From Bacteroidaceae bacterium (lineage in GTDB: Bacteria > Bacteroidota > Bacteroidia > Bacteroidales > Bacteroidaceae), in NCBI GenBank assembly GCA_017483605.1, contig JAFUWG010000010.1, forward strand, positions 22,223 to 86,222: a stretch of 64,000 nucleotides of DNA, written 5' to 3'. Position 1 is the first letter of the stretch. Each line of letters opens with the position of its first letter. The position numbers and the translations under genes are program-made. Under the pieces are notes generated by a model. It was given only the letters and a program-made list of their open reading frames with translations, did no database searches and was not told where the DNA came from. Positions 1 through 64,000 of the stretch are shown in pieces.

Positions 1-75
1 AGTCGAGTGCTCATCACCGCCGAAACGGCGCTTCCACTTCTCGATTTCCCCTATTTTCTGGCCGAGATGCGTTAA
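1..75 (+). CDS. C-terminal end of an unidentified gene (partial)
   Basis: Frame 1 is open from the window edge to a TAA at 73-75 and gives 24 residues ending in FPYFLAEMR. The gene begins outside the window. The piece is too short to assign. It does not look like the usual end of a FecCD-type permease, the partner one might expect before the ABC ATPase that follows. It may be only a chance open frame. Confidence 0.35.
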   Translation, partial: SRVLITAETALPLLDFPYFLAEMR

Positions 76-112
76 TTCCCCGAAATCTCTTCTCGGTCTC
101 GTCGTTTTTTCG

Positions 113-120
113 TACCTTTG
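113..120 (+). promoter_or_regulatory. Candidate -7 box (TACCTTTG) of the corrinoid gene cluster
   Basis: TACCTTTG fits the Bacteroidota -7 consensus TAnnTTTG and ends 8 bases before the ATG at 129. No convincing TTTG is seen 20 bp upstream. If it is used, the transcript would be nearly leaderless. Confidence 0.4.
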
Positions 121-128
121 CACCCACT

Positions 129-1187
129 ATGAGTACATCTATTGAAATTAAAGACCTCTCGACAGGTTACAAGATAAAGGGCGGCACGAAGGTGGTTGCG
201 TCAGGGCTGAGTGCAGCACTCAGCAGCGGCGAGATGACTTGTCTGCTGGGCCCTAACGGTGCGGGCAAATCGACATTGCTCCGCACGCTGTCGGCATTTC
301 AGCCAGCCCTCGGCGGCAGCATCGAGGTGGCGGGACAGGACATTCGGAAGTACACCAGCCAAGAACTGGCAAGGCTCATCAGCGTGGTGCTGACGGACAA
401 CTCGGGCATCAAGAACATGACTGCCGAGGAGGTGGTGGCCATGGGACGCAGTCCCTACACAGGCTTCTGGGGCAGATTGAAGGACAAAGACCGTCAGATT
501 GTGGCGAAATGCCTCAACTGGGTGGGCATCGAGGAACTGAAAGGCAGAAAGATGCAGACCCTCAGCGACGGCGAGCGGCAGAAGGTGATGATTGCCAAAG
601 CCATCGCACAAGAGACGCCCATCATCTTTCTGGACGAGCCCACTGCCTACCTCGACTATCCGAGCAAGATTCAGATGATGCTCCTGCTGCACCGGCTGGC
701 AAAGGCACTGAAGAAGACCATCTTCATGAGTACGCACGATCTGGAACATGCCCTTCAGGTGGCGGACCAAGTGTGGCTGCTCGACCAGCGGGAGGGGCTG
801 ACCACAGGACTACCTGAGGACCTGAGCATCGACGGCAGCATTGAACGCTACTTTGCCCGCGACGGACTCCTGTTCGACCGCGAATCGTGCTCGTTCTCCA
901 TCGAGCATGAGACGGCACGCGAGGTGTATGTGGAAGGCAAAGAGGGCACGCTGGAGTACAATCTGTGCTGCAAGGCGCTGATTCGAAACGGCATCAAGCC
1001 CTCGATGGAAAAAGGCGACGTGGGTGTCCGCATTCCTGGCGATGGCACGTACCGCCTGATGGAGAAAGGACAAGAGAGCATCAAGGTGGAGAAGATTGGG
1101 CACTTGCTGCACATGATTGTACCCACCATCACGAAATATCAAATCTCCGCCATCCGAGAAGCGGCGGATATGAATCAATATGAATAG
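129..1187 (+). CDS. ABC transporter ATP-binding protein, FecE/BtuD type, with C-terminal extension
   Basis: This is the cytoplasmic ATPase of an ABC importer of the iron-siderophore/cobalamin class. Visible motifs are Walker A GPNGAGKST (from residue 41), signature LSDGE (145-149), Walker B IIFLDEP (165-171) and the switch histidine in STHD (H203). FecE/BtuD proteins are usually near 250 residues; this one has 352, so about 100 C-terminal residues form an extra domain I do not recognise. The downstream neighbours are CbiK- and CobS-like, which favours a corrinoid substrate, but no permease or binding protein lies in the window. The next gene starts 8 bp before this one ends, suggesting translational coupling. 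The ATPase call is secure; the substrate is inferred. Confidence 0.88.
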   Translation: MSTSIEIKDLSTGYKIKGGTKVVASGLSAALSSGEMTCLLGPNGAGKSTLLRTLSAFQPALGGSIEVAGQDIRKYTSQELARLISVVLTDNSGIKNMTAEEVVAMGRSPYTGFWGRLKDKDRQIVAKCLNWVGIEELKGRKMQTLSDGERQKVMIAKAIAQETPIIFLDEPTAYLDYPSKIQMMLLLHRLAKALKKTIFMSTHDLEHALQVADQVWLLDQREGLTTGLPEDLSIDGSIERYFARDGLLFDRESCSFSIEHETAREVYVEGKEGTLEYNLCCKALIRNGIKPSMEKGDVGVRIPGDGTYRLMEKGQESIKVEKIGHLLHMIVPTITKYQISAIREAADMNQYE

Positions 1188-2913
1188 ACTGCTGACAACC
1201 CTTTTGACGGCACTGTGCTGGTTGAGCACATTTGCGATACCGGCACGACGCACCCCATTCACCGTCTGGCAGAGCGACAGCACGGCGTTGACGGTGACGA
1301 TGATTGGCGACGAGACGTTCCACTTCCTCGCCACGCTGGACGGCACGCCTGTGGTGGAAGACGGAGAAGGCTTCTTTCGTCTGGCTCCAGAACTGAAGGA
1401 AGAGATGTCGGCGAAGTGGACACAGAAACTGGCGAAACGCAATGCCACAAGGCTGGCGAAGGCGAGAGGAAAGGCTGAGGCGATGAGAAAGGAATTTGGC
1501 AAGCCAACGACCTATGTGGGGAAGGCAAGAGGACTGGTGCTGCTGGTCAATTTTGCCAACCAAGCCATGAAGTCGGCAAACACCCAAACGGCGTGGAACA
1601 ATCAGTTCAATCAGCAAGGCTACGACAAGAACCACTGCTCGGGGTCCGTACACGACTACTTTTATGACCAATCCTACGGCAAGTTCGACATCGAGTTTGA
1701 CGTGGTGGGTCCTTTGACATTGAGCAAAGAATACGCCTACTACGGGAAGAACGACGACGAGGGGGACGACACGCACCCCTGCGAGATGGTGATTGAGGCG
1801 TGCAAACTGGCCAATCAGGAAGACATCGACTTCACACAATACGACTGGGACAAAGACGGAGAGGTGGACATGGTGTATGTGGTGTATGCCGGCACAGGCG
1901 AACACGCCTCGGGTGAGACGAACAGAATCTGGCCACACGAATGGGAACTGAGCAGCGGTGCTTTATATGGCGACGGCACGGGAGTCCTGACGCTCGACGG
2001 CGTGAAAATCGACAATTATGCCGTGAGTTGCGAACTGAGGGGCAGCAAGGGCAGCACGATGGACGGCATCGGCACCGCCTGTCACGAGTTCAGCCACGGC
2101 CTCGGTTTGCCCGACACCTACGACACCAGTTATTCCGGCGGCTTCGGCATGAACGCCTGGGACGTGCTGGATGCAGGCTCGTACAACGGTGCCACAGGCT
2201 ACGGCGAGACGCCCGCAGGATTCACCGCCTACGAACGCAACTTCGTGGGATGGCTGAACTATACGGAACTGACAGAGCCATGCGACGTGGTGGATATGCC
2301 TGCCCTGCAAGACACGGCGGTGGCATACATCGTGAGAAACAGCAACCACTGGAACGAGTATTTCATCTTGGAGAATCGCCAAAACAGAGGATGGTTTCAG
2401 TATGCAGGTGACTCACAGGAGGCTCACGGGATGCTGATTTACCACGTGGATTACGACCTCTACGCATGGCAAAACAACGAGGTGAACTCGGAGGCTAAAC
2501 ATCAACGCATGAGCATCATTCCCGCAGGAAAGACATACGGAAGATACTACAGTTCATCGGGTCAGTACAGCCCCTCGGCATCCCAACTGAACACCCAACT
2601 CTTTCCTGGCACCAAGAATGTGACCGAACTGACCAACACCTCACACGAAGACTACAACGCCAAGTTGTTCCATGTGAACAAAGACGGCTCATACTATATG
2701 AACAAGCCCATCACGGACATCACGGAGGAGAACGGATTGATATCGTTCAAGTTCATGGGCGGCGGCACGAATGCCGTGACTGGCATCAACCTCGACAATG
2801 AGGACAAAACGGAATATTTCACACTGAGCGGCACGAAAGTGGCTGAGCCCAAGCAAAGAGGCATCTACCTGATGCGTCAGAACGGTGTCGCTCGCAAGAT
2901 TTTCATTCGATAA
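1180..2913 (+). CDS. Secreted M6 family metalloprotease
   Basis: This 577-residue protein has an N-terminal hydrophobic signal and the zinc motif HEFSHGLGLPD at residues 302-312, which matches HExxHxxGxxD of M6 (immune inhibitor A-like) peptidases. A DWDKDGEVD stretch near 222-230 looks like a calcium-binding loop. The C-terminal 40 residues (TEYFTLSGTKV, then GIYLMRQNG and KIFIR) resemble the sorting tails that type IX secretion uses in Bacteroidota. Export to the surface or medium is therefore likely. It overlaps the upstream ABC ATPase by 8 bp and ends 3 bp before the CbiK-like gene, so it belongs to that operon. What a protease does among corrinoid genes is unknown; release of corrinoid from binding proteins is one guess. 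Confidence 0.88.
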   Translation: MNRLLTTLLTALCWLSTFAIPARRTPFTVWQSDSTALTVTMIGDETFHFLATLDGTPVVEDGEGFFRLAPELKEEMSAKWTQKLAKRNATRLAKARGKAEAMRKEFGKPTTYVGKARGLVLLVNFANQAMKSANTQTAWNNQFNQQGYDKNHCSGSVHDYFYDQSYGKFDIEFDVVGPLTLSKEYAYYGKNDDEGDDTHPCEMVIEACKLANQEDIDFTQYDWDKDGEVDMVYVVYAGTGEHASGETNRIWPHEWELSSGALYGDGTGVLTLDGVKIDNYAVSCELRGSKGSTMDGIGTACHEFSHGLGLPDTYDTSYSGGFGMNAWDVLDAGSYNGATGYGETPAGFTAYERNFVGWLNYTELTEPCDVVDMPALQDTAVAYIVRNSNHWNEYFILENRQNRGWFQYAGDSQEAHGMLIYHVDYDLYAWQNNEVNSEAKHQRMSIIPAGKTYGRYYSSSGQYSPSASQLNTQLFPGTKNVTELTNTSHEDYNAKLFHVNKDGSYYMNKPITDITEENGLISFKFMGGGTNAVTGINLDNEDKTEYFTLSGTKVAEPKQRGIYLMRQNGVARKIFIR

Positions 2914-2916
2914 CTT

Positions 2917-3801
2917 ATGCACAGATTTCTTTTGACCATCGCTCTTGCAGCATCATCTTTCATCTCGCTGATGGCACAAACCACCGAGATGGAGCAAGAT
3001 ATGTTTGAAGCCATGCGTGACGGAGACAAGGCGGTCATCGTGGCGGTACATGCCGGCACGGACAGCAGGGAGGCACAGCAGACGCTCGACCGCTTCAACA
3101 TGAGGCTGCGTCAGGCATACCCCAATTATGACTTTCGGGAGGCGTGGACTTCGAAGGCTGTCAACAAGCAGGTGGCAAATCCCGACGCCCTGTTCAGCCA
3201 ATTGCAGAAAGAAGGCTACACCCATGTGCTGGTGCAGACATCGGAACTGATTGACTGTACGGACATGCAGTATCTGCGTTATGTGGTGGACAACAACAAG
3301 GGAAAATTCAAGCAGATACGTCTGGGCGAGCCGTTGCTGAAAGATGTGCAGGACTATGAAGAGGTGGTGAAGACGACGGTGACAGCATACGGAAAGCCTA
3401 AGGAGGTGAATGTGCTGGTGTGCAACGGCAGCGAGAATGTCACCACCGACGCACAATACACGATGCTGGAATATACCTTGCAGGACAAAGACTCGAAAAG
3501 TTGGTTTGTGGGCACGGTGGATGGCTATCCTTCGCTCGACAGCCTCATCAAAAGGCTGAAGCAGCAGAAGTTGAAGAAAGTGAACCTCATCCCCTTCATG
3601 TTTGCGGCTGACCAGCAAGCGGTGACCGACCGCATGAGGGAATGGGCTCAATCGCTGCAAAAGGCAGGATACAAGGTCACAACAGAAATGCACGACCTGG
3701 GCGAACTGGATGAGATTCTGAATCTCTTCGAAAAGCATATTCGCCATGCGGAGAAATACCGTACCCTGTCTGCCAAGGAACTGAAATTGCTGGTACGATA
3801 A
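2917..3801 (+). CDS. cbiK: Sirohydrochlorin cobaltochelatase, CbiK-like, with signal peptide
   Basis: The 294-residue product matches the CbiK class of chelatases, which insert cobalt into sirohydrochlorin in the anaerobic cobalamin pathway. Recognisable parts are VHAGTDSREAQQTLDRF near residue 45, TSELIDCTDMQYL, NGSENVTTDAQYTMLE, and the C-terminal part with MHDLGELDEI. It starts with a clear signal peptide ending near SLMAQ, so it should act in the periplasm, as described for the CbiK-P variant of Desulfovibrio. A cytosolic biosynthetic enzyme would not need this. A role in metal exchange on scavenged tetrapyrroles is possible. It sits between the M6 protease gene and cobS. Confidence 0.85.
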   Translation: MHRFLLTIALAASSFISLMAQTTEMEQDMFEAMRDGDKAVIVAVHAGTDSREAQQTLDRFNMRLRQAYPNYDFREAWTSKAVNKQVANPDALFSQLQKEGYTHVLVQTSELIDCTDMQYLRYVVDNNKGKFKQIRLGEPLLKDVQDYEEVVKTTVTAYGKPKEVNVLVCNGSENVTTDAQYTMLEYTLQDKDSKSWFVGTVDGYPSLDSLIKRLKQQKLKKVNLIPFMFAADQQAVTDRMREWAQSLQKAGYKVTTEMHDLGELDEILNLFEKHIRHAEKYRTLSAKELKLLVR

Positions 3802-3828
3802 AGAAAAACGACTCAGAGAAGACAACGG

Positions 3829-4671
3829 ATGAAACACCTCGCCTACAGAATACTTGCCGCATTCATCTTCTTCACTCGCCTACCCTTCTGGCGAATCGCA
3901 GAAGTGCCGAAAGAGTGCTACCAAAAGGTGGTGTCCTTGTGGCCGTTGGTGGGATGGCTGACAGGTGGCGTGATGGCACTGACCTTTTGGCTCACCTCCT
4001 TCATTCTTCCTCCAGGCATTGCCATTCTGTTGGCACTGACCGCCCGCCTCCTCATCACGGGGGCACTGCACGAAGACGGATTTGCCGACTTTTGTGATGG
4101 TTTCGGCGGAGGCACAACACGCCAGCGTGTTCTTGACATCATGAAAGACTCCCACATTGGCACCTATGGTGTGCTGGGGCTGATCATGTATTTCCTCCTG
4201 CTCTTCGTCACCTTCGACACGATTCTCGGTTTCGGACCATTTTCAGACGGGGCTTACCGCATCGTGCTCCTCTTCCTGATGGCAGACCCTTTCTGCAAGT
4301 GGGTCTCCTCCACCATCATCTACTTTCTGCCTTATGCCCGGACGGAGGCTGAGGCAAAGAACAAACTCATTTACACCCGTGCATCACTCTTGGAGAAAAT
4401 TCTCAGTTTGATGCTGGGAATACTTCCCATGGTCATCATCGTCATGGTCTTGCAACTATTCAACGACATTCCCCTTCTGATACTCGCTTGCACCACCTCC
4501 ATCTTGACGGCCATCCTCTTGTTCCACCTCATGCACCGACGCATTCAAGGGTACACGGGTGACTGCTGTGGTGCCACCTTCATCATCTGCGAATTGGTCT
4601 TCGACTTGACGGCTTTGGCATATATACATACATATAATATAGTAACATGGCAGCACCTTTTCTCGAAATAA
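3829..4671 (+). CDS. cobS: Adenosylcobinamide-GDP ribazoletransferase
   Basis: CobS joins adenosylcobinamide-GDP to alpha-ribazole (phosphate) to finish the cobalamin nucleotide loop at the inner membrane. The 280-residue protein is polytopic and carries the acidic motif HEDGFADFCDGFGGG at residues 81-95, which is diagnostic for the family. Further hydrophobic segments and the terminal CCGATFIICEL region also fit. The start ATG at 3829 lies 27 bp after the cbiK-like stop. The last 25 bp overlap the start of the ABC-F gene, so the two are probably translated from one message. Confidence 0.92.
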   Translation: MKHLAYRILAAFIFFTRLPFWRIAEVPKECYQKVVSLWPLVGWLTGGVMALTFWLTSFILPPGIAILLALTARLLITGALHEDGFADFCDGFGGGTTRQRVLDIMKDSHIGTYGVLGLIMYFLLLFVTFDTILGFGPFSDGAYRIVLLFLMADPFCKWVSSTIIYFLPYARTEAEAKNKLIYTRASLLEKILSLMLGILPMVIIVMVLQLFNDIPLLILACTTSILTAILLFHLMHRRIQGYTGDCCGATFIICELVFDLTALAYIHTYNIVTWQHLFSK

Positions 4672-6407
4672 AAGGACTGACGAAACGCATCGGCCACCGT
4701 GTGCTGTTTGAGGATGTCTCGTTCACCATCAACGAACGAGAGCACATCGGGCTGATTGCTAAAAACGGCACCGGCAAATCGACGCTGCTCAGCATCATCG
4801 CCGGCAAGGAAGGCGACGACGGCGGCACGATGATTTTCCGCAACGACCTCAAGGTGGGCTATCTGGAGCAGACACCGACCATCGACAGCAAGGAGATGGA
4901 AGGCAAGGGCGATGACTACCTGCAACGATACAAGCAGTTCCTCACGCAGATGAAAATCACGGAGGAAGAAGCCGCCCGTCCTGCCACCCAACTGAGCGGC
5001 GGACAGGTGAAACGCATCGCCCTTTCTCGTGTGCTGGCAGGGGAACCCGACTTGCTCATCCTCGACGAGCCGACCAACCATCTTGACCTCGAGATGATTG
5101 AATGGTTGGAGAACCGTCTGTCACGCAGCACGATGGCAATACTGATGGTGACGCACGACCGCTATTTCCTCGACCGCATCTGCTCGAGCATTATCGAGAT
5201 GGACAACTCACGCATCTATACGTACAAAGGCAACTACTCCTACTATCTGGAGAAGCGGCAGGAGCGTATCGACAACATGAACGCAGAGATTGCCCGTGCC
5301 AACAACCTGTACCGAACGGAACTGGAATGGATGCGTTCCACCCCTTGTGCCCGAACATCGAAAGCACGCTACCGCATTGAGTCTTTCTATGAACTGGAGA
5401 AGGTGGCAAAACAGCGTATCGAGGAACGAAACGTGCGACTGGAGATGGGTGGTACTTATATCGGCAACAAGATTTTCGAGATGAAGAATGTGTACAAAGC
5501 GTTTGGCGAGCACGTCATCCTGAAAGACTTCAACTACAACTTCGCCCGTTACGAAAAGATGGGCATTGTGGGCAACAACGGTACGGGCAAATCAACCTTC
5601 GTGAAGATGCTGCTCGGGCTGGAACCACACGACAGCGGCATCATCGACATCGGCGAGACAGTGCGTTTCGGCTACTACTCACAACAGGGAATGAGTTTCA
5701 AGGACGACCAAAAAGTGATTGATGCCGTGAGAGACATCGCTGAGTATGTGGACATGGGCAATGGCGACAAACTCTCCGCCAGCCAGTTCCTGCAGCACTT
5801 TCTCTTCCCTCCCGAAGAACAACATAGTTACATCTACAAACTTAGTGGTGGAGAACGACGGAGATTGTACCTCTGCACCGTCTTGATGAAAGCCCCGAAC
5901 TTCCTCATCCTCGACGAGCCGACCAACGACCTCGACATTGTGACCCTGCAAATCCTTGAGGACTATCTGAAGTCTTTCCGTGGTTGCCTCATCATCGTCA
6001 GCCACGACCGCTACTTCATGGACAGAGTGGTCGATCACACGTTGGTCTTCCACGGCGACGGCAACGTGCAGGATTTCCCTGGCAGTTACAGCCAGTACCG
6101 CATCTGGAAAGAACAAAACAGCAAACCTGCCACCGACAGCAAGCCCGCCCCCAAAGAGTCCTCACGAGAAAACAACCACAACCAGAACCGAGCACGGAGG
6201 CTCACCTTCAAAGAGCGGCAGGAATATGCCCAACTGGAAAAGGACATCGCCACCCTCGAGGAAGAAAAGAAGCAGATTGAAGCAGCCCTCTGCGGCGGCA
6301 CCACCTCCGTGGACGAAATCACAAAACTGAGCAAACGCCTCCCGCTCCTCAACGACGAACTGGAAGAGAAGGAAATGCGTTGGCTCGAACTCTCCGAGTT
6401 CACCTAA
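4647..6407 (+). CDS. ABC-F family ATPase, Uup-like
   Basis: This is a cytosolic ATPase with two ABC domains and no membrane part. Domain 1 has GLIAKNGTGKST and signature LSGGQ with LDEPTNHLDL. Domain 2 has GIVGNNGTGKST and LSGGE with LDEPTNDLD. Both have the HDRYF H-loop. A charged coiled-coil tail (about residues 510-586) follows a short disordered linker, as in Uup. ABC-F proteins of this type act on the ribosome or on branched DNA/RNA; no resistance role can be read from the sequence. It overlaps cobS by 25 bp. Its function is unrelated to corrinoids, so the overlap reflects operon compaction. Confidence 0.9.
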   Translation: MAAPFLEIKGLTKRIGHRVLFEDVSFTINEREHIGLIAKNGTGKSTLLSIIAGKEGDDGGTMIFRNDLKVGYLEQTPTIDSKEMEGKGDDYLQRYKQFLTQMKITEEEAARPATQLSGGQVKRIALSRVLAGEPDLLILDEPTNHLDLEMIEWLENRLSRSTMAILMVTHDRYFLDRICSSIIEMDNSRIYTYKGNYSYYLEKRQERIDNMNAEIARANNLYRTELEWMRSTPCARTSKARYRIESFYELEKVAKQRIEERNVRLEMGGTYIGNKIFEMKNVYKAFGEHVILKDFNYNFARYEKMGIVGNNGTGKSTFVKMLLGLEPHDSGIIDIGETVRFGYYSQQGMSFKDDQKVIDAVRDIAEYVDMGNGDKLSASQFLQHFLFPPEEQHSYIYKLSGGERRRLYLCTVLMKAPNFLILDEPTNDLDIVTLQILEDYLKSFRGCLIIVSHDRYFMDRVVDHTLVFHGDGNVQDFPGSYSQYRIWKEQNSKPATDSKPAPKESSRENNHNQNRARRLTFKERQEYAQLEKDIATLEEEKKQIEAALCGGTTSVDEITKLSKRLPLLNDELEEKEMRWLELSEFT

Positions 6408-6477
6408 CTCCCCATCATTCCCATCATTCCTATAATTCCCATAACTCCTAATTCCCATCACCCCCATCACTCCCCCC
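6408..6477 (+). repeat. Degenerate short tandem repeat spacer before engB
   Basis: The 70 bp between the ABC-F stop and the engB ATG are made of about seven imperfect copies of CCCATCATT / CCCATAACT. It is C/T/A rich, holds no Shine-Dalgarno sequence and runs right up to the start codon. Confidence 0.7.
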
Positions 6478-7074
6478 ATGAAAATAACCTCCGCTAAATA
6501 CATCGGCAGTCAACCACGGGCAGACAAATGTCCGACCGACGGACGCCCTGAATATGCCTTCATCGGACGAAGCAACGTAGGCAAATCCTCTCTCATCAAT
6601 GCCATGACAGAAAGGAAAAACCTCGCCCTCACCTCTTCCACACCAGGCAAGACCATGTGCATCAATCACTTCCTCATCAACGAGGATTGGTATCTCGTCG
6701 ATCTGCCCGGGTACGGCTATGCCCAACGAGGCAAAAAGGCAATAGAACAACTTCGCCAGATGATTAGCCACTATGTGCTCGAACGCGAACAACTCACCTG
6801 CCTCTTTGTCCTCATCGACATCCGTCACGACCCGCAAGCCGTTGACATGGGATTCCTCTCTTTCCTGGGCGAACATGGTGTACCCTTCGCCATCGTCTTC
6901 ACCAAAGCAGACAAACTGAAGAATGCTCAAATCAAGCCTGCCGTGGAGAAATACCTTACTGCCCTCAAGGAACAATGGGAGGAACTGCCACCTCATTTCA
7001 TCACCAGTGCCTCCACGAAACTTGGCAGGGAAGAACTGCTTAACTACATCGACAGCATCAACAAAAACCTATAA
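6478..7074 (+). CDS. engB: Ribosome biogenesis GTP-binding protein EngB (YihA/YsxC)
   Basis: This 198-residue Era-like GTPase helps assemble the large ribosomal subunit. G1 is GRSNVGKS (30-37), the switch threonine lies in TSSTPGKT, G3 is DLPGYGYA (75-82), G4 is TKAD and G5 is TSAST. The length is normal for the family. It is the last gene of the plus-strand run and is followed at once by a terminator. Confidence 0.95.
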   Translation: MKITSAKYIGSQPRADKCPTDGRPEYAFIGRSNVGKSSLINAMTERKNLALTSSTPGKTMCINHFLINEDWYLVDLPGYGYAQRGKKAIEQLRQMISHYVLEREQLTCLFVLIDIRHDPQAVDMGFLSFLGEHGVPFAIVFTKADKLKNAQIKPAVEKYLTALKEQWEELPPHFITSASTKLGREELLNYIDSINKNL

Positions 7075-7111
7075 AAAAGTGCTCAAGACGACTCTCTTGA
7101 GCACTTTTTTT
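7073..7111 (+). terminator. Rho-independent terminator after engB
   Basis: A perfect 16-bp stem (AAAAAAGTGCTCAAGA with its complement), a 6-nt loop and a run of seven T. Because the stem begins with A and ends with T it could work in both directions. Confidence 0.9.
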
Positions 7112-7120
7112 GCAAAAATC

Positions 7121-7151
7121 TTGGCTGTAACAAAAATAATCACTACTTTTG
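7121..7151 (+). promoter_or_regulatory. Promoter of rho
   Basis: TTGG at 7121-7124, a 20-bp spacer after TTG, and TACTTTTG at 7144-7151. This matches the Bacteroidota sigma-ABfr consensus well. The ATG of rho lies about 150 bp downstream, so the message has a long leader. Confidence 0.75.
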
Positions 7152-7300
7152 CATTGTCTTTTTGAGACAACAGACACCATGACCTTTACGAGTGCCGTCT
7201 CAAAATCAAAATCTCACAAAACATTTCAAATATTGACATTTCAAAATACTGAAACTTTCCTGCACGAAAGGAAAGATTCGATATTTCAACCTATTTTTAT

Positions 7301-9259
7301 ATGTACAACTTAGAAGAACTTAACGGCAAGGAGAAAGAAGAACTTGTCAGCATCGCCTCCGAACTCGGCATCAAGAATGCAGAGAAGATGGAGCCTTCCA
7401 TGCTGAGACTCACCATCATTGACGAGCAGGCTGCGAACTTCGCATCCAATGCCACATCAACAGAGAAATCATCACGGAAACGTTCACGCGTCAGTGTGAA
7501 GAACGTGGACCGTGTTTACACCGCAAACCAAGATAAGGCAAAAAAGGTGGACAAGAACATGAAAGTGACCAAGGACGAATCACTCTTTGCAGACCTGTCG
7601 GACGAAGAGAAAGCCATGCTTTCCACCACCGAGGCTGAACCTGCTGCGGCAGAAGAAACGCCTGCACCGAAAAAGCGTGGACGCAAGCCAAAAGCAAAGG
7701 CCGAAGAGACGGAAGCGGGAAATGCAGCAACCGAAACCGTTGAAGAGCCCAAGGCAGAAGAGGCTCCTGCTCCCAAGAAACGTGGACGCAAGTCCAAGGC
7801 ACAAGCCGAAGAATCTGCGGCTACAGAGGAGGTTCCAGCAGGCAACAACGAAAATGACTTCACCGTCCCTGAAGAGACTTACGTTCCATCACAAGAGGCG
7901 GAGCATCAGGAAATCATTCTGAACAACTATGCGAATGCTGGCACACAGAACGACGACCCTGATTTCATCATCCTCGAAGACATTCCTCAAGAGGTGGAAT
8001 TCTATGCACCGATGGACATCTTCAACCGTTTTGAAGAAGAAAATCAGCCTGTTGAGAACTATGATGCTCCACAGTATGAGGAGTACAATGTTCCGGAACC
8101 GCCCATCAAGAATGAAAAAGTCATCAAGGAAAAACCATACGACTTCGACAACATTGTGCGTGTGAGTGGCGTGTTGGAGACAGTGGACAACTACGGTTTC
8201 CTCCGTAGCAGCGACTATAACTACCTGCCATCACCCGACGATGTGTATGTCAACTTGCAGCAAATCAAGCACTACGGCCTCAAGACGGGCGACGTGGTGG
8301 ATGGTTTCGTGCGTCCTCCCAAAGACGGCGAACGTTTCTTCCCACTTGTCAGCGTGGAGAAAATCAACGGATGCGACCCTGCCCGTGTGCGTGACCGTGT
8401 CGGTTTCGAGTTCCTCACGCCCCTTTTCCCCGACGAGAAGTTCAAACTCTGCAAAGGTTTCAACGACAGCAAATCCTCTCGTGTGGTGGACCTCTTCTCC
8501 CCTATCGGAAAAGGACAGCGTGCCCTCATCGTGGCACAGCCAAAGACGGGTAAGACCCTCTTGATGAAAGACATTGCCAACTCCATTGCCGCCAACCATC
8601 CCGAAGCATACCTGATGATGCTGCTCATCGACGAACGTCCTGAGGAAGTGACCGACATGGCCCGCACCGTCAATGCCGAAGTCATCGCCAGCACCTTCGA
8701 CGCGCCTGCTGAGAACCACGTGAAGATTGCAGGCATCGTGCTCGAAAAGGCAAAGCGTATGGTAGAGTGCGGACACGACGTGGTCATCTTCCTCGACTCC
8801 ATCACCCGCTTGGCACGTGCCTACAACACCGTTTCTCCCGCATCGGGCAAGGTACTCTCTGGTGGTGTCGATGCCAACGCCCTGCACAAGCCCAAGCGTT
8901 TCTTCGGTGCTGCCCGCAACATCGAAAACGGCGGCTCGCTCACCATCATTGCCACCGCCCTCATCGACACAGGCTCCAAGATGGATGAGGTCATCTTCGA
9001 GGAATTTAAGGGAACCGGCAACATGGAACTGCAACTCGACCGCGGTCTTGCCAACAAGCGAGTATTCCCAGCCGTCAATCTCACGGCATCTTCTACTCGT
9101 CGCGACGACCTGCTGCAAGACCAGACCACCCTCAACCGCATGTGGGTGCTCCGCAACCATATCGCCGACATGACCTCGATGGAAGCCATGGACTTCGTGA
9201 TGAAACAGATAGAACGCACGAAGAACAACGAAGAGTTCCTCATCAGCATGAACGGGTAA
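7301..9259 (+). CDS. rho: Transcription termination factor Rho with large N-terminal disordered insertion
   Basis: Rho is the hexameric RNA-dependent ATPase that terminates transcription. Residues 1-45 match the Rho N-terminal helical domain. Residues 280-360 form the RNA-binding cold-shock-like domain. Walker A is AQPKTGKT (412-419), and Walker [18 protein letters not shown] follows. Between the first two parts lie about 230 extra residues rich in Glu, Ala, Pro and Lys. They contain two AT-hook-like cores, KRGRKPK (125-131) and KRGRKSK (160-166), inside near-identical repeats. E. coli Rho has 419 residues; this one has 652. A comparable disordered insertion in Bacteroides Rho has been linked to phase separation. 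It has its own promoter and a long leader. Confidence 0.97.
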
Positions 9260-9281
9260 GAACAACGAATTTTTTATTATA

Positions 9282-9441
9282 AAACAACGAATTTTTCGAA
9301 TTAGACGAATTATTTTGTAGCAATGCCATAAATGGCAACTAATAAAAGCGAATGCCACACGATTGGCATTCGCTTTTATTAGTTGCACCAAAGATGCATG
9401 ATTCCCTAAATAATTCGTCTAATTCGAAAAATTCGTTGTTT
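9282..9441. repeat. Nested perfect palindrome between the convergent rho and lipoprotein genes
   Basis: The outer arms 9282-9315 and 9408-9441 are perfect reverse complements over 34 bp and consist of repeated ACGAATT words. Inside, 9335-9357 and 9364-9386 form a second perfect 23-bp stem with a 6-nt loop. A partial extra copy of the arm start (AACAACGAATTTTTTA) precedes it at 9261. It lies exactly between two converging genes, so it may serve as a bidirectional terminator. Related arms occur at 26686-26851 and 36252-36280. Confidence 0.9.
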
Positions 9442-9447
9442 AAAAAA

Positions 9448-10155
9448 CTATTCGCCGTTACCTTCGCACAGATTCATGTATTCCTTCACATCCTTATTAT
9501 TCCTGAACGATTCCGGAGCACGGCCATAAATCTCATCAATCTGCGGCGTTGTGGTTGGGTAGCCAAACTGATTGTAGGCGTTATCGCAAAGCACCAAGAA
9601 ATAAGTGATACCCAACACATTATCATAATTCGCCGTCACGAAATCCGTTTCCAGCCTGTCAATCGCCTGACGCAACTCACCTTCCTCTTCGCCCAACTGA
9701 CGAAGAATCTCGTCATGGTCATAGCCATCCAGAATCATCGTACTCTCCTTGCGAGGCAACTCCTGCAAAAGAAACATCAGCGAATCACGCTCCGTCATGA
9801 AAGCATAGAAACGGTCATTCAGCGGAGTGCCCTCCACCTTCATCGCATTGTTCAGGGCAATCACCTTGATATCACCCTCCTCCAAAATCACAGGGATGTT
9901 GTCGCCGCCGTTACCAAAGAACATCCTCACACACATCACAGAGTCCACAGGGCCATTCATCGAAAAGGCACCGTGCAAAATCTTGCACGAGTCCACCGTC
10001 TTGCTCGCATCCGTACCTAACGGACGCAAATACACCATATCGCCATCATAGACCGACTGCAACGATGTGCCCGTGATGTTGTAACTGCTCGAACATGCCG
10101 CCAGCATCACCGTCACCAGTCCCGCAATCGCCAATATGTTCAAATTCTTTTTCAT
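9448..10155 (-). CDS. Lipoprotein with DUF4369-like N-terminal domain
   Basis: The start at 10155 was chosen because MKKNLNILAIAGLVTVMLAAC then forms a proper lipoprotein signal, with C21 as the lipidated residue; an upstream in-frame codon adds 20 residues with no signal character. The 235-residue mature part begins with SYNITGTSL and a beta-rich stretch (VYLRPLG, FSMNGPVDS, VILEEGDIKV) typical of the DUF4369 domain found next to thioredoxin-like domains in Bacteroidota. No CxxC thioredoxin motif is present. Function unknown. It converges with rho across the nested palindrome. Confidence 0.75.
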   Translation of the reverse strand: MKKNLNILAIAGLVTVMLAACSSSYNITGTSLQSVYDGDMVYLRPLGTDASKTVDSCKILHGAFSMNGPVDSVMCVRMFFGNGGDNIPVILEEGDIKVIALNNAMKVEGTPLNDRFYAFMTERDSLMFLLQELPRKESTMILDGYDHDEILRQLGEEEGELRQAIDRLETDFVTANYDNVLGITYFLVLCDNAYNQFGYPTTTPQIDEIYGRAPESFRNNKDVKEYMNLCEGNGE

Positions 10156-10497
10156 GTTGCAAAAGTACAAATCCTTTCCCACCTGACAAAATATTTCACA
10201 CACCTTAAACCACAATTAAAGGTAGTTTAACTTTTCGGAGGCACAATTACAACCATACACACCCGTATGTCGTTGAGAAAGACTGCCACCAATCGGGCAA
10301 AGGATATTTATGTATCCAAACAAAAATAGAGGGAAACTTGTTGTTTCCAGACATATTGATGTTGCAACATAGATAAAAAGAGGAGGAAAAGAGGATTGAC
10401 GCAACGTTGGGGTGGCTCATCGCATGGCATCTTCCGATTCCTTCCCGTCTTGGCAGGAATGTCAATTTCGTCTTGGTCAAAACGGCACACAGGGAGC
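10156..10497. other. Intergenic stretch without recognisable gene
   Basis: No coding region with protein-like composition, RNA gene or repeat was recognised here. The first 60 bp hold the probable promoter region of the minus-strand lipoprotein gene. The box CAAAAGTA at 10159-10166 reads TACTTTTG on the minus strand, directly before the start codon. Confidence 0.5.
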
Positions 10498-10601
10498 CTC
10501 AAAAGCGGTCTGAGTCAGACCGCCTCGGCGGTGTGACTCAGACCACCTGGGCGGTGTGAGTCACACCACTTCAGACGCAACGAGCGTGTCATTTTGTCCT
10601 A
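10498..10601 (-). repeat. Dispersed ~104-bp palindromic repeat, copy A
   Basis: It is built from alternating words GGTCTGAGTCAGACC, GGTGTGACTCAGACC and GGTGTGAGTCACACC, and ends in a unique tail (ACGAGCGTGTCATTTTGTCCT). The reverse complement matches 60036-60140 along its whole length with few changes, so this is a dispersed element present in both orientations. Confidence 0.85.
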
Positions 10602-10620
10602 TCGGGAGGAATGGAAAAAC

Positions 10621-10660
10621 CTGTGTGCCCGACTCGAAACCATTCGAGTCGGGCACACGG
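10621..10660. terminator. Strong hairpin of a palindromic spacer
   Basis: Arms 10621-10638 (CTGTGTGCCCGACTCGAA) and 10643-10660 pair over 17 of 18 positions with a 4-nt loop. There is no clear T run on either side, so a terminator role is only possible. Confidence 0.5.
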
Positions 10661-10689
10661 GTTGAGTTTATCGAGGGGTAAATCAATAA

Positions 10690-10724
10690 AAGGAAAAGGC
10701 ACAAAGCGAAAAGTGCTTTGTGCC
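10690..10724 (-). terminator. Rho-independent terminator after asnS
   Basis: On the minus strand an 11-bp stem AGGCACAAAGC ... GCTTTGTGCCT is followed by TTTCCTTTTATT. It lies 36 bp beyond the asnS stop. Confidence 0.8.
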
Positions 10725-10759
10725 TCGTATCATATCATTTACTGAGACTGACCAAGTGT

Positions 10760-12181
10760 TTAGAACTCGGCTGTCTTCGGCGTGCGTGGGAAGGGGATGA
10801 CGTCGCGGATGTTCTGCATACCGGTAACGAAGAGGATGAGGCGTTCGAAACCGAGACCGAAACCTGCATGGGGACAAGAGCCGAACTTACGGGTGTCGAG
10901 ATACCACCACATATCTTTCATCGGAATTTGGCGTTCCTCAATCTCGTTCATCAGTTTGCCGTAGTCTTCCTCGCGGACAGAACCGCCGATGATTTCGCCA
11001 ATCTGAGGGAAGAGCACGTCGGTGCCCTGCACGGTCTGCTCCATCTCCTTGCCGTCGAGTACGGGGTTCTTCTCGTCTATCTTCATGTAGAACGCCTTGA
11101 TTTTCTTGGGGTAGTTCGTCATGATGACAGGCTTCTTGAAGTATTCCTCGACGAGGTAGCGCTCATGCTCGCTGGCGAGGTCGTCGCCCCAGTTGCAGGG
11201 GAACTCGAACTTCTTGCCGTCCTTGATGGCTTGCTGCAGGATCTCGATGCCCTTGGTGTAGGGCAGACGCACGAAGTCTTCCTTGAGGATGCCTTCGAGA
11301 CGTTCGATGAGCCCCTTGTCTATCATCTTGTTGAGGAAGTCGAGGTCGTCCTTGCAATGGTCGAGTGCCCAACGGACACAATACTTGATGAAGTCTTCCT
11401 CAAGATCCATGAGGTCGTCCAAATCCATGAAGGCAATTTCTGGCTCAATCATCCAGAACTCAGCCAGGTGGCGAGGGGTGTTGGAGTTCTCAGCACGGAA
11501 AGTGGGACCAAAGGTGTAGATGGCACCCAAGGCGGTGGCACCCAGTTCGCCTTCCAACTGACCGGAGACGGTCAGAGAGGTCTGCTTGCCGAAGAAGTCG
11601 TCATCGTAGATGATGGAGCCATTTTCGTCTTTCTTGAGGTCGTAGAGGTTCTTGGTGGTCACCTGGAACATCTGACCAGCACCCTCACAGTCGGAGGCGG
11701 TGATGATGGGGGTGTGGAAGTAGAAGTAACCGTGCTCATGGAAGTAGGTGTGGATGGCCATCGCCATGTTATGGCGAATACGCATCACAGCACCAAACGT
11801 GTTAGTACGCAGACGCATGTGGGCGTGCTGACGCATATACTCGAAGGACTGTCCCTTCTTCTGCATCGGGTAGTCGGCAGGACATTCGCCAAAGACCTTG
11901 ATGTCCGTGGCTTGCACTTCTACTGCCTGACCCGAGCCGATAGATTCTACCATCGTTCCTGTCACAGAAAGACAGGCACCAGTGGTAATCAGTTTCATCA
12001 TTTCCGGGTCAAACTTCTCCACGTCAGCAACCACCTGCACATTCTTGATGGTAGAACCATCGTTCAAGGCAATGAAGTTGACAGCCTTGCTGCCTCGCTT
12101 GGTGCGAACCCAACCCATGACGGTGACCTCGGCACCGAAGTCGGTGCGCTGAAGGAGGTCTATGATTTTTGTTCTTTTCAT
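10760..12181 (-). CDS. asnS: Asparagine--tRNA ligase
   Basis: This class II aminoacyl-tRNA synthetase charges tRNA-Asn. The N-terminal OB-fold anticodon-binding domain ([18 protein letters not shown]) covers residues 17-110. The catalytic core has the motif 2 region [22 protein letters not shown], with the asparagine-type [11 protein letters not shown], and the motif 3 GFGLGFERL near the C-terminus. The 473-residue length is usual. It follows the rluB gene by 12 bp and closes the purB-rluB-asnS unit with a terminator. Confidence 0.97.
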
Positions 12182-12193
12182 CTGTTTCCTTAT

Positions 12194-13600
12194 TTATTCA
12201 TAATGTCCTGTGTGCAGCATAGCCACTTCCTGCTCGGTGAGGAAACGCCAATCGCCACGCTTGATGCCCTTCTTGGTGAGACCTGCAAACATGACGCGGT
12301 CGAGTTTGCAAACCTTGTAGCCAAGGCTCTCGAAGATACGGCGAACGATGCGGTTCTTGCCAGAGTGAATCTCGATGCCCACCTGCTTGCGGTCGGTCTC
12401 GGAGGCATAACTGATAGCATCTGCCTTGATGTCGCCATCCTCGAGGGTGATGCCCTCGGCAATCTGCTTCATGTCAGCAGCGGTCAAGTTCTTGTCGAGG
12501 AATACATGGTAAATCTTCTTCTTGAGGAACTTAGGATGGGTCAACTTAGAGGCAAGGTCGCCATCGTTGGTGAAGAGAAGCACACCCGTGGTGTTGCGGT
12601 CGAGACGACCTACAGGATAGATGCGTTCGCGGCAACAGTTCTTCACGAGGTCCATCACGGTCTTGCGCTGCTGTGGGTCATCGGAAGTAGTCACGTAATC
12701 CTTGGGTTTGTTGAGGATGACGTACACCTTCTTCTCTATGCTGACAAGTTGATCGTGGAAATGTACCTCATCAGTACGCTGCACCTTCGTACCCAACTCA
12801 GTCACCACCTGTCCGTTGACAGACACAACGCCTGCCTGGATGAACTGGTCGGCCTCACGACGTGAGCAGACGCCTGCATTTGCCAAGAACTTATTGAGAC
12901 GGATAGGTGCATTGGGGTCTTCCAGATACTCCTTGTACTCAATCTGCTTCTTCATGCTATACTTGGCATTGGGGTTGTAGTCGGCAGAGTGCTGACGATA
13001 TGGACGCTGCTGATAGCCACCACGCTGATTGTTGTAGCCGCCACGCTGGTTATTATAACCACCACGTTGGTTGTTGTAGCCACCACGCTGCTGATAACCA
13101 CCCTGCTGGTAGCCACCACGCTGGTTGTTGTAGCCGCCTTGGCGTGGCTGATAACCTCCCTGACGTGGCTGATAGCCGCCACGCTGTTCGTAGCCACCCT
13201 CCTGGTCACCATTGGGCTGATAACCACGATTGTTGTAACCACGCTGCTGATAACCGCCACGGTTGCTCTGATAGCCACCACGATTGTTATAGCCGCCATT
13301 ATTATAAGAAGGACGTGGCTGATAACCGCCTTGACGTGGCTGGTAGCCACCCTCCTCGGAGGAAGAGCCGCCAAAACCTGCTGGACGGAAACCACGCTCA
13401 TTCTGAGAGCCATTGGAACTGTAGGCAGCACCACGGTTGATGCGAGGACGCTGCGGACGGTCGCCACGGTTGTAGGAGGGGCGACTGCCATAGTTGTTTT
13501 CACGGTTGTAGGATGGACGATAGCCCTCGCGGCTGCCTCCATTTTCAGATGTTTCTTCTGATGCAGGTGTCTTGCCCTGCCATTCATCAATTTCAGACAT
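12194..13600 (-). CDS. RluB-type pseudouridine synthase with long Gly/Tyr/Arg/Gln-rich N-terminal tail
   Basis: The C-terminal half is a normal rRNA pseudouridine synthase of the RsuA/RluB/E/F group. It has an S4 RNA-binding domain (about 233-280, RLNKFLANAGVCSRREAD) and the catalytic loop GRLDRNTTG at 331-339 with Asp334. Residues 20-205 are low-complexity, made of repeats such as GGYNNQR, GGYQPRQ and GGYQQR, probably disordered and RNA-binding like eukaryotic RGG proteins. The repeats are also tandem at the DNA level (13010-13340). Enzyme type is firm; the exact rRNA target is not. It lies 55 bp after purB and 12 bp before asnS. Confidence 0.92.
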   Translation of the reverse strand: MSEIDEWQGKTPASEETSENGGSREGYRPSYNRENNYGSRPSYNRGDRPQRPRINRGAAYSSNGSQNERGFRPAGFGGSSSEEGGYQPRQGGYQPRPSYNNGGYNNRGGYQSNRGGYQQRGYNNRGYQPNGDQEGGYEQRGGYQPRQGGYQPRQGGYNNQRGGYQQGGYQQRGGYNNQRGGYNNQRGGYNNQRGGYQQRPYRQHSADYNPNAKYSMKKQIEYKEYLEDPNAPIRLNKFLANAGVCSRREADQFIQAGVVSVNGQVVTELGTKVQRTDEVHFHDQLVSIEKKVYVILNKPKDYVTTSDDPQQRKTVMDLVKNCCRERIYPVGRLDRNTTGVLLFTNDGDLASKLTHPKFLKKKIYHVFLDKNLTAADMKQIAEGITLEDGDIKADAISYASETDRKQVGIEIHSGKNRIVRRIFESLGYKVCKLDRVMFAGLTKKGIKRGDWRFLTEQEVAMLHTGHYE

Positions 13601-13655
13601 AATTGTTAATGCTATTAAATGTTTGTAATCCTAAAAATTTTTTATGTGTTGTTAT

Positions 13656-15002
13656 TTAGATTCCAGTGTAAGTGTGAGGGGTGATGGCACGAAGTTCCGC
13701 CTTCACGCTCTCCGACACGTCCAAGCCATCGATGAAGCCCGCGATGCTCTCGGCGGTGATGGCGGCATTGGTACGAGTGAGTGCCTTGAGTGCCTCGTAT
13801 GGATGAGGATATGCCTCACGACGAAGAATCGTCTGGATGCCTTCCGCACACACTGCCCAGCAGTTGTCGAGGTCGCGATTGATGGCATCCTGATTGAGCA
13901 GAAGTTTGCGAAGCCCCTTCAAGGTTGACTGGATGGAGATGACCATGTGACCCATCGGCACGCCCACGTTGCGAAGCACGGTCGAGTCGGTCAGGTCACG
14001 CTGCAAACGGCTGACTGGCAACTTTTGGCTCAAGAAGGCAAGGATGGCGTTTGCCATGCCAAGGTTGCCCTCCGAGTTCTCAAAGTCAATGGGGTTCACC
14101 TTGTGAGGCATGGCGGAAGAACCGACCTCACCTGCCTTAATCTTCTGCTTGAAGTATTCCATCGAGACGTACATCCAGAAGTCGCGGTCGAGGTCGATGA
14201 TGATGGTATTGATACGCTTCATGGCATCGAAGATGGCACCCATGTTGTCGTAGTTGCTAATCTGAGTGGTCCATTGTTCACGCTCCAAGCCCAACTTCTC
14301 GCTCACAAACTTGTTGCCAAAGGCTTTCCAATCGTAAGCGGGATAAGCAATGTGATGGGCATTATAATTACCTGTCGCACCACCAAACTTAGCCGTTATC
14401 TTGCAAGCCTTCAACTGGTTCAGTTGCTCGGTCAGTCGATAGACATACACCATCACCTCCTTGCCCAAACGGGTAGGAGAGGCTGGCTGTCCGTGTGTCT
14501 TTGCCAACATCGGGATGTCTTTCCATTCGTCGGCATACTCCTGCAACTGGGCAATCAGTTCCTCCACCTGAGGATAGTACACCTCAGCGAGTGCATCCTT
14601 GATGGTCAACGGGATGGAAGTGTTGTTGATGTCCTGACTGGTCAAACCAAAGTGAATAAACTCTTTATATTCGTCAAAGTTTCCGATTTTATCCAACTCC
14701 TCCTTGATGAAGTATTCCACTGCCTTCACGTCGTGATTCGTCACCTTTTCGATGTCCTTCACACGCTGAGCATCCGCCTCGGTGAAGTTGCGGTAGATGT
14801 CACGCAGCCGCTCGAAGAGGCTCTGATCGAAACTCTTCAACTGAGGCAAAGGCAGTTCGCAAAGCGTGATGATATACTCGATTTCAACCCGCACACGATA
14901 CTTAATAAGTGCATATTCGGAAAAATAGGAAGCCAAGTCCTGTGTTTTACTTCTGTAACGGCCATCAATAGGAGAAATGGCCGTAAGTGCATCAAGTTCC
15001 AT
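13656..15002 (-). CDS. purB: Adenylosuccinate lyase
   Basis: PurB acts twice in purine synthesis, releasing fumarate from SAICAR and from adenylosuccinate. The 448-residue protein has the superfamily signature GSSAMPHKVNPIDFEN, the HFGLTSQDINNT region and the KTHGQPASPTRLG stretch with the catalytic histidine. Length is normal. It is the first gene of the minus-strand unit with rluB and asnS. Confidence 0.96.
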   Translation of the reverse strand: MELDALTAISPIDGRYRSKTQDLASYFSEYALIKYRVRVEIEYIITLCELPLPQLKSFDQSLFERLRDIYRNFTEADAQRVKDIEKVTNHDVKAVEYFIKEELDKIGNFDEYKEFIHFGLTSQDINNTSIPLTIKDALAEVYYPQVEELIAQLQEYADEWKDIPMLAKTHGQPASPTRLGKEVMVYVYRLTEQLNQLKACKITAKFGGATGNYNAHHIAYPAYDWKAFGNKFVSEKLGLEREQWTTQISNYDNMGAIFDAMKRINTIIIDLDRDFWMYVSMEYFKQKIKAGEVGSSAMPHKVNPIDFENSEGNLGMANAILAFLSQKLPVSRLQRDLTDSTVLRNVGVPMGHMVISIQSTLKGLRKLLLNQDAINRDLDNCWAVCAEGIQTILRREAYPHPYEALKALTRTNAAITAESIAGFIDGLDVSESVKAELRAITPHTYTGI

Positions 15003-15111
15003 ATTTTCTATACGTTTATACTAATCTGTCGGCGTCTCCGAGACGCTCTATACCTAAATGTGTCTAATTGATTGCTAAATTAAACGATGATTGTCTTTTG
15101 CTTTTACGTTG

Positions 15112-15119
15112 CAAAGTTA
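15112..15119 (-). promoter_or_regulatory. Candidate -7 box of purB
   Basis: CAAAGTTA on the plus strand reads TAACTTTG on the minus strand, fitting TAnnTTTG. A TTG at the ideal spacing is not seen. The implied purB leader is about 105 nt and contains a small palindrome, GCGTCT-CCG-AGACGC, at 15032-15046. Confidence 0.5.
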
Positions 15120-15188
15120 ATGCTTTTTCGCCAAGAAAACGGGCTGTCACCCTAAGAAAATGCCTTTCGCCATGACATTTACGCATTT

Positions 15189-15578
15189 TTAACCTTTATC
15201 GACGGCTGAAATGCGAAATGTGGTGTACACTTCTATCACCACAAAAATGACAAACAGTACCAGCCACGACGATGGCCCCACATACATGCCGCTATAGAAG
15301 CCCTGAGGCAGAAACATCAGCATGGCAGAAAGGATGAGTGCCACCATGCCAAACACACGTTGATGATAGAGTCGTCGCAAGGTCAATTCTTTGGGGTCAC
15401 GCTCGGAATATTTCTGATAGAAAGGAGTCTGCACGAACCTGCCCACAGCAAACAACACCACCCCCACAGCCATCAGCCACGGAGCCACGGCACGCATCGG
15501 CAGCCACCCGATAGCACCTACCACTACCAGCGTTTCGCCCAACATCTCCACATATCCCAAAATTCTGTCTCTTTCCAT
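15189..15578 (-). CDS. Small membrane protein of unknown function
   Basis: Four hydrophobic segments are visible (VEMLGETLVVVGAIGW, PWLMAVGVVLFAVG, VFGMVALILSAMLM, WLVLFVIFVVIEVY). I place the start at MERDRILGYVE (15578). This avoids a 38-bp overlap with the upstream gene and removes 19 residues of basic, non-membrane sequence; an ATG at 15635 is the alternative. The 129-residue protein follows the DivIC/FtsB-like gene by about 20 bp and probably shares its message. No family with known function was recognised. Confidence 0.75.
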   Translation of the reverse strand: MERDRILGYVEMLGETLVVVGAIGWLPMRAVAPWLMAVGVVLFAVGRFVQTPFYQKYSERDPKELTLRRLYHQRVFGMVALILSAMLMFLPQGFYSGMYVGPSSWLVLFVIFVVIEVYTTFRISAVDKG

Positions 15579-15597
15579 CACAAAACTGGTCAATCGC

Positions 15598-15897
15598 CTA
15601 ATCCTCGTCTTCCTCCACAATGAAAATATCTTCATTGTCAGTCTTCATGTAGTAGCGGCGGCGAGCCACTTCCTTCACAGCCTCATGGTCGTTCTTCAAG
15701 GCATCGAGCGTCTGCTTGTCTGTGTCGAACTTTCGGTTATACTCTTCGATTTCCCCTTTCAGTTTTGCAATCTCCTGCCGCTGACCAATGCGGTTGACGA
15801 TACTGCTTTCGCCAACAAAACCCGTCACACCGACAAAAATTGCCAGTGCCACAAAATACTTCAGTTTAAAAACCCAATACAAAATGGAACGTTTCAT
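15598..15897 (-). CDS. Septum formation initiator, DivIC/FtsB-like
   Basis: The 99-residue protein has a short cytoplasmic N-terminus, one membrane segment (FVALAIFVGVTGFVG) and then a coiled coil (residues 37-75). It ends in an acidic tail after the conserved VKEVARRRYYMK motif. This layout is that of DivIC/FtsB, which links FtsL and FtsQ in the divisome. It is the first gene after a strong promoter. Confidence 0.88.
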   Translation of the reverse strand: MKRSILYWVFKLKYFVALAIFVGVTGFVGESSIVNRIGQRQEIAKLKGEIEEYNRKFDTDKQTLDALKNDHEAVKEVARRRYYMKTDNEDIFIVEEDED

Positions 15898-15955
15898 AAG
15901 TTCTTTCCGTCCTCCAAAGTTGAAAAATTACAATTCAAATTACATTTTCGACCCA

Positions 15956-15987
15956 CAAAGATAGATTAAAATTCATTAAACAGCAAA
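15956..15987 (-). promoter_or_regulatory. Promoter of the DivIC/FtsB-like gene
   Basis: On the minus strand TTTG (15987-15984), 20 bp, then TATCTTTG (15963-15956). This is a full match to the Bacteroidota consensus. The start codon lies about 58 bp downstream. Confidence 0.75.
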
Positions 15988-16001
15988 TATCTTTCAAAGA
16001 A

Positions 16002-16036
16002 TTTGTTGTAAAAACCGACAAAGATGCGTACTTTTG
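16002..16036 (+). promoter_or_regulatory. Promoter of the DUF4923-like gene
   Basis: TTTGTTG at 16002-16008, 20 bp, then TACTTTTG at 16029-16036. It is divergent from the DivIC/FtsB promoter; the two elements are separated by only about 15 bp. Confidence 0.75.
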
Positions 16037-16079
16037 TAGAAAATTACAGATTCACCTATCTATTCACTTGATTAAAAAC

Positions 16080-16727
16080 ATGAAAAAGAACATGATTAAA
16101 CTTGCCCTTGTGGCAATGGTGGCATTCATCGCACCTACGACCATGAATGCACAACTCAACGAGATTCTCGGAAAAGCCAAAGAAGCCATCTCTGGTTCGT
16201 CCTCCACAGCCGGCACCGTCACCGATGTCATTGGCGACCTGCTCGGTTCCAGCAAAATCACAGAGAAGAATTTGTCTGGCACATGGGTGTACACGCAGCC
16301 TTGCGTTGCGTTCGAGAGCGAGAACGTGCTCAGCAACATCGGTGGCAGCGTAGCATCGTCGAAAGTCGAAGAGAAACTGAAAAAGGCTTTGGAAAAGGCA
16401 GGCATCAAGTCAGGCAAAGTGACCATCACCTTCAACACCGACAAGACATTTGCCATGAAGGTCAGCAAAAAGTCACTCTCTGGCACCTACGAGATTGACG
16501 GTTCCAACGTGATCCTCAATTTCACTTCACCCGCCCGCAGCATCAAGACGAACGCCAAAATTTCGTTGGGCACGTTGCAACTTGCCATGAATGCCGACAA
16601 GATGTTGGAAATCGTCAACACCATCACCACCAAGGCAAGTGCCTACTCCAGCCAGATGGCAACCGTCTCTTCGGTGCTCAGCCAGTACAACGGCATGTAT
16701 CTCGGCATGAAGTTCAACAAGAAATAA
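16080..16727 (+). CDS. Secreted DUF4923-like protein
   Basis: The ATG at 16080 gives a clean signal peptide (MKKNMIKLALVAMVAFIAP ... NAQ); an in-frame TTG 12 bp upstream is less likely. The 215-residue product has LNEILGKAKEAISG, then LSGTWVYTQPCVAFES near residue 65 and LSGTYEIDGSNVILNF further on. That pattern of short beta strands is known from the Bacteroidota DUF4923 (lipocalin-like) proteins. No function is established. It faces its own promoter and ends in a long duplicated-arm terminator. Confidence 0.78.
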   Translation: MKKNMIKLALVAMVAFIAPTTMNAQLNEILGKAKEAISGSSSTAGTVTDVIGDLLGSSKITEKNLSGTWVYTQPCVAFESENVLSNIGGSVASSKVEEKLKKALEKAGIKSGKVTITFNTDKTFAMKVSKKSLSGTYEIDGSNVILNFTSPARSIKTNAKISLGTLQLAMNADKMLEIVNTITTKASAYSSQMATVSSVLSQYNGMYLGMKFNKK

Positions 16728-16749
16728 CAAAATGGGGGCACCCCAAAAT

Positions 16750-16818
16750 CGGAGTGCCCCACATCAATCCATCGGAGTGCCCCACATCGATTCACAGATG
16801 TGGGGCACTCCGTTTTTT
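16750..16818 (+). terminator. Terminator with duplicated left arm
   Basis: The 16-bp word CGGAGTGCCCCACATC occurs at 16750-16765 and again at 16773-16788. Its exact reverse complement is at 16797-16812, followed by six T. Either left copy can pair with the single right arm. It sits between two converging genes. Confidence 0.85.
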
Positions 16819-16827
16819 CGTTCTTTA

Positions 16828-18078
16828 TTATTTCCCAACTTTCACACGGACAGGATGATTCACGCCATCCTTCCAAGCATCCAACGAGGCAAACCATTCT
16901 TTGGCCGAATGATAACCTTGCTCTTCTTTGTCGGCACAGAAACTGACATAGTAGCGAATCGAATTGCTACGGTCGGCTTCCACCGTGAACAAATAGTTCA
17001 AATCATCCTCCTGTGCCCCTTGGATATACTCCTTGGGCACATACACCGCCAAGCCCACAGGCTCAGGTGCCCACTGCTGCTTCTTGCCCATATCGGGGTA
17101 GTCACATCCCCACGATGCAGCAACACCGTCTGCATGCCAAAAGCCTTCAGACTGATGTCCACGTCGAGTTTCCTCGTCGGCTGTGGCACCCACCTTCTGC
17201 ACACCCGTACAGAACCGATGGTCTCCTGCACCCTCCAACATCACATCCACCGTCAAGTCGCGATGTCCTGCATAGAGCGAATAATACTGGTGCATATCGT
17301 AAGTGCCGCCATCCGCAGCCTTCACCCCCAAGTCATACACTTCCACGACCGTCCGCAACGCACCACTCGTCACCACACGTTGACCTCTCACCGCCACATC
17401 TGTCCAGTTCTCTGGTTGCAAGGTCTTCATGTTCCAATCTTTGAACGAGCCACATCCGATGGCATTACCTGCCCATAGCACATCCACGCCATATCCCTGC
17501 TGCAACTGCTCAGCCGACGTGTAGAACTGCGTCTCTGGCAACTCTATCCGCCTGTACTTCTTCCCATACAGGTCAATGTTCTGCCGATGGTCGAAGTAAA
17601 TGCGATACCCCGTCAACTCCGACTCTATCGTTACGCCGTGCATATAAATGTCGTTAAACAAGAAACTCTTCCCCGGAGCCTCCACCTTCAGCACATCAGG
17701 ATGCTTGTCCTGCTTGTCACGAATCTGCAACGCCGTATATACACGCGGCTTTTCGTCCGCATGACTTTCCTCCCCCGACAGTTCCACCTGAAACGATTTC
17801 GTTTCCAACCCCTTCACATCCGTCAAGAAAAACACCTCATCCGCTCTCAAATCCCCATCCATATCATCCAACTGACAAGGCACTTCCCTACCCTCGCAAG
17901 TAACCCTTGCACTCTTCACCTCAAAGCCCACCTTCTTCACCTCCTTCAACCTCACCACCACAGGCTCATCCACCTTGTCCACACTCCACTCGTTCGAGAC
18001 CGTCACCTTGACCGTCTTCGTTTGTGCCGATGCTGCCACCGAAAGCAGCCATAGACATATAAAAGAAATCTTTTTCAT
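16828..18078 (-). CDS. Secreted DUF4861 family protein
   Basis: The start at 18078 gives a signal peptide (MKKISFICLWLLSVAASAQ); the longer frame adds 12 residues of no obvious role. The 416-residue protein contains NEWSVDKVDEPVVVRL, the block DMDGDLRADEVFFL, YRIYFDHRQNIDLYGKK, and C-terminal RYYVSFCADKEEQGY. I recognise this as the DUF4861 family, usually found with pectin-degrading enzymes of Bacteroidota. A carbohydrate-related role is inferred; no catalytic residues are assigned. The two pectin genes of this window are 28 kb away. Confidence 0.78.
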   Translation of the reverse strand: MKKISFICLWLLSVAASAQTKTVKVTVSNEWSVDKVDEPVVVRLKEVKKVGFEVKSARVTCEGREVPCQLDDMDGDLRADEVFFLTDVKGLETKSFQVELSGEESHADEKPRVYTALQIRDKQDKHPDVLKVEAPGKSFLFNDIYMHGVTIESELTGYRIYFDHRQNIDLYGKKYRRIELPETQFYTSAEQLQQGYGVDVLWAGNAIGCGSFKDWNMKTLQPENWTDVAVRGQRVVTSGALRTVVEVYDLGVKAADGGTYDMHQYYSLYAGHRDLTVDVMLEGAGDHRFCTGVQKVGATADEETRRGHQSEGFWHADGVAASWGCDYPDMGKKQQWAPEPVGLAVYVPKEYIQGAQEDDLNYLFTVEADRSNSIRYYVSFCADKEEQGYHSAKEWFASLDAWKDGVNHPVRVKVGK

Positions 18079-18102
18079 AAATCCATGATTTTGTTGATAC
18101 TG

Positions 18103-18133
18103 CAAAGGTAGCAAAAAAATTACATTGTTGCAA
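18103..18133 (-). promoter_or_regulatory. Promoter of the DUF4861 gene
   Basis: On the minus strand TTG (18133-18131), 20 bp, TACCTTTG (18110-18103). The start codon is 25 bp downstream. Confidence 0.7.
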
Positions 18134-18501
18134 TACTTTTTCCGCCGAGAGTTGCTTTTTTGCCCTCACCTTGAACTTCCGCCACGACAAGCCTATATCC
18201 GTGCTACAGGCTTGAATAATGTAGGCAAGTTCAAGGATACGTGCCCATTGTGCCATCGTCGTTGGCAATTCCTGCTCAGCACGGCCTTCTGCCAAATCCA
18301 AGCATGTATTGGTGATAGAAGTCAAGTTTGCGATTCACGCTCCTTTTTCCTTCCTGTTGAACTATCCGAATTTTTCGGATAGTTGCTTCTTCCGTCAATT
18401 CTCTACTATTTTAAATGGTAGTTTACTGTACGCACATCTACCCCGAACAGTTCTGCCATTCTTTTCTGTGTCAGCCAAAACGTGCCGTCCTCATATTGTA
18501 C
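18130..18501 (-). pseudogene. Decayed RhuM family gene
   Basis: Three disconnected pieces in different frames resemble RhuM (virulence/Fic-associated) proteins. YEDGTFWLTQKRMAELFGVD with VRTVNYHLK (18501-18409) ends at a TAG. A second piece, ELTEEATIRKIRIVQQEGKR with RKLDFYH, follows in another frame. LDLAEGRAEQELPTTMAQWA matches the C-terminal part after a large internal deletion. The order of the pieces is that of the intact protein, but the middle is missing. It borders the restriction genes and marks the edge of the acquired island. Confidence 0.6.
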
Positions 18502-18649
18502 TTAGACGTTTACGTTTCCAATGTCAGTTGTATATAGTATGATGTTGCTCTCCATAATTCTAAATATACTCGCATTAGAAGAATTTGGTGTAATAGTTTA
18601 CCAGTTTATCATCCATTTCCTTCAACTTCCTGATGACTTGGTTGCATCA

Positions 18650-19639
18650 TTATCTGAATCTGATTTGGAAATTGACCACTATATAGAAGTCTTCGCCATC
18701 TTGATATACATATCCAAAATCACCCTTCTTACTATTCTTAGTTCCATCTTTGCCATTCTTATAGATGATTTTTTTCCTTTCTGCCTCAGTCAATTCTCGC
18801 TTTTCATCAATTCTCACCTTAGCTTCAGCCATTGCCAAAGTCTTGCAGGCTCCCCTATCTGGGCGGTCTAAATATGTATGTTTGTAAAGGTAGTTTTCAA
18901 AAATATCGTCAGAGATAGCACGATAATAAAGCAATTCCCCATCTTTATCTACGTCAATATAGCCTCCAGTAAGTTTCTTGCGCCCGTTCCATTCGGTTGA
19001 TGCAGTCATACCAGCAAATGAAGCAAAGAGCAAGCACTTTATTTTGGATTCATAGAAATAGTTAGGGTTTCTTGCTCCAAGTGGATTCTCTTTAGCAAGG
19101 GCAGCACACATATCCTCAATATTACTTGAATCTAGCCCCTCATTATATCCAATCTGCATAAGTAAGGCATGGCTGAGGATTTCGTCCATTCGCCAATCAA
19201 TCATCCGAAGATTCTGTTCGAATATTTCATTTCGACAGCCAGCATACTCCAAACTGTAGTCCTTCTTAATAGCATCAATGATGTCACGGAAGCCCTCCTT
19301 GTAGTTTAACCGATACATTCCGTCAACGTCGCATCCAACAACTCTGTAAATAAAACCAGATGTTGAGGAACAGTTAAACAATGTGGGCGAACTGCCAATG
19401 TGAGATTTTGCATTAGACAAATCAAGATTTAACCGATTCTCAATATACTCCGTAGCCCTCAAGGAAAAATTGCATGTAGCATTCAGAATAGCATATACAA
19501 CATGAACCGAACATCTAAGAATTACGGAAAGTTGTTCGGGAGTCAATCCGTTTTTTCTTAGATATTGAGTAAGAAAGACTTTTATTTCGTCTGAAGCCTC
19601 TTTCCTATAATCATCGTTTTCAAATTCTGACAGTTTCAT
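18650..19639 (-). CDS. HpaII-like type II restriction endonuclease
   Basis: The C-terminal two thirds of this 329-residue protein resemble R.HpaII-type enzymes: FIYRVVGCDVDGMYRL (near 95), NPNYFYESKIKCLLFASFAG (near 195), GGYIDVDKDGELLYYR (about 226-241), and the end GYVYQDGEDFYIVVNFQIRF. The N-terminal 60 residues (LTQYLRKNGLTPEQLSVILR) look like an added helix-turn-helix-type segment. The family cuts CCGG or related sites; specificity here is not known. It starts 4 bp inside the HNH nuclease gene, so the two are co-translated. A cognate methyltransferase appears only as a remnant. Confidence 0.68.
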   Translation of the reverse strand: MKLSEFENDDYRKEASDEIKVFLTQYLRKNGLTPEQLSVILRCSVHVVYAILNATCNFSLRATEYIENRLNLDLSNAKSHIGSSPTLFNCSSTSGFIYRVVGCDVDGMYRLNYKEGFRDIIDAIKKDYSLEYAGCRNEIFEQNLRMIDWRMDEILSHALLMQIGYNEGLDSSNIEDMCAALAKENPLGARNPNYFYESKIKCLLFASFAGMTASTEWNGRKKLTGGYIDVDKDGELLYYRAISDDIFENYLYKHTYLDRPDRGACKTLAMAEAKVRIDEKRELTEAERKKIIYKNGKDGTKNSKKGDFGYVYQDGEDFYIVVNFQIRFR

Positions 19640-20400
19640 AGTGATTCACGATATTTTTGATAATGAATAGCCAATAGTTCTTTGTCAGGATTAAATTTTT
19701 CGGGCATGATGATCTTCTTGCCATTGATTGAGGTGAGATAGTCACGGAAAGTGATTTCAGTTACGGTCTCTATCATTTGATCAGAAACAACAATGACATA
19801 GTCTGGCGTGACGGTGAAAAGGAAATGGTCGAACGCTCGGTGGAAGAGCGGGTTCATGCACAGCCCATTCTTGGGGTTAGTGCGGTTTCTCTTATCATCT
19901 GACCAGCTAGATATATGGCAAGCTTCTAGCAGTGGCGAATTGGAAATACCTGTGATACAACAATGATAATTGTATGCCGACAACACGGTATTATGAAAGA
20001 AACGCTGGTTTACACGTTGGCGTACCACTACTTCTCGTGTCTTGCCTTCAGGCAAGTCTTCCGTGCGTATCTCTGTATATTCTTCCAGCGTCTTTCCCAT
20101 CCTTTGAGCCAGCAGCTGTTCGCTCTCGTAAATCACCTTTTCAGGATTCTCTTCAAATTCAGCCCAAACAATAGGGGCAAGGTTTCCTGTATGAGATAAT
20201 CCTTTGGCTTGAACGCCACTGTCACAATGCCCGAAATTACAAATCTTCGTGTATAATCCACCTGGCGAGCGACCAATAATCTTCGCCCACTTGATAATGT
20301 CGGGAGATAACTTGTGTGCTTTTATGAACGGAATCTTGCAATAGACATTAATTGCCATCTTCAGTTCATTCTCTGTCCAATTGGGATTTCTCTTCATCAT
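19636..20400 (-). CDS. HNH endonuclease (putative restriction component)
   Basis: The 254-residue protein begins with NWTENELKMAINVYCKIPF and SPDIIKWAKIIGRSPGGLY, an N-terminal region often seen in Bacteroidota HNH nucleases of restriction loci. The HNH domain follows: YNYHCCITGI, then LLEACHISSW, then NGLCMNPLFHRAFD, giving the expected Cys/His, central Asn and last His. Its ATG overlaps the stop of the methyltransferase remnant (ATGA) and its end overlaps the HpaII-like gene, so all three form one unit. Confidence 0.8.
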   Translation of the reverse strand: MMKRNPNWTENELKMAINVYCKIPFIKAHKLSPDIIKWAKIIGRSPGGLYTKICNFGHCDSGVQAKGLSHTGNLAPIVWAEFEENPEKVIYESEQLLAQRMGKTLEEYTEIRTEDLPEGKTREVVVRQRVNQRFFHNTVLSAYNYHCCITGISNSPLLEACHISSWSDDKRNRTNPKNGLCMNPLFHRAFDHFLFTVTPDYVIVVSDQMIETVTEITFRDYLTSINGKKIIMPEKFNPDKELLAIHYQKYRESL

Positions 20401-20786
20401 GCAGCAATATTTTCAATGTTTTCGAGAAAGGTCTTAAATGTGCGGCCTCTGTCATGGATGGCAAACCCCTTCACGTTTTCGAAGAAGAAGTCTGCGAAGA
20501 GGTCGTATTGCGTGGCATCTTCGGTAACACGCCAGACTTCCTCGTCGCTCATTTCATCTTGTAAGCCCTGCTGGAATTGTTTACGCGAAAGAAACTCGCG
20601 GACAGCAGAGATAATTTCCGCCTTTCGTTCTTCTGATTCATCCGAGCCTTCATTGTGCAGATAGTGGCTCAGCACCGCCATCTGATTCTCGTATGATGTC
20701 TCGCCATAAATCTTGATGCCGTCCTCGGTGATTTCCTCGGGGAAGGCTTCAAGTTTCAGGCCGTCTTTGAGTTTTCTTTTTGTCAT
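20397..20786 (-). pseudogene. Remnant of a C5-cytosine methyltransferase joined to an unknown N-terminal part
   Basis: The last 30 residues read FFFENVKGFAIHDRGRTF then KTFLENIEN. This is motif IV and its downstream context in C5 DNA methyltransferases (ENVKG..xHDxGRTFKxxL). Neither the motif I region nor anything after motif IV is present; the reading frame stops and the HNH gene begins. The first 100 residues (from MTKRKLKDG) are not recognised. I take it as a product of deletion, though it is still an open frame. The start at 20786 is the first plausible ATG; the longer frame would need a TTG. Confidence 0.55.
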
Positions 20787-20853
20787 AATCATCTGTATTT
20801 CTGACTTATCCACTAACTTTTCCGAGTTACCCACCAAATGTATTTATAGTTAT

Positions 20854-21111
20854 TCACGAACTCACTTCTTGTCCTCTTGGATATGCTCTGTCAAGTTTTG
20901 TTCCCCAAAAATCCTTTAGAGGATTCAGATACTCTGCATCCAGATTCCAATGTTGGGTTTTCTTGTAGTCACGATTTGCCTCCTTTATCGAGTTAGGAAG
21001 CCAGTCATCAAACCAGTGTCATATCTCGTATCTATCAATTCCTTTATCCCAAATATAGAAATCCTCATCTATGCACTTATTTCTATCAATGGGTACATTC
21101 TTAAAACTCAT
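20854..21111 (-). pseudogene. Small gene with in-frame stop (IWHWFD-type protein)
   Basis: From an ATG at 21111 the frame gives VPIDRNKCIDEDFYIWDKG and IDRYEI, then TGA at 21021-21019. It continues HWFDDWLPNSIKEANRDY and onward to a TGA at 20854. Reading the stop as Trp restores the pattern IWHWFD known from small Bacteroidota proteins. One point mutation (TGG to TGA) explains the break. The upstream 18-codon frame overlapping its ATG is probably not a gene. Function unknown. Confidence 0.5.
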
Positions 21112-21159
21112 TCCAGAGTTTTTCTAATTCTTCAAATGACATTTGTAGATTCATCTAAC

Positions 21160-21471
21160 CTAACCAACAACCAATGAGAATTTCAAGCCTAACGCTTTAG
21201 TTATAAGCATAAAAGTAGAAAGTTGCATATCTGTCTTACCTTGCTCCAGCGAAGAAATATACTCTCGCTTCTTACCTATACGCTCGCCCAATTCTTGCTG
21301 CGTCAGTTTCTGACGCTTGCGCTCATCTCGCAGTAACTCGGAATAATACCAAGCCTCCGCTTTCGCCTGAAACTCCTTGCGTGATGGTGAACCTATAGGA
21401 CCATACTTTTCAGTCAGGCAGTCATCTATTTGTGGCAACTTTGCCCACTTTTCATCACTAATCTTTATCAT
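21160..21471 (-). CDS. HigA-type antitoxin, XRE family
   Basis: The 103-residue protein carries a Cro/C1 helix-turn-helix (KLTQQELGERIGKKREYISSLEQG) in its C-terminal half and a charged N-terminal part likely to contact the toxin. The start at 21471 overlaps the toxin stop as ATGA, and the toxin-first order is typical of HigBA. The ORF could start 5 codons earlier, but that would increase the overlap. It probably also represses the operon. Confidence 0.85.
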   Translation of the reverse strand: MIKISDEKWAKLPQIDDCLTEKYGPIGSPSRKEFQAKAEAWYYSELLRDERKRQKLTQQELGERIGKKREYISSLEQGKTDMQLSTFMLITKALGLKFSLVVG

Positions 21472-21821
21472 AAACTGTCCTCCCATTCTTTTAATAGTCG
21501 TTCTGCTTTCTTAATCTCGGCAGGGTACTGCTTCGTACCCTTTTCAACAAAAGAGTTAAGCATCACCATACGATGGCATTCCATAAAATTGTCTGAGTCA
21601 ATGGCGAATAGTACGGTGCGGTACTCGTTGTTGCCAACAGACACACGCATCTCATAGAACTCTGTTTTCTCAAGGCGTTTCACAAATTTCGTACTGACAA
21701 CGTATTTTGTCAGCATGATTTCGAACACATAATCATATTTGTCTCTTATCTTCTGAGGCAAGTTCTGATAGTATTCTTCAAACTCCTTCGTATATGTTGC
21801 TGCTCTAATTCTATCGTTCAT
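21468..21821 (-). CDS. HigB/RelE-type toxin (Gp49-like)
   Basis: This 117-residue basic protein has ATYTKEFEEYYQNLPQKIRD, the core VKRLEKTEFYEMRVSVGNNEYR and the end NSFVEKGTKQYPAEIKKAE. These match the phage-derived Gp49/HigB family of ribosome-dependent mRNA interferases. It is the first gene of the pair. Its ATG lies only 4 bp after a perfect -7 box, so the message should be leaderless or nearly so. Confidence 0.85.
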   Translation of the reverse strand: MNDRIRAATYTKEFEEYYQNLPQKIRDKYDYVFEIMLTKYVVSTKFVKRLEKTEFYEMRVSVGNNEYRTVLFAIDSDNFMECHRMVMLNSFVEKGTKQYPAEIKKAERLLKEWEDSL

Positions 21822-21825
21822 GCCG

Positions 21826-21857
21826 CAAAAGTAATATATTTATTCCAATTATCCAAA
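21826..21857 (-). promoter_or_regulatory. Promoter of the HigBA pair
   Basis: On the minus strand TTTG (21857-21854), 20 bp, TACTTTTG (21833-21826). Both boxes are perfect. The toxin ATG begins 4 bases downstream of the -7 box. Confidence 0.75.
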
Positions 21858-22025
21858 TATTTGGGAAGAAAAACGTTCTTTTTCTTTGTTTTCGTTATTA
21901 TTGAGTTAGCATTGCATTCAGAACCTCCACGCTCTGTCTTCCGTCGCTTCTAATAACGACCACTCATAACCTCTGCTCACAGCCTTACATGACTAATGAA
22001 ACTTTTAGTTTGATTATAAAAATAG

Positions 22026-22132
22026 ATTTGGCTTGATTATACAGAATAATTTGGCTTGAATACACAAAAGTGTAATCAAGCCAAATCGGAAGTTGTAATC
22101 AAGCCAAATTTTGAGGTGTAATCAGGCTAAAT
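22026..22132. repeat. Palindromic repeat array of a 15-bp unit
   Basis: The unit ATTTGGCTTGATTAT occurs directly at 22026-22040 and 22049-22063. It occurs inverted (GTAATCAAGCCAAAT) at 22072-22086, 22095-22109 and, with two changes, 22118-22132. The period is 23 bp throughout. Nothing else is visible between the toxin promoter and 22180. Confidence 0.85.
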
Positions 22133-22181
22133 ATTTGATAGATATCGGGCAGGAGGTGGGGAAGGTGATGGAAGAACACAA

Positions 22182-22231
22182 ATTGTGGATGTTCCGAATG
22201 CTCTGGCGGAGCAATTGGGAACATCCACAAT
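22182..22231 (-). terminator. Hairpin at the end of the ECF sigma operon
   Basis: Arms 22182-22195 and 22218-22231 are perfect 14-bp complements (ATTGTGGATGTTCC), with a smaller inner stem TGCTC/GAGCA. It lies 75 bp beyond the last gene of the minus-strand operon. The T run is weak. Confidence 0.6.
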
Positions 22232-22305
22232 CGTAGTAGAAAAGGGAGAATTGTGTGTTTGAAAAATGTGATGAATTGAGAAAAGATGCAGTGGAGAGAG
22301 GTATG

Positions 22306-22776
22306 CTAATTGTCCACCATTTTCATCACGTCTTCGAGGGAGAAGGTGCCGGAAAAGACGATGACGGTGGTTTCGGCGGTCTCTTCGGTGAGCATGACGA
22401 CGACGGACTGCTGCTTACCGTTGCGATGGTAGATACGCACTTTCTCGTCATCTTCGTCCACTTGCATGAGGAGGTCGTAGTTACCTTGTTTGATGATGGC
22501 CTGCGTGTCGGCTTTCAGTCGGGCTGCAGCGGCTTTTTCCTCCGAGGTGATGATTTGGATGCCAGAGAGTTTGTGCATGATGCTCTTCGTATCCACACCA
22601 GGAACGGAGGGCGTGGAGGCTACGCCAGCCAGACGGAGCATGAATTTGGAGATGTAAACGTAGGTCACATTCTTCGTGTCGGAGTATTTTTCAAACTCCT
22701 TCACCTGGGCGTTGGCAGCGAGGCTCGTGAGAGCCATGACTGCACAAAGGATGATTTTTGTTATGATTGGTTTCAT
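22306..22776 (-). CDS. Secreted DUF4252 protein
   Basis: This 156-residue protein has a signal peptide (LCAVMALTSLAANAQ) followed by VKEFEKYSDTKNVTYVYISK, the opening of DUF4252 proteins, and later EKVRIYHRNGKQQSVVVML and FSGTFSLEDVMKMV. It is the last gene of the operon with the ECF sigma factor and lies 1 bp from the upstream anti-sigma-like gene. A second DUF4252 protein opens the same operon. DUF4252 is common next to sigma factors in Bacteroidota; its biochemical role is not known. Confidence 0.85.
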   Translation of the reverse strand: MKPIITKIILCAVMALTSLAANAQVKEFEKYSDTKNVTYVYISKFMLRLAGVASTPSVPGVDTKSIMHKLSGIQIITSEEKAAAARLKADTQAIIKQGNYDLLMQVDEDDEKVRIYHRNGKQQSVVVMLTEETAETTVIVFSGTFSLEDVMKMVDN

Positions 22777-22777
22777 G

Positions 22778-23269
22778 TTATTCTAATGCTTTCAGTTGCT
22801 TGTTCAGTGTTGTTTCGGCTCGGTCGCTGAGGGCTTTGGCTTTCTCCAGATGTCCCATGCCTTTGTTGAGGTTGGCAGCAAGGAGGGTGAGAGCCCTTTC
22901 CGCTTCCTGCTGAGCGAGGAGAGGGTCGTGGTAGGTGTCTTGTTCGGCAAGGGGGGAGACGGTGACTGAATCACCGTGCACACTCGTGAATGCATAGTAT
23001 CCCAATCCCAAGACGAGGGCGATGGATGCCGCTGCGAGCCAAGCAGACCCTCTCCCCAGCCCTCCCCCTCTATGGGGAGGGAGTCCATGCGGCTTGTTTC
23101 CCAATGGCAAAGACTCCGAATGGTTCTCCCCATAGAGGGGGAGATGTCCGCAGGACAGAGGGGGTCTGTTCTCAGCCTGTTCCCACTCGTCAATCTTCTG
23201 CGAGAGCCGTTCCTCCAGCCCTTCGGGGATGGGGATGCGTTCGAGTTCTTGTCTGTTCAGTTTGTCCAT
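22778..23269 (-). CDS. Anti-sigma-like single-pass membrane protein carrying a repeat insertion
   Basis: The start MDKLNRQELERIPIPEGLEE, a central membrane segment (AASIALVLGLGYYAF, about residues 80-95) and the position directly after an ECF sigma gene (13-bp overlap) suggest an anti-sigma or sigma-coupled membrane protein. Between residues 34 and 76 the sequence is Pro/Gly/His rich (PLSCGHLPLYGENHS ... LPPHRGGGLGRGS). It is encoded by a palindromic repeat (23044-23168) that is dispersed in this genome. The C-terminal part is helical (LLAQQEAERALTLLAANLN). Length is 163 residues. Confidence 0.72.
   Translation of the reverse strand: MDKLNRQELERIPIPEGLEERLSQKIDEWEQAENRPPLSCGHLPLYGENHSESLPLGNKPHGLPPHRGGGLGRGSAWLAAASIALVLGLGYYAFTSVHGDSVTVSPLAEQDTYHDPLLAQQEAERALTLLAANLNKGMGHLEKAKALSDRAETTLNKQLKALE
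23044..23168 (-). repeat. AGACCCTCT-type palindromic element inside the anti-sigma-like gene
   Basis: The ends are CAGACCCTCT (23044-23053) and AGAGGGGGTCTG (23157-23168). Inside are two inverted copies of a CTCCCC-loop-GGGGAG hairpin. The sequence GGCTTGTTTCCC and the block GGAGATGTCCGCAGGACAGA are shared with the elements at 47029-47098 and 50292-50396. Here it is translated as part of the host protein without a stop. Confidence 0.8.
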
Positions 23270-23769
23270 GTCTTGGTCAGTTTTTGGAATTGGAGTTTCA
23301 GTTTTTGTTTCGTTCTCATCACGATGAGGCGGATGTTACCTTGCGAGAGCCCTGTGTCTCGTTCGATTTCTTCGTAGGAGCGTTCTTCGACGAGGTGCAT
23401 TCGGAGGACTCGTCCGTCCCGTTCGGGCAATCCGTCCAGCAGTTGCGTCATTTGCTCTGCCTCGTCGTGTGCCTCGATTTGCTGGGAGAGGCTTCGTTCA
23501 TCGGGCGGTTCCGCTTGTTCGTCGATGTCGGCAGAGGTGTCGAGACGCTTCAGTCGCCTTTGGTCGCGGAAGAGGTTTCGCATGAGGGTGATGAGGTAAG
23601 CCTCCGTCATCGCCTCGTCGGGTAGGTCGTCCCGTTTCTGCCAGAGCCTCAAGTAAGTGTCTTGCAGCAAGTCCTCGGCATCTTGGGCGTTCCCTGTCAG
23701 ACGGTAGGCAACCCGATAGAGCAGCCTGTGGTGAGGCAAAAAGCGTTGCTTAAACTCTCGTGCGTCCAT
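23257..23769 (-). CDS. ECF-type RNA polymerase sigma factor
   Basis: The start at MDAREFKQRFLPHHRLLYRV (23769) was chosen because sigma region 2 then begins at once; the frame is open 18 codons further but without family similarity. Region 2 includes AEDLLQDTYLRLWQKR, and region 4 includes LPERDGRVLRMHLVEERSYE and TGLSQGNIRLIVMRTKQKLK. Length 170 residues is normal. It lies 10 bp after a secreted-protein gene and overlaps the anti-sigma-like gene, so sigma and its likely regulator are coupled. Confidence 0.92.
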   Translation of the reverse strand: MDAREFKQRFLPHHRLLYRVAYRLTGNAQDAEDLLQDTYLRLWQKRDDLPDEAMTEAYLITLMRNLFRDQRRLKRLDTSADIDEQAEPPDERSLSQQIEAHDEAEQMTQLLDGLPERDGRVLRMHLVEERSYEEIERDTGLSQGNIRLIVMRTKQKLKLQFQKLTKTWTN

Positions 23770-23779
23770 GCGTTTTTCC

Positions 23780-24595
23780 TTACTCTGCACCTTTCTTCGT
23801 TTCGGTGTATTCGATGACGACATTGCGGTCGGTGTGGGGGTATTTCTCTTTCACTTGCTCGCCAACCACCCACGTTTCGCTGTTCCACCGGATGCCGTTG
23901 GCTATCATGTAGTCACGCACTTCTTCTGCCGAATGGAATTCTGGATGTTCCTTGCCATGAATGACGAACAGCACATGGCCGTTGTCCACGTCTTCCACGA
24001 CCTTCTTCATGTCAACCAAGTTGCCTTCATCCTCGTCATCACCAAAACTAACCAGATTGCCATCGAAAAGTGCTTGTGCCAGCAAGTCTTTACGCACCTT
24101 GCAATCGAGATGTGCCAACACCACTTTGCCCCAGATGTCCCAACGCAACAGGATATTGCTGACGATGTTCCCTTTCACCTTGCCATACGCCGCGAGTTTG
24201 TACTTCGGAGCGAATGTCTGATTCCAAAGTTGACCCAGGATGCTGGTGGAGTCGTTCGGTTCCTTGTTATCATTCTGAATGAACAGCATCTCGTAGCCTT
24301 TCAGCGACTGGATGTCTCGCTCCAGTTCTTGTAGTTGGCCTTCATCGAGGGTCAGTTGCACCTGTTCACACTTCTTGAGGCTTTTCAGCGTAAAGTCAAT
24401 CTCCTTTGCCGTCAAGCCCAGGTCATTGCCCTTCTTGTTCTCCTTCATGGCTTCACGCACTTCGTCAGTCGTGTCCTCATACTGAGCGTTCGGTGCTGCC
24501 ATCGTGATGTATTTCACAAACAGTTCCTCCACCGTCTGCCCAAACAGGCTGCCCGCCACCAGAGCCAGCATGAGTGATAAAATCGTCCTTTTCAT
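23780..24595 (-). CDS. Secreted protein of unknown function in the ECF operon
   Basis: A signal peptide (MLALVAGSLFGQ) is followed by 250 residues without a family I can name. The start VEELFVKYITMAAPNAQYED and the helical block LGLTAKEIDFTLKSLKKCE resemble the general layout of DUF4252 neighbours. The central part (LRWDIWGKVVLAHLDCKV, FGDDEDEGNLVDMKKV) is beta-rich, and the end is a charged strand (VVIEYTETKKG). It lies between a DUF4252 gene (21 bp upstream) and the sigma factor gene (10 bp downstream). Confidence 0.7.
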   Translation of the reverse strand: MKRTILSLMLALVAGSLFGQTVEELFVKYITMAAPNAQYEDTTDEVREAMKENKKGNDLGLTAKEIDFTLKSLKKCEQVQLTLDEGQLQELERDIQSLKGYEMLFIQNDNKEPNDSTSILGQLWNQTFAPKYKLAAYGKVKGNIVSNILLRWDIWGKVVLAHLDCKVRKDLLAQALFDGNLVSFGDDEDEGNLVDMKKVVEDVDNGHVLFVIHGKEHPEFHSAEEVRDYMIANGIRWNSETWVVGEQVKEKYPHTDRNVVIEYTETKKGAE

Positions 24596-24616
24596 CTCTG
24601 TCTCGTTTTTTAGGGG

Positions 24617-25129
24617 TTAGTCTTCTTCTGCTTGTTGTTTTACCAGTTCCATCAGTTTGGCGAGGTCAAGTGAACCGTCAATCAGCACCAACGTGGTTTC
24701 CTTGTCTTCGACATCTTCTACAAAGATGACGTTCAGCGTCTTCTCGCCATTGTGGGACTGGCAGATTTTCACGTAACCATCTTCTCCATTCACGTCAATC
24801 AGCGACTGGAATTTCTCATCTTTCAAGAGAGCCAGCACTCCTTTTTTCAGTTTCTGGGCTGCCTTGTCCGCCTTGCAAGAGAAAACTTTCACGTCATCTA
24901 CTTGACGAAGGATATCGCCACTGGTATCACCAATGATGATGTTATCGCCATGCTTGATAGGGTTGCCATTTTGGGCAGCCAACTCTATCATGCTTTTGTC
25001 CACATGAACATACTCTACGCCTTTGATGTTGGCAAACTTTTCAAAGTCTTTCGTTTGTGCCCCTGCACTGAGCGTGAGGCACACCGCAGCGGCACACACC
25101 GCCATTCTCTTTAATAATGTACACTTCAT
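24617..25129 (-). CDS. Secreted DUF4252 protein, first gene of the ECF operon
   Basis: The 170-residue product has a signal peptide (AVCAAAVCLTLSAGAQ) and the DUF4252 opening KDFEKFANIKGVEYVHVDKS. YVKICQSHNGEKTLNVIFVE and LVLIDGSLDLAKLMELV follow, clearly related to the protein at 22306-22776. The two paralogues bracket the sigma factor, which suggests that they are targets or sensors of it. Confidence 0.85.
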   Translation of the reverse strand: MKCTLLKRMAVCAAAVCLTLSAGAQTKDFEKFANIKGVEYVHVDKSMIELAAQNGNPIKHGDNIIIGDTSGDILRQVDDVKVFSCKADKAAQKLKKGVLALLKDEKFQSLIDVNGEDGYVKICQSHNGEKTLNVIFVEDVEDKETTLVLIDGSLDLAKLMELVKQQAEED

Positions 25130-25229
25130 ACTATTTACAATTTAACGATTTACCATTTACTGTTTTCTTAGAAGTTGCATCGATGACTGCCTTCTATCTG
25201 TACAAACGAGAGTTTTGAGAAGTTTGTTA

Positions 25230-25237
25230 CAAAGATA
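25230..25237 (-). promoter_or_regulatory. Candidate -7 box of the ECF/DUF4252 operon
   Basis: CAAAGATA reads TATCTTTG on the minus strand. A TTTG at the ideal spacing is not present, so the operon may rely partly on its own ECF sigma factor. The leader is about 100 nt and contains the AT-rich spacer TTTACAATTTAACGATTTAC. Confidence 0.45.
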
Positions 25238-25335
25238 CGGAAGTTTTTTTGCAAAGAAGAGGTTTTTTCTCTGCATGGCAGTGTTTTTCCCGCAATTTAT
25301 AGTGCTTTCCCTATCGTTGTTTCATTTTTATGTCG

Positions 25336-25343
25336 TATCTTTG
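25336..25343 (+). promoter_or_regulatory. Candidate -7 box of the tandem lipoprotein genes
   Basis: TATCTTTG, 36 bp upstream of the ATG at 25380. The -33 region is poor. Confidence 0.45.
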
Positions 25344-25379
25344 CGACCATAATCAACCTAAAACAAACCTTCAAGTGTA

Positions 25380-26042
25380 ATGAAGATGAAAAAAACAACT
25401 TTTATTGCAGGAATCATTGCCACGCTCTGCATCGCCCTGTTCACCTCGTGCAGCAAAGACGAGAAACTTTCCAACCGTATCTCTGGCACATGGGAAGGCG
25501 ACTGGGGCATGTCGTATGTGGATCGCGACGGCCACCAATACGATTCCCACTACACGGTCATCGAGTTTCATTCCGACAAAATCTTCGAGACGCAAGGCTA
25601 TGGCTATCAGGAAGACTACTACACAGATGGACCATTCGAGAAGATTGGCCTCTACTTTAATTGGAGCATTGACAATCAGGTCATTTACCTCATTTATCCA
25701 GGGTATTCTCAGTACAACTGCCGCATCCACGACTACGTGATGAAGAAGAAACTTTTCACGGGCTACATCGGCAACACACCCTTTGAACTTCATAACCTAA
25801 CGAAAGATTACAAGTGGTATAACTATGCAGGATTCTACACTTCTGCCACTGTAGGCACGACGATCGTGCTGCTTTGGGAATGGGGCGCCACGGCACCCAT
25901 CTACTACGATGACTACTACGCAAAGACACGAGGTGCCGATGCATCCGCACCCGATGCCATCACCATGCCTGACGGCACGACGGTGCAACCAGCCGGAAAA
26001 GATTGTCCTATCCGCGTTTTCAACCGCTTTGAAGAAGATTAA
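25380..26042 (+). CDS. Lipoprotein, first of two tandem paralogues
   Basis: Signal and lipobox LFTSC (lipidated Cys about residue 23) lead to a 200-residue beta-rich protein: GTWEGDWGMSYVDRDGH, FETQGYGYQEDYYTDGPFE, LYFNWSIDNQVIYLIYPGYS and DYYAKTRG. The same blocks in the same order recur in the next gene (GQWRGDWGM, HGYGYQVDWYREGPYE, FNWSINNGVVYLTYPGYP, DYYAKTRG), so the pair arose by duplication. The GTWxGxW start is reminiscent of lipocalin-like domains. Function is unknown. Confidence 0.8.
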   Translation: MKMKKTTFIAGIIATLCIALFTSCSKDEKLSNRISGTWEGDWGMSYVDRDGHQYDSHYTVIEFHSDKIFETQGYGYQEDYYTDGPFEKIGLYFNWSIDNQVIYLIYPGYSQYNCRIHDYVMKKKLFTGYIGNTPFELHNLTKDYKWYNYAGFYTSATVGTTIVLLWEWGATAPIYYDDYYAKTRGADASAPDAITMPDGTTVQPAGKDCPIRVFNRFEED

Positions 26043-26053
26043 TCATTAAAAAA

Positions 26054-26677
26054 ATGACAGAAATGAAAAAGACATTTACACTTTTCAGCCTTCTTGCCGT
26101 GCTCGGGCTCTGCACGATGTTTACATCATGTACCGACGACGACACAGAAGAAGCCATGGTTCTTTCAGGACAATGGCGAGGCGATTGGGGCATGTATTAC
26201 GAGATTGAGCATCTCGGCCTCATCTACACGTTCGACTCGTATGACACCGACATCGTGTTCTATCCCGACCATGACTATGCCACACATGGCTATGGCTACC
26301 AAGTCGATTGGTATCGCGAAGGACCTTACGAGCGAATGAGTTACCGCTTCAACTGGAGCATCAACAACGGCGTGGTGTATCTGACCTATCCCGGGTATCC
26401 AGAGTACAACACCAGCATCCGCGACTATCGCATGAACAACGACCGATTCACGGGCTATTTCAGCAATGGCACACAGCCGTTCTACCTGTACAAGATTGCG
26501 GATTACTACAACTGGAGTTACTATTATGATTACGGCGATTACTACTACTGGTACTATGACGACTGGAGTTGGGATTATTACGCCAAGACTCGTGGTGCAG
26601 CAGAAGGCGATTCTGTGAATGGATTGACGAAGGAAGACAGAATCGTGAAGATTGGCAGTCACTTGGCAGAACAATAA
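26054..26677 (+). CDS. Lipoprotein, second tandem paralogue with Tyr/Asp/Trp-rich segment
   Basis: It has a lipobox MFTSC and the GxWRGDWGM ... FNWSINN ... DYYAKTRG blocks of the preceding gene. In place of its neighbour's hydrophobic segment it carries a run of about 30 residues (near 155-185) made almost only of Tyr, Asp and Trp (NWSYYYDYGDYYYWYYDDWS). A start at 26063 (MKKTF) is equally possible. The spacing to the first paralogue is 11 bp, so they share a message. It ends just before the 26686-26851 palindrome. Confidence 0.8.
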   Translation: MTEMKKTFTLFSLLAVLGLCTMFTSCTDDDTEEAMVLSGQWRGDWGMYYEIEHLGLIYTFDSYDTDIVFYPDHDYATHGYGYQVDWYREGPYERMSYRFNWSINNGVVYLTYPGYPEYNTSIRDYRMNNDRFTGYFSNGTQPFYLYKIADYYNWSYYYDYGDYYYWYYDDWSWDYYAKTRGAAEGDSVNGLTKEDRIVKIGSHLAEQ

Positions 26678-26685
26678 TAGTCTTT

Positions 26686-26851
26686 AACAACGAATTTCAC
26701 GAATTAAACGAATTTCTTCTTTTGAATGCCGCAAGCGGCGACGAATGGAAACAAATGTGGAGCGTTTGACATTCGCCAAATCCAAAGGATTCATTCGATG
26801 GGTTTACCCATTCAAAAGAAAAAATTCGTTTAATTCGTGAAATTCGTTGTT
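26686..26851. repeat. Long palindrome between converging lipoprotein and radical-SAM genes
   Basis: The arms 26686-26728 and 26809-26851 are reverse complements over 43 bp with one mismatch. They begin with AACAACGAATTTCACGAATT, closely related to the arms at 9282-9315. The roughly 80 bp inside are unrelated to the loop of the first copy. Again it lies between two converging genes. Confidence 0.9.
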
Positions 26852-26859
26852 TTTAGAAA

Positions 26860-27933
26860 TTAGTTGCCCAGCCGTTTCAGGTGGCAAAGGAGCAAGTTGC
26901 CGTCTTCGTCTCTGAGGTGCATTCCCCCACCCTCGCAGTATCGGAACATCTTGCAGTCGGCACAGTCGCCGGTTTTCATCCATTGGCGGTTGCGGTACGA
27001 GTCGAAGCCGTTTTCCCACACATCCCAGAAGTTTTCCTTGTAGATGTTGCCTTGGTAGTATTTGCCTCGGATGCTGGTACAAGCCGAGATGTTGCCATCG
27101 ATGAGGATGGATGCCACGCTGATGCCGGCGGCACAGTGGTAGAGATGGTCACGCACCTTGCCCTCATATTCGCCGAGGAAGCCCTCGCAGGCAAAACTTG
27201 CGTGTACCTTTCCTTCCTTGCGGCAGGCGATGATGAACTCCATCACCTCGCGGAATTTCTCGTCGGAGATTTGCAGGTCGGGATGCTGCTTGGCACGCCC
27301 AGCAGGGAAGATGGTGAAGAGTCGCCAGTCACGCACACCCGCCTCGTAGAGCATATCCTTCAGTTGCGGCAGGTAGTTGACATTGCGGTTGTTGACACAC
27401 GTCACCACGTCCCATATCACCTGCTGCTGACCAGCCAACAGACGGATGGCCCGCATGGCGTTCTTGAAACAGCTCTCGTGCCCACGCATCCAGTTGTGGT
27501 CTTCTTCCATGCCGTCCAGGCTCACCGCCATGCTTCGCAAGCCCGACTGACACAGCCGCTTGAAACGTTCCTCGGTCAGTGCCATGCCGTTGGTCACCAT
27601 GCCCCAAGGGTACTCACGCTTGTAGAGTGCCAGCCCCACTTCCTCAATGTCCTTCCTCACCAGCGGCTCACCGCCCGAGATGATAATCATCACCTCATGC
27701 GGATTGACGTGCGGCGTGATTTGTTCGTCAATCACACGCAGGAAGTCCTCCTTCGGCATGTCGGGGGTCAGTTCCTCAAACTTGCAGTCGCTGCCGCAAT
27801 GCTTACACTTCAGGTTGCACCGCAGGGTACACTCCCAGAACAGTTGCCGCAAGGGGTGCAGTTGTTTCTTGTTGTTACGCAGTTGGCGTTCCAGTTCCAA
27901 GCCAACCTTTTGTTTGATGGATAGTTTAGACAT
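26860..27933 (-). CDS. Radical SAM/SPASM enzyme of an rSAM/lipoprotein system
   Basis: The 357-residue protein has the 4Fe-4S motif C39-x3-C43-x2-C46 within CTLRCNLKCKHCGSDC, the SAM-binding IIISGGEP, and a C-terminal SPASM region with further Cys clusters (HCAAG, SACTS, GDCADCKMFRYC, LLLC) for auxiliary clusters. Such enzymes modify ribosomally made peptides. It directly follows two small lipoprotein genes with MYG repeats (9 bp), and as far as I recall matches the family named for that pairing (TIGR04133 with TIGR04134). The substrate modification is not known. Confidence 0.88.
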   Translation of the reverse strand: MSKLSIKQKVGLELERQLRNNKKQLHPLRQLFWECTLRCNLKCKHCGSDCKFEELTPDMPKEDFLRVIDEQITPHVNPHEVMIIISGGEPLVRKDIEEVGLALYKREYPWGMVTNGMALTEERFKRLCQSGLRSMAVSLDGMEEDHNWMRGHESCFKNAMRAIRLLAGQQQVIWDVVTCVNNRNVNYLPQLKDMLYEAGVRDWRLFTIFPAGRAKQHPDLQISDEKFREVMEFIIACRKEGKVHASFACEGFLGEYEGKVRDHLYHCAAGISVASILIDGNISACTSIRGKYYQGNIYKENFWDVWENGFDSYRNRQWMKTGDCADCKMFRYCEGGGMHLRDEDGNLLLCHLKRLGN

Positions 27934-27942
27934 GGCCGCCGG

Positions 27943-28218
27943 TCACTTTTTGATTTCGATGTTTACCCCATCCTGTTCAATGGCAGGGTTTTTCTCATAC
28001 TTCACAGGTGCAACCCCATACATCAACTTGTACTCCTGCCGTCCGCCCGGATTGGGCTTGACCGTATCAGCAGGATTGTAGCCAGGATCTGGAATGCCAT
28101 ACATCACAGGCTGTGCTTTCCTGAACAGCGAGCACGCAGACACCAGTCCCAACAGGGCTATCACTGCCGACAGCACCTTACCATAGAACAGTATCCACTT
28201 CTTCTTCAGAACTTTCAT
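27943..28218 (-). CDS. Radical-SAM-associated lipoprotein 2 (MYG motifs)
   Basis: From the ATG at 28218 the protein has 91 residues; an ATG 12 bp earlier is also possible. KKKWILFYGKVLSAVIALLG and lipobox LVSAC (Cys29) form the signal. The mature part is 60 residues with the motifs MYGIPDPGYN (39-48) and MYGVAPVKY (66-74). It overlaps the end of lipoprotein 1 by 41 bp and precedes the radical SAM gene. It is a probable substrate of that enzyme; the repeated Met-Tyr-Gly is the obvious candidate site. Confidence 0.8.
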   Translation of the reverse strand: MKVLKKKWILFYGKVLSAVIALLGLVSACSLFRKAQPVMYGIPDPGYNPADTVKPNPGGRQEYKLMYGVAPVKYEKNPAIEQDGVNIEIKK

Positions 28219-28450
28219 TGTCAGCCTCATTGTTTTCGTCCGTGGTGCGGAACTTGGCGTATGGAGTGCCGTACATCTCCATCATCGTTGAATCCACATC
28301 GACCGAATCGACAGGAGGCATCCCATACATGACAGGAATGCCATACATGTCCTCACTTTCCTTCGTGCAAGTCACGAAACCCAACATTGCCATTGCCGCA
28401 GCCAGCACCTTGCTGGACCACAGAAGCCATTTTGTTTGAATCTTTTTCAT
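28178..28450 (-). CDS. Radical-SAM-associated lipoprotein 1 (MYG motifs)
   Basis: The start at 28450 (MKKIQTKWLLWSSKVLAAAM) gives a proper lipoprotein signal with Cys28 in GFVTC; the 34 extra residues of the longer frame do not look like a signal. The mature 62 residues hold MYGIPV (35-40), MYGMPPV (41-47) and MYGTPYAKF (59-67), then an acidic tail. N-terminus and MYG spacing are shared with lipoprotein 2, so the two are paralogues. It is the first gene of the unit. Confidence 0.8.
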   Translation of the reverse strand: MKKIQTKWLLWSSKVLAAAMAMLGFVTCTKESEDMYGIPVMYGMPPVDSVDVDSTMMEMYGTPYAKFRTTDENNEADNESSEEEVDTVLW

Positions 28451-28508
28451 ATTCCTTTCGTTTAATCGTTCTGTCTGTTTAAACGCAGAAACGCACGAAA
28501 TACTGCTA

Positions 28509-28540
28509 CAAAAGTACGGCTTTTTCACAAAAATTGCAAA
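28509..28540 (-). promoter_or_regulatory. Promoter of the rSAM/lipoprotein unit
   Basis: On the minus strand TTTG (28540-28537), 20 bp, TACTTTTG (28516-28509): a perfect match. The start codon lies about 58 bp downstream. Confidence 0.75.
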
Positions 28541-28574
28541 AAAGCCGCACAAAAAGAACCGAAAATCGCCAATT

Positions 28575-29195
28575 CTATCTCAAAATATACACTTTCGTGC
28601 TGCGAGTCCCCTCAAAACCGATGCCCGTCGATGCGTCCTGACTGAAACGACGCAACTCCGCACCTGCCACGCTGTGGCTCTGACCCGTCAATTCGGCATA
28701 AGTAGCCACGCGGATGTAAGCATGTTCCTTCAGGTATGCCTTCAACGCCGCCAGACGCTCCTCCACGGTGCTCTTCACCTCGGCAATCTCAGCCACCTCG
28801 CCCACCTTCTCCAGTTCGATGGTGCGGCGGAGTTGACGCATCCAGTTGCGGTCAGCACTGAACGTCACCTTCTTGATGGTCACGTCGTTGGTGTTGTAGC
28901 GGCTGCCATCCGTCTTCAGTTCCTCAGCCTTCACGCCATCCTTCATGCCCAGCGACACGTAGAACACACCCAGGCCATCGACCTTCACCGAGTGACCCAC
29001 TTCGATGTAGTGTGTGATTCGATTGACCAGGGCATCAATCACGCCCTTCGTCATGCCCGAGTTGAAACCCATCTGCTCGGCAATCTCGCGAGTGAGGGCA
29101 TCGGTGTCAATCACTGGATAATGGTCTGCGTGCGGATAGATTTTCCGCTTGCCCTCACCGTTCAGGTCGGGCAGTTCTCTAAACTTGTACTGCAT
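28575..29195 (-). CDS. HU-like DNA-binding protein with C-terminal winged-helix-type extension
   Basis: Residues 30-120 resemble the HU/IHF fold variant of Bacteroidota (TIGR01201-type): LTREIAEQMGFNSGMTKGVI, HYIEVGHSVKVDGLGVFYVS. The last 55 residues (LKAYLKEHAYIRVATYAELT ... TRSTKVYILR) form a further small domain. Length 206 residues is about twice that of classical HU. A role in nucleoid structure or local regulation is inferred. Confidence 0.82.
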   Translation of the reverse strand: MQYKFRELPDLNGEGKRKIYPHADHYPVIDTDALTREIAEQMGFNSGMTKGVIDALVNRITHYIEVGHSVKVDGLGVFYVSLGMKDGVKAEELKTDGSRYNTNDVTIKKVTFSADRNWMRQLRRTIELEKVGEVAEIAEVKSTVEERLAALKAYLKEHAYIRVATYAELTGQSHSVAGAELRRFSQDASTGIGFEGTRSTKVYILR

Positions 29196-29293
29196 AGTTG
29201 TTCATTTTTTATCGTTCGGTTTAACACATCTCTTGAAAGAGCCGGCTCGTTCTTCCACCACCTCATCAGCCGTTCCGCCGCCGCTTTCGCCTA

Positions 29294-29324
29294 CAAAGTT
29301 AGGCATTCTTTTTCAATCTACCAA
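29294..29324 (-). promoter_or_regulatory. Promoter of the HU-like gene
   Basis: On the minus strand TTG (29324-29322), 20 bp, TAACTTTG (29301-29294). The start codon is about 98 bp downstream. Confidence 0.6.
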
Positions 29325-29333
29325 GCAGGGGCT

Positions 29334-29442
29334 CTTAAAACTAAAGTTAAATTTTATAAAATCCAAGTTAGATTTATATAAATTTAAGTTCAATTTTATA
29401 AAATTTAAGTTGAATTTTATAAAATCTAAGTTTAGTTTTAAG
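29334..29442. repeat. Dispersed 109-bp AT-rich palindromic repeat, copy A
   Basis: About five tandem 21-bp units of the form TTAAGTTnnATTTTATAAAA run between the ends CTTAAAACTAAAG and TTTAGTTTTAAG, which are inverted. Copy B at 43872-43981 differs at only about four positions. It lies just upstream of the HU gene promoter. Confidence 0.9.
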
Positions 29443-29494
29443 AACACCAGCCGAAAAAGCCGCCAAATGGCACCCAAAAGACAGGATTAAAGCA

Positions 29495-29534
29495 GCGAAG
29501 GGGCGACGGACTTTCCTGTCCGCCGCCCCTTCGG
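29495..29534 (-). terminator. Hairpin after the secreted DUF4859-like gene
   Basis: CGAAGGGGCG ... CGCCCCTTCG with inner GGA/TCC pairing, about 35 bp beyond the stop of the minus-strand gene at 29570. The T run is short. Confidence 0.6.
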
Positions 29535-29569
29535 GTTCGTATTTCTGTTTCGGAATCGTCAGTTCCGGG

Positions 29570-31534
29570 TTACTTCTGCCAAGTCACCTTGCCCTGCTTG
29601 ATGACGTAGCCGCGGTAACTGCCATCGACACGCTGACCAGAGAGGTTGTAAACGTTGCCGCCCTTGGCTGCCGACGCTGCGGAAAGTGCGGCGATGGCAT
29701 CGGGAGCGTCTTCTGGCACCACGGTGATGTTATAGACATAATACTTGCCGTTGTAGCCAATGGCGAGACGGATGCGGTACTGAGCATCGGCAGCAAGGTC
29801 TTGCCAAGCCTCCACATAGAAGCCACCTTCTTCGGCGCTGTAGGAAAGTTGATAGATGGCACTTGCGGCACCCTCTTCGGTGTCGATGTTGCAGGTCTTG
29901 CCGTCGGCATCAAATGCGTAGCCTTCGCCTGTGAAGTTCACTTGGCCGAAGATGGTTGCAAACGATGGAACCACCCATTGTGCATCCTCGGGCAACTCCG
30001 TCTCTTCGATGCCCAGGGCGGTGAGGGCAGGTGTGATGTCCACCGGTGTCAGCACACCGTCGTAGCCAGCCACGAGGGTCACGTCTTCTTCACCCACCAC
30101 GGTGTTCTCCACGATTTCCGTCACGAAGTCGATGCGATACTTCACCGTGTAGTAGTAGCCGTTGGCTTCGTTCACATAGTAGAACTCGCCCTCATAGGTC
30201 GTGCCTGGGTCATCAGCAAGAGGCACGTGTCCCCAGTTGCCAATCACACCATTGTTCACGTTCTCGAAGAAGTAAGCGTGATCCTGACCATACCAGCAGA
30301 AAGCGCCGTCGGCCGTCTTCCAGAAACCGTATGGCGTGGTGGTTGAGCAGTCCTTTGTCCAAGCACCTTCGGCTGTCTTGGCATAGAGGGTGAGTTCATC
30401 GCCCTGCTCGCACTCCGTCAGTTCGCAAGCACGCTCATAGTTCAGGTGCACATCGTAACCCACGCTCCAACTATTCTCGTTGGCAAGGCCTTGCAGATAG
30501 AGTTCTTCGTAGCCCTTCTCGATGAACTCGGAAGGAACTTCACGGTTAGGAATCACCTTCATAGTGACATTGATTTGCCACATCATGTCGTACCAGCCGA
30601 CATATACCGTTCCGTGGCACTCTTCTGTGCCGTCGCCGTCAAACACGTCTGGCATCTGACCCACATTGAGCGAACCGTCTGAACGCAACTCGACAAACCA
30701 CAGTTGTGCCCCTTCCTCGTAAGGAACCACCTTGCCGTCCATCGTCATCCAGAAGCCTGCCGTGGCGGTGAAGTTAGGATTCAGATAACCGTCGTCGTCC
30801 AGATAGAAGAAATGGAGGTCGCCAGCACCGCAACCGAGGGAATCGAGTGCCTCGGAGAGATTCCAATTGACCGTTCTGCCGTTCCAGCCGTTGCCCACCT
30901 GATTGTTGGTGTACACATCGCTTTCGCCATAGACAGTACACTCCTCCAATGGACGCATCGCCTGACCGATAATCTCCACATCTATATTGTACAGGATGGC
31001 ATCTTCGCCAATGACAGCATAGAGTTGAGAGTGTGCCTTCTGACCCACTTCGGCTCCGTAGTAGGGTGCGAGCCACAACCAGAAGATGCCATCTTCGGTC
31101 AACTCCACATCGCCGCCTGTCCAACCCCAACTATCTGCTGTCCACGAACCAGCCACGAAAGTGGTCTTGGCATCATCAGCAAACACAAGAGGCCACCAAC
31201 CCATTTCGCCCAGTGGCTGCAACTCGTCTGCCACAAAGAAATCTTCGGCTGTCTCGGAGTTATCGTATTTCCACAGATACAGCACGTTGCCCAAATTGGC
31301 AGACGCATCGGCGATGCTGACTCCTGCCTGTTCGAGCAATGGATTGACATCAATCTCAATCCAACCACCCTCGGTGGTCGTCATCTGATAATCTATCTGA
31401 ACGGTATTGATGATGTTCAGATTCTTGTAGTTGGTCGTCGGTGTAGGCAGTTGTGCCTTTGCCAACAAACTGAATGATGCCATGCACAGGATCATGGCAA
31501 TGAGCATTGAGGCTCTTGAAGTAAAGATTTTCAT
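29570..31534 (-). CDS. Large secreted protein with repeated DUF4859-like domains and C-terminal sorting-type tail
   Basis: The 654-residue protein has a signal peptide (MLIAMILCMASFSLLAKAQ) and three related beta-rich modules. They are seen as WIEIDVNPLLEQAGVSIADA near 57, RTVNWNLSEALDSLGCGAGD near 220 and VLTPVDITPALTALGIEETE near 505, each followed by a segment with FWMT/FWLW and YVGWYD-type strands. The tail (NVYNLSGQRVDGSYRGYVIK) resembles type IX secretion sorting signals. It is probably a surface protein, perhaps glycan-binding; I cannot say more. It lies about 30 bp downstream of the DUF3298-like lipoprotein gene. Confidence 0.72.
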   Translation of the reverse strand: MKIFTSRASMLIAMILCMASFSLLAKAQLPTPTTNYKNLNIINTVQIDYQMTTTEGGWIEIDVNPLLEQAGVSIADASANLGNVLYLWKYDNSETAEDFFVADELQPLGEMGWWPLVFADDAKTTFVAGSWTADSWGWTGGDVELTEDGIFWLWLAPYYGAEVGQKAHSQLYAVIGEDAILYNIDVEIIGQAMRPLEECTVYGESDVYTNNQVGNGWNGRTVNWNLSEALDSLGCGAGDLHFFYLDDDGYLNPNFTATAGFWMTMDGKVVPYEEGAQLWFVELRSDGSLNVGQMPDVFDGDGTEECHGTVYVGWYDMMWQINVTMKVIPNREVPSEFIEKGYEELYLQGLANENSWSVGYDVHLNYERACELTECEQGDELTLYAKTAEGAWTKDCSTTTPYGFWKTADGAFCWYGQDHAYFFENVNNGVIGNWGHVPLADDPGTTYEGEFYYVNEANGYYYTVKYRIDFVTEIVENTVVGEEDVTLVAGYDGVLTPVDITPALTALGIEETELPEDAQWVVPSFATIFGQVNFTGEGYAFDADGKTCNIDTEEGAASAIYQLSYSAEEGGFYVEAWQDLAADAQYRIRLAIGYNGKYYVYNITVVPEDAPDAIAALSAASAAKGGNVYNLSGQRVDGSYRGYVIKQGKVTWQK

Positions 31535-31563
31535 GTTAAAATGGTTTTAGATATTGTTAGTTA

Positions 31564-32514
31564 TCAGTTTGATTCTTCCAGCAGTTCCTTGATGAGAGCG
31601 GTGAAATAGGGCTGCATCTGCTTGTAAGAGAAGGTGACCGACGGCATACCCATCGCGTAGGGACCAATCTCGTAGGCACCATAGGCAAAGTCCACACCCT
31701 CATCTGTCAGAGTTGCCCCATCGCTTGGGAAGTCTATCTCTTCGTTCATTTCTTCGCCGTAGCCTTGTCCTATCAAGTCCTTCCTAATCATCTTGAGCAC
31801 AACGGGTTGGCTTTCGGGCTTGATGATGTCGTCCAATGTCAACTGACGCAGGTGCTTCAGGTCGAATGTCGTCGCATAGCCAAACGGCATCGGGTGTACA
31901 CCACAGGCGGCATACTCTGACCCACCAATGCGGATGACCAAGAGGCCCTTGGTACACTTCTGCACATTGACTTCCTTATAGTAAGAGTCGCCCGACTCGA
32001 AGGGCCAAACGATGTCGTCTTCATCTTGATCGTCCAGGTGGATATTGCCCAACATACGACAGCCTCCGCCTTTGATCTTGAATGCCGAATGCACATCGGT
32101 GACACCTTCCGCCTTCAGTTCGGCATATTTGTTGGCCACCTTTTCCACCGTGACGGGTGCCTCAACAGACTCTTCTGCCGCATCGATGGTCAGCCACTGG
32201 TTGATGAACTTCACCACCTCGGCAGGACCTGCCACCGCCTGAAGCGTATGGACGGTGTAGTCGCAGGTCATCTTGCCTATCCTGTAGCCACTTCCGTCTC
32301 CTTCATTACTATCTGCCTGAATTTTCGCCTTGTAAGAGGACGAATCGGCCAGTTCGACCGATTCAAACTTGAGAACCGCAGCCGTGGTATCTACCTGCAC
32401 GGTTGCAGATTCGCCGTCACCCTCCGCACCGGAGGCTGCCCCACCCTTGTTTCCTGTACACGCCATCAGGCTCAGCAGCATCAGGGTCATTGCTGTGGTT
32501 TGTAAACGTATCAT
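31564..32514 (-). CDS. Lipoprotein with DUF3298 (RsiV/PdaC-like) domain
   Basis: Lipobox SLMAC (Cys19), then a low-complexity Gly/Ala/Glu linker. The mature domain has FESVELADSSSYKAKIQADS, then YAACGVHPMPFGYATTFDLK, LRQLTLDDIIKPE, and the last part DFAYGAYEIGPYAMGMPSVT. The terminal block (F.YGPYEIGPYA.G, then F) is the hallmark of DUF3298/RsiV C-terminal domains, which in other bacteria bind lysozyme or deacetylate peptidoglycan. No catalytic assignment is made. Length 316 residues. Confidence 0.8.
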   Translation of the reverse strand: MIRLQTTAMTLMLLSLMACTGNKGGAASGAEGDGESATVQVDTTAAVLKFESVELADSSSYKAKIQADSNEGDGSGYRIGKMTCDYTVHTLQAVAGPAEVVKFINQWLTIDAAEESVEAPVTVEKVANKYAELKAEGVTDVHSAFKIKGGGCRMLGNIHLDDQDEDDIVWPFESGDSYYKEVNVQKCTKGLLVIRIGGSEYAACGVHPMPFGYATTFDLKHLRQLTLDDIIKPESQPVVLKMIRKDLIGQGYGEEMNEEIDFPSDGATLTDEGVDFAYGAYEIGPYAMGMPSVTFSYKQMQPYFTALIKELLEESN

Positions 32515-32544
32515 ACTATGTGATGGTTAAATACTACTTTGTGG

Positions 32545-32552
32545 CAAAGTTA
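32545..32552 (-). promoter_or_regulatory. Candidate -7 box of the DUF3298-like gene
   Basis: CAAAGTTA reads TAACTTTG on the minus strand, 30 bp upstream of the start. The surrounding sequence (TTTTCAATCTACC) resembles the HU gene promoter region at 29311-29323. Confidence 0.5.
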
Positions 32553-32719
32553 ACCATTCCTTTTCAATCTACCTAACAATCCCCGCTCATTTTCACCGAT
32601 TCAGCAACAAATTGCCTCGTTCATTCTCCATTTTTACACCACGAGGGAAAGTTTGAGGAGGTCTCCCCTTATTCCAAATGTTAAAAAACGAAGAAAAGAA
32701 TAAATAATTCACAAAATAA

Positions 32720-32751
32720 TTTGGTTTATAAAATAAACTTCTTTAACTTTG
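32720..32751 (+). promoter_or_regulatory. Promoter of the membrane protein/regulator pair
   Basis: TTTG at 32720-32723, 20 bp, TAACTTTG at 32744-32751, a full consensus match. The leader to the ATG at 32907 is about 150 nt and contains a GC-rich imperfect hairpin (CCGCCC at 32771, GGGCGG ending at 32810). Apart from this, nothing is seen between 32553 and 32906. Confidence 0.7.
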
Positions 32752-32906
32752 CATCGTGATTCGAACACAACCGCCCTCCCATTCCCTTTCTGCAGGAGGG
32801 TTTGGGGCGGCAAGAGAGCAGTAAAAGAAGTTCAAAAATCGGGTCGGGTGTGTCCTATATATAAATAATGTGTAAGGACAGCCCTACCCAAAACAGAATC
32901 AAAACA

Positions 32907-33587
32907 ATGGAAGAAAAGAAACATTTGACTGCAGAGCGCAGTCTTGAAATCATTACAGAACAGATTGAGCAAAGCCGCAAAGCCGTGGCTAAGGACACAG
33001 GACTTTCGCTCTACATTGCAGGACTGTGTACAATGGGCATGGCAATCCTCATAGGTATTTGCATCTTCTTCACGGTCAATACGACCTACTATCTACTCTA
33101 CGTTTCGCTGCCACTTGTCATCTATGGTGTTGACCGCTATGTAAAAAGAAACATTCCAAAAGTGCCAGAAAATTTTGTTGGCACGATGGTCAATAGGACT
33201 TGGCTGACATTCGGCATCTTTACAGTATCATTCTTTGTGTTTGCCAATCTTTATCATTTCCTAATGAGTCACACGGAAAGTCCTGAAATATATTCACGCC
33301 TGATGATTCATCCGTTCCGTATCATACTCCTGCTGATGGGCATGGCAATCACCATCAATGGCTATACATTGAAGAGCCGTTGGATGGTTGCCTGTGGCAT
33401 TATCGGTGGTATCGGTGGCTTTATCTGGGAGTCGTTCTACGTGACGCAGACGCTGGTGGGTTGGCTTGGTTCTTACACCAACAGTAACTACTGTGGAATC
33501 ACCTTTGGTATCATTCCTGGTATCATCGTTGCAATCTTTGCTTTCATCGGTTTGACGCTCCCTGGTATGATGCTCAAAAACAAATAG
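32907..33587 (+). CDS. Membrane protein paired with a winged-helix regulator
   Basis: The ATG at 32907 starts MEEKKHLTAERSLEIITEQI, a soluble helical segment; the frame is open 13 codons earlier, but those are unlike a protein start. Five or six membrane segments follow (YIAGLCTMGMAILIGICIFF, YLLYVSLPLVIYGV, GIFTVSFFVFANLY, RIILLLMGMAITI, IIGGIGGFIWESFY, FGIIPGIIVAIFAFIGL). No transporter signature was found. It ends 3 bp before the regulator gene, the usual arrangement for this kind of pair, where the regulator probably controls the operon. Confidence 0.78.
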   Translation: MEEKKHLTAERSLEIITEQIEQSRKAVAKDTGLSLYIAGLCTMGMAILIGICIFFTVNTTYYLLYVSLPLVIYGVDRYVKRNIPKVPENFVGTMVNRTWLTFGIFTVSFFVFANLYHFLMSHTESPEIYSRLMIHPFRIILLLMGMAITINGYTLKSRWMVACGIIGGIGGFIWESFYVTQTLVGWLGSYTNSNYCGITFGIIPGIIVAIFAFIGLTLPGMMLKNK

Positions 33588-33590
33588 CCT

Positions 33591-33881
33591 ATGTTCCAGC
33601 CATTAGACCCATTGTTGCACTCAGAACTGCGCCTCGCGATTGTCTCCCTGCTCATCAGTGTGGAGGAAGCCGAATTTCCCTACATCAAAGAGCAGACGGG
33701 TGCCACGGCTGGCAACTTGAGCGTGCAACTCGACAAACTCTCCACGGCTGGCTACATCGACGTGGAGAAGACCTTCAAAGGCAAGAAACCCTGCACCCTC
33801 TGCCGCATGACCGACAAGGGGCGTGAAGCCTTCGAAGCCTACGTGGAAGCGTTGAAAAGTTACCTTGTTGTGAAGAATTGA
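33591..33881 (+). CDS. Winged-helix transcriptional regulator (MarR/PadR-like, HTH_27 type)
   Basis: The 96-residue protein is a single winged helix: LLHSELRLAIVSLLISVEEA, then the recognition region TGATAGNLSVQLDKLSTAGY, and the wing VEKTFKGKKPCTLCRMTDKG followed by a dimerisation helix. This is the pattern of small regulators found beside membrane proteins in Bacteroidota. Autoregulation of the promoter at 32720 is likely. Confidence 0.85.
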   Translation: MFQPLDPLLHSELRLAIVSLLISVEEAEFPYIKEQTGATAGNLSVQLDKLSTAGYIDVEKTFKGKKPCTLCRMTDKGREAFEAYVEALKSYLVVKN

Positions 33882-33892
33882 AAAATTAAAAA

Positions 33893-33966
33893 ATTGAAGG
33901 ATTGAAGTTGCCATGCGGAGAGTGCACCAAACTTCAATCCTTCAATCCTTCAATTCTTCAATCCTT
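33893..33966. repeat. Repeat-built hairpin between converging regulator and rfbA genes
   Basis: ATTGAAGGATTGAAGTT (33893-33909) pairs perfectly with 33930-33946. The right side continues as further copies of CTTCAATC/CTTCAATT to 33966. It is again a direct-plus-inverted arrangement of one short word. Confidence 0.8.
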
Positions 33967-33970
33967 CAAT

Positions 33971-34867
33971 TCATTCTTCCACCTCGCCAAAATACCGCGT
34001 TTCTGCCAATTTCAGCAGATACTGCCCATACTGGTTCTTAATCATCGGCTGAGCCAACTCACGCAGTTTCTGGGTCGTAATCCAACCTTGACGATAGGCG
34101 ATACCTTCGAGACAGGCGATTTTGAGACCCGTGCGTTTCTCCAGTACCTCGATGAAAGTGGAAGCCTCAGAAAGTGAATCGTGCGTACCCGTGTCGAGCC
34201 AAGCAAAGCCACGACCGAGCAGTTGCACCTTCAGGTTCTTCTCCTTGAGGAACTCCTGATTGACCGTGGTGATTTCCAACTCGCCACGTGGTGAGGGCTT
34301 GATGTGCTTCGCCACTTCCACCACCTTGTTGGGGTAGAAATAAAGACCGACCACAGCATAATTGCTCTTTGGCTCCTTCGGCTTCTCTTCGATGCTGAGG
34401 CAGTTGCCATCCTTGTCGAATTCAGCCACGCCGTAACGCTCGGGGTCTTGCACCCAATAGCCAAACACACTTGCCTTACCCTGTGCGGCGTTTGCCACAC
34501 ACTCCTTCAGCATCCCTGAGAAGCCACGCCCGTGGAAAATGTTATCGCCCAACACGAGGCACACATCATCGTTGCCCACAAACTTCTCGCCAATGATGAA
34601 CGCCTGTGCCAATCCATCAGGCGAAGGCTGTTCGGCATACTCGAAGTGAACCCCGTAGTCGCTGCCGTCACCTAAGAGCCGCTTGAACCCCGGCAAATCG
34701 TAGGGTGTAGAAATGATGAGAATCTCACGGATGCCTGCCAGCATCAGCACGGAGATAGGATAATAAACCATCGGCTTGTCAAAAATGGGGATGAGTTGCT
34801 TGCTCACGCCCTTGGTGATGGGATAAAGCCGTGTACCCGAACCACCTGCCAGAACTATTCCTTTCAT
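33971..34867 (-). CDS. rfbA: Glucose-1-phosphate thymidylyltransferase
   Basis: RfbA makes dTDP-glucose from dTTP and glucose-1-phosphate, the first step of dTDP-rhamnose synthesis. The 298-residue protein starts with the nucleotide-binding [20 protein letters not shown] and [20 protein letters not shown], and has [18 protein letters not shown] and VLGDNIFHG. It stands alone; rfbB, rfbC and rfbD are not in the window. Confidence 0.96.
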
Positions 34868-34944
34868 TGCTTTTTGAGAGATTACAATTTGTCGCTACAA
34901 AGGTCGCATTTTCTTTTGTATTGAACAAGAAAAATCGACAAAAG

Positions 34945-34976
34945 TTGGGCTTTTCGGGAAAAAAGTCGTACCTTTG
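34945..34976 (+). promoter_or_regulatory. Promoter of the RND efflux operon
   Basis: TTGG at 34945-34948, 21 bp after TTG, TACCTTTG at 34969-34976. The leader is about 145 nt and contains a small stem-loop, GACAGAGA-TTTC-TCTCTGTC (34989-35008), close to the predicted transcript start. Confidence 0.65.
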
Positions 34977-35124
34977 CAACGAATCTCAGACAGAGATTTC
35001 TCTCTGTCGTACAATTGGTTCTGTTGGTAGGCATTACTCCATTTTTTAGGATTATGTGACATCGGTGAGATAATGCTCTAGAGACACTAATCACACATTA
35101 TTTATTATTATACAAAACAACTCA

Positions 35125-36252
35125 ATGGGAAAAAAGATTCTTTTTAACCACTGTGTCTGTGTGGCTATGATGGTAGCCGCCATGACTGTGACCGCTTGCT
35201 CGTCGAAGGGTGACAGCAAGGGGGATGTTGCCCAGCAGGGGCAGAGTGCGTATCAGTTTATGAAAGTGAAGAAGGGCGACCGAACGCTCAACCTGTCGTA
35301 CAGTGCCACGATTCGTGGTAAGCAGGATGTGGCGATTATGCCACAAGTGGGGGGAACCATCACGAAGGTGTGCGTGACGGAGGGTCAGCAAGTGCGAGCA
35401 GGACAGACGCTGTTCATCATCGACCAAGTGCCGTTCCAAGCCGCTCTCCGCACAGCCGAAGCGAATGTTCAGGCAGCCAAGGCACAACTGGCAACGGCAA
35501 AACTGAACTATGACTCGCAAAAAGAACTGTTCAACCAACAGGTGGTGAGCCAACACACGCTCTCCACAGCCGAAAACGGCTATCTGACCGCTCAGGCAGG
35601 ATTGGCTCAGGCAGAAGCAGCATTGGTGAATGCCCGCAACTCACTCAGTTACACGATGGTGAAAGCACCAGCCAATGGACAGGTGGGCAACCTTCCATAC
35701 AGGACGGGCGACCTGGTGAGCCCACAAATTCCCACACCACTGACAACCGTCAGCGACAACTCGGAAATGTGGGTGTATTTCTCGATGACTGAGAATCAGT
35801 TCCTCAACTTCACTCGCGAATACGGCTCGATGAGTGCGGCAGCCAGCCAGATGCCAGCGGTAAGTTTGCTGCTAAAGGATGGCTCGACGTATGAAGAGAC
35901 GGGAAAGATTGAAAGCGTGAGTGCTGTGATTGACCGCTCAACAGGAACCGTGACTTGCAAGGCGGTCTTCCCCAATCCCAATGGTTTGCTCCACTCGGGA
36001 TTGAGCGGCACGGTGCAGATTCCGACGCTCTATAAAGACGTCGTGATTGTGCCACAAAGTGCTACCGTAAGCCAGCAGGACAAGTATCTTGTCTATCAAG
36101 TGGGCAAGGACGGCATGGCTGAGGGTACGCTCGTGGAAGTTGCCCCCATCAATGACGGCAAAGAGTTTATCGTGACGAAAGGACTGAAAGAAGGGGATGA
36201 AATCCTTGCCACAGGTGCAGGATTGGTGCGTCCTGGAACTAAACTGAAGTAA
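35125..36252 (+). CDS. RND efflux periplasmic adaptor (membrane fusion protein)
   Basis: A lipoprotein signal (VAAMTVTAC, Cys25) is followed by the AcrA/HlyD layout. The barrel-sandwich first half is YSATIRGKQDVAIMPQVGGT. A helical hairpin contains ALRTAEANVQAAKAQLATAK, the lipoyl second half is YTMVKAPANGQVGNLPYRTG, and a beta-barrel and membrane-proximal end follow. Length 375 residues. It links the pump to the outer-membrane channel and is the first gene of the three-gene operon. No local regulator gene is next to it. Confidence 0.93.
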   Translation: MGKKILFNHCVCVAMMVAAMTVTACSSKGDSKGDVAQQGQSAYQFMKVKKGDRTLNLSYSATIRGKQDVAIMPQVGGTITKVCVTEGQQVRAGQTLFIIDQVPFQAALRTAEANVQAAKAQLATAKLNYDSQKELFNQQVVSQHTLSTAENGYLTAQAGLAQAEAALVNARNSLSYTMVKAPANGQVGNLPYRTGDLVSPQIPTPLTTVSDNSEMWVYFSMTENQFLNFTREYGSMSAAASQMPAVSLLLKDGSTYEETGKIESVSAVIDRSTGTVTCKAVFPNPNGLLHSGLSGTVQIPTLYKDVVIVPQSATVSQQDKYLVYQVGKDGMAEGTLVEVAPINDGKEFIVTKGLKEGDEILATGAGLVRPGTKLK

Positions 36253-36280
36253 AACAACGAATGAAGCGAATTCAACGAAT
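36252..36280. repeat. Single arm of the AACAACGAAT repeat between adaptor and pump genes
   Basis: AACAACGAATGAAGCGAATT continued by CAACGAAT matches the arms of the palindromes at 9282 and 26686 but has no inverted partner. It fills the whole 31-bp gap between the two genes. Confidence 0.65.
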
Positions 36281-36283
36281 GAC

Positions 36284-39200
36284 ATGGGAAATAAAGGAAA
36301 TATATTTATCAAGAGACCTGTGATGGCGGCTGCCATCTCGATTGCCATTCTGATGGTGGGTCTCATCTCGCTGTTCACACTGCCTGTGGAACAGTATCCT
36401 GACATTGCACCTCCATCGGTGTATGTGATGGCCACCTACACGGGTGCCGATGCTGATGCCGTGATGAACTCCGTCATCATGCCGCTGGAGGAGAGCATCA
36501 ACGGCGTGGAGAATATGGATTATATCACTTCCACCGCCTCCAACAACGGACAGGCAACCATCACCGTCTATTTCAAACAGGGAACCGACCCCGACATGGC
36601 GGCTGTGAACACGCAGAACAAGGTGTCGGCGGCATTGGGTTTGCTGCCATCGGAAGTGACGCGCATTGGCGTGACCGTCATCAAACGTCAGAACTCAATG
36701 CTGCAAATCTGTGCGTTGACGAGTCCTGACGGCAGATACGACAATGCATTCCTCTCCAACTATCTGAACATCAACGTGGCTCCACGCATCCGACGCATTC
36801 AGGGCGTGGGCGAAGTGGTTGTGTTGGGCGACACCTACTCCATGCGTGTGTGGATGAAACCCAACCTGATGGCACAGTATGGTTTGGAACCAGGACAGAT
36901 TGCCGCTGCCATCAACGAACAGAACGTGGTGGCTCCAACGGGACAACTTGCAGAGAACACAGACAACACTTTCTTGTTGACCATGAAGTATAAGGGTCGT
37001 CTGAAGACGGTGCAGGAGTTTGAAGATATTGTCATCACGTCAAAACCCGACGGCAGTGTGCTCCGATTGGGCGATGTAGCACGTGTGGAACTCGGCTCGC
37101 TCAGTTACGGCTTCAACTCGCAGATTGACGGTCAGCCGGGTGTCACCTTCCTGACCATGCAGGTGGCTGGAGCGAATGCCACCGAGGTGAACGCCAACAT
37201 CGACAAACTGAAGGAGGAGATGAAGGACGAACTGCCAGAAGGCGTGGAGTTTGCCACGATGATGACCACCAACGACTTCCTCTTTGCCTCTATCGAGAAT
37301 GTGGTGTGGACGCTTATCATCGCCGTAGTGCTCGTGGTGCTGGTCGTTTACTTCTTCCTGCAAGACCTGAAGGCAACACTCATTCCGTCCATCTCCATCA
37401 TCTGCTCACTGGTCGGCACGTTCGCCTGTATGCAGATGGCTGGCTTTTCTATCAACCTCTTGTCGCTCTTCGCACTGGTGCTTGCCATCGGTACGGTGGT
37501 CGATAACTCCATCGTGGTGGTAGAGGCAGTGCAGTCGAAGTTCGACAGCGGCTATAAGAGCAGTTACCTCGCCACCAAGGATGCCATGTCGGATGTGACG
37601 ATGGCGATTATCACTTGTACGCTCGTCTTCATGGCAGTGTTCATTCCCGTCTGCTTCATGGGCGGAACATCAGGCGAGTTCTACACCCAGTTCGGCATTA
37701 CGATGGCAACTGCTGTGGGACTTTCGCTGGTCAACTCCCTGACCCTCTGCCCTGCCCTTTGTGCGGTGCTGATGCGACCGACAAAATATGTGGGCAACAG
37801 CGATTCACTCCGCGAACAGTATGAAAAGCGGAACATCAATTACTGGACAAAGGTGGCATATCAAGCATCGTTCAATGCCACGATGAACCAATACAAGCGT
37901 TTCGTCAAAGCCATCTTCCGCCGCCCTGCCGTGGCATGGCTCGCCATTGCTGCAACGGCCGTGCTGTTGGTGTATCTGATGACCACCACCAAGACTTCGC
38001 TCGTGCCACAAGAAGACCAAGGAACTATCATGGTGAATGTGGGCACTGCACCGGGTTCCACCCGTGCATCGACCGACAAGGTTATGACGCAGATTCGTGA
38101 AATCATTGCCAAACAACCCGAGGTGGAACGTCAGTCAACGGTGGCTGGATATGGCTTGATTTCGGGCGAAGGAACATCCTACGGTATGGCGATTGTACGT
38201 CTGAAGCATTGGGACGAACGACCAGGCAAGGAACACACCGCCGATGCCGTGATGGGACGACTGATGGCTGAGTTCAGTCAAATCAAGGAGGCGGACATCT
38301 TCTGCTTCCAACCCGCCATGATTCCAGGTTACGGAACGGGTAATGCGATTGAACTCTATCTGCAAGACCGCAAGGGTGGCGAACGCAGCGACCTTTACGC
38401 CTTGACCATGCAGTTCCTCGGAGCCTTGAACCAACGTCCTGAGATTGCCGTGGCATACACTTCGTTTGCCATGAATTTCCCTCAGTACAATGTGGACGTG
38501 GATGCCGCAGAATGTAAGCGTGCGGGCATTTCGCCACAGTCGGTACTGGACGTGATTGGTGCCTATTGCGGTGGTGCTTACATCAGCAACTACAACCAGT
38601 TCGGCAAGGTGTATCGCGTGATGATTCAGGCAGCACCCGAGTATCGTCTGGACGAGCACGCTTTGGACAACATGTTTGTGCATTCGGGAGCAGCGATGGC
38701 ACCCGTGAGTCAGTTTGCCAAACTCGTGCCTTCGCAGGGTGCAGAGGTTTCGACCCGTTTCAACCTCTATTCGAGCATCCAAGCCAACGTCACACCAGCC
38801 GAGGGTTATTCGACAGGTGAAGCACAGAAGGCGATTGCAGAAGTGGCGGCACAGGTGTTACCACAAGGGTATTCTTATGAGTACGGCGGCATGTCACGCG
38901 AGGAAGCGAAGTCGGCAGACAGCAACATGACGGTGTTCATCTATGCCGTTGCCGTGTTCCTGATTTACCTGATTCTCTGCTGCCTCTACGAGTCGTGGTT
39001 TGTGCCATTGGCAGTCATCCTCTCCGTACCGTTCGGCTTGATGGGTTCGTTCCTGTTTGCCCGTTTCTTCGGATTGGAGAATAACATCTATCTCCAGACA
39101 GGTGTCATCATGCTCATCGGCTTGCTCTCCAAGACCGCCATCCTCATCACCGAGTTTGCCCTCGACCGTCGTCGTAAGGGCATGAGCATCCAAGACGCCG

Positions 39201-39520
39201 CTTTCGTAGCCGCACAAGACCGTTTGCGTCCTATCCTCATGACGGTGCTCACGCTTATCTTTGGTATGATTCCGTTGATGTTTGCTACAGGTGCAGGTGC
39301 CAATGGTAACTCTTCGCTCGGCATTGGCGTGGTGGGCGGTTCTTTCATCGGCACCATCGCCCTGCTCTTCGTCGTGCCTGTGCTCTTCATCGTGTTCGAG
39401 ACGATTCAGGAGAAGTTCCGCAAGCCTCAACCCCTCATCGCCGATGCCGCCATGCAGGAAAAGAAAGAGCAGGTGCTCGCCGAAATGTCTGCATTTAATC
39501 CTAAAAATCAAGAAGAATGA
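36284..39520 (+). CDS. RND multidrug efflux pump, HAE-1 (AcrB-like) family
   Basis: This 1078-residue inner-membrane pump has twelve predicted membrane segments. It has the family start IFIKRPVMAAAISIAILMVG, the periplasmic porter region, and the transmembrane proton relay segment FALVLAIGTVVDNSIVVVEA with the expected acidic pair. The repeat of the membrane half contains FGLMGSFLFARFFGLENNIY. Substrates cannot be predicted, but HAE-1 members export drugs, dyes and bile salts. The stop overlaps the ATG of the channel gene (ATGA). Confidence 0.95.
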   Translation: MGNKGNIFIKRPVMAAAISIAILMVGLISLFTLPVEQYPDIAPPSVYVMATYTGADADAVMNSVIMPLEESINGVENMDYITSTASNNGQATITVYFKQGTDPDMAAVNTQNKVSAALGLLPSEVTRIGVTVIKRQNSMLQICALTSPDGRYDNAFLSNYLNINVAPRIRRIQGVGEVVVLGDTYSMRVWMKPNLMAQYGLEPGQIAAAINEQNVVAPTGQLAENTDNTFLLTMKYKGRLKTVQEFEDIVITSKPDGSVLRLGDVARVELGSLSYGFNSQIDGQPGVTFLTMQVAGANATEVNANIDKLKEEMKDELPEGVEFATMMTTNDFLFASIENVVWTLIIAVVLVVLVVYFFLQDLKATLIPSISIICSLVGTFACMQMAGFSINLLSLFALVLAIGTVVDNSIVVVEAVQSKFDSGYKSSYLATKDAMSDVTMAIITCTLVFMAVFIPVCFMGGTSGEFYTQFGITMATAVGLSLVNSLTLCPALCAVLMRPTKYVGNSDSLREQYEKRNINYWTKVAYQASFNATMNQYKRFVKAIFRRPAVAWLAIAATAVLLVYLMTTTKTSLVPQEDQGTIMVNVGTAPGSTRASTDKVMTQIREIIAKQPEVERQSTVAGYGLISGEGTSYGMAIVRLKHWDERPGKEHTADAVMGRLMAEFSQIKEADIFCFQPAMIPGYGTGNAIELYLQDRKGGERSDLYALTMQFLGALNQRPEIAVAYTSFAMNFPQYNVDVDAAECKRAGISPQSVLDVIGAYCGGAYISNYNQFGKVYRVMIQAAPEYRLDEHALDNMFVHSGAAMAPVSQFAKLVPSQGAEVSTRFNLYSSIQANVTPAEGYSTGEAQKAIAEVAAQVLPQGYSYEYGGMSREEAKSADSNMTVFIYAVAVFLIYLILCCLYESWFVPLAVILSVPFGLMGSFLFARFFGLENNIYLQTGVIMLIGLLSKTAILITEFALDRRRKGMSIQDAAFVAAQDRLRPILMTVLTLIFGMIPLMFATGAGANGNSSLGIGVVGGSFIGTIALLFVVPVLFIVFETIQEKFRKPQPLIADAAMQEKKEQVLAEMSAFNPKNQEE

Positions 39521-40899
39521 AACAACATCTTTTCATCATAGCCGCTCTCTGCTCCCTCTTGAGCAGTTGTGGCATCTATTCCTCCTATCAAGCAAAGACG
39601 GACAGCGATGTTCGTCCCGACCTGTACGGGAGTGTGGAATTGGGCGACAGTGCCTCCAGTTTGGGCAATGTGCAGTGGCGTGAACTCTTCACCGACCCAC
39701 AACTGCAAGCCCTCATCGACACCTGCCTTGCCCACAACGTGGATATGCGTACCGCCCACCTCCACATCGACGAAGCCAATGCAGGGCTCACGGCAGCCAA
39801 ACTGAGTTATCTGCCCAGCCTTGCTTTCACGCCCAACGGTGTCCTGACCAAGTACGGCTTGGATGGTGCCACCACCGGCAAGGTTTACACCCTGCCTCTC
39901 ACCGCCCAATGGCAAGTAGATATCTTCGGGCAACTCCGCAACCAACACATGGAGCAGAAAGCCACTCGCGACATGCTCATCGACGTGGAACAAGCCGTGA
40001 AGACAGGATTGATTGGCGGCGTGGCAAATGTCTATTACACCCTTGCCATGCTCGACGAACAAATCCGCATTGCTCAAGAGACGGAGCAAACATGGCAGCA
40101 GTCGGTCAAGACGATGAAAGCCCTGATGAACGCAGGAATGGCGAACCAAGCCGCCGTGAGTCAGATGGAAGCCGCATGGTATGGGGTGCAGTCGCAGGTG
40201 CTCTCGCTGCAACAGAGCCGCAACGAGGTGTGCAACGCCCTGTCCCTCTTGCTCAATGAACCTGCAGGCAGCCGCACATCGCTCCATCCGACACTCGACA
40301 GTTTCCATGCACCTGCTGTGCTCAACGTGGGCATTCCTTGCCAACTGCTCCACAACCGACCTGACGTGCGAGCCGCCGAGAATCAACTGCGTGCCGCTTG
40401 CTATGCCGACAAGGCAGCCACCAGTGCCTTCTTCCCTCAACTCAACCTGACAGGCACCTTCGGATGGACGAACACGACAGGTTCTGCCATCATCAACCCT
40501 GCCTTCACCATCGCCCAGTTGGTCGGCTCACTCGTCCAACCTATCTTTGCCAAAGGTGGACTTCGGGCACAAAAGATTGCCGCCAAGGACGAACTGGAAA
40601 TTGCCTCGATGAACTTCGAGCACAAACTCCTCGAAGCCGGCACCGAAGTGAACAATCACCTGGATGCCTGCCAGAAGGCTCGGCAAAACATCGACCTCTA
40701 CCAACAGCAGGTCGATGCCCTCCAGAAAGCCTATCGAGCCACCCTACTGACCATGCAGCACGGCAACACCACCTACCTTGAGGTGCTCACCGCCCAACAG
40801 TCGCTCCTTGGGGCACAACTCGGACAGGTTGCCAACCGCTTCACCGAGATTCAATCTGTCATCGACCTCTACACCGCCTTGGGTGGAGGACGGGAATAA
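39517..40899 (+). CDS. Outer-membrane efflux channel, NodT/OprM family lipoprotein
   Basis: Lipobox LLSSC (Cys18) and a 460-residue TolC-like body with two OEP repeats, containing LSYLPSLAFTPNG, AQWQVDIFGQLRNQ (the conserved WExDLFGR-like site), LLNEPAG and the second-half equivalent RPDVRAAENQLRAACYADKA. It completes the tripartite pump. A terminator follows. Confidence 0.93.
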   Translation: MKQHLFIIAALCSLLSSCGIYSSYQAKTDSDVRPDLYGSVELGDSASSLGNVQWRELFTDPQLQALIDTCLAHNVDMRTAHLHIDEANAGLTAAKLSYLPSLAFTPNGVLTKYGLDGATTGKVYTLPLTAQWQVDIFGQLRNQHMEQKATRDMLIDVEQAVKTGLIGGVANVYYTLAMLDEQIRIAQETEQTWQQSVKTMKALMNAGMANQAAVSQMEAAWYGVQSQVLSLQQSRNEVCNALSLLLNEPAGSRTSLHPTLDSFHAPAVLNVGIPCQLLHNRPDVRAAENQLRAACYADKAATSAFFPQLNLTGTFGWTNTTGSAIINPAFTIAQLVGSLVQPIFAKGGLRAQKIAAKDELEIASMNFEHKLLEAGTEVNNHLDACQKARQNIDLYQQQVDALQKAYRATLLTMQHGNTTYLEVLTAQQSLLGAQLGQVANRFTEIQSVIDLYTALGGGRE

Positions 40900-40924
40900 C
40901 GCTTCGGACAAGCAACAAAAAAGA

Positions 40925-40958
40925 AGAAGGCTCAACTCTCGACGGGGTTGAGCCTTCT
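40925..40958. terminator. Bidirectional terminator after the RND operon
   Basis: AGAAGGCTCAAC pairs with GTTGAGCCTTCT across a 10-nt loop; A-rich on the left, T on the right. It also lies 20 bp beyond the end of the converging porin-like gene. Confidence 0.8.
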
Positions 40959-40977
40959 TTGTGTGACAGGGGCATGT

Positions 40978-41694
40978 TCAGAACGAAATGCCTGCTGTGA
41001 AATAAATCTTCTGTGTGCTCGGATTGGCAATGACACTTCCGAAGAGCGGCACAGAAAAGGTTGGCGTAATCTTGATTTCCTTGCTCGTTCCGATACCGAT
41101 GTTGGTAACGGCAAAATGGTGGGCATCCTCGTAGAAATCGGTAGCGTATGGCACTGCACCGAGCGTAAAATCCCAATCGAGGCCACCCAACTTGAAGGGC
41201 ACACCTATCTCCACATAGGAAGAATAAGCACGGTCGCCCGACTTGTTCACACCGTCAGCACCCGCAAAGTTGGTGTACCAATTGAGGGAGAGCACATCGA
41301 AATCGTAGCCGATGTTCGCCTCGAACGTGTGTGCTGTGCGGTGGGCATCGTAGAGGAAATACCGCGAAGGGCAGTTGTCGTAGCCATTCACGCAGAAATA
41401 GTCAGTGACACCAATGGTGAAACCGCCTGTGGAGTATGCCAGCGTGAGGTCAAACTCTTTGGTGTCGTCGCGGTCAACGATGCCGTAAGACCCCCACCCT
41501 GTCAGGCTCAAGCCTTTCCACGAAACACCCAACGAGGGCTGAATGGCTGCCGCACCAAGGTCTTGACCTCGCCAAATGTAGTTGGCCACGAGGTCGGCTC
41601 CAATGGTCGCTTCTACCTTGTCTTGAGCATCCGCCCCAAGAGGGAATGCCATTGCAGCACACACGGCTGCCACCTTGAGCATGGTGTTCATCAA
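40978..41694 (-). CDS. Outer-membrane beta-barrel protein (TorF/porin-like)
   Basis: A signal peptide (VAAVCAAMAFPLGADAQ) precedes an alternating-strand protein: LVANYIWRGQDLGAAAIQPS, LGVSWKGLSLTGWGSYGIVD, FTIGVTDYFCVNGYDN, ending in KIYFTAGISF. The C-terminal Phe is the signal for outer-membrane insertion. The xNYxWRGQ start is typical of the TorF-type putative porins of Bacteroidota. Length 238 residues. Substrate unknown. It lies 9 bp after the nucleotidyltransferase gene. Confidence 0.8.
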   Translation of the reverse strand: MMNTMLKVAAVCAAMAFPLGADAQDKVEATIGADLVANYIWRGQDLGAAAIQPSLGVSWKGLSLTGWGSYGIVDRDDTKEFDLTLAYSTGGFTIGVTDYFCVNGYDNCPSRYFLYDAHRTAHTFEANIGYDFDVLSLNWYTNFAGADGVNKSGDRAYSSYVEIGVPFKLGGLDWDFTLGAVPYATDFYEDAHHFAVTNIGIGTSKEIKITPTFSVPLFGSVIANPSTQKIYFTAGISF

Positions 41695-41703
41695 CGCTTC
41701 GCC

Positions 41704-42624
41704 TTAGAACAACTTGTTAGGATAAACGCCGTCGGCAACGAGTTTGGCAATGCGTTCAACAGTAGCCTCACGGTCGGCTGCGTAGGTCACGCCGAACCAA
41801 ACGGAAGTGGTGTCGAGCACCTCTACTGATGCTGTGCCGTCGTTGATGAGTTTGTTGACCATCAATGGGATGAAGAACTCAGCCTTGAGGTTCTCCATGT
41901 TCTTGGGGTCAGACAGGAACTCCTTGAAGTACTCCTCGCTGTACTGGAAGTAGTCAGGCGTGAAGCCCCACATGTTCATAGAAACTGGCACGTTCTCTTC
42001 CAGCGGAATCCACTCGCCCTTTTCGTCCTTGTAGCAGATCGCGTTGCCCTTGTCTGCCTGACGCATGATTTCGGTACGCTCCACCACGTCGGTGAGGTGA
42101 CGGTTATTGTCATAGACGCACACACCACGAGCCACAGAGCCGTTCTCGGAGAGGGTGTTGCAGCAACGGAATCCGACCATCGCATACTTGTTCTTGGAGC
42201 CTTCGGGCAGGTTAGAGAGGAACTTGCCGATAGACATGAAGGCATCGCGGCCGTAGAAGTCGTCGCAGTTGATGACAGCGAATGGCTCCTTAATCACGTC
42301 CTTGCCCATCAAGACAGCGTGGTTGGTACCCCAAGGTTTCACACGACCTTCTGGACACTTGAAGCCTTCTGGAAGGCTGTCGATGCTCTGGAAGCAGAGT
42401 TCGCATGGCACCACACCCTCATACTTGGAGAGAATCTGTGTGCGGAACTGCTCTTCAAAATCCTTACGAATCACCCACACGATTTTGCCGAAGCCTGCCT
42501 TCACAGCATCGTAGATGGAGTAATCCATGATGGTTTCACCGTTTGGTCCAAGACCGTCTAACTGCTTCAAGCCACCGTAGCGGCTGCCCATTCCTGCAGC
42601 AAGGAGGAATAATGTTGGTTTCAT
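41704..42624 (-). CDS. Sugar nucleotidyltransferase family protein
   Basis: The N-terminus TLFLLAAGMGSRYGGLKQLD is the nucleotide-binding GxGSRxGGxKQ loop of NTP transferases. FAVINCDDFYGRDAFMSIGK holds the metal-binding Asp. The 306-residue protein differs from GalU and RfbA in the rest. It may activate a sugar or polyol phosphate; the exact substrate is open. It is followed by the porin-like gene and preceded by ilvE (19 bp), so the three may be one unit. Confidence 0.82.
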   Translation of the reverse strand: MKPTLFLLAAGMGSRYGGLKQLDGLGPNGETIMDYSIYDAVKAGFGKIVWVIRKDFEEQFRTQILSKYEGVVPCELCFQSIDSLPEGFKCPEGRVKPWGTNHAVLMGKDVIKEPFAVINCDDFYGRDAFMSIGKFLSNLPEGSKNKYAMVGFRCCNTLSENGSVARGVCVYDNNRHLTDVVERTEIMRQADKGNAICYKDEKGEWIPLEENVPVSMNMWGFTPDYFQYSEEYFKEFLSDPKNMENLKAEFFIPLMVNKLINDGTASVEVLDTTSVWFGVTYAADREATVERIAKLVADGVYPNKLF

Positions 42625-42643
42625 AGTTGGTTAGTTTGTATGT

Positions 42644-43666
42644 TTATTCAATCACCACGCGTGTCCAGCCGTGAACGTCGGGTTCTGTGCCATACTGGAT
42701 GCCACGCAGTTTGTTATAAAGTTTCTCAGAAATCGGGCCTGGTTTGCCGTCCTTGGAGATTTGGAAGGTCTTCTTTTCCTCCAAGTCGTCAATCTTGCCG
42801 ATAGGCGAAATCACGGCTGCTGTGCCACATGCACCTGCCTCCTCGAAGGTGGCAAGTTCTTCCTCTGGAATCTGGCGACGCTCCACCTTCAAGCCAAGGT
42901 CTTCAGCCAACTGCATGAGCGACTTGTTGGTGATGGAGGGAAGGATGGAAGTCGATTTTGGAGTCACGTAGGTGTTGTCCTTGATGCCGAAGAAGTTGGC
43001 AGCACCACACTCGTCCATGTACTTCTTCTCCTTGGCGTCGAGGTAGAACTCGCAGGCGTAACCCAAGTCGTGAGCCATCTTGTTGGCACGGAGGGATGCA
43101 GCGTAGTTGCCACCCACCTTGTAGATACCAGTGCCGAGAGGGGCGGAGCGGTCGTACTCGCGGATAATCACGTAGTCGTTGCAAGAGAAGCCACCCTTGA
43201 AGTAAGGACCCACGGGAGTGACGAAAATCATGAACAGATACTCTGTGGCTGGATGCACACCCACCTGAGCACTCGTACCGATGAGGAGCGGACGGATGTA
43301 GAGTGTGGCACCTGTCTCGTAGGGAGGGATGAAACGCTCGTTGAGACGCACCACCTTATCCACCATTTCGTTGAATTTCTCAGTAGAAATCTCTGGCATC
43401 AGAATGCCTCGGCAAGTGCTTTGCAGACGGGCTGCGTTCTCGTCTGAGCGGAACACACGCACCTTGCCATCTGGGCAACGATAAGCCTTCAGACCTTCAA
43501 ATGCTTCCTGTCCGTAGTGCAGACAGGTGGCCGCCATGTGGAGTGGGATGGTTTCCTCTGAGCAAACCTCAATCTCGCCCCATTTGCCGTCACGGAAATA
43601 ACAGCGTACATTGTAATCAGTCTTGTGATAGCCAAAACCAAGACTTGACCAATCCAAATTTTCCAT
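42644..43666 (-). CDS. ilvE: Branched-chain amino acid aminotransferase
   Basis: This PLP enzyme transfers amino groups in the last step of Val, Leu and Ile synthesis. The 340-residue protein has GQEAFEGLKAYRCPDGKVRV, VLFRSDENAARL-like RVFRSDENAARLQSTCRG, YIRPLLIGTS, GGNYAASLRANKMAHDLGYA and YLDAKEKKYMDECGAANFFG, all class IV aminotransferase (BCAT group II) blocks. Its leader carries a stem-loop at 43704-43734. Confidence 0.94.
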   Translation of the reverse strand: MENLDWSSLGFGYHKTDYNVRCYFRDGKWGEIEVCSEETIPLHMAATCLHYGQEAFEGLKAYRCPDGKVRVFRSDENAARLQSTCRGILMPEISTEKFNEMVDKVVRLNERFIPPYETGATLYIRPLLIGTSAQVGVHPATEYLFMIFVTPVGPYFKGGFSCNDYVIIREYDRSAPLGTGIYKVGGNYAASLRANKMAHDLGYACEFYLDAKEKKYMDECGAANFFGIKDNTYVTPKSTSILPSITNKSLMQLAEDLGLKVERRQIPEEELATFEEAGACGTAAVISPIGKIDDLEEKKTFQISKDGKPGPISEKLYNKLRGIQYGTEPDVHGWTRVVIE

Positions 43667-43703
43667 ATCTTATTGTCGTTTTAGTGATAACACATTTGGG
43701 GAA

Positions 43704-43734
43704 TGTGACGGTTTCTCGCATACGAAACGTCACA
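43704..43734 (-). promoter_or_regulatory. Stem-loop in the ilvE leader
   Basis: On the minus strand TGTGACGTTTC, an 8-nt loop, then GAAACcGTCACA: 11 pairs with one bulge. It lies between the -7 box at 43744-43751 (TATCTTTG on the minus strand) and the ilvE start. No peptide rich in Ile, Leu or Val is visible, so it is not a classical attenuator. Confidence 0.5.
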
Positions 43735-43743
43735 AACGATATG

Positions 43744-43751
43744 CAAAGATA
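43744..43751 (-). promoter_or_regulatory. Candidate -7 box of ilvE
   Basis: CAAAGATA reads TATCTTTG on the minus strand. The -33 region is AT-rich without a clear TTTG. Confidence 0.5.
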
Positions 43752-43871
43752 GTGAAAAAAAAGATTAAACGGCATAAAAAGAAGTTTTTTTTCTTCATCA
43801 AGCCCTAAAAATCCCTCGAACCTCCCAAACCGCCAATTCAGGAGTACAAACACCCTTTTCTCGCAGATGTT

Positions 43872-43981
43872 CTTAAAACTAAAGTTAGATTTTATAAAAT
43901 TCAAGTTAGATTTATATAAATTTAAGTTCAATTTTATAAAATTTAAGTTGGATTTTATAAAATCTAACTTTAGTTTTAAGA
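43872..43981. repeat. Dispersed 110-bp AT-rich palindromic repeat, copy B
   Basis: Nearly identical to 29334-29442 (about four differences), with the same 21-bp internal period and inverted CTTAAAACTAAAG ends. It stands between two divergent genes, upstream of ilvE and of the M1-like peptidase gene. Confidence 0.9.
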
Positions 43982-44087
43982 GCACTTGCAGCAATTGCCC
44001 ATTTCAGAGCCCTCGAAAAGACATAAAAAGATAGCCGTCCACCTCATTTAATCTATAAGAAACGAAGGTTTTGTCAGAAAAAAGCCT

Positions 44088-44095
44088 TATCTTTG
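44088..44095 (+). promoter_or_regulatory. Candidate -7 box of the M1-like peptidase gene
   Basis: TATCTTTG, 35 bp upstream of the ATG at 44131. Confidence 0.5.
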
Positions 44096-44130
44096 CACAC
44101 GACTATACAACAAACTCACCAAGAACTTAT

Positions 44131-45543
44131 ATGAAAAAGAACTTCCTCTTTCTTCTGACAGCAAGCCTCATCGCTTCATGTTCGCCCCAAAGCCAGCGTG
44201 CCGACTATGCGTTGTCGTGGGAGGGCGACGGAATCGGGGTTGCCGTCACTCTGACATCACCCAACGACACCGTTCTGTTCACCTATGCTTCGGATGCAGG
44301 GGGGCAGACTGACCAAATGAGTTGGCTGCAAGACTTGACCGTCAGCCAAGGGGAAGTGCTGGTGGACTCTGCCACACGCGAACTGACCATCTTGACGGAT
44401 GGCGGACAGGCGAGATTTTCATACGTCATCCGCTGCACCTTGCCCGAAGGGTATGGCTCTCCGGGGGGATGCCTGATGGATGTGTTCCGTCCCGACATCG
44501 ACGACAAGATGCTCTTCTCCAGAACAGAAAACATCTTTGTCGTGCCACGGGATGACGACGAAATGCCCGTCTCCGTGACATGGACTTCTGTGCCCGACTA
44601 TCCCGTGTTCTGTCTCTACAATGCAGGACATGGGACAGAGCGTTTCGATGGAGCAGCCAGCGACATTTCTTTCTCCGTGATGGCTGGCGACCCGCTGCTG
44701 ACGGTGGACACGGTGATGGTGGACGGAAATCTGCACTATCTGGTCACGGCACTTCGGAAAAATGTCGAAAAGAACAAAGCCGACCTCAAAGACTATTTCC
44801 GAACATTTTACGCCTCCATTTCCAACTTTTGGAATGAAGAGTACAAGGCACCCTATTCGATGCTTGTCTTTCCGTTCCGCAACAATACATTCGATATGAC
44901 AGGCAACGGATTCAGAAACGGATTTGTCTCTCGATATGACGCCACTGCCGACACGATTATGAACAAAGACCGCCGCGATTTGTTCACACATGAAATCGGT
45001 CACAAATGGCTGAACAACGGAACGATATGGTTTGCCGAGGGGTTTGACGAAATGCAGACGGGCTACCAATTTGTGGCATCCGGGTTGGAAGACCCATCTT
45101 ATTTCGCTACTTATTTCAATGCTGCTCTGGCAGGACTTCACAAAAATCCCTATCGGAACGCTGCGGGCAAAGAAGCCGAGGAGCGTTTCTGGGACGACAA
45201 TGACTACACATGGCTGCTGTATTGGCGTGGATTCAGTTATGCGTTCCATCTGACAGGTCTCTACGAGAAAGAAACGGGACAGCCCAACGCGTGGAAACCG
45301 ATGATGCAAGCAGTCAAACCCTTCCTCGACGATTTTTCGGCAGAGAAATTTTTGGACGCCATGGCAAAACTGATGGACAGGAAACGTCTCGAAAAAGATT
45401 ACCAAACCTACATGCAGGAAGGAAAAGACTTTGACTTTTTCGTCGAAGACCTCCCGACGGGATGCAAAATCGTCCGTCAAAACGACGGCACTCCACAACT
45501 CGTGATTACAGACTCTGTCGCCTTTGCCCGACATTTCCAATAA
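44131..45543 (+). CDS. M1-like zinc peptidase lipoprotein
   Basis: The ATG at 44131 gives MKKNFLFLLTASLIASC with Cys17 as lipidation site; the frame is open 20 codons earlier without signal features. Near the middle HEIGHKWLNNGTIWFAEGFD shows the HExxH zinc motif and the third ligand Glu in the expected spacing of gluzincins, followed by the FSYAFHLTGLYEK region. Overall length is 470. The usual GAMEN motif of true M1 aminopeptidases was not found, so substrate and activity remain open. It lies 22 bp before the lyase gene and may be co-transcribed. Confidence 0.75.
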   Translation: MKKNFLFLLTASLIASCSPQSQRADYALSWEGDGIGVAVTLTSPNDTVLFTYASDAGGQTDQMSWLQDLTVSQGEVLVDSATRELTILTDGGQARFSYVIRCTLPEGYGSPGGCLMDVFRPDIDDKMLFSRTENIFVVPRDDDEMPVSVTWTSVPDYPVFCLYNAGHGTERFDGAASDISFSVMAGDPLLTVDTVMVDGNLHYLVTALRKNVEKNKADLKDYFRTFYASISNFWNEEYKAPYSMLVFPFRNNTFDMTGNGFRNGFVSRYDATADTIMNKDRRDLFTHEIGHKWLNNGTIWFAEGFDEMQTGYQFVASGLEDPSYFATYFNAALAGLHKNPYRNAAGKEAEERFWDDNDYTWLLYWRGFSYAFHLTGLYEKETGQPNAWKPMMQAVKPFLDDFSAEKFLDAMAKLMDRKRLEKDYQTYMQEGKDFDFFVEDLPTGCKIVRQNDGTPQLVITDSVAFARHFQ

Positions 45544-45565
45544 AAGATGAAACACCTATACCTTT

Positions 45566-48544
45566 ATGAGAACGGCTTTTATCAACCTATTATTTTTGAT
45601 GACGCTATCCGCCTATGCCCAGACATGGAAGGTGGAGGCGGAAGACCCCACATCGACCGTGACATGGAAGAACGGTACGGCTACTATTGTGGCTCCGAAG
45701 GGGCTGACCCTGTGGTGTGAGGAGAAGATGGAGGGGAACGTGGTGATTGAATATGAGGCACGGATTGTGGGGGACAGGCGTTTCAAGGATGAGCAGGGAA
45801 ACGTGCGAGTGAGCGACCTAAACTGCTTCTGGATGGCAGATAAGTGCGGTGGATACGGAGGGAAGTTTGTGGACAATTATGCCCTGAGAACCTACTATGT
45901 GGGATATGGAGGAAACTGGAACACGACCACCCGATTCCGCCGCTATACAGGCGACGCACGAGGCATTGACAGCACAGCGTATCGCCCCATCGTACTGAAG
46001 GAGTACACGAAGGACTTGGGGCAGAGCACCCAAGAACATTCCCAAGCCAAGGAGCACCGGCTGGTCAAAGACAAATGGTACAAGATTCGCTTGGAGCAAG
46101 TGGATGGGCATGCACGATATTTCATCGATGGAGAACTGCTGGTCGATTACGTTGACCCCACCCCACTCACAGAAGGCTACTTCGGATTCAGAACCACCTT
46201 GGCAAAAGCGGAACTGAGAAACTTCAAATACGAATGCCGAAAACTCGATGAAGAACCCATTGTCTTGAAGTGGATTGGGGGCATAGGAAGTGGTGTGACC
46301 ACCTTCGGTGTACCGTTCTCCAAAGGCGAAGTGACAGAAGAGGCTTTCACATTGCAGACAGACAAAGGCATCCCTCTCCCCTTCGACACCTGGCGACTCG
46401 CCTCATGGCAAGACGAAAGTGCGAAGTGGCAAGCCTTCACCACCATCGTACCCGAAGGAACGGACTCCGTCCTCCTCATCAAAAAGCCATCCGCAAAATT
46501 GAAGATGGTGCCACCCTATCCATCACAAGACGCATTCCCACCGTTCTATGTCACGCTGAACAGAGAGAAATGCCCCATCCTCACCCACGAAATCGAATCG
46601 AAAGGTGACATTCGCGAGGTACACAAATACACGGGCAAGAACTTCATCATCCGCACCTATCAATATGCAGACAGAAAGGAGATGAAACTGGTGCATACCC
46701 TCCTTGTGGATAGTGCCCTGAACAAAGAAGGCCTGAAAGAACTCTCCATCCACTTCAAGGTGCCCATGCACGGAAAGCCCTACGAACGCTTCGCTGATTT
46801 TGAAGGCAAACCCATGAGTGTACAACCCCTCATTGCTCGCAGGAACATCGACCTCGAAAGGATGGATGCCACCACCCTCTCCATGCTCCAAAACATCGCC
46901 CAATGGGACGGATTCCGACTCTCCCAACTCTCCCCCAACGGCTACAGCATCCGCAAACGAGCCACCCATGCCTCCCCGTGGATTGGCACGATGGAAGGGA
47001 GAAGGCATGACGGAACAGTAACGATAGGGACCCTCGCTCCGAACAAGCCGGATGGCTCTCCCCATTATGGGGGAGATGTCCGAAGGACAGAGAGGGTCTT
47101 TTCCTTCCACCTCCAAGACTTCTGGCAATCTTACCCCTCCACCCTCCAAGTGGACGGCATGCGAAGCGACACCGCCATCGTCACCGTCAGCCTCTATTCG
47201 CCCGAAGCCGAACCCTACTCCTTCGAGCGCTACGACACCATCGCCCACACCCTCGAAGCCGCCTACGAAGACGTGCAGCCGGGCATGAGCACCGCATGGG
47301 GCATCGGCAGGACAAGCACCATTTGGATTGGATGTCAAATGGAAGATGGTAAATGTCAACCCTCAACGGTCAATAGTCAATTAGTCTGCACACCCGAGTA
47401 TCTGCACAGAAAGCGTGCCTTCGGCATCTGGAGCCTCCCCACCCTCAACACCCCACGCGACAGCCTCATCGAAAGCACCCTCAGCGGCATCATGCAGTTC
47501 TATGAAAAAGAAATCGAACGGAACGGCTGGTACGGCTTCTTCAACTACGGCGACGTGATGCATGCCTACGATGCCTTCCGCGACGAGTGGCGATACGACG
47601 TGGGCGGCTACGCATGGGACAACACCGAACTGGGCACCCCTGCCATGCTCTGGTATCAGTTCCTCCGCACAGGCGACCCCGACGTGTGGCGAATGGCAGA
47701 AGCCATGACCCGCCATTGCAGTGAGGTCGACACCTACCACACAGGGCCCCACGCAGGTCTCGGCTCTCGCCACAACGTCACCCATTGGGGTTGCGGAGCC
47801 AAGGAAGCCCGCATCAGCGAAGCCTGGTGGAACCGCTTCTACTATTACCTGACTGCCGACGAACGCACTGGCGACATCATGCACGAGGTGGCTGATGCCG
47901 ATACATTATTATATATATTAGACCCCATGCGGCTCGCCCAACCTCGCGAACTCTACCCCTGCACCGCCCCTGCCCGCCTCCGCATCGGCCCCGACTGGCT
48001 TGCCTATGCCAGCAACTGGCTCACCGAATGGGAGCGTCGCCCCGTGTGCTGCGATTCCGTCGCAGCAAAGGGGAGTGCCCCCTACCTCCAGAAGATAAAG
48101 GCAGGCATGTCCTCCATCGCCTCCTTCCCCTTCGGCTTCTACCAAGGTCCCCTCGCCCTCGGCTACGACCCTGCCACGGGCATCCTCACCTCCGAAGTGG
48201 ATCCGCCCTTCGCCTCCACCAACCACCTCATGGCAATCATGGGCGGCTTCGAACTCATCAACGAGATGGAACCCATGATTGAGTGTCCCGCCTTCTACCA
48301 GAAGTGGCTCGAACACAACCGCCTCTACAAAGAAAACGCGTGGAACCTCAAGAAAAACAAGTTCCTCATCCCCCGTCTCTCCGCCTACGCAGGTTGGCGA
48401 CTCGGCGATGAACGGCTGAAGCAACAAGCATGGGACGACCTGCTGCATCACATACCGCTCACCAACCGACAAACCATCTGGACCAACGACTGTGCCACAT
48501 GGACACTCGATGCCATATTCTTGAAAGAAACCATCAACAAGTAG
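45566..48544 (+). CDS. Exo-rhamnogalacturonan lyase-like secreted protein (PcRGLX/YetA type) with N-terminal DUF6250-like domain
   Basis: A signal peptide (LLFLMTLSAYAQ) leads to a jelly-roll-like domain (about 20-220; LTLWCEEKMEGNVVIEYEAR, YYVGYGGNWNTTTRFRRY, YFIDGELLVDYVDP). The main part is then WIGGIGSGVTTFGVPFSKGE, with a C-terminal helical barrel (YGFFNYGDVMHAYDAFRDEW, DNTELGTPAMLWYQFLRTGD). This order matches PcRGLX-type proteins acting on rhamnogalacturonan I. Two in-frame repeat-derived insertions are visible: NKPDGSPHYGGDVRRTERVF near residue 492 and STVNSQLVC near 603. Length 992 residues. It is followed by a GH105 gene. Confidence 0.8.
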   Translation: MRTAFINLLFLMTLSAYAQTWKVEAEDPTSTVTWKNGTATIVAPKGLTLWCEEKMEGNVVIEYEARIVGDRRFKDEQGNVRVSDLNCFWMADKCGGYGGKFVDNYALRTYYVGYGGNWNTTTRFRRYTGDARGIDSTAYRPIVLKEYTKDLGQSTQEHSQAKEHRLVKDKWYKIRLEQVDGHARYFIDGELLVDYVDPTPLTEGYFGFRTTLAKAELRNFKYECRKLDEEPIVLKWIGGIGSGVTTFGVPFSKGEVTEEAFTLQTDKGIPLPFDTWRLASWQDESAKWQAFTTIVPEGTDSVLLIKKPSAKLKMVPPYPSQDAFPPFYVTLNREKCPILTHEIESKGDIREVHKYTGKNFIIRTYQYADRKEMKLVHTLLVDSALNKEGLKELSIHFKVPMHGKPYERFADFEGKPMSVQPLIARRNIDLERMDATTLSMLQNIAQWDGFRLSQLSPNGYSIRKRATHASPWIGTMEGRRHDGTVTIGTLAPNKPDGSPHYGGDVRRTERVFSFHLQDFWQSYPSTLQVDGMRSDTAIVTVSLYSPEAEPYSFERYDTIAHTLEAAYEDVQPGMSTAWGIGRTSTIWIGCQMEDGKCQPSTVNSQLVCTPEYLHRKRAFGIWSLPTLNTPRDSLIESTLSGIMQFYEKEIERNGWYGFFNYGDVMHAYDAFRDEWRYDVGGYAWDNTELGTPAMLWYQFLRTGDPDVWRMAEAMTRHCSEVDTYHTGPHAGLGSRHNVTHWGCGAKEARISEAWWNRFYYYLTADERTGDIMHEVADADTLLYILDPMRLAQPRELYPCTAPARLRIGPDWLAYASNWLTEWERRPVCCDSVAAKGSAPYLQKIKAGMSSIASFPFGFYQGPLALGYDPATGILTSEVDPPFASTNHLMAIMGGFELINEMEPMIECPAFYQKWLEHNRLYKENAWNLKKNKFLIPRLSAYAGWRLGDERLKQQAWDDLLHHIPLTNRQTIWTNDCATWTLDAIFLKETINK
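47029..47098 (+). repeat. AGACCCTCT-type palindromic element inside the rhamnogalacturonan lyase-like gene
   Basis: Ends GACCCTC (47029-47035) and GAGGGTC (47092-47098), with a central TCTCCCC-ATTAT-GGGGGAGA hairpin. It encodes the peptide APNKPDGSPHYGGDVRRTER, nearly identical to that in the helicase gene at 50292-50396. The host frame stays open on both sides. Confidence 0.85.
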
Positions 48545-48575
48545 TTGAATGTAAAATGTTAAATGTTATAGCCAC

Positions 48576-49892
48576 ATGAAAAAAATACACTTCCTCTCAT
48601 CCGAAAGGTGGATACTCAGATTTTTCATTTTTCACTTTTCACTTTTCACTCTCTCCGTGTCTGCACAAGAAGTACAGAACGATGCCACCGCACCTCTCCA
48701 CCTCATGCGTCCTGCCTACAAAATCCCCTACGGAATACCCAAGGCAGAAGAGGTGAAAGCCACGATGGACAGAATCAAGAACTACCTTGATGCCACCACC
48801 TTCATGGAACTGGACGAATCAGGCAAGATGCTCAAACGAGGCACCTTCCGCCTCACCTCCTATGAGTGGGGCGTCACCTATTCCGCCATGCTCCGTGCTG
48901 GCGAAGTGACAGGCGACCCATCCTACACCCGATACGCCATCGACCGCATGGAATTCCTCGCCCGACTCGCCCCCGACTTCAAAGCACGGCTCGACAGGGG
49001 CGAAGACATCGACCCCCTCATGCACCAAGTGGTGAAGCCCGAAGCCCTCGACGATGCAGGAGCCATCTGTGCCGCCATGCTGAAGGCGAAAGACCTGAAA
49101 CTCTCCAAGCAGATTGAGACCTACTACGACTTCATTGCCCACCAGCAATACCGCTACACCGACGGCATGTTTGCCCGTCTCCGCCCGGTGAAGAACACCG
49201 TGTGGCTCGACGACATGTTTATGGGCATCCCTGCCCTCGCCCTCCACGGCGACATCGACGAAGCCCAACGCCAATTCAAACTCTTCCACGACAAGATGTG
49301 GGTGAAAGACAAACATCTGTACCGGCATGGCTGGGTGCCAAGCGAACATCACCCCTCCTTCTTCTGGGGACGTGCCAACGGTTGGGCACTCCTGACCGCC
49401 TGTGAACTCCTCGACGTGAAAGAATCCGCCATCATCATGACCTACTTCAAGGAGCACCTTGCAGGACTCCTTCCCCTCCAGCACCACGACGGTGCATGGC
49501 ACCAACTGCTCGACCGTCCCGACACCTACCTCGAGACCTCCTGCACCGCCATCTACTGCTACTGCCTTGCCCATGCCATCAACCAAGGGTGGCTCGATGC
49601 CGAAACCTACGGAGTACAAGCCATCCTCGCATGGAACTACGTCAATGCACACGTCAACCAGCAAGGACAAGTGGAAGGCACCTGCGTCGGCACCGGCCTC
49701 GCCTTCGACCCCGCCTTCTATGCCTACCGCCCCGTCAACAACTTCGCCGCCCACGGCTACGGCCCCACCCTCTGGGCAGGTGCAGAAATCTACCAACTCG
49801 TCAAGACCCACCACATCAAACTCAACGACTCCGCCATCCACTTCTACCCCGAAGACCCCCAGACGGACGAACCCATCTTCTATGTAAAATAA
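48576..49892 (+). CDS. GH105 unsaturated rhamnogalacturonyl hydrolase-like protein
   Basis: The 438-residue protein is an (alpha/alpha)6 barrel of the YteR/YesR family, which removes unsaturated galacturonyl residues left by pectate and rhamnogalacturonan lyases. Typical blocks are FRLTSYEWGVTYSAMLRAGE, VKPEALDDAGAICAAMLKAK, VWLDDMFMGIPALALHGDID, SFFWGRANGWALLTACELLD and HHDGAWHQLLDRPDTYLETS. The signal peptide region is built from a CATTTTTCACTTTTCACTTTT repeat. It lies 31 bp after the lyase-like gene, and the two form a minimal pectin unit without SusC/SusD. Confidence 0.92.
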   Translation: MKKIHFLSSERWILRFFIFHFSLFTLSVSAQEVQNDATAPLHLMRPAYKIPYGIPKAEEVKATMDRIKNYLDATTFMELDESGKMLKRGTFRLTSYEWGVTYSAMLRAGEVTGDPSYTRYAIDRMEFLARLAPDFKARLDRGEDIDPLMHQVVKPEALDDAGAICAAMLKAKDLKLSKQIETYYDFIAHQQYRYTDGMFARLRPVKNTVWLDDMFMGIPALALHGDIDEAQRQFKLFHDKMWVKDKHLYRHGWVPSEHHPSFFWGRANGWALLTACELLDVKESAIIMTYFKEHLAGLLPLQHHDGAWHQLLDRPDTYLETSCTAIYCYCLAHAINQGWLDAETYGVQAILAWNYVNAHVNQQGQVEGTCVGTGLAFDPAFYAYRPVNNFAAHGYGPTLWAGAEIYQLVKTHHIKLNDSAIHFYPEDPQTDEPIFYVK

Positions 49893-49894
49893 AA

Positions 49895-49976
49895 CCGTAC
49901 CCCTCGGCTACGATGCAGTGTACCCCTCGGGTACGCCACCTCGTACCCGAGGGGTACGGCTTGAAGAGATTTTTTT
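49895..49976 (+). terminator. Terminator with duplicated left arm after the pectin genes
   Basis: CCGTACCCCTCGG (49895-49907) and GTACCCCTCGGGTAC (49920-49934) can each pair with the right arm GTACCCGAGGGGTACGG (49943-49959/60). A T run at 49970-49976 follows. It has the same design as 16750-16818 but an unrelated unit, and again lies between converging genes. Confidence 0.85.
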
Positions 49977-49983
49977 CAAGGGG

Positions 49984-52305
49984 TCACTTTTTGTTCATGT
50001 CGGCAATCACCAATTTGATTTCGGCATAGGTGTAGTCATTGGGCAGGAGGTTCTTCACTTCGCTCAGGGAGTAGGCCTTGGTGAAGGACTTGAGGATGCC
50101 ACGGATGATTTTCTGATGTTGGGTGCTGACCACATCGCCCACCTTCAGTTCGCCTTCGGTGACGAAATGGGCAAGGTGATTCTCGATGGTGCCGACGGTG
50201 AGGGAACGCTCCTTGGCGATGTCTTGGAGGGATTTGCCTTCACGATAGAGTTTGAGGGTAATCGCTTTCGTGTCCACCTTTTCTTTCTTGGAGACCCTCT
50301 CTGTCCTGCGGACATCTCCCCCTTTATGGGGAGAACCATCCGGCTTGTTCCCTGACGATGTGGTTCCCGCACGGCTTCCCGTTTGGGAGAGGGTCTTCAC
50401 TTCATCCAGCACAGCCTTTGCCTTCGCATTCAAGAAATCCCGTACATTGAAGCCTGTGGGTTGCAGACGGGTGAACACGCCGAGTTTCAGTTTCAGCGAG
50501 AGGAGGAAGGCATCGAGGGCGTTGTTGTATTGGGTGATGACCTGCTTGTTGTTGATGGTCACTTTCGAGGCTGCCACCACGGGGTCGAGCAGTTCGTGGA
50601 GTTTCTGGGTGAAGTAGCCCATGGCGGCTTTCAGACGCTCTTGCAGGTGTTCGTTGCGGGCAAAGGATGTGCCGCTCTGCTGCATCAGTTGCATGTATTG
50701 CTGACGGAACTTGATGGCAACAGCCAGCACTTGGGCATCCAGTTCTGGCAGCACCTTCTGAAGCGTGGAGAGATAGTCGGGATAGGCTGCGTACAGATGT
50801 TCATTCACCACCCGATAGAGATATTGTGTGTCCAGTTTCAAAGGCTGAAAGTCAAAGAGTTCGTTCAGCAAGGTCAAGAAATAGTCGTACTTCATCTGCG
50901 GCAACTTCCCTTCCGTCTGCTGGGCTTCAGCCAGTTCGCGGTCGATGTAGGCATTGACCGACGCATCCGTAATGACCGAGCGCATCGCCAAGGGACGTGC
51001 CAGCACCATGCCTTCCAACGTGCGGCAACGGCTCAATGCCACATACACCTGTCCGTGGGTGAACGAGTCGTTGATGTCCAGCACGGCATAGTCGAAGGTC
51101 AAGCCTTGGCTCTTATGCACCGTGATTGCCCACGCCAACCGCAAGGGGTATTGTCTGAACGTACCATCCACCTCCTCGCGGATTTCCTTCGTCTCGGCAT
51201 CAATCACATACTTCGTGTTCTCCCACACCAACTGCGGCACATACACCGTCCGCCCATCTTCCTTGCAATGCACCACAATGAGGCGTTCGTCCGTCTCTTC
51301 ATCCCACATGAAGCCCTTCACCACACCAATCTTGCCGTTGTAGTACTCCTTTCCCGGGTTCGGGTCGTTCTTGATGAACATCACCTGTGCCCCTTCCTTC
51401 AAGATGAGCGTTTCGTCGGCTGGATAACTGCTCTCCGGGAAGTTCTTGTGTATCTCCGCCACAAAACGCATCTCCTTCGTCTTCAACGCTCCAAGCATCT
51501 GCTCATTATACTGCTGCGCCATGCGGTTGTGAGTGGTCAACCGAATCCAATCCTCATCGGCTGACGGCTGGAAATTCTCCACATAGCGTCTGTTCAGCGA
51601 CTGCAACACTCCGTCATCGATTTTGTTGTTGCGGATTTTTCCCAAGATGTCAATAAACGCTTCATCCTGCTGGCGGTAGATATGCTTCAACTCTATCGTC
51701 ACATATTGAATCTGCTGCAACGCCTTGCTGCCAAAGAAATAAGGTGTCTGGTAATAAGGCGACAGCAACGCCCACTCGCGCTCTTGTGCCACAGGAGCCA
51801 ACTGCTGCAAGTCGCCAATCAAGAGCAACTGTACCCCTCCGAAGGGCTTTGTCCGGTCACGATACTTCCGCAACTCCTGATCCACCGCATCCAGCACATC
51901 GCATCGCACCATCGAAATCTCGTCAATCACCAGCAAATCCAAGGTCTTGATGAGGTTCTTCTTCTCCTTGCTCATTCTGTAATGGGACTGCTTCTCCCCC
52001 ATCTTCATCCCCGGCACCACAGGACCAAACGGCAACTGGAAGAACGAGTGAATCGTCTGTCCCTGCGCGTTGATGGCAGCCACACCCGTAGGAGCCAACA
52101 CCACCATCCGCTTGGGTGTTCGCTCCTTCAGGGTTCGCAAGAACGTCGTCTTTCCCGTTCCTGCCTTTCCTGTCAAGAACACCGACACGTTCGTGCTGGT
52201 CACAAACTGCCACGCCAAGTTCATCTCGCGGTTATGTTCGCCAGCATCCTCCCCTACTATCGACGAGTAGGTTTCCTCCTCAGGTATCAAATCCAAATAA
52301 TCCAT
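49984..52305 (-). CDS. PIF1-like superfamily 1 DNA helicase with C-terminal HRDC/HTH part
   Basis: The ATG at 52305 (MDYLDLIPEEE) follows a -7 box by 17 bp; the frame extends 27 codons further, through the promoter. Motifs are Walker A VFLTGKAGTGKTTFLRT, VVLAPTGVAAINAQGQTIHS, Walker B LLVIDEISMVRCDVLDA, LLIGDLQQLAPV and the UvrD_C_2-type LRLAWAITVHKSQGLTFDYA with YVALSRCR. After residue 500 come a long helical region and a helix-turn-helix (YREGKSLQDIAKERSLTVGT). An in-frame repeat insertion lies between these last two parts. Length 773 residues. It probably resolves DNA structures during replication or repair. Confidence 0.88.
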   Translation of the reverse strand: MDYLDLIPEEETYSSIVGEDAGEHNREMNLAWQFVTSTNVSVFLTGKAGTGKTTFLRTLKERTPKRMVVLAPTGVAAINAQGQTIHSFFQLPFGPVVPGMKMGEKQSHYRMSKEKKNLIKTLDLLVIDEISMVRCDVLDAVDQELRKYRDRTKPFGGVQLLLIGDLQQLAPVAQEREWALLSPYYQTPYFFGSKALQQIQYVTIELKHIYRQQDEAFIDILGKIRNNKIDDGVLQSLNRRYVENFQPSADEDWIRLTTHNRMAQQYNEQMLGALKTKEMRFVAEIHKNFPESSYPADETLILKEGAQVMFIKNDPNPGKEYYNGKIGVVKGFMWDEETDERLIVVHCKEDGRTVYVPQLVWENTKYVIDAETKEIREEVDGTFRQYPLRLAWAITVHKSQGLTFDYAVLDINDSFTHGQVYVALSRCRTLEGMVLARPLAMRSVITDASVNAYIDRELAEAQQTEGKLPQMKYDYFLTLLNELFDFQPLKLDTQYLYRVVNEHLYAAYPDYLSTLQKVLPELDAQVLAVAIKFRQQYMQLMQQSGTSFARNEHLQERLKAAMGYFTQKLHELLDPVVAASKVTINNKQVITQYNNALDAFLLSLKLKLGVFTRLQPTGFNVRDFLNAKAKAVLDEVKTLSQTGSRAGTTSSGNKPDGSPHKGGDVRRTERVSKKEKVDTKAITLKLYREGKSLQDIAKERSLTVGTIENHLAHFVTEGELKVGDVVSTQHQKIIRGILKSFTKAYSLSEVKNLLPNDYTYAEIKLVIADMNKK
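50292..50396 (-). repeat. AGACCCTCT-type palindromic element inside the helicase gene
   Basis: Exactly 105 bp with perfect 9-bp inverted ends AGACCCTCT / AGAGGGTCT. It encodes 35 in-frame residues, including SSGNKPDGSPHKGGDVRRTE, between the helical region and the helix-turn-helix of the host protein. The core matches the copies at 47029-47098 and 23044-23168. Confidence 0.9.
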
Positions 52306-52322
52306 TGCTCTTATATTTGGGG

Positions 52323-52330
52323 CAAAGTTA
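52323..52330 (-). promoter_or_regulatory. Candidate -7 box of the helicase gene
   Basis: CAAAGTTA reads TAACTTTG on the minus strand, 17 bp before the start codon. The divergent box of the next gene is only 43 bp away. Confidence 0.5.
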
Positions 52331-52373
52331 GATAAAAATGTGAAAAAGAGCGGCAAAACTTTAATCTTTTTCG

Positions 52374-52381
52374 TAACTTTG
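52374..52381 (+). promoter_or_regulatory. Candidate -7 box of the Cthe_2159-like gene
   Basis: TAACTTTG, 34 bp before the ATG at 52416. No good -33 element. Confidence 0.5.
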
Positions 52382-52415
52382 TGCATCCAATTGGCAAAAC
52401 AAGTTCGATTTATAT

Positions 52416-53954
52416 ATGAGACGATTCTTTTTATGGGTACTTCCCTTTTTGATGGGTGGCATTTGTCAAGCAGAGGACATCACCATCCACTTCGACGGTT
52501 CCACAGCCAAGGTGCAACAACAAGTGAAAGACAGCGTCAACGTGACCATCGACGGTGCTAAAGTCAGTATCGAGAGCATATATGAGGGGCACAAATTGAG
52601 CCTCCTTCTGACAGGAGAGAGCGAAGACGGTCAACTCATTCTGAAGACCGCAGGAAAAGCCAAAGTGACGCTTGAAGACCTGCACCTGACCAGCCAAGAA
52701 GGGGCACCCCTGTGGTTGAAGAACAAGAAAAAGGTGGAAGTCGTGGCAGCCGATGACACAGAAAACACACTGACCATCACCGCCTGTGCCGACACAGCCA
52801 ATCACAAATCGGCTGCCATCTGGAGCAAAGACAAGTTGCAACTCTCTGGCAAGGGAGTGCTCAACATCTTTGCCACAGGCGACGGATGCCGTGGCATCAA
52901 AGCCAAGGACAATATCACCATCGAAAATCTCGTACTGAACGTGACCACCACGGGCAACCATCTGGGCGAAGACACCACCAAGATGATGGGCGGCTTCGGA
53001 GGACCACCACCCAACTTCAATCCAGACGACCTGCCCGAAGAAGTGAAAGCCCACTTCGAAGAGATGAAGAAGAAATTTGAAGAGATGCAGAAAAACGGTG
53101 AATTTCCCATGATGGGCGGCTTCGGAGGACCTATGGGCGGAATGCGTCCCGAAGGCAACGACAGCACACGTCATGGCGGTTTTCCACCTTTCGGCAACAA
53201 CGACGATGATGACCACCCCATGGGCGGCTTCGGAGGCAAGCATAAATACATCTCCCCCACCAAAGCCATCGCATCGAAAGGCATCATCACCATCAACAGC
53301 GGCTTCATCACCGTCAGCACCTGCGCCCCCGGAGCCGAAGGCATCGAAGGTAAGCAAGGTGTCGTGCTGAATGGCGGCAACATCACCGTCACAGCCACCG
53401 ATGATGCCATCAATGCCAACGAACGCATCTACTTCAATGGTGCCCACGTCACCGCCATCAGCACCACCAACGATGCCGTCGATGCCAACTACGGCGATGG
53501 CGGCTTCCCGCCCTTCTTCGGAGGGCAAGATGCCAGCAAGCAGAAACCTGCTGAGCCTGCCATCATCATCACAGACGGCGAAGTCTATGCATGGAGCCAG
53601 AGGGGAGCACCCGAAGAAGGGCTCGACTGCGACTTCTCCCCCATCGAGGTGTCGGGCGGCACCGTCTTCTCCATCGGTGCAGGCATGGGCGACATGCCTT
53701 CCGTCCCCACCAACGAGACAGCCCTACAAGCCACCGCACTACTCATCGGCTTGAACATACAGAAAGACGAGCCCATCCTTGTCTTCGACAGCGAAGGCAA
53801 GCAACTGGAGAGCATCACCACCCCATTCTCCCTGCAAAGGAGTTCAAGCCTCATCAGCCATCCTGCTTTCGAGACGGGCAAACAATACACCGTGAGGACA
53901 AAGGACTACGAAAAGACCTTCACCCTCATCGAAAACTTCACCGTGGTGCGTTAG
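52416..53954 (+). CDS. Secreted polysaccharide-binding-type protein (Cthe_2159/DUF4353 family)
   Basis: A signal peptide (FLWVLPFLMGGICQA) precedes a right-handed beta-helix-like protein: LTITACADTANHKSAAIWSK, LQLSGKGVLNIFATGDGCRG, IKAKDNITIENLVLNVTTTG, and later KAIASKGIITINSGFITVST, VVLNGGNITVTATDDAINAN. These are the repeats of Cthe_2159-type carbohydrate-binding proteins. An insertion at about 188-285 is rich in Gly, Met, Phe and Pro (MMGGFGGPMGGMRPEG, MGGFGGKH), repeated at least three times. Length 512 residues. Role probably at the cell surface. Confidence 0.78.
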   Translation: MRRFFLWVLPFLMGGICQAEDITIHFDGSTAKVQQQVKDSVNVTIDGAKVSIESIYEGHKLSLLLTGESEDGQLILKTAGKAKVTLEDLHLTSQEGAPLWLKNKKKVEVVAADDTENTLTITACADTANHKSAAIWSKDKLQLSGKGVLNIFATGDGCRGIKAKDNITIENLVLNVTTTGNHLGEDTTKMMGGFGGPPPNFNPDDLPEEVKAHFEEMKKKFEEMQKNGEFPMMGGFGGPMGGMRPEGNDSTRHGGFPPFGNNDDDDHPMGGFGGKHKYISPTKAIASKGIITINSGFITVSTCAPGAEGIEGKQGVVLNGGNITVTATDDAINANERIYFNGAHVTAISTTNDAVDANYGDGGFPPFFGGQDASKQKPAEPAIIITDGEVYAWSQRGAPEEGLDCDFSPIEVSGGTVFSIGAGMGDMPSVPTNETALQATALLIGLNIQKDEPILVFDSEGKQLESITTPFSLQRSSSLISHPAFETGKQYTVRTKDYEKTFTLIENFTVVR

Positions 53955-54614
53955 TTAAATGTAATATTCCACCATCTCCACCAATCCTGCCCTCAAGGCA
54001 TACTTCGTCGCCTCATAGACCGTATTCACTCCTATCTTCCTGAAGATGTTCTTCTTGTGCGTCGTGATGGTGTGGATGCTCGAATGCCTGTCTGCCGCAA
54101 TCTCCTTCACCGACTTGCCCAGGGCAATCATCCTCAGCACCTCCGTCTCACTCGCCGTCAACTGGTCACTGCGTTCCTGCGGCATCCGAGGTGTGAGCAG
54201 CAGGTTTGTCACCTGATGGCACAAGAACCGCACCCCCGTGATGGCACACTTCAACGCCGTGGCAATCTCCTGAGCCGAGTCGTCCTTCAGCACCATGCTG
54301 AACTGTTGCTCCACGCTCAGCCGCCTAATCAGTTGCTCCGTCAGTTCCGACGAGAAAAGCACCCACATCGCTTCCGGGAAACGCTCACTCAGGTTCATCA
54401 GTTCCTCGCTGCTGCCCAAGTCAAAGAGCGTGTAGTCAATCACCACCACCGCCGACGGGTTCTCCTTCAGTTCCGCAATCAGTTCCGCACGCCTGCCCAC
54501 CTCCTTCACCTCCAAGTTCTCCACCTCTGCCAAGACACCTCTCACCAGTGTCTTCAGCCCCAGCCGCGTGATATCCTGATTATCCGCTATAATGATTTGC
54601 CTGTTTTCCTTCAT
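53955..54614 (-). CDS. LuxR/NarL family response regulator
   Basis: The ATG at 54614 starts MKENRQIIIADNQDITRLGL, a receiver domain with acidic residues near its start and AVVVIDYTLFD holding the likely phospho-acceptor Asp. After residue 150 comes a LuxR helix-turn-helix: LTASETEVLRMIALGKSVKE, IAADRHSSIHTITTHKKNIF. The 219-residue length is normal. No histidine kinase gene is adjacent, so its partner lies elsewhere. It converges with the preceding gene with no gap. Confidence 0.9.
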   Translation of the reverse strand: MKENRQIIIADNQDITRLGLKTLVRGVLAEVENLEVKEVGRRAELIAELKENPSAVVVIDYTLFDLGSSEELMNLSERFPEAMWVLFSSELTEQLIRRLSVEQQFSMVLKDDSAQEIATALKCAITGVRFLCHQVTNLLLTPRMPQERSDQLTASETEVLRMIALGKSVKEIAADRHSSIHTITTHKKNIFRKIGVNTVYEATKYALRAGLVEMVEYYI

Positions 54615-54772
54615 ACGTCTTTTTCTTTTCAAGATTCTTCATTTTCTGCTGCAAAGTTACGGATTTCCCAATGAATACCCCATAAACAGCAAAAGATTTA
54701 GCAAATTCATCCGTTGAATGAAACCTTCACGGAAAAATCATCTACAAGCAACCCCTTCTTCCGATGCACACA

Positions 54773-54821
54773 AATACCCTTTCTATGGTATTGGGTATAT
54801 GCAGGATTTTTCGTACCTTTG
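54773..54821 (+). promoter_or_regulatory. Operator O1 and promoter of the TonB-dependent receptor gene
   Basis: Operator AATACC-CTTTCTAT-GGTATT at 54773-54792, whose right end merges with the -33 TTG (54791-54793). Then 20 bp, and TACCTTTG at 54814-54821. The same arrangement recurs at 56821, 57668-57710 and 57714. Confidence 0.75.
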
Positions 54822-54838
54822 CAGCCAAAACAATAACA

Positions 54839-56782
54839 ATGAACACAAAATATCTTCTGGCAGGAGCCTTTTGGATGGTTTGGGTGAACATCACCGCTCA
54901 AACAGATTCGCTTCAATCGCAACGATTGGACGATGTGACCGTGACGGCACACCCTTCGGGTATGCTGCGGATGGGTGGTGCTGAGAATGGCATGAAAATG
55001 GGGCAAGCCGAACTTTTCAAGGCTGCCTGTTGCAATCTGGGCGAGAGTTTCACCACCAATCCGTCTGTAGATGTGAATTATTCGGACGCCACCACAGGAG
55101 CCAAGCAAATCAAACTTTTGGGACTGAGCGGCACCTACGTGCAGATGCTTACCGAGAATCTGCCCAATTTCCGTGGGGCAGCGGCTCCATACGCACTCGA
55201 CTATGTGCCTGGCCCTTGGATGCACAGCATACAAGTGTCCAAGGGAGCCTCTTCCGTTCGCAACGGCTATGAAAGCATCACGGGACAGATTGACATCGAG
55301 TATCTGAAACCCGACGACGAGCAGGGTGCAACCGCCAATCTTTACGGCAACACACTGAGCCGTTTCGAGGCAAATGCTGACGGCAACATCCATCTGGACG
55401 AGCACCTGAGCACGGAAGTGCTGCTGCACTATCAAGACGATTGGGGACATCACGACGAAAATCACGACGGTTTCCTCGACCAACCCAACGTTCAGCAGTA
55501 CAACCTGCAGAACCGTTGGAAATGGCGGGGCGACCGCTACCTTTTCCACGGAGGGTTCTCCCTGCTGAAAGAAGACAGAGACGGCGGACAGACACACCAC
55601 ACATCGCCCAACAATCACCATTTATATAATATAGGTGTAGAGACCCACCGCTACGAGGCGTACATGAAACATGCCTTCATCCTCAACCCCGAACATGGCA
55701 CCAACATTGCCCTCATGGCAAACACGTCGCTGCACCAGATGGATGCCACCTATGGGCAAAAGACCTATAGCGTTGACGAGAAAAACGCCTATGCACAACT
55801 CATGTTCGAAACCAACTTCACCGAGCAACATAACCTCTCGGCAGGTTTCTCTTTCAATCACGACTACCTGACCCAAGACGAACATGAAACCACCCCTGGC
55901 ATCTACGCCCAATACACCTACAATCTGCACGAAAAACTCATTGCCATGGCAGGACTCCGAGCCGACCACAGCAGCCTCTATGGAACCTTCGTCACACCAC
56001 GTCTGCACCTCAAGTACACCCCTGCCGACTTTGTCACCCTCCGACTTTCGGCTGGCAAGGGCTATCGCACCGTCCACGCCCTGGCAGAAAACACCTACCT
56101 CCTGTCGAGCGGACGCACCCTCCTCATCGACCCACTGGAGCAAGAACAGGCTTGGAACTACGGCATCAGCACCGCCTTCTACATTCCTCTTTTCGGCAAG
56201 ACGCTGAAACTCAATGCCGAATACTACCACACCCACTTCCATCAGCAAGCCATCATCGACTACGATACCGCCCCCTCCATTCTCCACATCACCAATCTTG
56301 CCGGCAGGTCTTATTCCAACACCTTCCAAGTCGATGCCACCTATCCCCTCTTCGACGGCCTCGACCTCACCGCCGCCTATCGTTTCAACGATGTGAAGAC
56401 CACCTATGGCGGTCGGCTCATGGAGAAGCCTCTTACCAGCCGCTACAAAGGACTCGTCACGCTGAGTTACAAGACACCATTGGAACTGTGGCAGTTCGAC
56501 CTCACCCTGCAACTCAACGGCGGCGGACGGTTGCCCCAGACACTCGTCGCCTCTCCTACTTCCTTCCATTCTTACGAGCAACTCAACTTCCAAGTCACTC
56601 GTTGGTTCCGCCACTTCTCCATCTACGCAGGCGGCGAAAACCTCACGGGCTTTCGCCAGAAACAAATCATCCTCAATGCCGAAGACCCTTGGAGCAGCAC
56701 CTTCGACCCGACACTGGTGTGGGGACCCGTCCACGGTGCCCTCGGATATGTCGGCATCCGCATCAACATCGGCAAACTCTGA
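54839..56782 (+). CDS. TonB-dependent outer-membrane receptor
   Basis: The ATG at 54839 gives a signal peptide (YLLAGAFWMVWVNITAQ). Plug domain: QRLDDVTVTAHPSG, FKAACCNLGESFTTNPSVDV, TGAKQIKLLGLSGTYVQMLT, YVPGPWMHSIQVSKGASSVR and GYESITGQIDIEY. The beta-barrel follows with many His-rich loops (WGHHDENHDGF, THHTSPNNHH). It lacks the N-terminal carboxypeptidase-like domain of SusC proteins, so a small ligand such as a metal complex, heme or corrinoid is more likely than a glycan. Length 647 residues. Its promoter carries operator O1. Confidence 0.9.
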   Translation: MNTKYLLAGAFWMVWVNITAQTDSLQSQRLDDVTVTAHPSGMLRMGGAENGMKMGQAELFKAACCNLGESFTTNPSVDVNYSDATTGAKQIKLLGLSGTYVQMLTENLPNFRGAAAPYALDYVPGPWMHSIQVSKGASSVRNGYESITGQIDIEYLKPDDEQGATANLYGNTLSRFEANADGNIHLDEHLSTEVLLHYQDDWGHHDENHDGFLDQPNVQQYNLQNRWKWRGDRYLFHGGFSLLKEDRDGGQTHHTSPNNHHLYNIGVETHRYEAYMKHAFILNPEHGTNIALMANTSLHQMDATYGQKTYSVDEKNAYAQLMFETNFTEQHNLSAGFSFNHDYLTQDEHETTPGIYAQYTYNLHEKLIAMAGLRADHSSLYGTFVTPRLHLKYTPADFVTLRLSAGKGYRTVHALAENTYLLSSGRTLLIDPLEQEQAWNYGISTAFYIPLFGKTLKLNAEYYHTHFHQQAIIDYDTAPSILHITNLAGRSYSNTFQVDATYPLFDGLDLTAAYRFNDVKTTYGGRLMEKPLTSRYKGLVTLSYKTPLELWQFDLTLQLNGGGRLPQTLVASPTSFHSYEQLNFQVTRWFRHFSIYAGGENLTGFRQKQIILNAEDPWSSTFDPTLVWGPVHGALGYVGIRINIGKL

Positions 56783-56820
56783 CCCTGAGAACCATATCAA
56801 ACTGGATTGCCTTCCGTGAA

Positions 56821-56869
56821 AATACCACGATTGCGGTATTGCAGGGGAGGGAAAATGTCCGTACCTTTG
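56821..56869 (+). promoter_or_regulatory. Operator O2 and promoter of a candidate small RNA
   Basis: AATACC-ACGATTGC-GGTATT at 56821-56840, TTG at 56839-56841, 20 bp, TACCTTTG at 56862-56869. This is identical in spacing to O1. No ORF follows before the terminator at 57052. Confidence 0.75.
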
Positions 56870-56873
56870 CAGC

Positions 56874-57088
56874 AAATTTCAAAATGTTGTTCACAACATA
56901 GAAGAAAATAAGGTTTTAGGTTATTAGATATTGATTGGTATTAACAAAAGATTTCAATCCAACACAAACACAACCAAATAATTTGTTCTTTTGAACCCAT
57001 AATATTAGATAGATTTGAATGCCATAACAAAGAAACACGCTACACATGCAGACAAGGGCTCTTCGTGATGAAGAGCCCTTGTTTTTTT
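56874..57088 (+). ncRNA. Candidate regulatory small RNA (about 215 nt)
   Basis: The predicted transcript starts about 5 nt after the TACCTTTG box and ends at a very strong terminator (ACAAGGGCTCTTC-GTGAT-GAAGAGCCCTTGT plus seven T, 57052-57088). In between only a 5-codon frame (MLFTT) exists, which overlaps a palindrome ATGTTGT-TC-ACAACAT at 56884-56899. The middle is A/T-rich and unstructured, as expected for a pairing region. Alternatives are a long 3' trailer of the receptor gene or an undetected peptide gene. Confidence 0.5.
57052..57088 (+). terminator. Strong rho-independent terminator
   Basis: A perfect 13-bp stem with a 5-nt loop and seven T on the plus strand. On the minus strand no T run follows, so it acts on plus-strand transcripts. 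Confidence 0.9.
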
Positions 57089-57156
57089 CTTATTCCTCCG
57101 ATGAATGTGCCGAATACCTAAAAAACACTCATTTATGTCCCCCTTATGACTTGTGC

Positions 57157-57618
57157 TTACAACCACTTTTCCATCAATATATCACAACGCTCATAAGCAT
57201 GATTCACCAGAGGGACTTCCTCGAAACCAAGTTTGCGATACAGATGAATGGATGCAGCCAAACGGGTGTTCCCTTCCAGATAGATTCGTTTCACACCTTT
57301 TCGGCGAGCATACACTAAAAGTGCCTGCCCTAATTCATAGCCGATGTGCTTGCCCTGAGCATGAGGTGCAACTGCCATCTTTGCCAATTCATAACAATCC
57401 TTGTCTGGGTGGTTGATGAGGGCACAACACCCCTGCACCTCATCATTTTTCTCATCCACCGCCAAGAATATCTGACCGCCACCTCCTATAATGTAACTGT
57501 CAATGTTTGCAAAAGTCTTCAAGTCCGACTCCTCCAGCCGAAAGTATGTCTCTATCCACTGCCGATTCAGGCGGATGAAGTCTTCTTTATAACGTTCTTC
57601 GTATGTGATGATTGTCAT
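57157..57618 (-). CDS. GNAT family N-acetyltransferase
   Basis: The ATG at 57618 (MTIITYEERYKEDFIRLNRQ) begins a standard GNAT fold. It has GQIFLAVDEKNDEVQGCCAL, the acetyl-CoA loop AVAPHAQGKHIGYELGQALL (Q/RxxGxG/A type) and IYLEGNTRLAASIHLYRKLG with FEEVPL. The 153-residue length is normal. The acceptor is unknown. Its promoter contains operator O3a, which places it in the same regulon as the receptor. Confidence 0.88.
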   Translation of the reverse strand: MTIITYEERYKEDFIRLNRQWIETYFRLEESDLKTFANIDSYIIGGGGQIFLAVDEKNDEVQGCCALINHPDKDCYELAKMAVAPHAQGKHIGYELGQALLVYARRKGVKRIYLEGNTRLAASIHLYRKLGFEEVPLVNHAYERCDILMEKWL

Positions 57619-57660
57619 ATTTTGTTGAAAAAAGATTTTGTCAGTCAAAGAAATCGATTG

Positions 57661-57710
57661 CAAAGGTACAAAAATTTTCCGACACCCGACAATACCACAT
57701 TTATGGTATG
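57661..57710 (-). promoter_or_regulatory. Operator O3a and promoter of the GNAT gene
   Basis: On the minus strand the operator (57710-57691, one mismatch in the outer base) ends in GGTATTG, then 21 bp and TACCTTTG (57668-57661). It is the mirror image of O1 and O2. Confidence 0.65.
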
Positions 57711-57713
57711 GGA

Positions 57714-57762
57714 TTTACCTCATCAAGAGTATTTCGCAGATGGGGAAATGTCCGTACCTTTG
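57714..57762 (+). promoter_or_regulatory. Operator O3b (degenerate) and promoter of the periplasmic binding-type protein gene
   Basis: TTTACC-TCATCAAG-AGTATT at 57714-57733 matches AATACC-N8-GGTATT at 9 of 12 positions. The -7 box TACCTTTG at 57755-57762 lies at exactly the O1/O2 distance. The segment AAATGTCCGTACCTTTGCA is shared with the O2 promoter. Confidence 0.55.
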
Positions 57763-57810
57763 CATCAAAATTCAAAGTCATTCAAAAAGTTAATAAAACA
57801 CGATTAAAGT

Positions 57811-58707
57811 ATGCAGAAGGTATTATCTTTGTTTTTAGCGATGGTGCTGACGGGTGCTACGGCATGGGCAGCACAGAACGACGGTGTCATCACCGTGAAG
57901 ACCAACAAGGCAGGACGTCCGTTGGTGGAAAAATGGGCAGAGGTGTACAAGACGGTGCATCCTGAAGTACAGATTGAGGTGGTGTCAGCCAAGGTGAAAG
58001 AGGCCGACTTGACACTGGTGAACGCTCCCGTGGAGGGCACGAACGTGACGTGGGTGGGCAGATTTGCCCTGTTGCCCATCACGGCGAAGAAGAATCCGCT
58101 GAGGGAGGACATCGAGAAGAAAACATGGTCGGCAAAGGACTTCAAGCGGCTCTTCTTTGCGGATGAAGAGTTGGACGAGGAAGAACTGGACGGCACCAAG
58201 AGCAAGAAAGAGAAACTGGCTGACAAGTTGACGGTTTACACAGGCAGCCACAGCACGAGTTGGACACCTGCACTGGCGGCTTACTTCGGGCACACGAAGG
58301 ATGACGTGAAGGGCAACAAGGTGGCTGGCGACGACTACTATCTGCTCAACGCCATCGAGGAGGAGCCCACCGCTGTCACATTCTCCTCATTGACATTTCT
58401 CTACGACCTCCAATCGCGTTCCATCCGTCAAAACATCACCTTGCTACCCCTTAATGTCAAAAAAGAGCAAGGCGAGGCACTCCGTTCGGGCAATTTGGAC
58501 GAGACCATCCAACTGCTTGAAACGCAACACTTCGACACCATCCCCGTAGAGAATGTCGGTTTCACCTACCAGGCTTTTGACAATGACATTGACCAGTTCC
58601 TCGCATGGGTGCTGAACGAAGGACAGCAATACAACAACGAGCAAGGTTTCCTCCGCTTAGCAGAGAAAGACATCAAGCAACAAATCAAACTGCTGGCAAA
58701 CCGATAG
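57811..58707 (+). CDS. Periplasmic PstS-like substrate-binding protein
   Basis: A signal peptide (LFLAMVLTGATAWA) is followed by VITVKTNKAGRPLVEKWAEV, VKEADLTLVNAPVEGTNVTW, RFALLPITAKKNPL, and later LTVYTGSHSTSWTPALAAYF. This layout is that of PstS/PBP-like-2 periplasmic binding proteins, with the TGSxS-type loop that often holds an anion or metal complex. No permease or ATPase gene follows, so it may deliver a ligand from the outer-membrane receptor to a transporter encoded elsewhere. Length 298 residues. It has a promoter of the O-type regulon. Confidence 0.68.
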   Translation: MQKVLSLFLAMVLTGATAWAAQNDGVITVKTNKAGRPLVEKWAEVYKTVHPEVQIEVVSAKVKEADLTLVNAPVEGTNVTWVGRFALLPITAKKNPLREDIEKKTWSAKDFKRLFFADEELDEEELDGTKSKKEKLADKLTVYTGSHSTSWTPALAAYFGHTKDDVKGNKVAGDDYYLLNAIEEEPTAVTFSSLTFLYDLQSRSIRQNITLLPLNVKKEQGEALRSGNLDETIQLLETQHFDTIPVENVGFTYQAFDNDIDQFLAWVLNEGQQYNNEQGFLRLAEKDIKQQIKLLANR

Positions 58708-58772
58708 GCGAGCAAAGCCCTCAAAGAGAAAGGATAAATGCAAAAAGACAAGGGAGGAACGAAAAAAATGCT

Positions 58773-58780
58773 TACCTTTG
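58773..58780 (+). promoter_or_regulatory. Candidate -7 box of the symporter gene
   Basis: TACCTTTG, 28 bp before the ATG at 58809. No O-type operator is present here. Confidence 0.5.
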
Positions 58781-58808
58781 CACACGAAACTGAAAAGATA
58801 AGCATCCA

Positions 58809-60038
58809 ATGAAAGAAAACAACAAAAAAACATCACAAGGGCGTCAACTCATTCTGTGGATTGGCGCTCTCGTTGTAGGTACGGTGCTCGGCTATCTGGG
58901 CATCGCCTGGCTCGATGGGCTGTTCCAGTTTGTGGCATCGGTCTATACACGCCTGTTCCAGTTGGTGGCGGTGCCGACCATCGCTCTGGCTGTGGTCACT
59001 ACGCTGTCGTCGTTGGGCGGCAGGAAGGATACGGGTCGCATTTTTCTGCACACACTCACATACACGCTGCTGACCACGGTGGCGGCAGCGGTAGTGGGAT
59101 TGGTGTTATTCCTGACCGTGAAGCCAGAAAATCTGCCCGTGGAGGTGTGGGAGAAGGAAAGCATCGGCGAGGTGGGGGAAAAGATGGAAGGATGGACATA
59201 CTATGACCATATTCTGAACGTCGTGCCCAACAACATCATTGAGCCTTTTGACCAAGGGAACGTACTGAGCATCCTCATCATTGCCGCCGCGGTGGGCTTG
59301 GCACTGGCTTTCATGAAGAAAAGCGAAGAGGTGCAGGTGCTCATCAAGGGCATTTTCGGATTGCAGGAACTGCTCTTCACGCTCATCAAGGCACTCATCT
59401 GGACCCTACCTGTGGGCATCGTCGCCTTTGCCGCCCAGTTGTCGGCACAGGTGGAGGCAGGTGTTATTGTGGGGTCGCTTGGGAAGTATGTTGCCGTCAT
59501 CTTGGGTGGCAACGCCATCCAGTTCTTCGTCGTGCTGTCCCTCTTCCTTTTGAGCCGAGGGGTGAACCCTTGGCGAGTGCTGAAAGCCATGTCGCCAGCG
59601 GTGCTCATGGCACTTTTCACCAAAAGTTCGGCTGCCACACTGCCAGTCACGATGCAGTCAGCCGAAGAACGTTTGGGCGTGAAGCCCGAGGTGGCACGAT
59701 TTGTGCTGCCCATCTGCACCACCATCAACATGAACGGATGTGCGGCGTTCATTCTCGTCACGTCCCTCTTCGTCATGCAGAACGGCGGCACCGTGCTCAC
59801 AGTGCCCACCATGCTGTTGTGGGCACTCATCGCCGTCGTTTCAGCCATCGGCAACGCCGGCGTACCGATGGGGTGCTATTTCCTCACGCTCTCGCTCATG
59901 GCTGGCATCGGGGCTCCCATCGGCATCATGGGCATCATCTTGCCCATCTTCACCATCATCGACATGGTGGAAACGGCAGAGAACGTATGGAGTGATTCGT
60001 GCGTCTGTGCAATGACCCATAACGACCTCCAAAAATAG
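58809..60038 (+). CDS. Dicarboxylate/amino acid:cation symporter (DAACS family)
   Basis: A 409-residue inner-membrane protein with the GltPh-type organisation. It has hydrophobic segments from the start, the serine-rich hairpin FTKSSAATLPVTMQSAEERL, the central transport motif VLPICTTINMNGCA (NMNG), and AVVSAIGNAGVPMGCYFLTL near the second hairpin. It takes up C4-dicarboxylates or acidic amino acids with Na+ or H+. It stands alone with its own promoter. Confidence 0.92.
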   Translation: MKENNKKTSQGRQLILWIGALVVGTVLGYLGIAWLDGLFQFVASVYTRLFQLVAVPTIALAVVTTLSSLGGRKDTGRIFLHTLTYTLLTTVAAAVVGLVLFLTVKPENLPVEVWEKESIGEVGEKMEGWTYYDHILNVVPNNIIEPFDQGNVLSILIIAAAVGLALAFMKKSEEVQVLIKGIFGLQELLFTLIKALIWTLPVGIVAFAAQLSAQVEAGVIVGSLGKYVAVILGGNAIQFFVVLSLFLLSRGVNPWRVLKAMSPAVLMALFTKSSAATLPVTMQSAEERLGVKPEVARFVLPICTTINMNGCAAFILVTSLFVMQNGGTVLTVPTMLLWALIAVVSAIGNAGVPMGCYFLTLSLMAGIGAPIGIMGIILPIFTIIDMVETAENVWSDSCVCAMTHNDLQK

Positions 60039-60140
60039 GACAAAATGAAACGCTCGTCACGTCAGAAGTGGTGTGACTCACACCGCTCGGGTGGTCTGAG
60101 TCACACCACCGAGGCGGTCTGACTCAGACCACTTCCGAAG
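60036..60140 (+). repeat. Dispersed ~105-bp palindromic repeat, copy B
   Basis: AGGACAAAATGAAACGCTCG followed by GTGGTGTGACTCACACC, GGTCTGAGTCACACC and GGTCTGACTCAGACC. It matches the reverse complement of 10498-10601. It overlaps the very end of the symporter gene and lies between converging genes. Confidence 0.85.
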
Positions 60141-60216
60141 CGTACAGCAGGGCATTTTGGAGGTGGACAAAATTGCATTCGACATTCGTTTCCGTCAAAG
60201 GCTTTCGTGTCAACTA

Positions 60217-60252
60217 AAACGGGGGTGCATCGTGTGTGATGCACCCCCGTTT
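60217..60252 (-). terminator. Terminator after the histidine phosphatase gene
   Basis: A perfect 15-bp stem AAACGGGGGTGCATC with a 6-nt loop; on the minus strand it ends in CCGTTTTAG. It lies 10 bp beyond the gene. Confidence 0.75.
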
Positions 60253-60261
60253 GGGTTGAAG

Positions 60262-61551
60262 TTATTTTTCTTTCTCAAAGTCGTCGAGTTTCTTCAGGTA
60301 GTAGGCTCGAACGTCGTCCCATTTGTAGTAGGGGAACTGGTCGGTCTTGATGGGGAGGGTCGCCTCCTTTTCGTTGAGCAGGGCTTTCATGAGGATGGGT
60401 TCGCCTTGCTTCTTGGGGCGGTAGAAGACCCACTGGATGTTGCAAGCCATAGGGTAGATGCGGAAGTTGACCCACTGGTCCTCGAGGTGGTCAAGGTCTT
60501 CCACGGCACGCCCGCAACTGTCCAGTTCCATGAGGCAGGCAAGTGGCATGACGCACACCTCATGTCCGAAGCGGAGGGCGGCACCGTTCTTGTAGGTCTT
60601 GCTCGCCATGACGGTGTCGGTGGTCTCGATGATGTTACGCAGCAGGTTTGTCTGTGAGAACTGCATGATGCTGCCCGTCTGCGGGGCAGGGCCATAGCCG
60701 AGATACCAGTCGATGTTCCAGGCACGCCAAAGGTCGTAGCATTCCTCCTTGGTGAAGAGGTTCCACATATCTTCGCCGCATCCGTGGCTTTGCATGTTGG
60801 TGACGATGTAGAAGACGGAGCGCATGAAGGAACGTGGACGGAAGTCCTCATCGTTCCAGAAACTCTCGTCGGTGAAGAGGGCACGACAGAAGCGTTCGGG
60901 ATGGGTGTAGAGTTTGTTGTAGTGGCTGACAATACGACCGCGGTCACGGCTGGCATCGCGGAGACGGCGGCTCCAGTCGGCGTTGAGGTACCACTGGAAG
61001 GCATCGCTCACGTCGTTGTGCATCTTGAGTTGACGGTTGAAGGCGGTGATTTCCTCACACTCGGCGGTCATGCTGAGGATGCAACGGATGACGACGGTGC
61101 TTCGGGCATCGACCTGTGCATCCTTGCCACTGAAGATTTCGGGGAAGTGCTCAGTCATGCGTTTGCCGATGCCGTGGTGCTGCTGCTCGCCAATGTCGGA
61201 GAGGTCGCCCAGGCGTCCTTGTGTGCAGGGATAGAAGCGTTCGAGTTTCTCCAACGCCTCTTGTCCGAGGGGGCTGAGGACACCCTGCTGCTGAGCACGA
61301 CGAAGGGTACGGATGGTGTTCATGTAGTCGCCATCGCCCAAGAGCCAGCGGGAGCCGTGACGGCCATAATGAGACATGTAGAAGGGTTCGTACCCCTTCG
61401 GTGTCTTGGTGAGCGGCTGGGTTGGTGCCTGATACGCCATGTGGTTGGAGGCTGACTTGAGGATGTCGGCATAGATTTCTTCCTTGGCTGTCTGTGCCTG
61501 TGACGAAGCGACAGAAAGCAGGAGTGCGGAAAGTAAAAGAATCTTTTTCAT
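60262..61551 (-). CDS. Secreted histidine-type acid phosphatase (phytase/MINPP-like)
   Basis: A signal peptide (LLSALLLSVASSQAQ) is followed by the catalytic YGRHGSRW (RHGSR at 64-68), in which the His is phosphorylated during the reaction. The C-terminal RFGHEVCVMPLACLME supplies the His-Glu proton donor typical of MINPP-type rather than HD-type enzymes. Length 429 residues. It probably releases phosphate from inositol phosphates or other esters in the periplasm or outside. It follows the esterase gene by 47 bp, probably as one unit. Confidence 0.88.
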   Translation of the reverse strand: MKKILLLSALLLSVASSQAQTAKEEIYADILKSASNHMAYQAPTQPLTKTPKGYEPFYMSHYGRHGSRWLLGDGDYMNTIRTLRRAQQQGVLSPLGQEALEKLERFYPCTQGRLGDLSDIGEQQHHGIGKRMTEHFPEIFSGKDAQVDARSTVVIRCILSMTAECEEITAFNRQLKMHNDVSDAFQWYLNADWSRRLRDASRDRGRIVSHYNKLYTHPERFCRALFTDESFWNDEDFRPRSFMRSVFYIVTNMQSHGCGEDMWNLFTKEECYDLWRAWNIDWYLGYGPAPQTGSIMQFSQTNLLRNIIETTDTVMASKTYKNGAALRFGHEVCVMPLACLMELDSCGRAVEDLDHLEDQWVNFRIYPMACNIQWVFYRPKKQGEPILMKALLNEKEATLPIKTDQFPYYKWDDVRAYYLKKLDDFEKEK

Positions 61552-61598
61552 ATCTCTTGAATGTTTGATGTTGATGTCAAAAGGTTCATGCCCCCCAA

Positions 61599-62399
61599 TC
61601 AGTCGTAGGTGGCAAAATTGGCATTTCGTCCGAGGTCGTGATAAGCGTTCTGCAAGAGTTCGGGCGTTATCTCGAAGTCGCGGTTGATGGGGCGACCTTC
61701 GTCCTTGAGCGAATGAGAGAACATCCAGTCGTAGGTCTGATAGCAGTAGAAGAGACGGGCAGGACGGCCGTGATTGATGCCCGGCATACGGGTGTAGATG
61801 AGGCGTGAGTCATCGCCCGTCTTCTTGATGGCTTCCACCACACGATCGGAGGCAGAGACGGGGACGGCGGTGTCTGCCGTGCCATGTACAATCCACATGG
61901 GGATGCGAGAGAGGCCGCTGAGGTCTTTCACGGTAGCACCCCCGCACATCGCCATGCCTGCGGCAATGCGGTCGGGATAGGTGGCACAGAGGTCGAGCGT
62001 GCCATAACCGCCAAGGCTCATGCCATAGCAGTAGATGCGGTCGCTATCCACGTTGTAGTTCGCTTCTGCCCACTCGATGAGTCGCATGATTTTCTCGGGT
62101 TTCCACGCACCACCAGGATTCTGAGGGGCAAGGACATAGCAGTCGATGGCACGCCCACGCTTGAGAGCCTCCATGGGGCCATAGCGTTTCACTTTGTTGA
62201 GGTCGGTGCCACAAAGGCTGGCTCCATGCAGGAAAATGAGCAAGGGACGATGAACGCCATCGCCTTCATCCTCTTCGGGACGATAGAACCAAAAGTTGTA
62301 ACTGTCTTTCACCGTGTTGCGAAAGGCTTTGCTCGTGTCCTGTGCATGGAGCGTGAGAGAACACACAAAAGTGAGCAAGATAAAGATATATCGAAGCAT
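61599..62399 (-). CDS. Secreted alpha/beta hydrolase (esterase/prolyl oligopeptidase-like)
   Basis: A signal peptide (FILLTFVCSLTLHAQ), oxyanion strand LLIFLHGASL, nucleophile elbow CYGMSLGGYGTL (Ser), acid loop WIVHGTADTAVPV (Asp) and a C-terminal INHGRP (His) complete the triad. Length 266 residues. The family includes carbohydrate esterases and lipases; the substrate cannot be told. It is the first gene before the phosphatase gene. Confidence 0.85.
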   Translation of the reverse strand: MLRYIFILLTFVCSLTLHAQDTSKAFRNTVKDSYNFWFYRPEEDEGDGVHRPLLIFLHGASLCGTDLNKVKRYGPMEALKRGRAIDCYVLAPQNPGGAWKPEKIMRLIEWAEANYNVDSDRIYCYGMSLGGYGTLDLCATYPDRIAAGMAMCGGATVKDLSGLSRIPMWIVHGTADTAVPVSASDRVVEAIKKTGDDSRLIYTRMPGINHGRPARLFYCYQTYDWMFSHSLKDEGRPINRDFEITPELLQNAYHDLGRNANFATYD

Positions 62400-62427
62400 A
62401 AATCAGGCTTTTTAACGGAATAATGTG

Positions 62428-62466
62428 CAAAGATAACACAAAAAAGTGAAAAAAGTAGTACCTTTG
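62428..62466. promoter_or_regulatory. Divergent -7 boxes of the esterase and beta-propeller genes
   Basis: CAAAGATA at 62428-62435 (TATCTTTG on the minus strand) serves the esterase gene, and TACCTTTG at 62459-62466 serves the plus-strand gene. Confidence 0.5.
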
Positions 62467-62494
62467 TGGCATAAAATCAATCTTTTCACAGAAA

Positions 62495-63796
62495 ATGAAA
62501 AAAATCATCCTCTTCATTGCATTAGCCCTTCCTCTTTGGGGGCTCGGGGGCTATGCCCAAGTGGTTCACCCCAAAATCGGCAAGCAAGCCCAATCGGCTG
62601 ACGGACGCATCAGCATCGAACTGATTGGCAAGAAACAGTTCTTCGCCCCTGGCGACAAAGAGACCGCCGACCCAGACATCAACTCGCCCAAGTCGGTGAA
62701 CGTACACCCCAACGGCAAGAAATTCTATGTGAACTCGCTGGAAGGAGCCACCACCGTGGTGTATGACATGCAGACGTACAAGAAACTGGCAGTCATCAAG
62801 CACCAGTTCGACCACACAAAGGATGCTGCCTTGTGGAGCAAGCCATCAGGACTGTTCCCCTTCACCCACTACAAGAATGACCACCTCAACTCCTTCTTCG
62901 GCAAGCCCGTGGAAAGCACCTTCTCCCACGGAGGCCGCTATTTGTGGGTGCCCTACTATCGCCGTTCCTACGACATCAATGCCCAAGACCCATCGGCGGT
63001 TGCCATCATCGACACCCAAACCGACAAAATCATCCGTCTGATGGAGACAGGTCCCCTGCCCAAGATGATTGCAACCTCACCCGACGGCAAGCAGATTGCC
63101 ATCTCCCATTGGGGCAACAACACCGTGGGCATCATCGACATCTCCAGCGCCGACCCCAAACAATGGAAATACAAGGCGTGTCATGTGGTGGATTATCAAC
63201 TGAACCTCAACTATCCGCTCAACCGCTCGGTCAACCGTGATGCAGGCAGCGGGTATGCCCTGCGCGGTACCGTATTCACCCCCGACAACCACTATTTGCT
63301 CGTGGGCTGCATGGGCGGTGGCGGCGGCATCGCTGTGATTGATTTGCAGAAGTCTGAATATCTGGGACGTTTGCAGGGCATGATGGCAAACGTGCGTCAT
63401 CTCGTCCTGAAGAATGGCTACCTCTACCTGAGCATCAACGGTGCCGGCTATGTGCAGAAGATTTCGCTCGACACGGTGCTGGATGCCATCTCCAAGATGC
63501 AGAACAAACGTGGCACCCTCACCGGCTGGCAGAACTGCAAGGTGGGGGCAGGAGCACGCACCATCGAACTGTCACCTTCGGGCAAGTACATCTTTGCTGC
63601 CTGCAACAACGCCAGCGCCCTCTATGTGGTGGATGCCAAGGAGATGAAGGTGCTCACCAGCATCCCAGCCGACAGTTATCCCGTAGGACTCGACATCTCC
63701 AAAGACGGCAAATTCGTCTTCACCACCGCACAGGGCCACTCAGGCAAAGGTGGTGGCAATGCCGTCGATATTTTCAAAGTAACGTATAACAAATGA
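62495..63796 (+). CDS. Secreted YncE-like beta-propeller protein
   Basis: After a signal peptide (LFIALALPLWGLGGYAQ) come repeated blade motifs: SPKSVNVHPNGKKFYVNSLE, MIATSPDGKQIAISHWGNNT, VFTPDNHYLLVGCMGGGGGI, TIELSPSGKYIFAACNNASA, GLDISKDGKFVFTTAQGHSG. This is the pattern of YncE/lactonase-type seven-bladed propellers. Length 433 residues. Such proteins often bind partners rather than catalyse; no function is assigned. Confidence 0.82.
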   Translation: MKKIILFIALALPLWGLGGYAQVVHPKIGKQAQSADGRISIELIGKKQFFAPGDKETADPDINSPKSVNVHPNGKKFYVNSLEGATTVVYDMQTYKKLAVIKHQFDHTKDAALWSKPSGLFPFTHYKNDHLNSFFGKPVESTFSHGGRYLWVPYYRRSYDINAQDPSAVAIIDTQTDKIIRLMETGPLPKMIATSPDGKQIAISHWGNNTVGIIDISSADPKQWKYKACHVVDYQLNLNYPLNRSVNRDAGSGYALRGTVFTPDNHYLLVGCMGGGGGIAVIDLQKSEYLGRLQGMMANVRHLVLKNGYLYLSINGAGYVQKISLDTVLDAISKMQNKRGTLTGWQNCKVGAGARTIELSPSGKYIFAACNNASALYVVDAKEMKVLTSIPADSYPVGLDISKDGKFVFTTAQGHSGKGGGNAVDIFKVTYNK

Positions 63797-64000
63797 GCAC
63801 TTTAATGAAACCAATTTGCATAATATGAATAATTTGAACCACAAATAAGAATCATATTTATTACCTGTTGGTTGAATTAAATTTGTAAAACATTTATGCT
63901 TAAAAAGTTGTACATATCGCAGATAATTAGTAACTTAGTGGTGTCCAATTCATCAAGTCCAATTATCATTGTTATGCACAACTTCGTTACAAAGTTCCGA
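63797..64000. other. Trailing intergenic sequence
   Basis: AT-rich, no gene or terminator recognised. A run of short stops occurs in all frames up to the window end. Confidence 0.5.

Follow-up and report, generated by a model that had tools for sequence, protein, structure and literature searches.

Genes and operator sites at the locus

The window, a stretch of 64,000 nucleotides from a Bacteroidaceae bacterium, carries the following genes and predicted promoter features, each given with the type of evidence that identifies it.

53955-54614, minus strand: NarL/LuxR-type response regulator with a GerE helix-turn-helix (HTH) and an atypical receiver, the proposed operator binder (Pfam, structure comparison, co-occurrence)
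54773-54792, plus strand: proximal operator, AATACCCTTTCTATGGTATT, of the TonB receptor gene promoter (sequence, pattern scan)
54814-54821, plus strand: TACCTTTG, the -7 box for the TonB receptor gene (sequence; the Bacteroides consensus is TAnnTTTG, PMC7366714)
54839-56782, plus strand: TonB-dependent receptor of 647 amino acids, 31 of them histidine (Pfam, His count)
56821-56840, plus strand: proximal operator in the promoter of a possible non-coding RNA (sequence, pattern scan)
56862-56869, plus strand: -7 box TACCTTTG of the possible RNA gene (sequence)
56870-57085, plus strand: possible small RNA ending in an intrinsic-terminator-like hairpin at 57050-57084 (terminator scan, fold z-score)
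57157-57618, minus strand: GNAT acetyltransferase (Pfam)
57661-57668, minus strand: -7 box TACCTTTG of the GNAT gene (sequence)
57691-57710, both strands: shared operator, distal and of high quality for the PstS-like gene (plus) and proximal for the GNAT gene (minus) (sequence)
57714-57733, plus strand: degenerate proximal operator of the PstS-like promoter, the second half of a tandem (sequence)
57755-57762, plus strand: -7 box of the PstS-like gene (sequence)
57811-58707, plus strand: PstS-like protein of 298 amino acids (tblastn; orthologues near the regulator gene with the operator present)
58809-60038, plus strand: SDF-family symporter adjoining the PstS-like gene (Pfam SDF, 2.8e-88)

There are two perfect copies of the pattern AATACC-N8-GGTATT (54773-54792 and 56821-56840), one copy with a single mismatch (57691-57710) and a degenerate plus-strand copy reading TTTACC-N8-AGTATT (57714-57733), as the first-pass annotation had described. 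The window holds five matches with at most two mismatches, compared with a shuffle mean of 1.29, and five were reached in none of 100 shuffles. Two of these matches lie at 9351 and 19973, each with two mismatches.

Across the MAG from which the window derives (G000; 3,060,871 bases, 56 contigs, 81.5% complete), matches with at most one mismatch occur in three places, all inside the same 3-kb part of the window and each 21-22 nucleotides upstream of TACCTTTG; the reversed control pattern occurs in one place. The earlier suggestion of a real regulon rather than a chance pattern is supported. A profile of 34 sites gives scores of 41.8, 39.7, 37.2 (C3:25724), 33.0 and 22.8 bits on G000, the last being the GNAT site, and does not separate that site because the next match, a partial one, reaches 20.8 bits. 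The profile is also partly circular, since three of the window sites and the C3 site went into it. This genome's own cysK (G000:C36, L313) is likewise preceded by a site, a diverged one, and the genome has a site flanked by a PF03417 gene and, divergently, a PF03313 gene (L075). The 57691 core, TACCACATTTATGGTA, recurs unchanged ahead of cysK in G245 and G269, two genomes that belong to another genus.

Four targets had originally been named, two of them the PstS-like and GNAT genes. GNAT homologues with 53-59% identity are found by tblastn in clusters of O-acetylhomoserine sulfhydrylase (OAHS), GNAT and MnmA genes in other genomes (L251, L277, L278), and the GNAT assignment in L126 is supported by Pfam. 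The PstS-like protein has no Pfam match of its own, and its AF2 model (pLDDT 48) is too poor for use. In L072, a PBP_like_2 protein whose gene is flanked by cysK and a PAPS-reductase-domain gene is 23% similar to it. The SDF gene likewise stands beside a PstS-like gene in L065; Pfam, NCBIfam and PDB yield only dicarboxylate/amino-acid transporters for it, and a role in cystine transport would be a guess.

The other two targets look local, since the TonB site is absent from the two orthologues read and the RNA matched no other compared locus outside promoter and terminator stretches. At E 0.01 the PDB gave no sequence relative for the TonB receptor, which falls in no specific family above cut-off. 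Orthologues at 81% are found in L086, where the gene adjoins an NhaC-like and PF03313 operon, and in L092, and the operator is not kept in either of these two. Conservation upstream of orthologues, which had been expected of a true regulon, holds for the PstS-like gene (approximately 76-82% identity over 79-104 nucleotides among the matches listed, for example in L084, L087, L089, L091-L093) but not for the two TonB receptor orthologues read. The possible small RNA has a fold z-score of -4.3 for 56876-57085, and its hairpin comes from a terminator scan that overall gave no more hits than shuffled sequence. Rfam gave nothing up to E 0.1, 56870-57085 contains no long ORF, and blastn against all loci compared matched only promoter and terminator-like stretches.

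Promoter spacing and tandem architecture

There are 21 nucleotides between the operator and TACCTTTG for the sites at 54773, 56821 and 57714, whereas the 57691 site is separated from the box by 22 nucleotides on the minus strand, towards the GNAT gene, and by 44 on the plus strand. The distances of 22 and 23 reported earlier had been counted from the last operator base to the first box base. The idea of one shared operator at a fixed distance from its promoters stands, and gap peaks across the family agree with it. All four operators counted at first are present, but those at 57691 and 57714 are not independent of each other: together they make up the tandem of the PstS-like promoter, and 57691 also serves the divergent GNAT promoter.

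Across the family, a search for the palindrome followed by TAnnTTTG lists 142 matches, in which one palindrome may count on both strands, versus 16 for the reversed control. The most common gaps are 23 (29 matches), 24 (3), 45 (35), 46 (39), 47 (5), 49 (12) and 50 (4) nucleotides, and all other gaps in the 20-50 range combined account for 15 matches. The peaks at 23 and 45/46 nucleotides are two helical turns apart, and a peak at 49-51 (cysE, and cysK of the window's own genus) is no whole number of turns from 23. If transcription starts 4-8 nucleotides past the -7 box, the gap of 23 fixes the operator near -42, which is the class II-like position first proposed for it. There the right operator half merges with the -33 element, as described.

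In 19 of 19 promoters picked by their distal palindrome, which are otherwise dissimilar (<60% identical), the -42 position holds a second and weaker site, TnnC-N8-GnnATT. The invariant T, C, G, A and T are kept in all 19, in 18 of 18 after dropping loci fetched by proximal patterns, and in 14 of 14 for the strictest set, limited to loci fetched through proteins. The window's own tandem departs at one invariant position, with A for G at -27.

Recent copying of one promoter cassette might have fixed the spacing within the genus, wherein the regulon would be a by-product of duplication. The RNA and PstS-like promoters are 91% alike over 35 nucleotides, GAAATGTCCGTACCTTTG is common to many promoters of the genus, and some of the window's sites may indeed be copies. 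The same spacings are nevertheless found in other genera with dissimilar spacers, as in the 19 promoters above, which contradicts copying for the family as a whole and makes it an extremely unlikely source of the pattern.

Another possibility is repression by the same regulator on the same operator, in which the -33 region would be covered when cysteine is plentiful and freed on starvation. Overlap of the proximal site with the -33 element fits this arrangement, and sulfur repressors such as CymR act in this manner. The distal site, however, leaves the core promoter free, and NarL/LuxR-type proteins are mostly activators. Gaps keep to 23 or 45/46 nucleotides over otherwise dissimilar promoters, an exactness that repression does not need, so the promoter layout favours activation, and we regard repression as unlikely. 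A MerR-type site between -35 and -10 was also considered and was rejected from the operator position.

The candidate regulator and its association with the operator

The protein encoded at 53955-54614 has a C-terminal GerE/LuxR HTH that scores above the Pfam cut-off (PF00196, 1.3e-15). Pfam finds no receiver domain in it at E 0.001, and the NCBIfam model for NarL orthologues (NF007935) is missed, at 49.8 bits versus a cut-off of 250. The nearest solved sequences are VraR/LiaR, RcsB and NarL, and the AF2 model (pLDDT 83) resembles LiaR/VraR/RcsB, with a full-length TM of about 0.5-0.6 and a TMt of 0.75-0.80 for receiver-only chains. Judged from the full-length alignment to VraR/RcsB/NarL and the model match, an N-terminal receiver fold is present.

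The same combination of a receiver-like domain and a GerE HTH is found in NarL, RcsB, VraR/LiaR and DevR (NarL/FixJ, LuxR-HTH), and full-length relatives of the regulator exist in the PDB, although it is only about 25% identical to its best structural matches. Among the positions of the phospho-acceptor Asp, the Ser/Thr, the Lys and the acidic pair, D12, D61, S89 and K111 are unchanged in 15 of 15 aligned homologues. The window-type protein differs from the NarL/FixJ group at the second acidic receiver position, which is N in 13 of these homologues, A in one and P in one, and in having sulfur genes as its targets. No histidine kinase gene was noticed beside the regulator among the ORFs of the loci read. 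Autoregulation of the window's own regulator was rejected, as its minus-strand -7 box (TAACTTTG, 54659-54652) has, on reading the sequence by eye, no operator at a regular distance.

Regulator homologues (E <= 1e-20) are found in 100 of 301 genomes of the same family. The palindrome at a peak gap from a promoter occurs in 61 of these 100 genomes versus 3 of the 201 without a homologue, which leaves 39 regulator-bearing genomes that lack the strict pattern at a peak gap. As an internal control, matches exclusively off the peaks occur in 1 of 100 and 5 of 201 genomes, respectively. Within the genus, a related pattern, broadened after sites at regulator loci had been seen, is present in 27 of 27 genomes with a homologue versus 1 of 10 without. 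Fisher values for such comparisons overstate independence because the genomes are related. Of 127 peak-gap sites, 47 have a regulator gene no more than 20 kb away, and 39 of 80 named regulator loci have no site. The pattern turns up in five of 24 genomes from other families; two of these five have a homologue at E <= 1e-20, and two further genomes with such a homologue lack the pattern. A class II scan (gaps of 20-22 after GGTATT, at most two mismatches) gave no site at any of the 20 regulator loci from other genera that it covered, several of which later proved to have sites at the distal gap.

Perhaps the operator is bound instead by a different transcription factor, whether of the Crp/Fnr type or some other unlinked protein, with the LuxR-type gene riding along in the sulfur cluster as a passenger or a target. 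In L051, L073, L074, L124 and L125, which represent three distinct cases, the regulator gene has the operator in front of it, and thus could be only a target. Against this stand both co-occurrence comparisons given above, and, for a Crp/Fnr protein in particular, the linked candidate has GerE alone by Pfam, with neither a cNMP-binding domain nor a Crp HTH. Nor did Pfam show a LysR or Rrf2 fold (CysB/CymR type) in it. A different binder is therefore quite unlikely in our estimation. From association and neighbourhood, the adjacent NarL/LuxR-type protein is the likely binder, which displaces the Crp/Fnr-type dimer of the first-pass annotation. An Rrf2-like ORF was seen by eye in L072.

Sulfur targets and a proposed mechanism

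The operator is found upstream of genes for cysK, OAHS and MnmA (identified by Pfam), of cysE, MoeB and SusD types (by eye), and of PstS-like genes, NhaC-like and PF03313 genes and a sulfite-reductase-like operon. Sites before cysK, cysE, OAHS and sulfate-assimilation genes recur in several genera, the distribution sought for a sulfur/cysteine regulon. Genes from a cysteine, methionine and sulfur panel, which was drawn from the regulator loci themselves, lie within 7 kb at 46 of 80 named regulator loci, six of them through MnmA alone, and 34 of 80 have no panel gene.

An iron, copper, zinc, heme or corrinoid theme had first been envisaged, and one could propose a metal (iron/copper) regulon with the His-rich-loop TonB receptor as its main target. 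A look-alike, TACCTA-N4-TAGGTATTG, does occur in other genera (L004, L007, L009, L013) before genes that by eye are feoB-like, TonB receptor, porin-like and metal-ATPase-like, and in L022 and L032 a palindrome site is followed by a small Cys-rich ORF together with a CusA-like gene (by eye). The first broad pattern mixed this second, iron-like motif with the sulfur operator; its counts are therefore not used for the sulfur claim, and L004-L033 are omitted from the later tandem and target counts. The window-type palindrome, with A after TACC and T before GGTA, is instead found chiefly before cysK, PstS-like and OAHS genes (87 of 133 contexts classified), and the TonB site is, as noted, not conserved in the two orthologues read. 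A metal regulon is thus very unlikely, and the evidence points to operators of a sulfur/cysteine regulon rather than a metal or Crp/Fnr one.

We consider it probable that the adjacent NarL/LuxR-type regulator, acting as an activator on this palindrome, runs a sulfur/cysteine regulon in Bacteroidales. A dimer of this orphan regulator would bind the 16-bp palindrome TACCAYA-N2-TRTGGTA, whose TACC-N8-GGTA core is the size of the NarL 7-2-7 site. At strong single-site promoters (TonB, RNA, GNAT), the dimer would sit at about -42, as lux-type activators do, with its right half entering the -33 TTG, and would act in the class II manner by touching the sigma factor or RNA polymerase. At tandem promoters (PstS-like in the window; cysK, OAHS, PstS and SusD types elsewhere), one dimer on the good distal palindrome, two helical turns upstream, would aid a second dimer onto the weak proximal TnnC-N8-GnnATT and so produce cooperative activation. 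We infer that the regulator is active at a shortage of cysteine or reduced sulfur, when it would raise cysteine synthesis, C-S lyases, outer-membrane import and thiol use. PF03313 enzymes of the cysteine-desulfidase type break cysteine down, and their presence could suggest induction by cysteine instead.

In Gammaproteobacteria and Firmicutes, cysK, cysE, sulfate assimilation and thiol uptake are controlled by CysB (LysR) and CymR (Rrf2), respectively. The window system would also control sulfur genes, but its protein family and operator are unrelated to these, and its tandem strong and weak operators are locked to the Bacteroidota -7/-33 promoter. The E. coli cysteine desulfidase operon is controlled by CyuR/DecR, an Lrp/AsnC-type protein; a transporter and PF03313 operon lies similarly under a cysteine-related regulator in L086 and L095, although here the regulator is of NarL type.

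A family 2A encapsulin with a cysteine desulfurase cargo is described in PMC8049743. Encapsulin-type genes (NF041162/NF041163, NF041166) are present in the regulator's cluster of several relatives (6 of 80 named loci), where they are only neighbours of the regulator; they do not adjoin it in the window, and no operator was seen directly before an encapsulin gene in the loci examined. More tentatively, we entertain an order-wide sulfur master regulator of Bacteroidales whose NarL-type receiver would be no classical phospho-switch and would read a cysteine-pathway metabolite, and whose strong-distal and weak-proximal dimers, two helical turns apart, might turn on promoters and so link cysteine synthesis and breakdown, TonB/SusCD import and the neighbouring encapsulin-cysteine desulfurase genes.

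Among the literature matches listed, there is no regulator of cysteine, sulfide or thiol metabolism in Bacteroidales. These organisms are prominent in the flora of the mammalian gut and rumen, where the way they handle cysteine, sulfide and thiols has effects on H2S and on neighbouring organisms. The defined operator, candidate protein and spacing rule together could be tested in genetically tractable Bacteroides. They also offer a promoter grammar for a phylum whose sigma factor is unusual, consisting of a good distal site, a weak proximal site and a fixed 21 nucleotides to the -7 box, and they provide a functional lead for PstS-like, GNAT, TonB and SusCD proteins that otherwise have no assigned role.

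Operator sites in the window and the genome

The first-pass annotation placed copies of the palindrome AATACC-N8-GGTATT at four positions, and all four are present in the window sequence. They lie near a gene for a NarL/LuxR-type regulator, the proposed operator-binding protein.

Operators and regulator gene in the window
54773: operator at the promoter of the TonB receptor gene
56821: operator at the promoter of a possible RNA gene
57691, read on the minus strand: operator at the promoter of the GNAT gene
57691 and 57714, plus strand: distal and proximal operators of the PstS-like gene, with start positions 23 bp apart
53955-54614, minus strand: LuxR/NarL-type regulator gene, oriented away from the TonB gene

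The fixed operator-promoter distance that had been claimed holds, with 21, 21, 21 and 22 nt between the four sites and TACCTTTG. The described Bacteroides promoter type (PMC7366714) has TAnnTTTG at -7 and TTTG near -33. A genome-wide search for the palindrome, run with at most one mismatch on the 3.06-Mb assembly, returned only the three strong window sites, and the reversed control matched one place in the whole assembly. Two more window matches, at 9351 and 19973, carry two mismatches each and are likely due to chance. Beyond the window, the same genome has an operator flanked by a PF03417 gene and a divergently oriented PF03313 gene (L075) and another upstream of cysK (TACCACAAATAGGGTA), 51 nt from TACCTTTG. 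The orthologous cysK sites in genomes G081 and G169 have a gap of 50.

Spacing and regulator occurrence across the family

The gap between the operator and the -7 box TAnnTTTG is not free across the family. There are 70 genomes among 301 that match TACCAY-N4-RTGGTA-N{20,50}-TAnnTTTG, with 142 matches listed (one palindrome may be counted on both strands) versus 16 for the reversed control. The gaps are 23 (29 matches), 24 (3), 45 (35), 46 (39), 47 (5), 49 (12) and 50 (4), with every other value combined accounting for 15. An operator site is present in 41 of 80 named regulator loci, which are the best 80 of at least 561 confirmed stretches, and a slightly wider core gives 63 gaps in this set: 23 (23), 45 (28), 46 (5) and others (7). 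Gaps of 23 and 45 differ by 22 bp, or about two helical turns. A peak at 49-51, comprising cysE divergent from cysK and the cysK of this genus, breaks the two-turn rule.

Of the 301 genomes, 100 encode a protein homologous to the window regulator (E <= 1e-20). Peak-gap promoters occur in 61 of these 100 versus 3 of the 201 others (G062, G080 and G258), and the Fisher p of ~5e-33 is too strong because the genomes share kinship. Genomes with only off-peak gaps exhibit no association among the same 301 (1/100 versus 5/201). Within the genus, 27 of 37 genomes carry the regulator (E <= 1e-70), and TANS-N8-GGKATT-N21-TAMCTTTG is found in 27/27 with it versus 1/10 without; the reversed control has no match in all 61 genomes searched. 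The exception, in G225, resembles the look-alike motif described below and precedes a gene judged by eye to be porin-like. Outside the family, 5 of 24 genomes carry the pattern; the four genomes in that set with a homologue (E <= 1e-20) include two of these 5.

A regulator gene lies within 20 kb of 47 of the 127 peak-gap sites, and operators are found before regulator genes in L051, L073/L074 and L124/L125. In 15 aligned homologues D12, D61, S89 and K111 are kept, but all of them have a substitution at the second acidic position. The predicted regulator model (pLDDT 83) matches LiaR, VraR and RcsB.

A look-alike operator, TACCTA-N4-TAGGTATTG, is located at the same distance from TAnnTTTG (L004, L007, L013, L029; other genera). 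By eye, the genes that follow are feoB-like, TonB receptor and porin-like, and the set appears to be a distinct regulon of iron type that shares the promoter geometry. In some genomes perfect palindromes also precede a small ORF rich in Cys and an efflux gene of CusA type (L022:1501 and L032:1501, by eye), neither with an obvious sulfur role.

Genes associated with the operator

In same-genus relatives the regulator adjoins genes resembling cysK and that for O-acetylhomoserine sulfhydrylase (OAHS), as assigned by Pfam, and MoeB/ThiF-, MoaD- and TusA-like genes and a JAMM-type gene, by eye. Also among these neighbours are a family-2 encapsulin and its cysteine desulfurase cargo, each in 6 of the 80 named loci (best 80 of at least 561). 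At L084:978-4014 and L095:16650-19000, the encapsulin has a cNMP domain and adjoins the cargo gene within the cluster of sulfur genes around the regulator; the L084 protein passes the NCBIfam cut-offs of both types, 2A and 2B.

In L086 and L095 the operator precedes an NhaC-like transporter gene and a PF03313 gene (Pfam was run on the L086 gene only), which we take to be of the cysteine-desulfidase type. In L073 one operator is followed by a regulator paralogue and a sulfite-reductase-like gene (NIR_SIR and TusA), with CysDN-like and CysH-like genes farther along (by eye), and another stands before a porin-like gene and PstS-like ABC genes. The most distant locus read, L072, has a regulator homologue (34%), then cysK, a PBP_like_2 protein, ABC genes and a PAPS-reductase-domain gene, adjoining CysDN-like genes; no site passed the operator scan of this locus. 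In a Bacteroides-type genus, operators are located upstream of cysK, cysE, OAHS and MnmA. A scan of 20 regulator loci from other genera found no operator at the class II position, and several have one at the distal gap. In an iron-stimulon table in PMC10434189, B. thetaiotaomicron BT2387 is annotated as O-acetylhomoserine aminocarboxypropyltransferase.

A gene panel matched 87 of 133 distinct promoter contexts among the loci compared (cysK 28, PstS-like 22, OAHS 17, MnmA 6, NhaC 5, CysE 3, SusC 3, MoeB 2, TonB 1), and 40 of the 46 unmatched contexts were assigned by eye (SusD-type 18, other lipoproteins 7, regulator genes 5, other or unreadable 10); these counts are descriptions, not tests, because the panel came from these loci, which had themselves been retrieved through the motif or the regulator. 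The tandem operator repeatedly precedes genes for one lipoprotein family, whose members have a DVDCCSAEEALQVYKF-like motif (L082:16102-17049, L095:291-1289, L230), and a tandem-type site at L224:1501 (G028) precedes a radical-SAM gene that resembles, by eye, that for an anaerobic sulfatase-maturating enzyme.

The window GNAT is 53-59% identical to the GNATs that L251, L277 and L278 carry in OAHS-GNAT-MnmA clusters. The conservation upstream of orthologues by which the first-pass annotation would judge a regulon is seen for the PstS-like gene, whose orthologues in relatives carry the tandem operator, and fails for the TonB gene, with the operator missing in the L086 and L092 orthologues. The possible small RNA (56870-57085) ends in a terminator-like hairpin and has a fold z-score of -4.3; it has no Rfam match, and comparison with the other loci found it in none of them.

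Tandem promoters and proposed regulation

Leaving out L004-L033, the loci compared contain 78 distinct promoters whose distal TACC-N8-GGTA has a gap of 45 or 46, and 19 of them share less than 60% mutual identity between this site and the -7 box. Numbered from that box, five positions of the proximal region are invariant in 19/19, namely T(-39), C(-36), G(-27), A(-24) and T(-23), and 17 share T(-22). Between -1 and -21 agreement is never above 11/19 at any position, and 15-17 promoters also retain an A-rich linker at -40 to -43. The invariant positions remain so in 18/18 after removal of loci fetched by proximal patterns and in 14/14 when only loci fetched through proteins are used. Therefore, a weaker operator copy, TnnC-N8-GnnATT, is present there. 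The window PstS-like promoter keeps this rule with one deviation, A at -27, where 14 of 15 distinct gap-46 windows have G. At the single-site TonB, RNA and GNAT promoters, the strong core occupies the proximal position instead.

The architecture fits a class II or class I+II activator, because the gaps cluster, the intervening sequence is free, the proximal site merges with the -33 element and the distal site lies two turns away. Given this same arrangement, we consider it unlikely that the operator-bound regulator represses these promoters instead. Neither the protein superfamily nor the concept of a sulfur regulon is new; the regulator-regulon pairing, the operator and the tandem architecture are not among the literature matches listed, which cover few subscription journals.

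Because the targets are biosynthetic, we infer that the regulon would be induced on sulfur or cysteine shortage. The PF03313 enzymes either argue against such induction or indicate scavenging.
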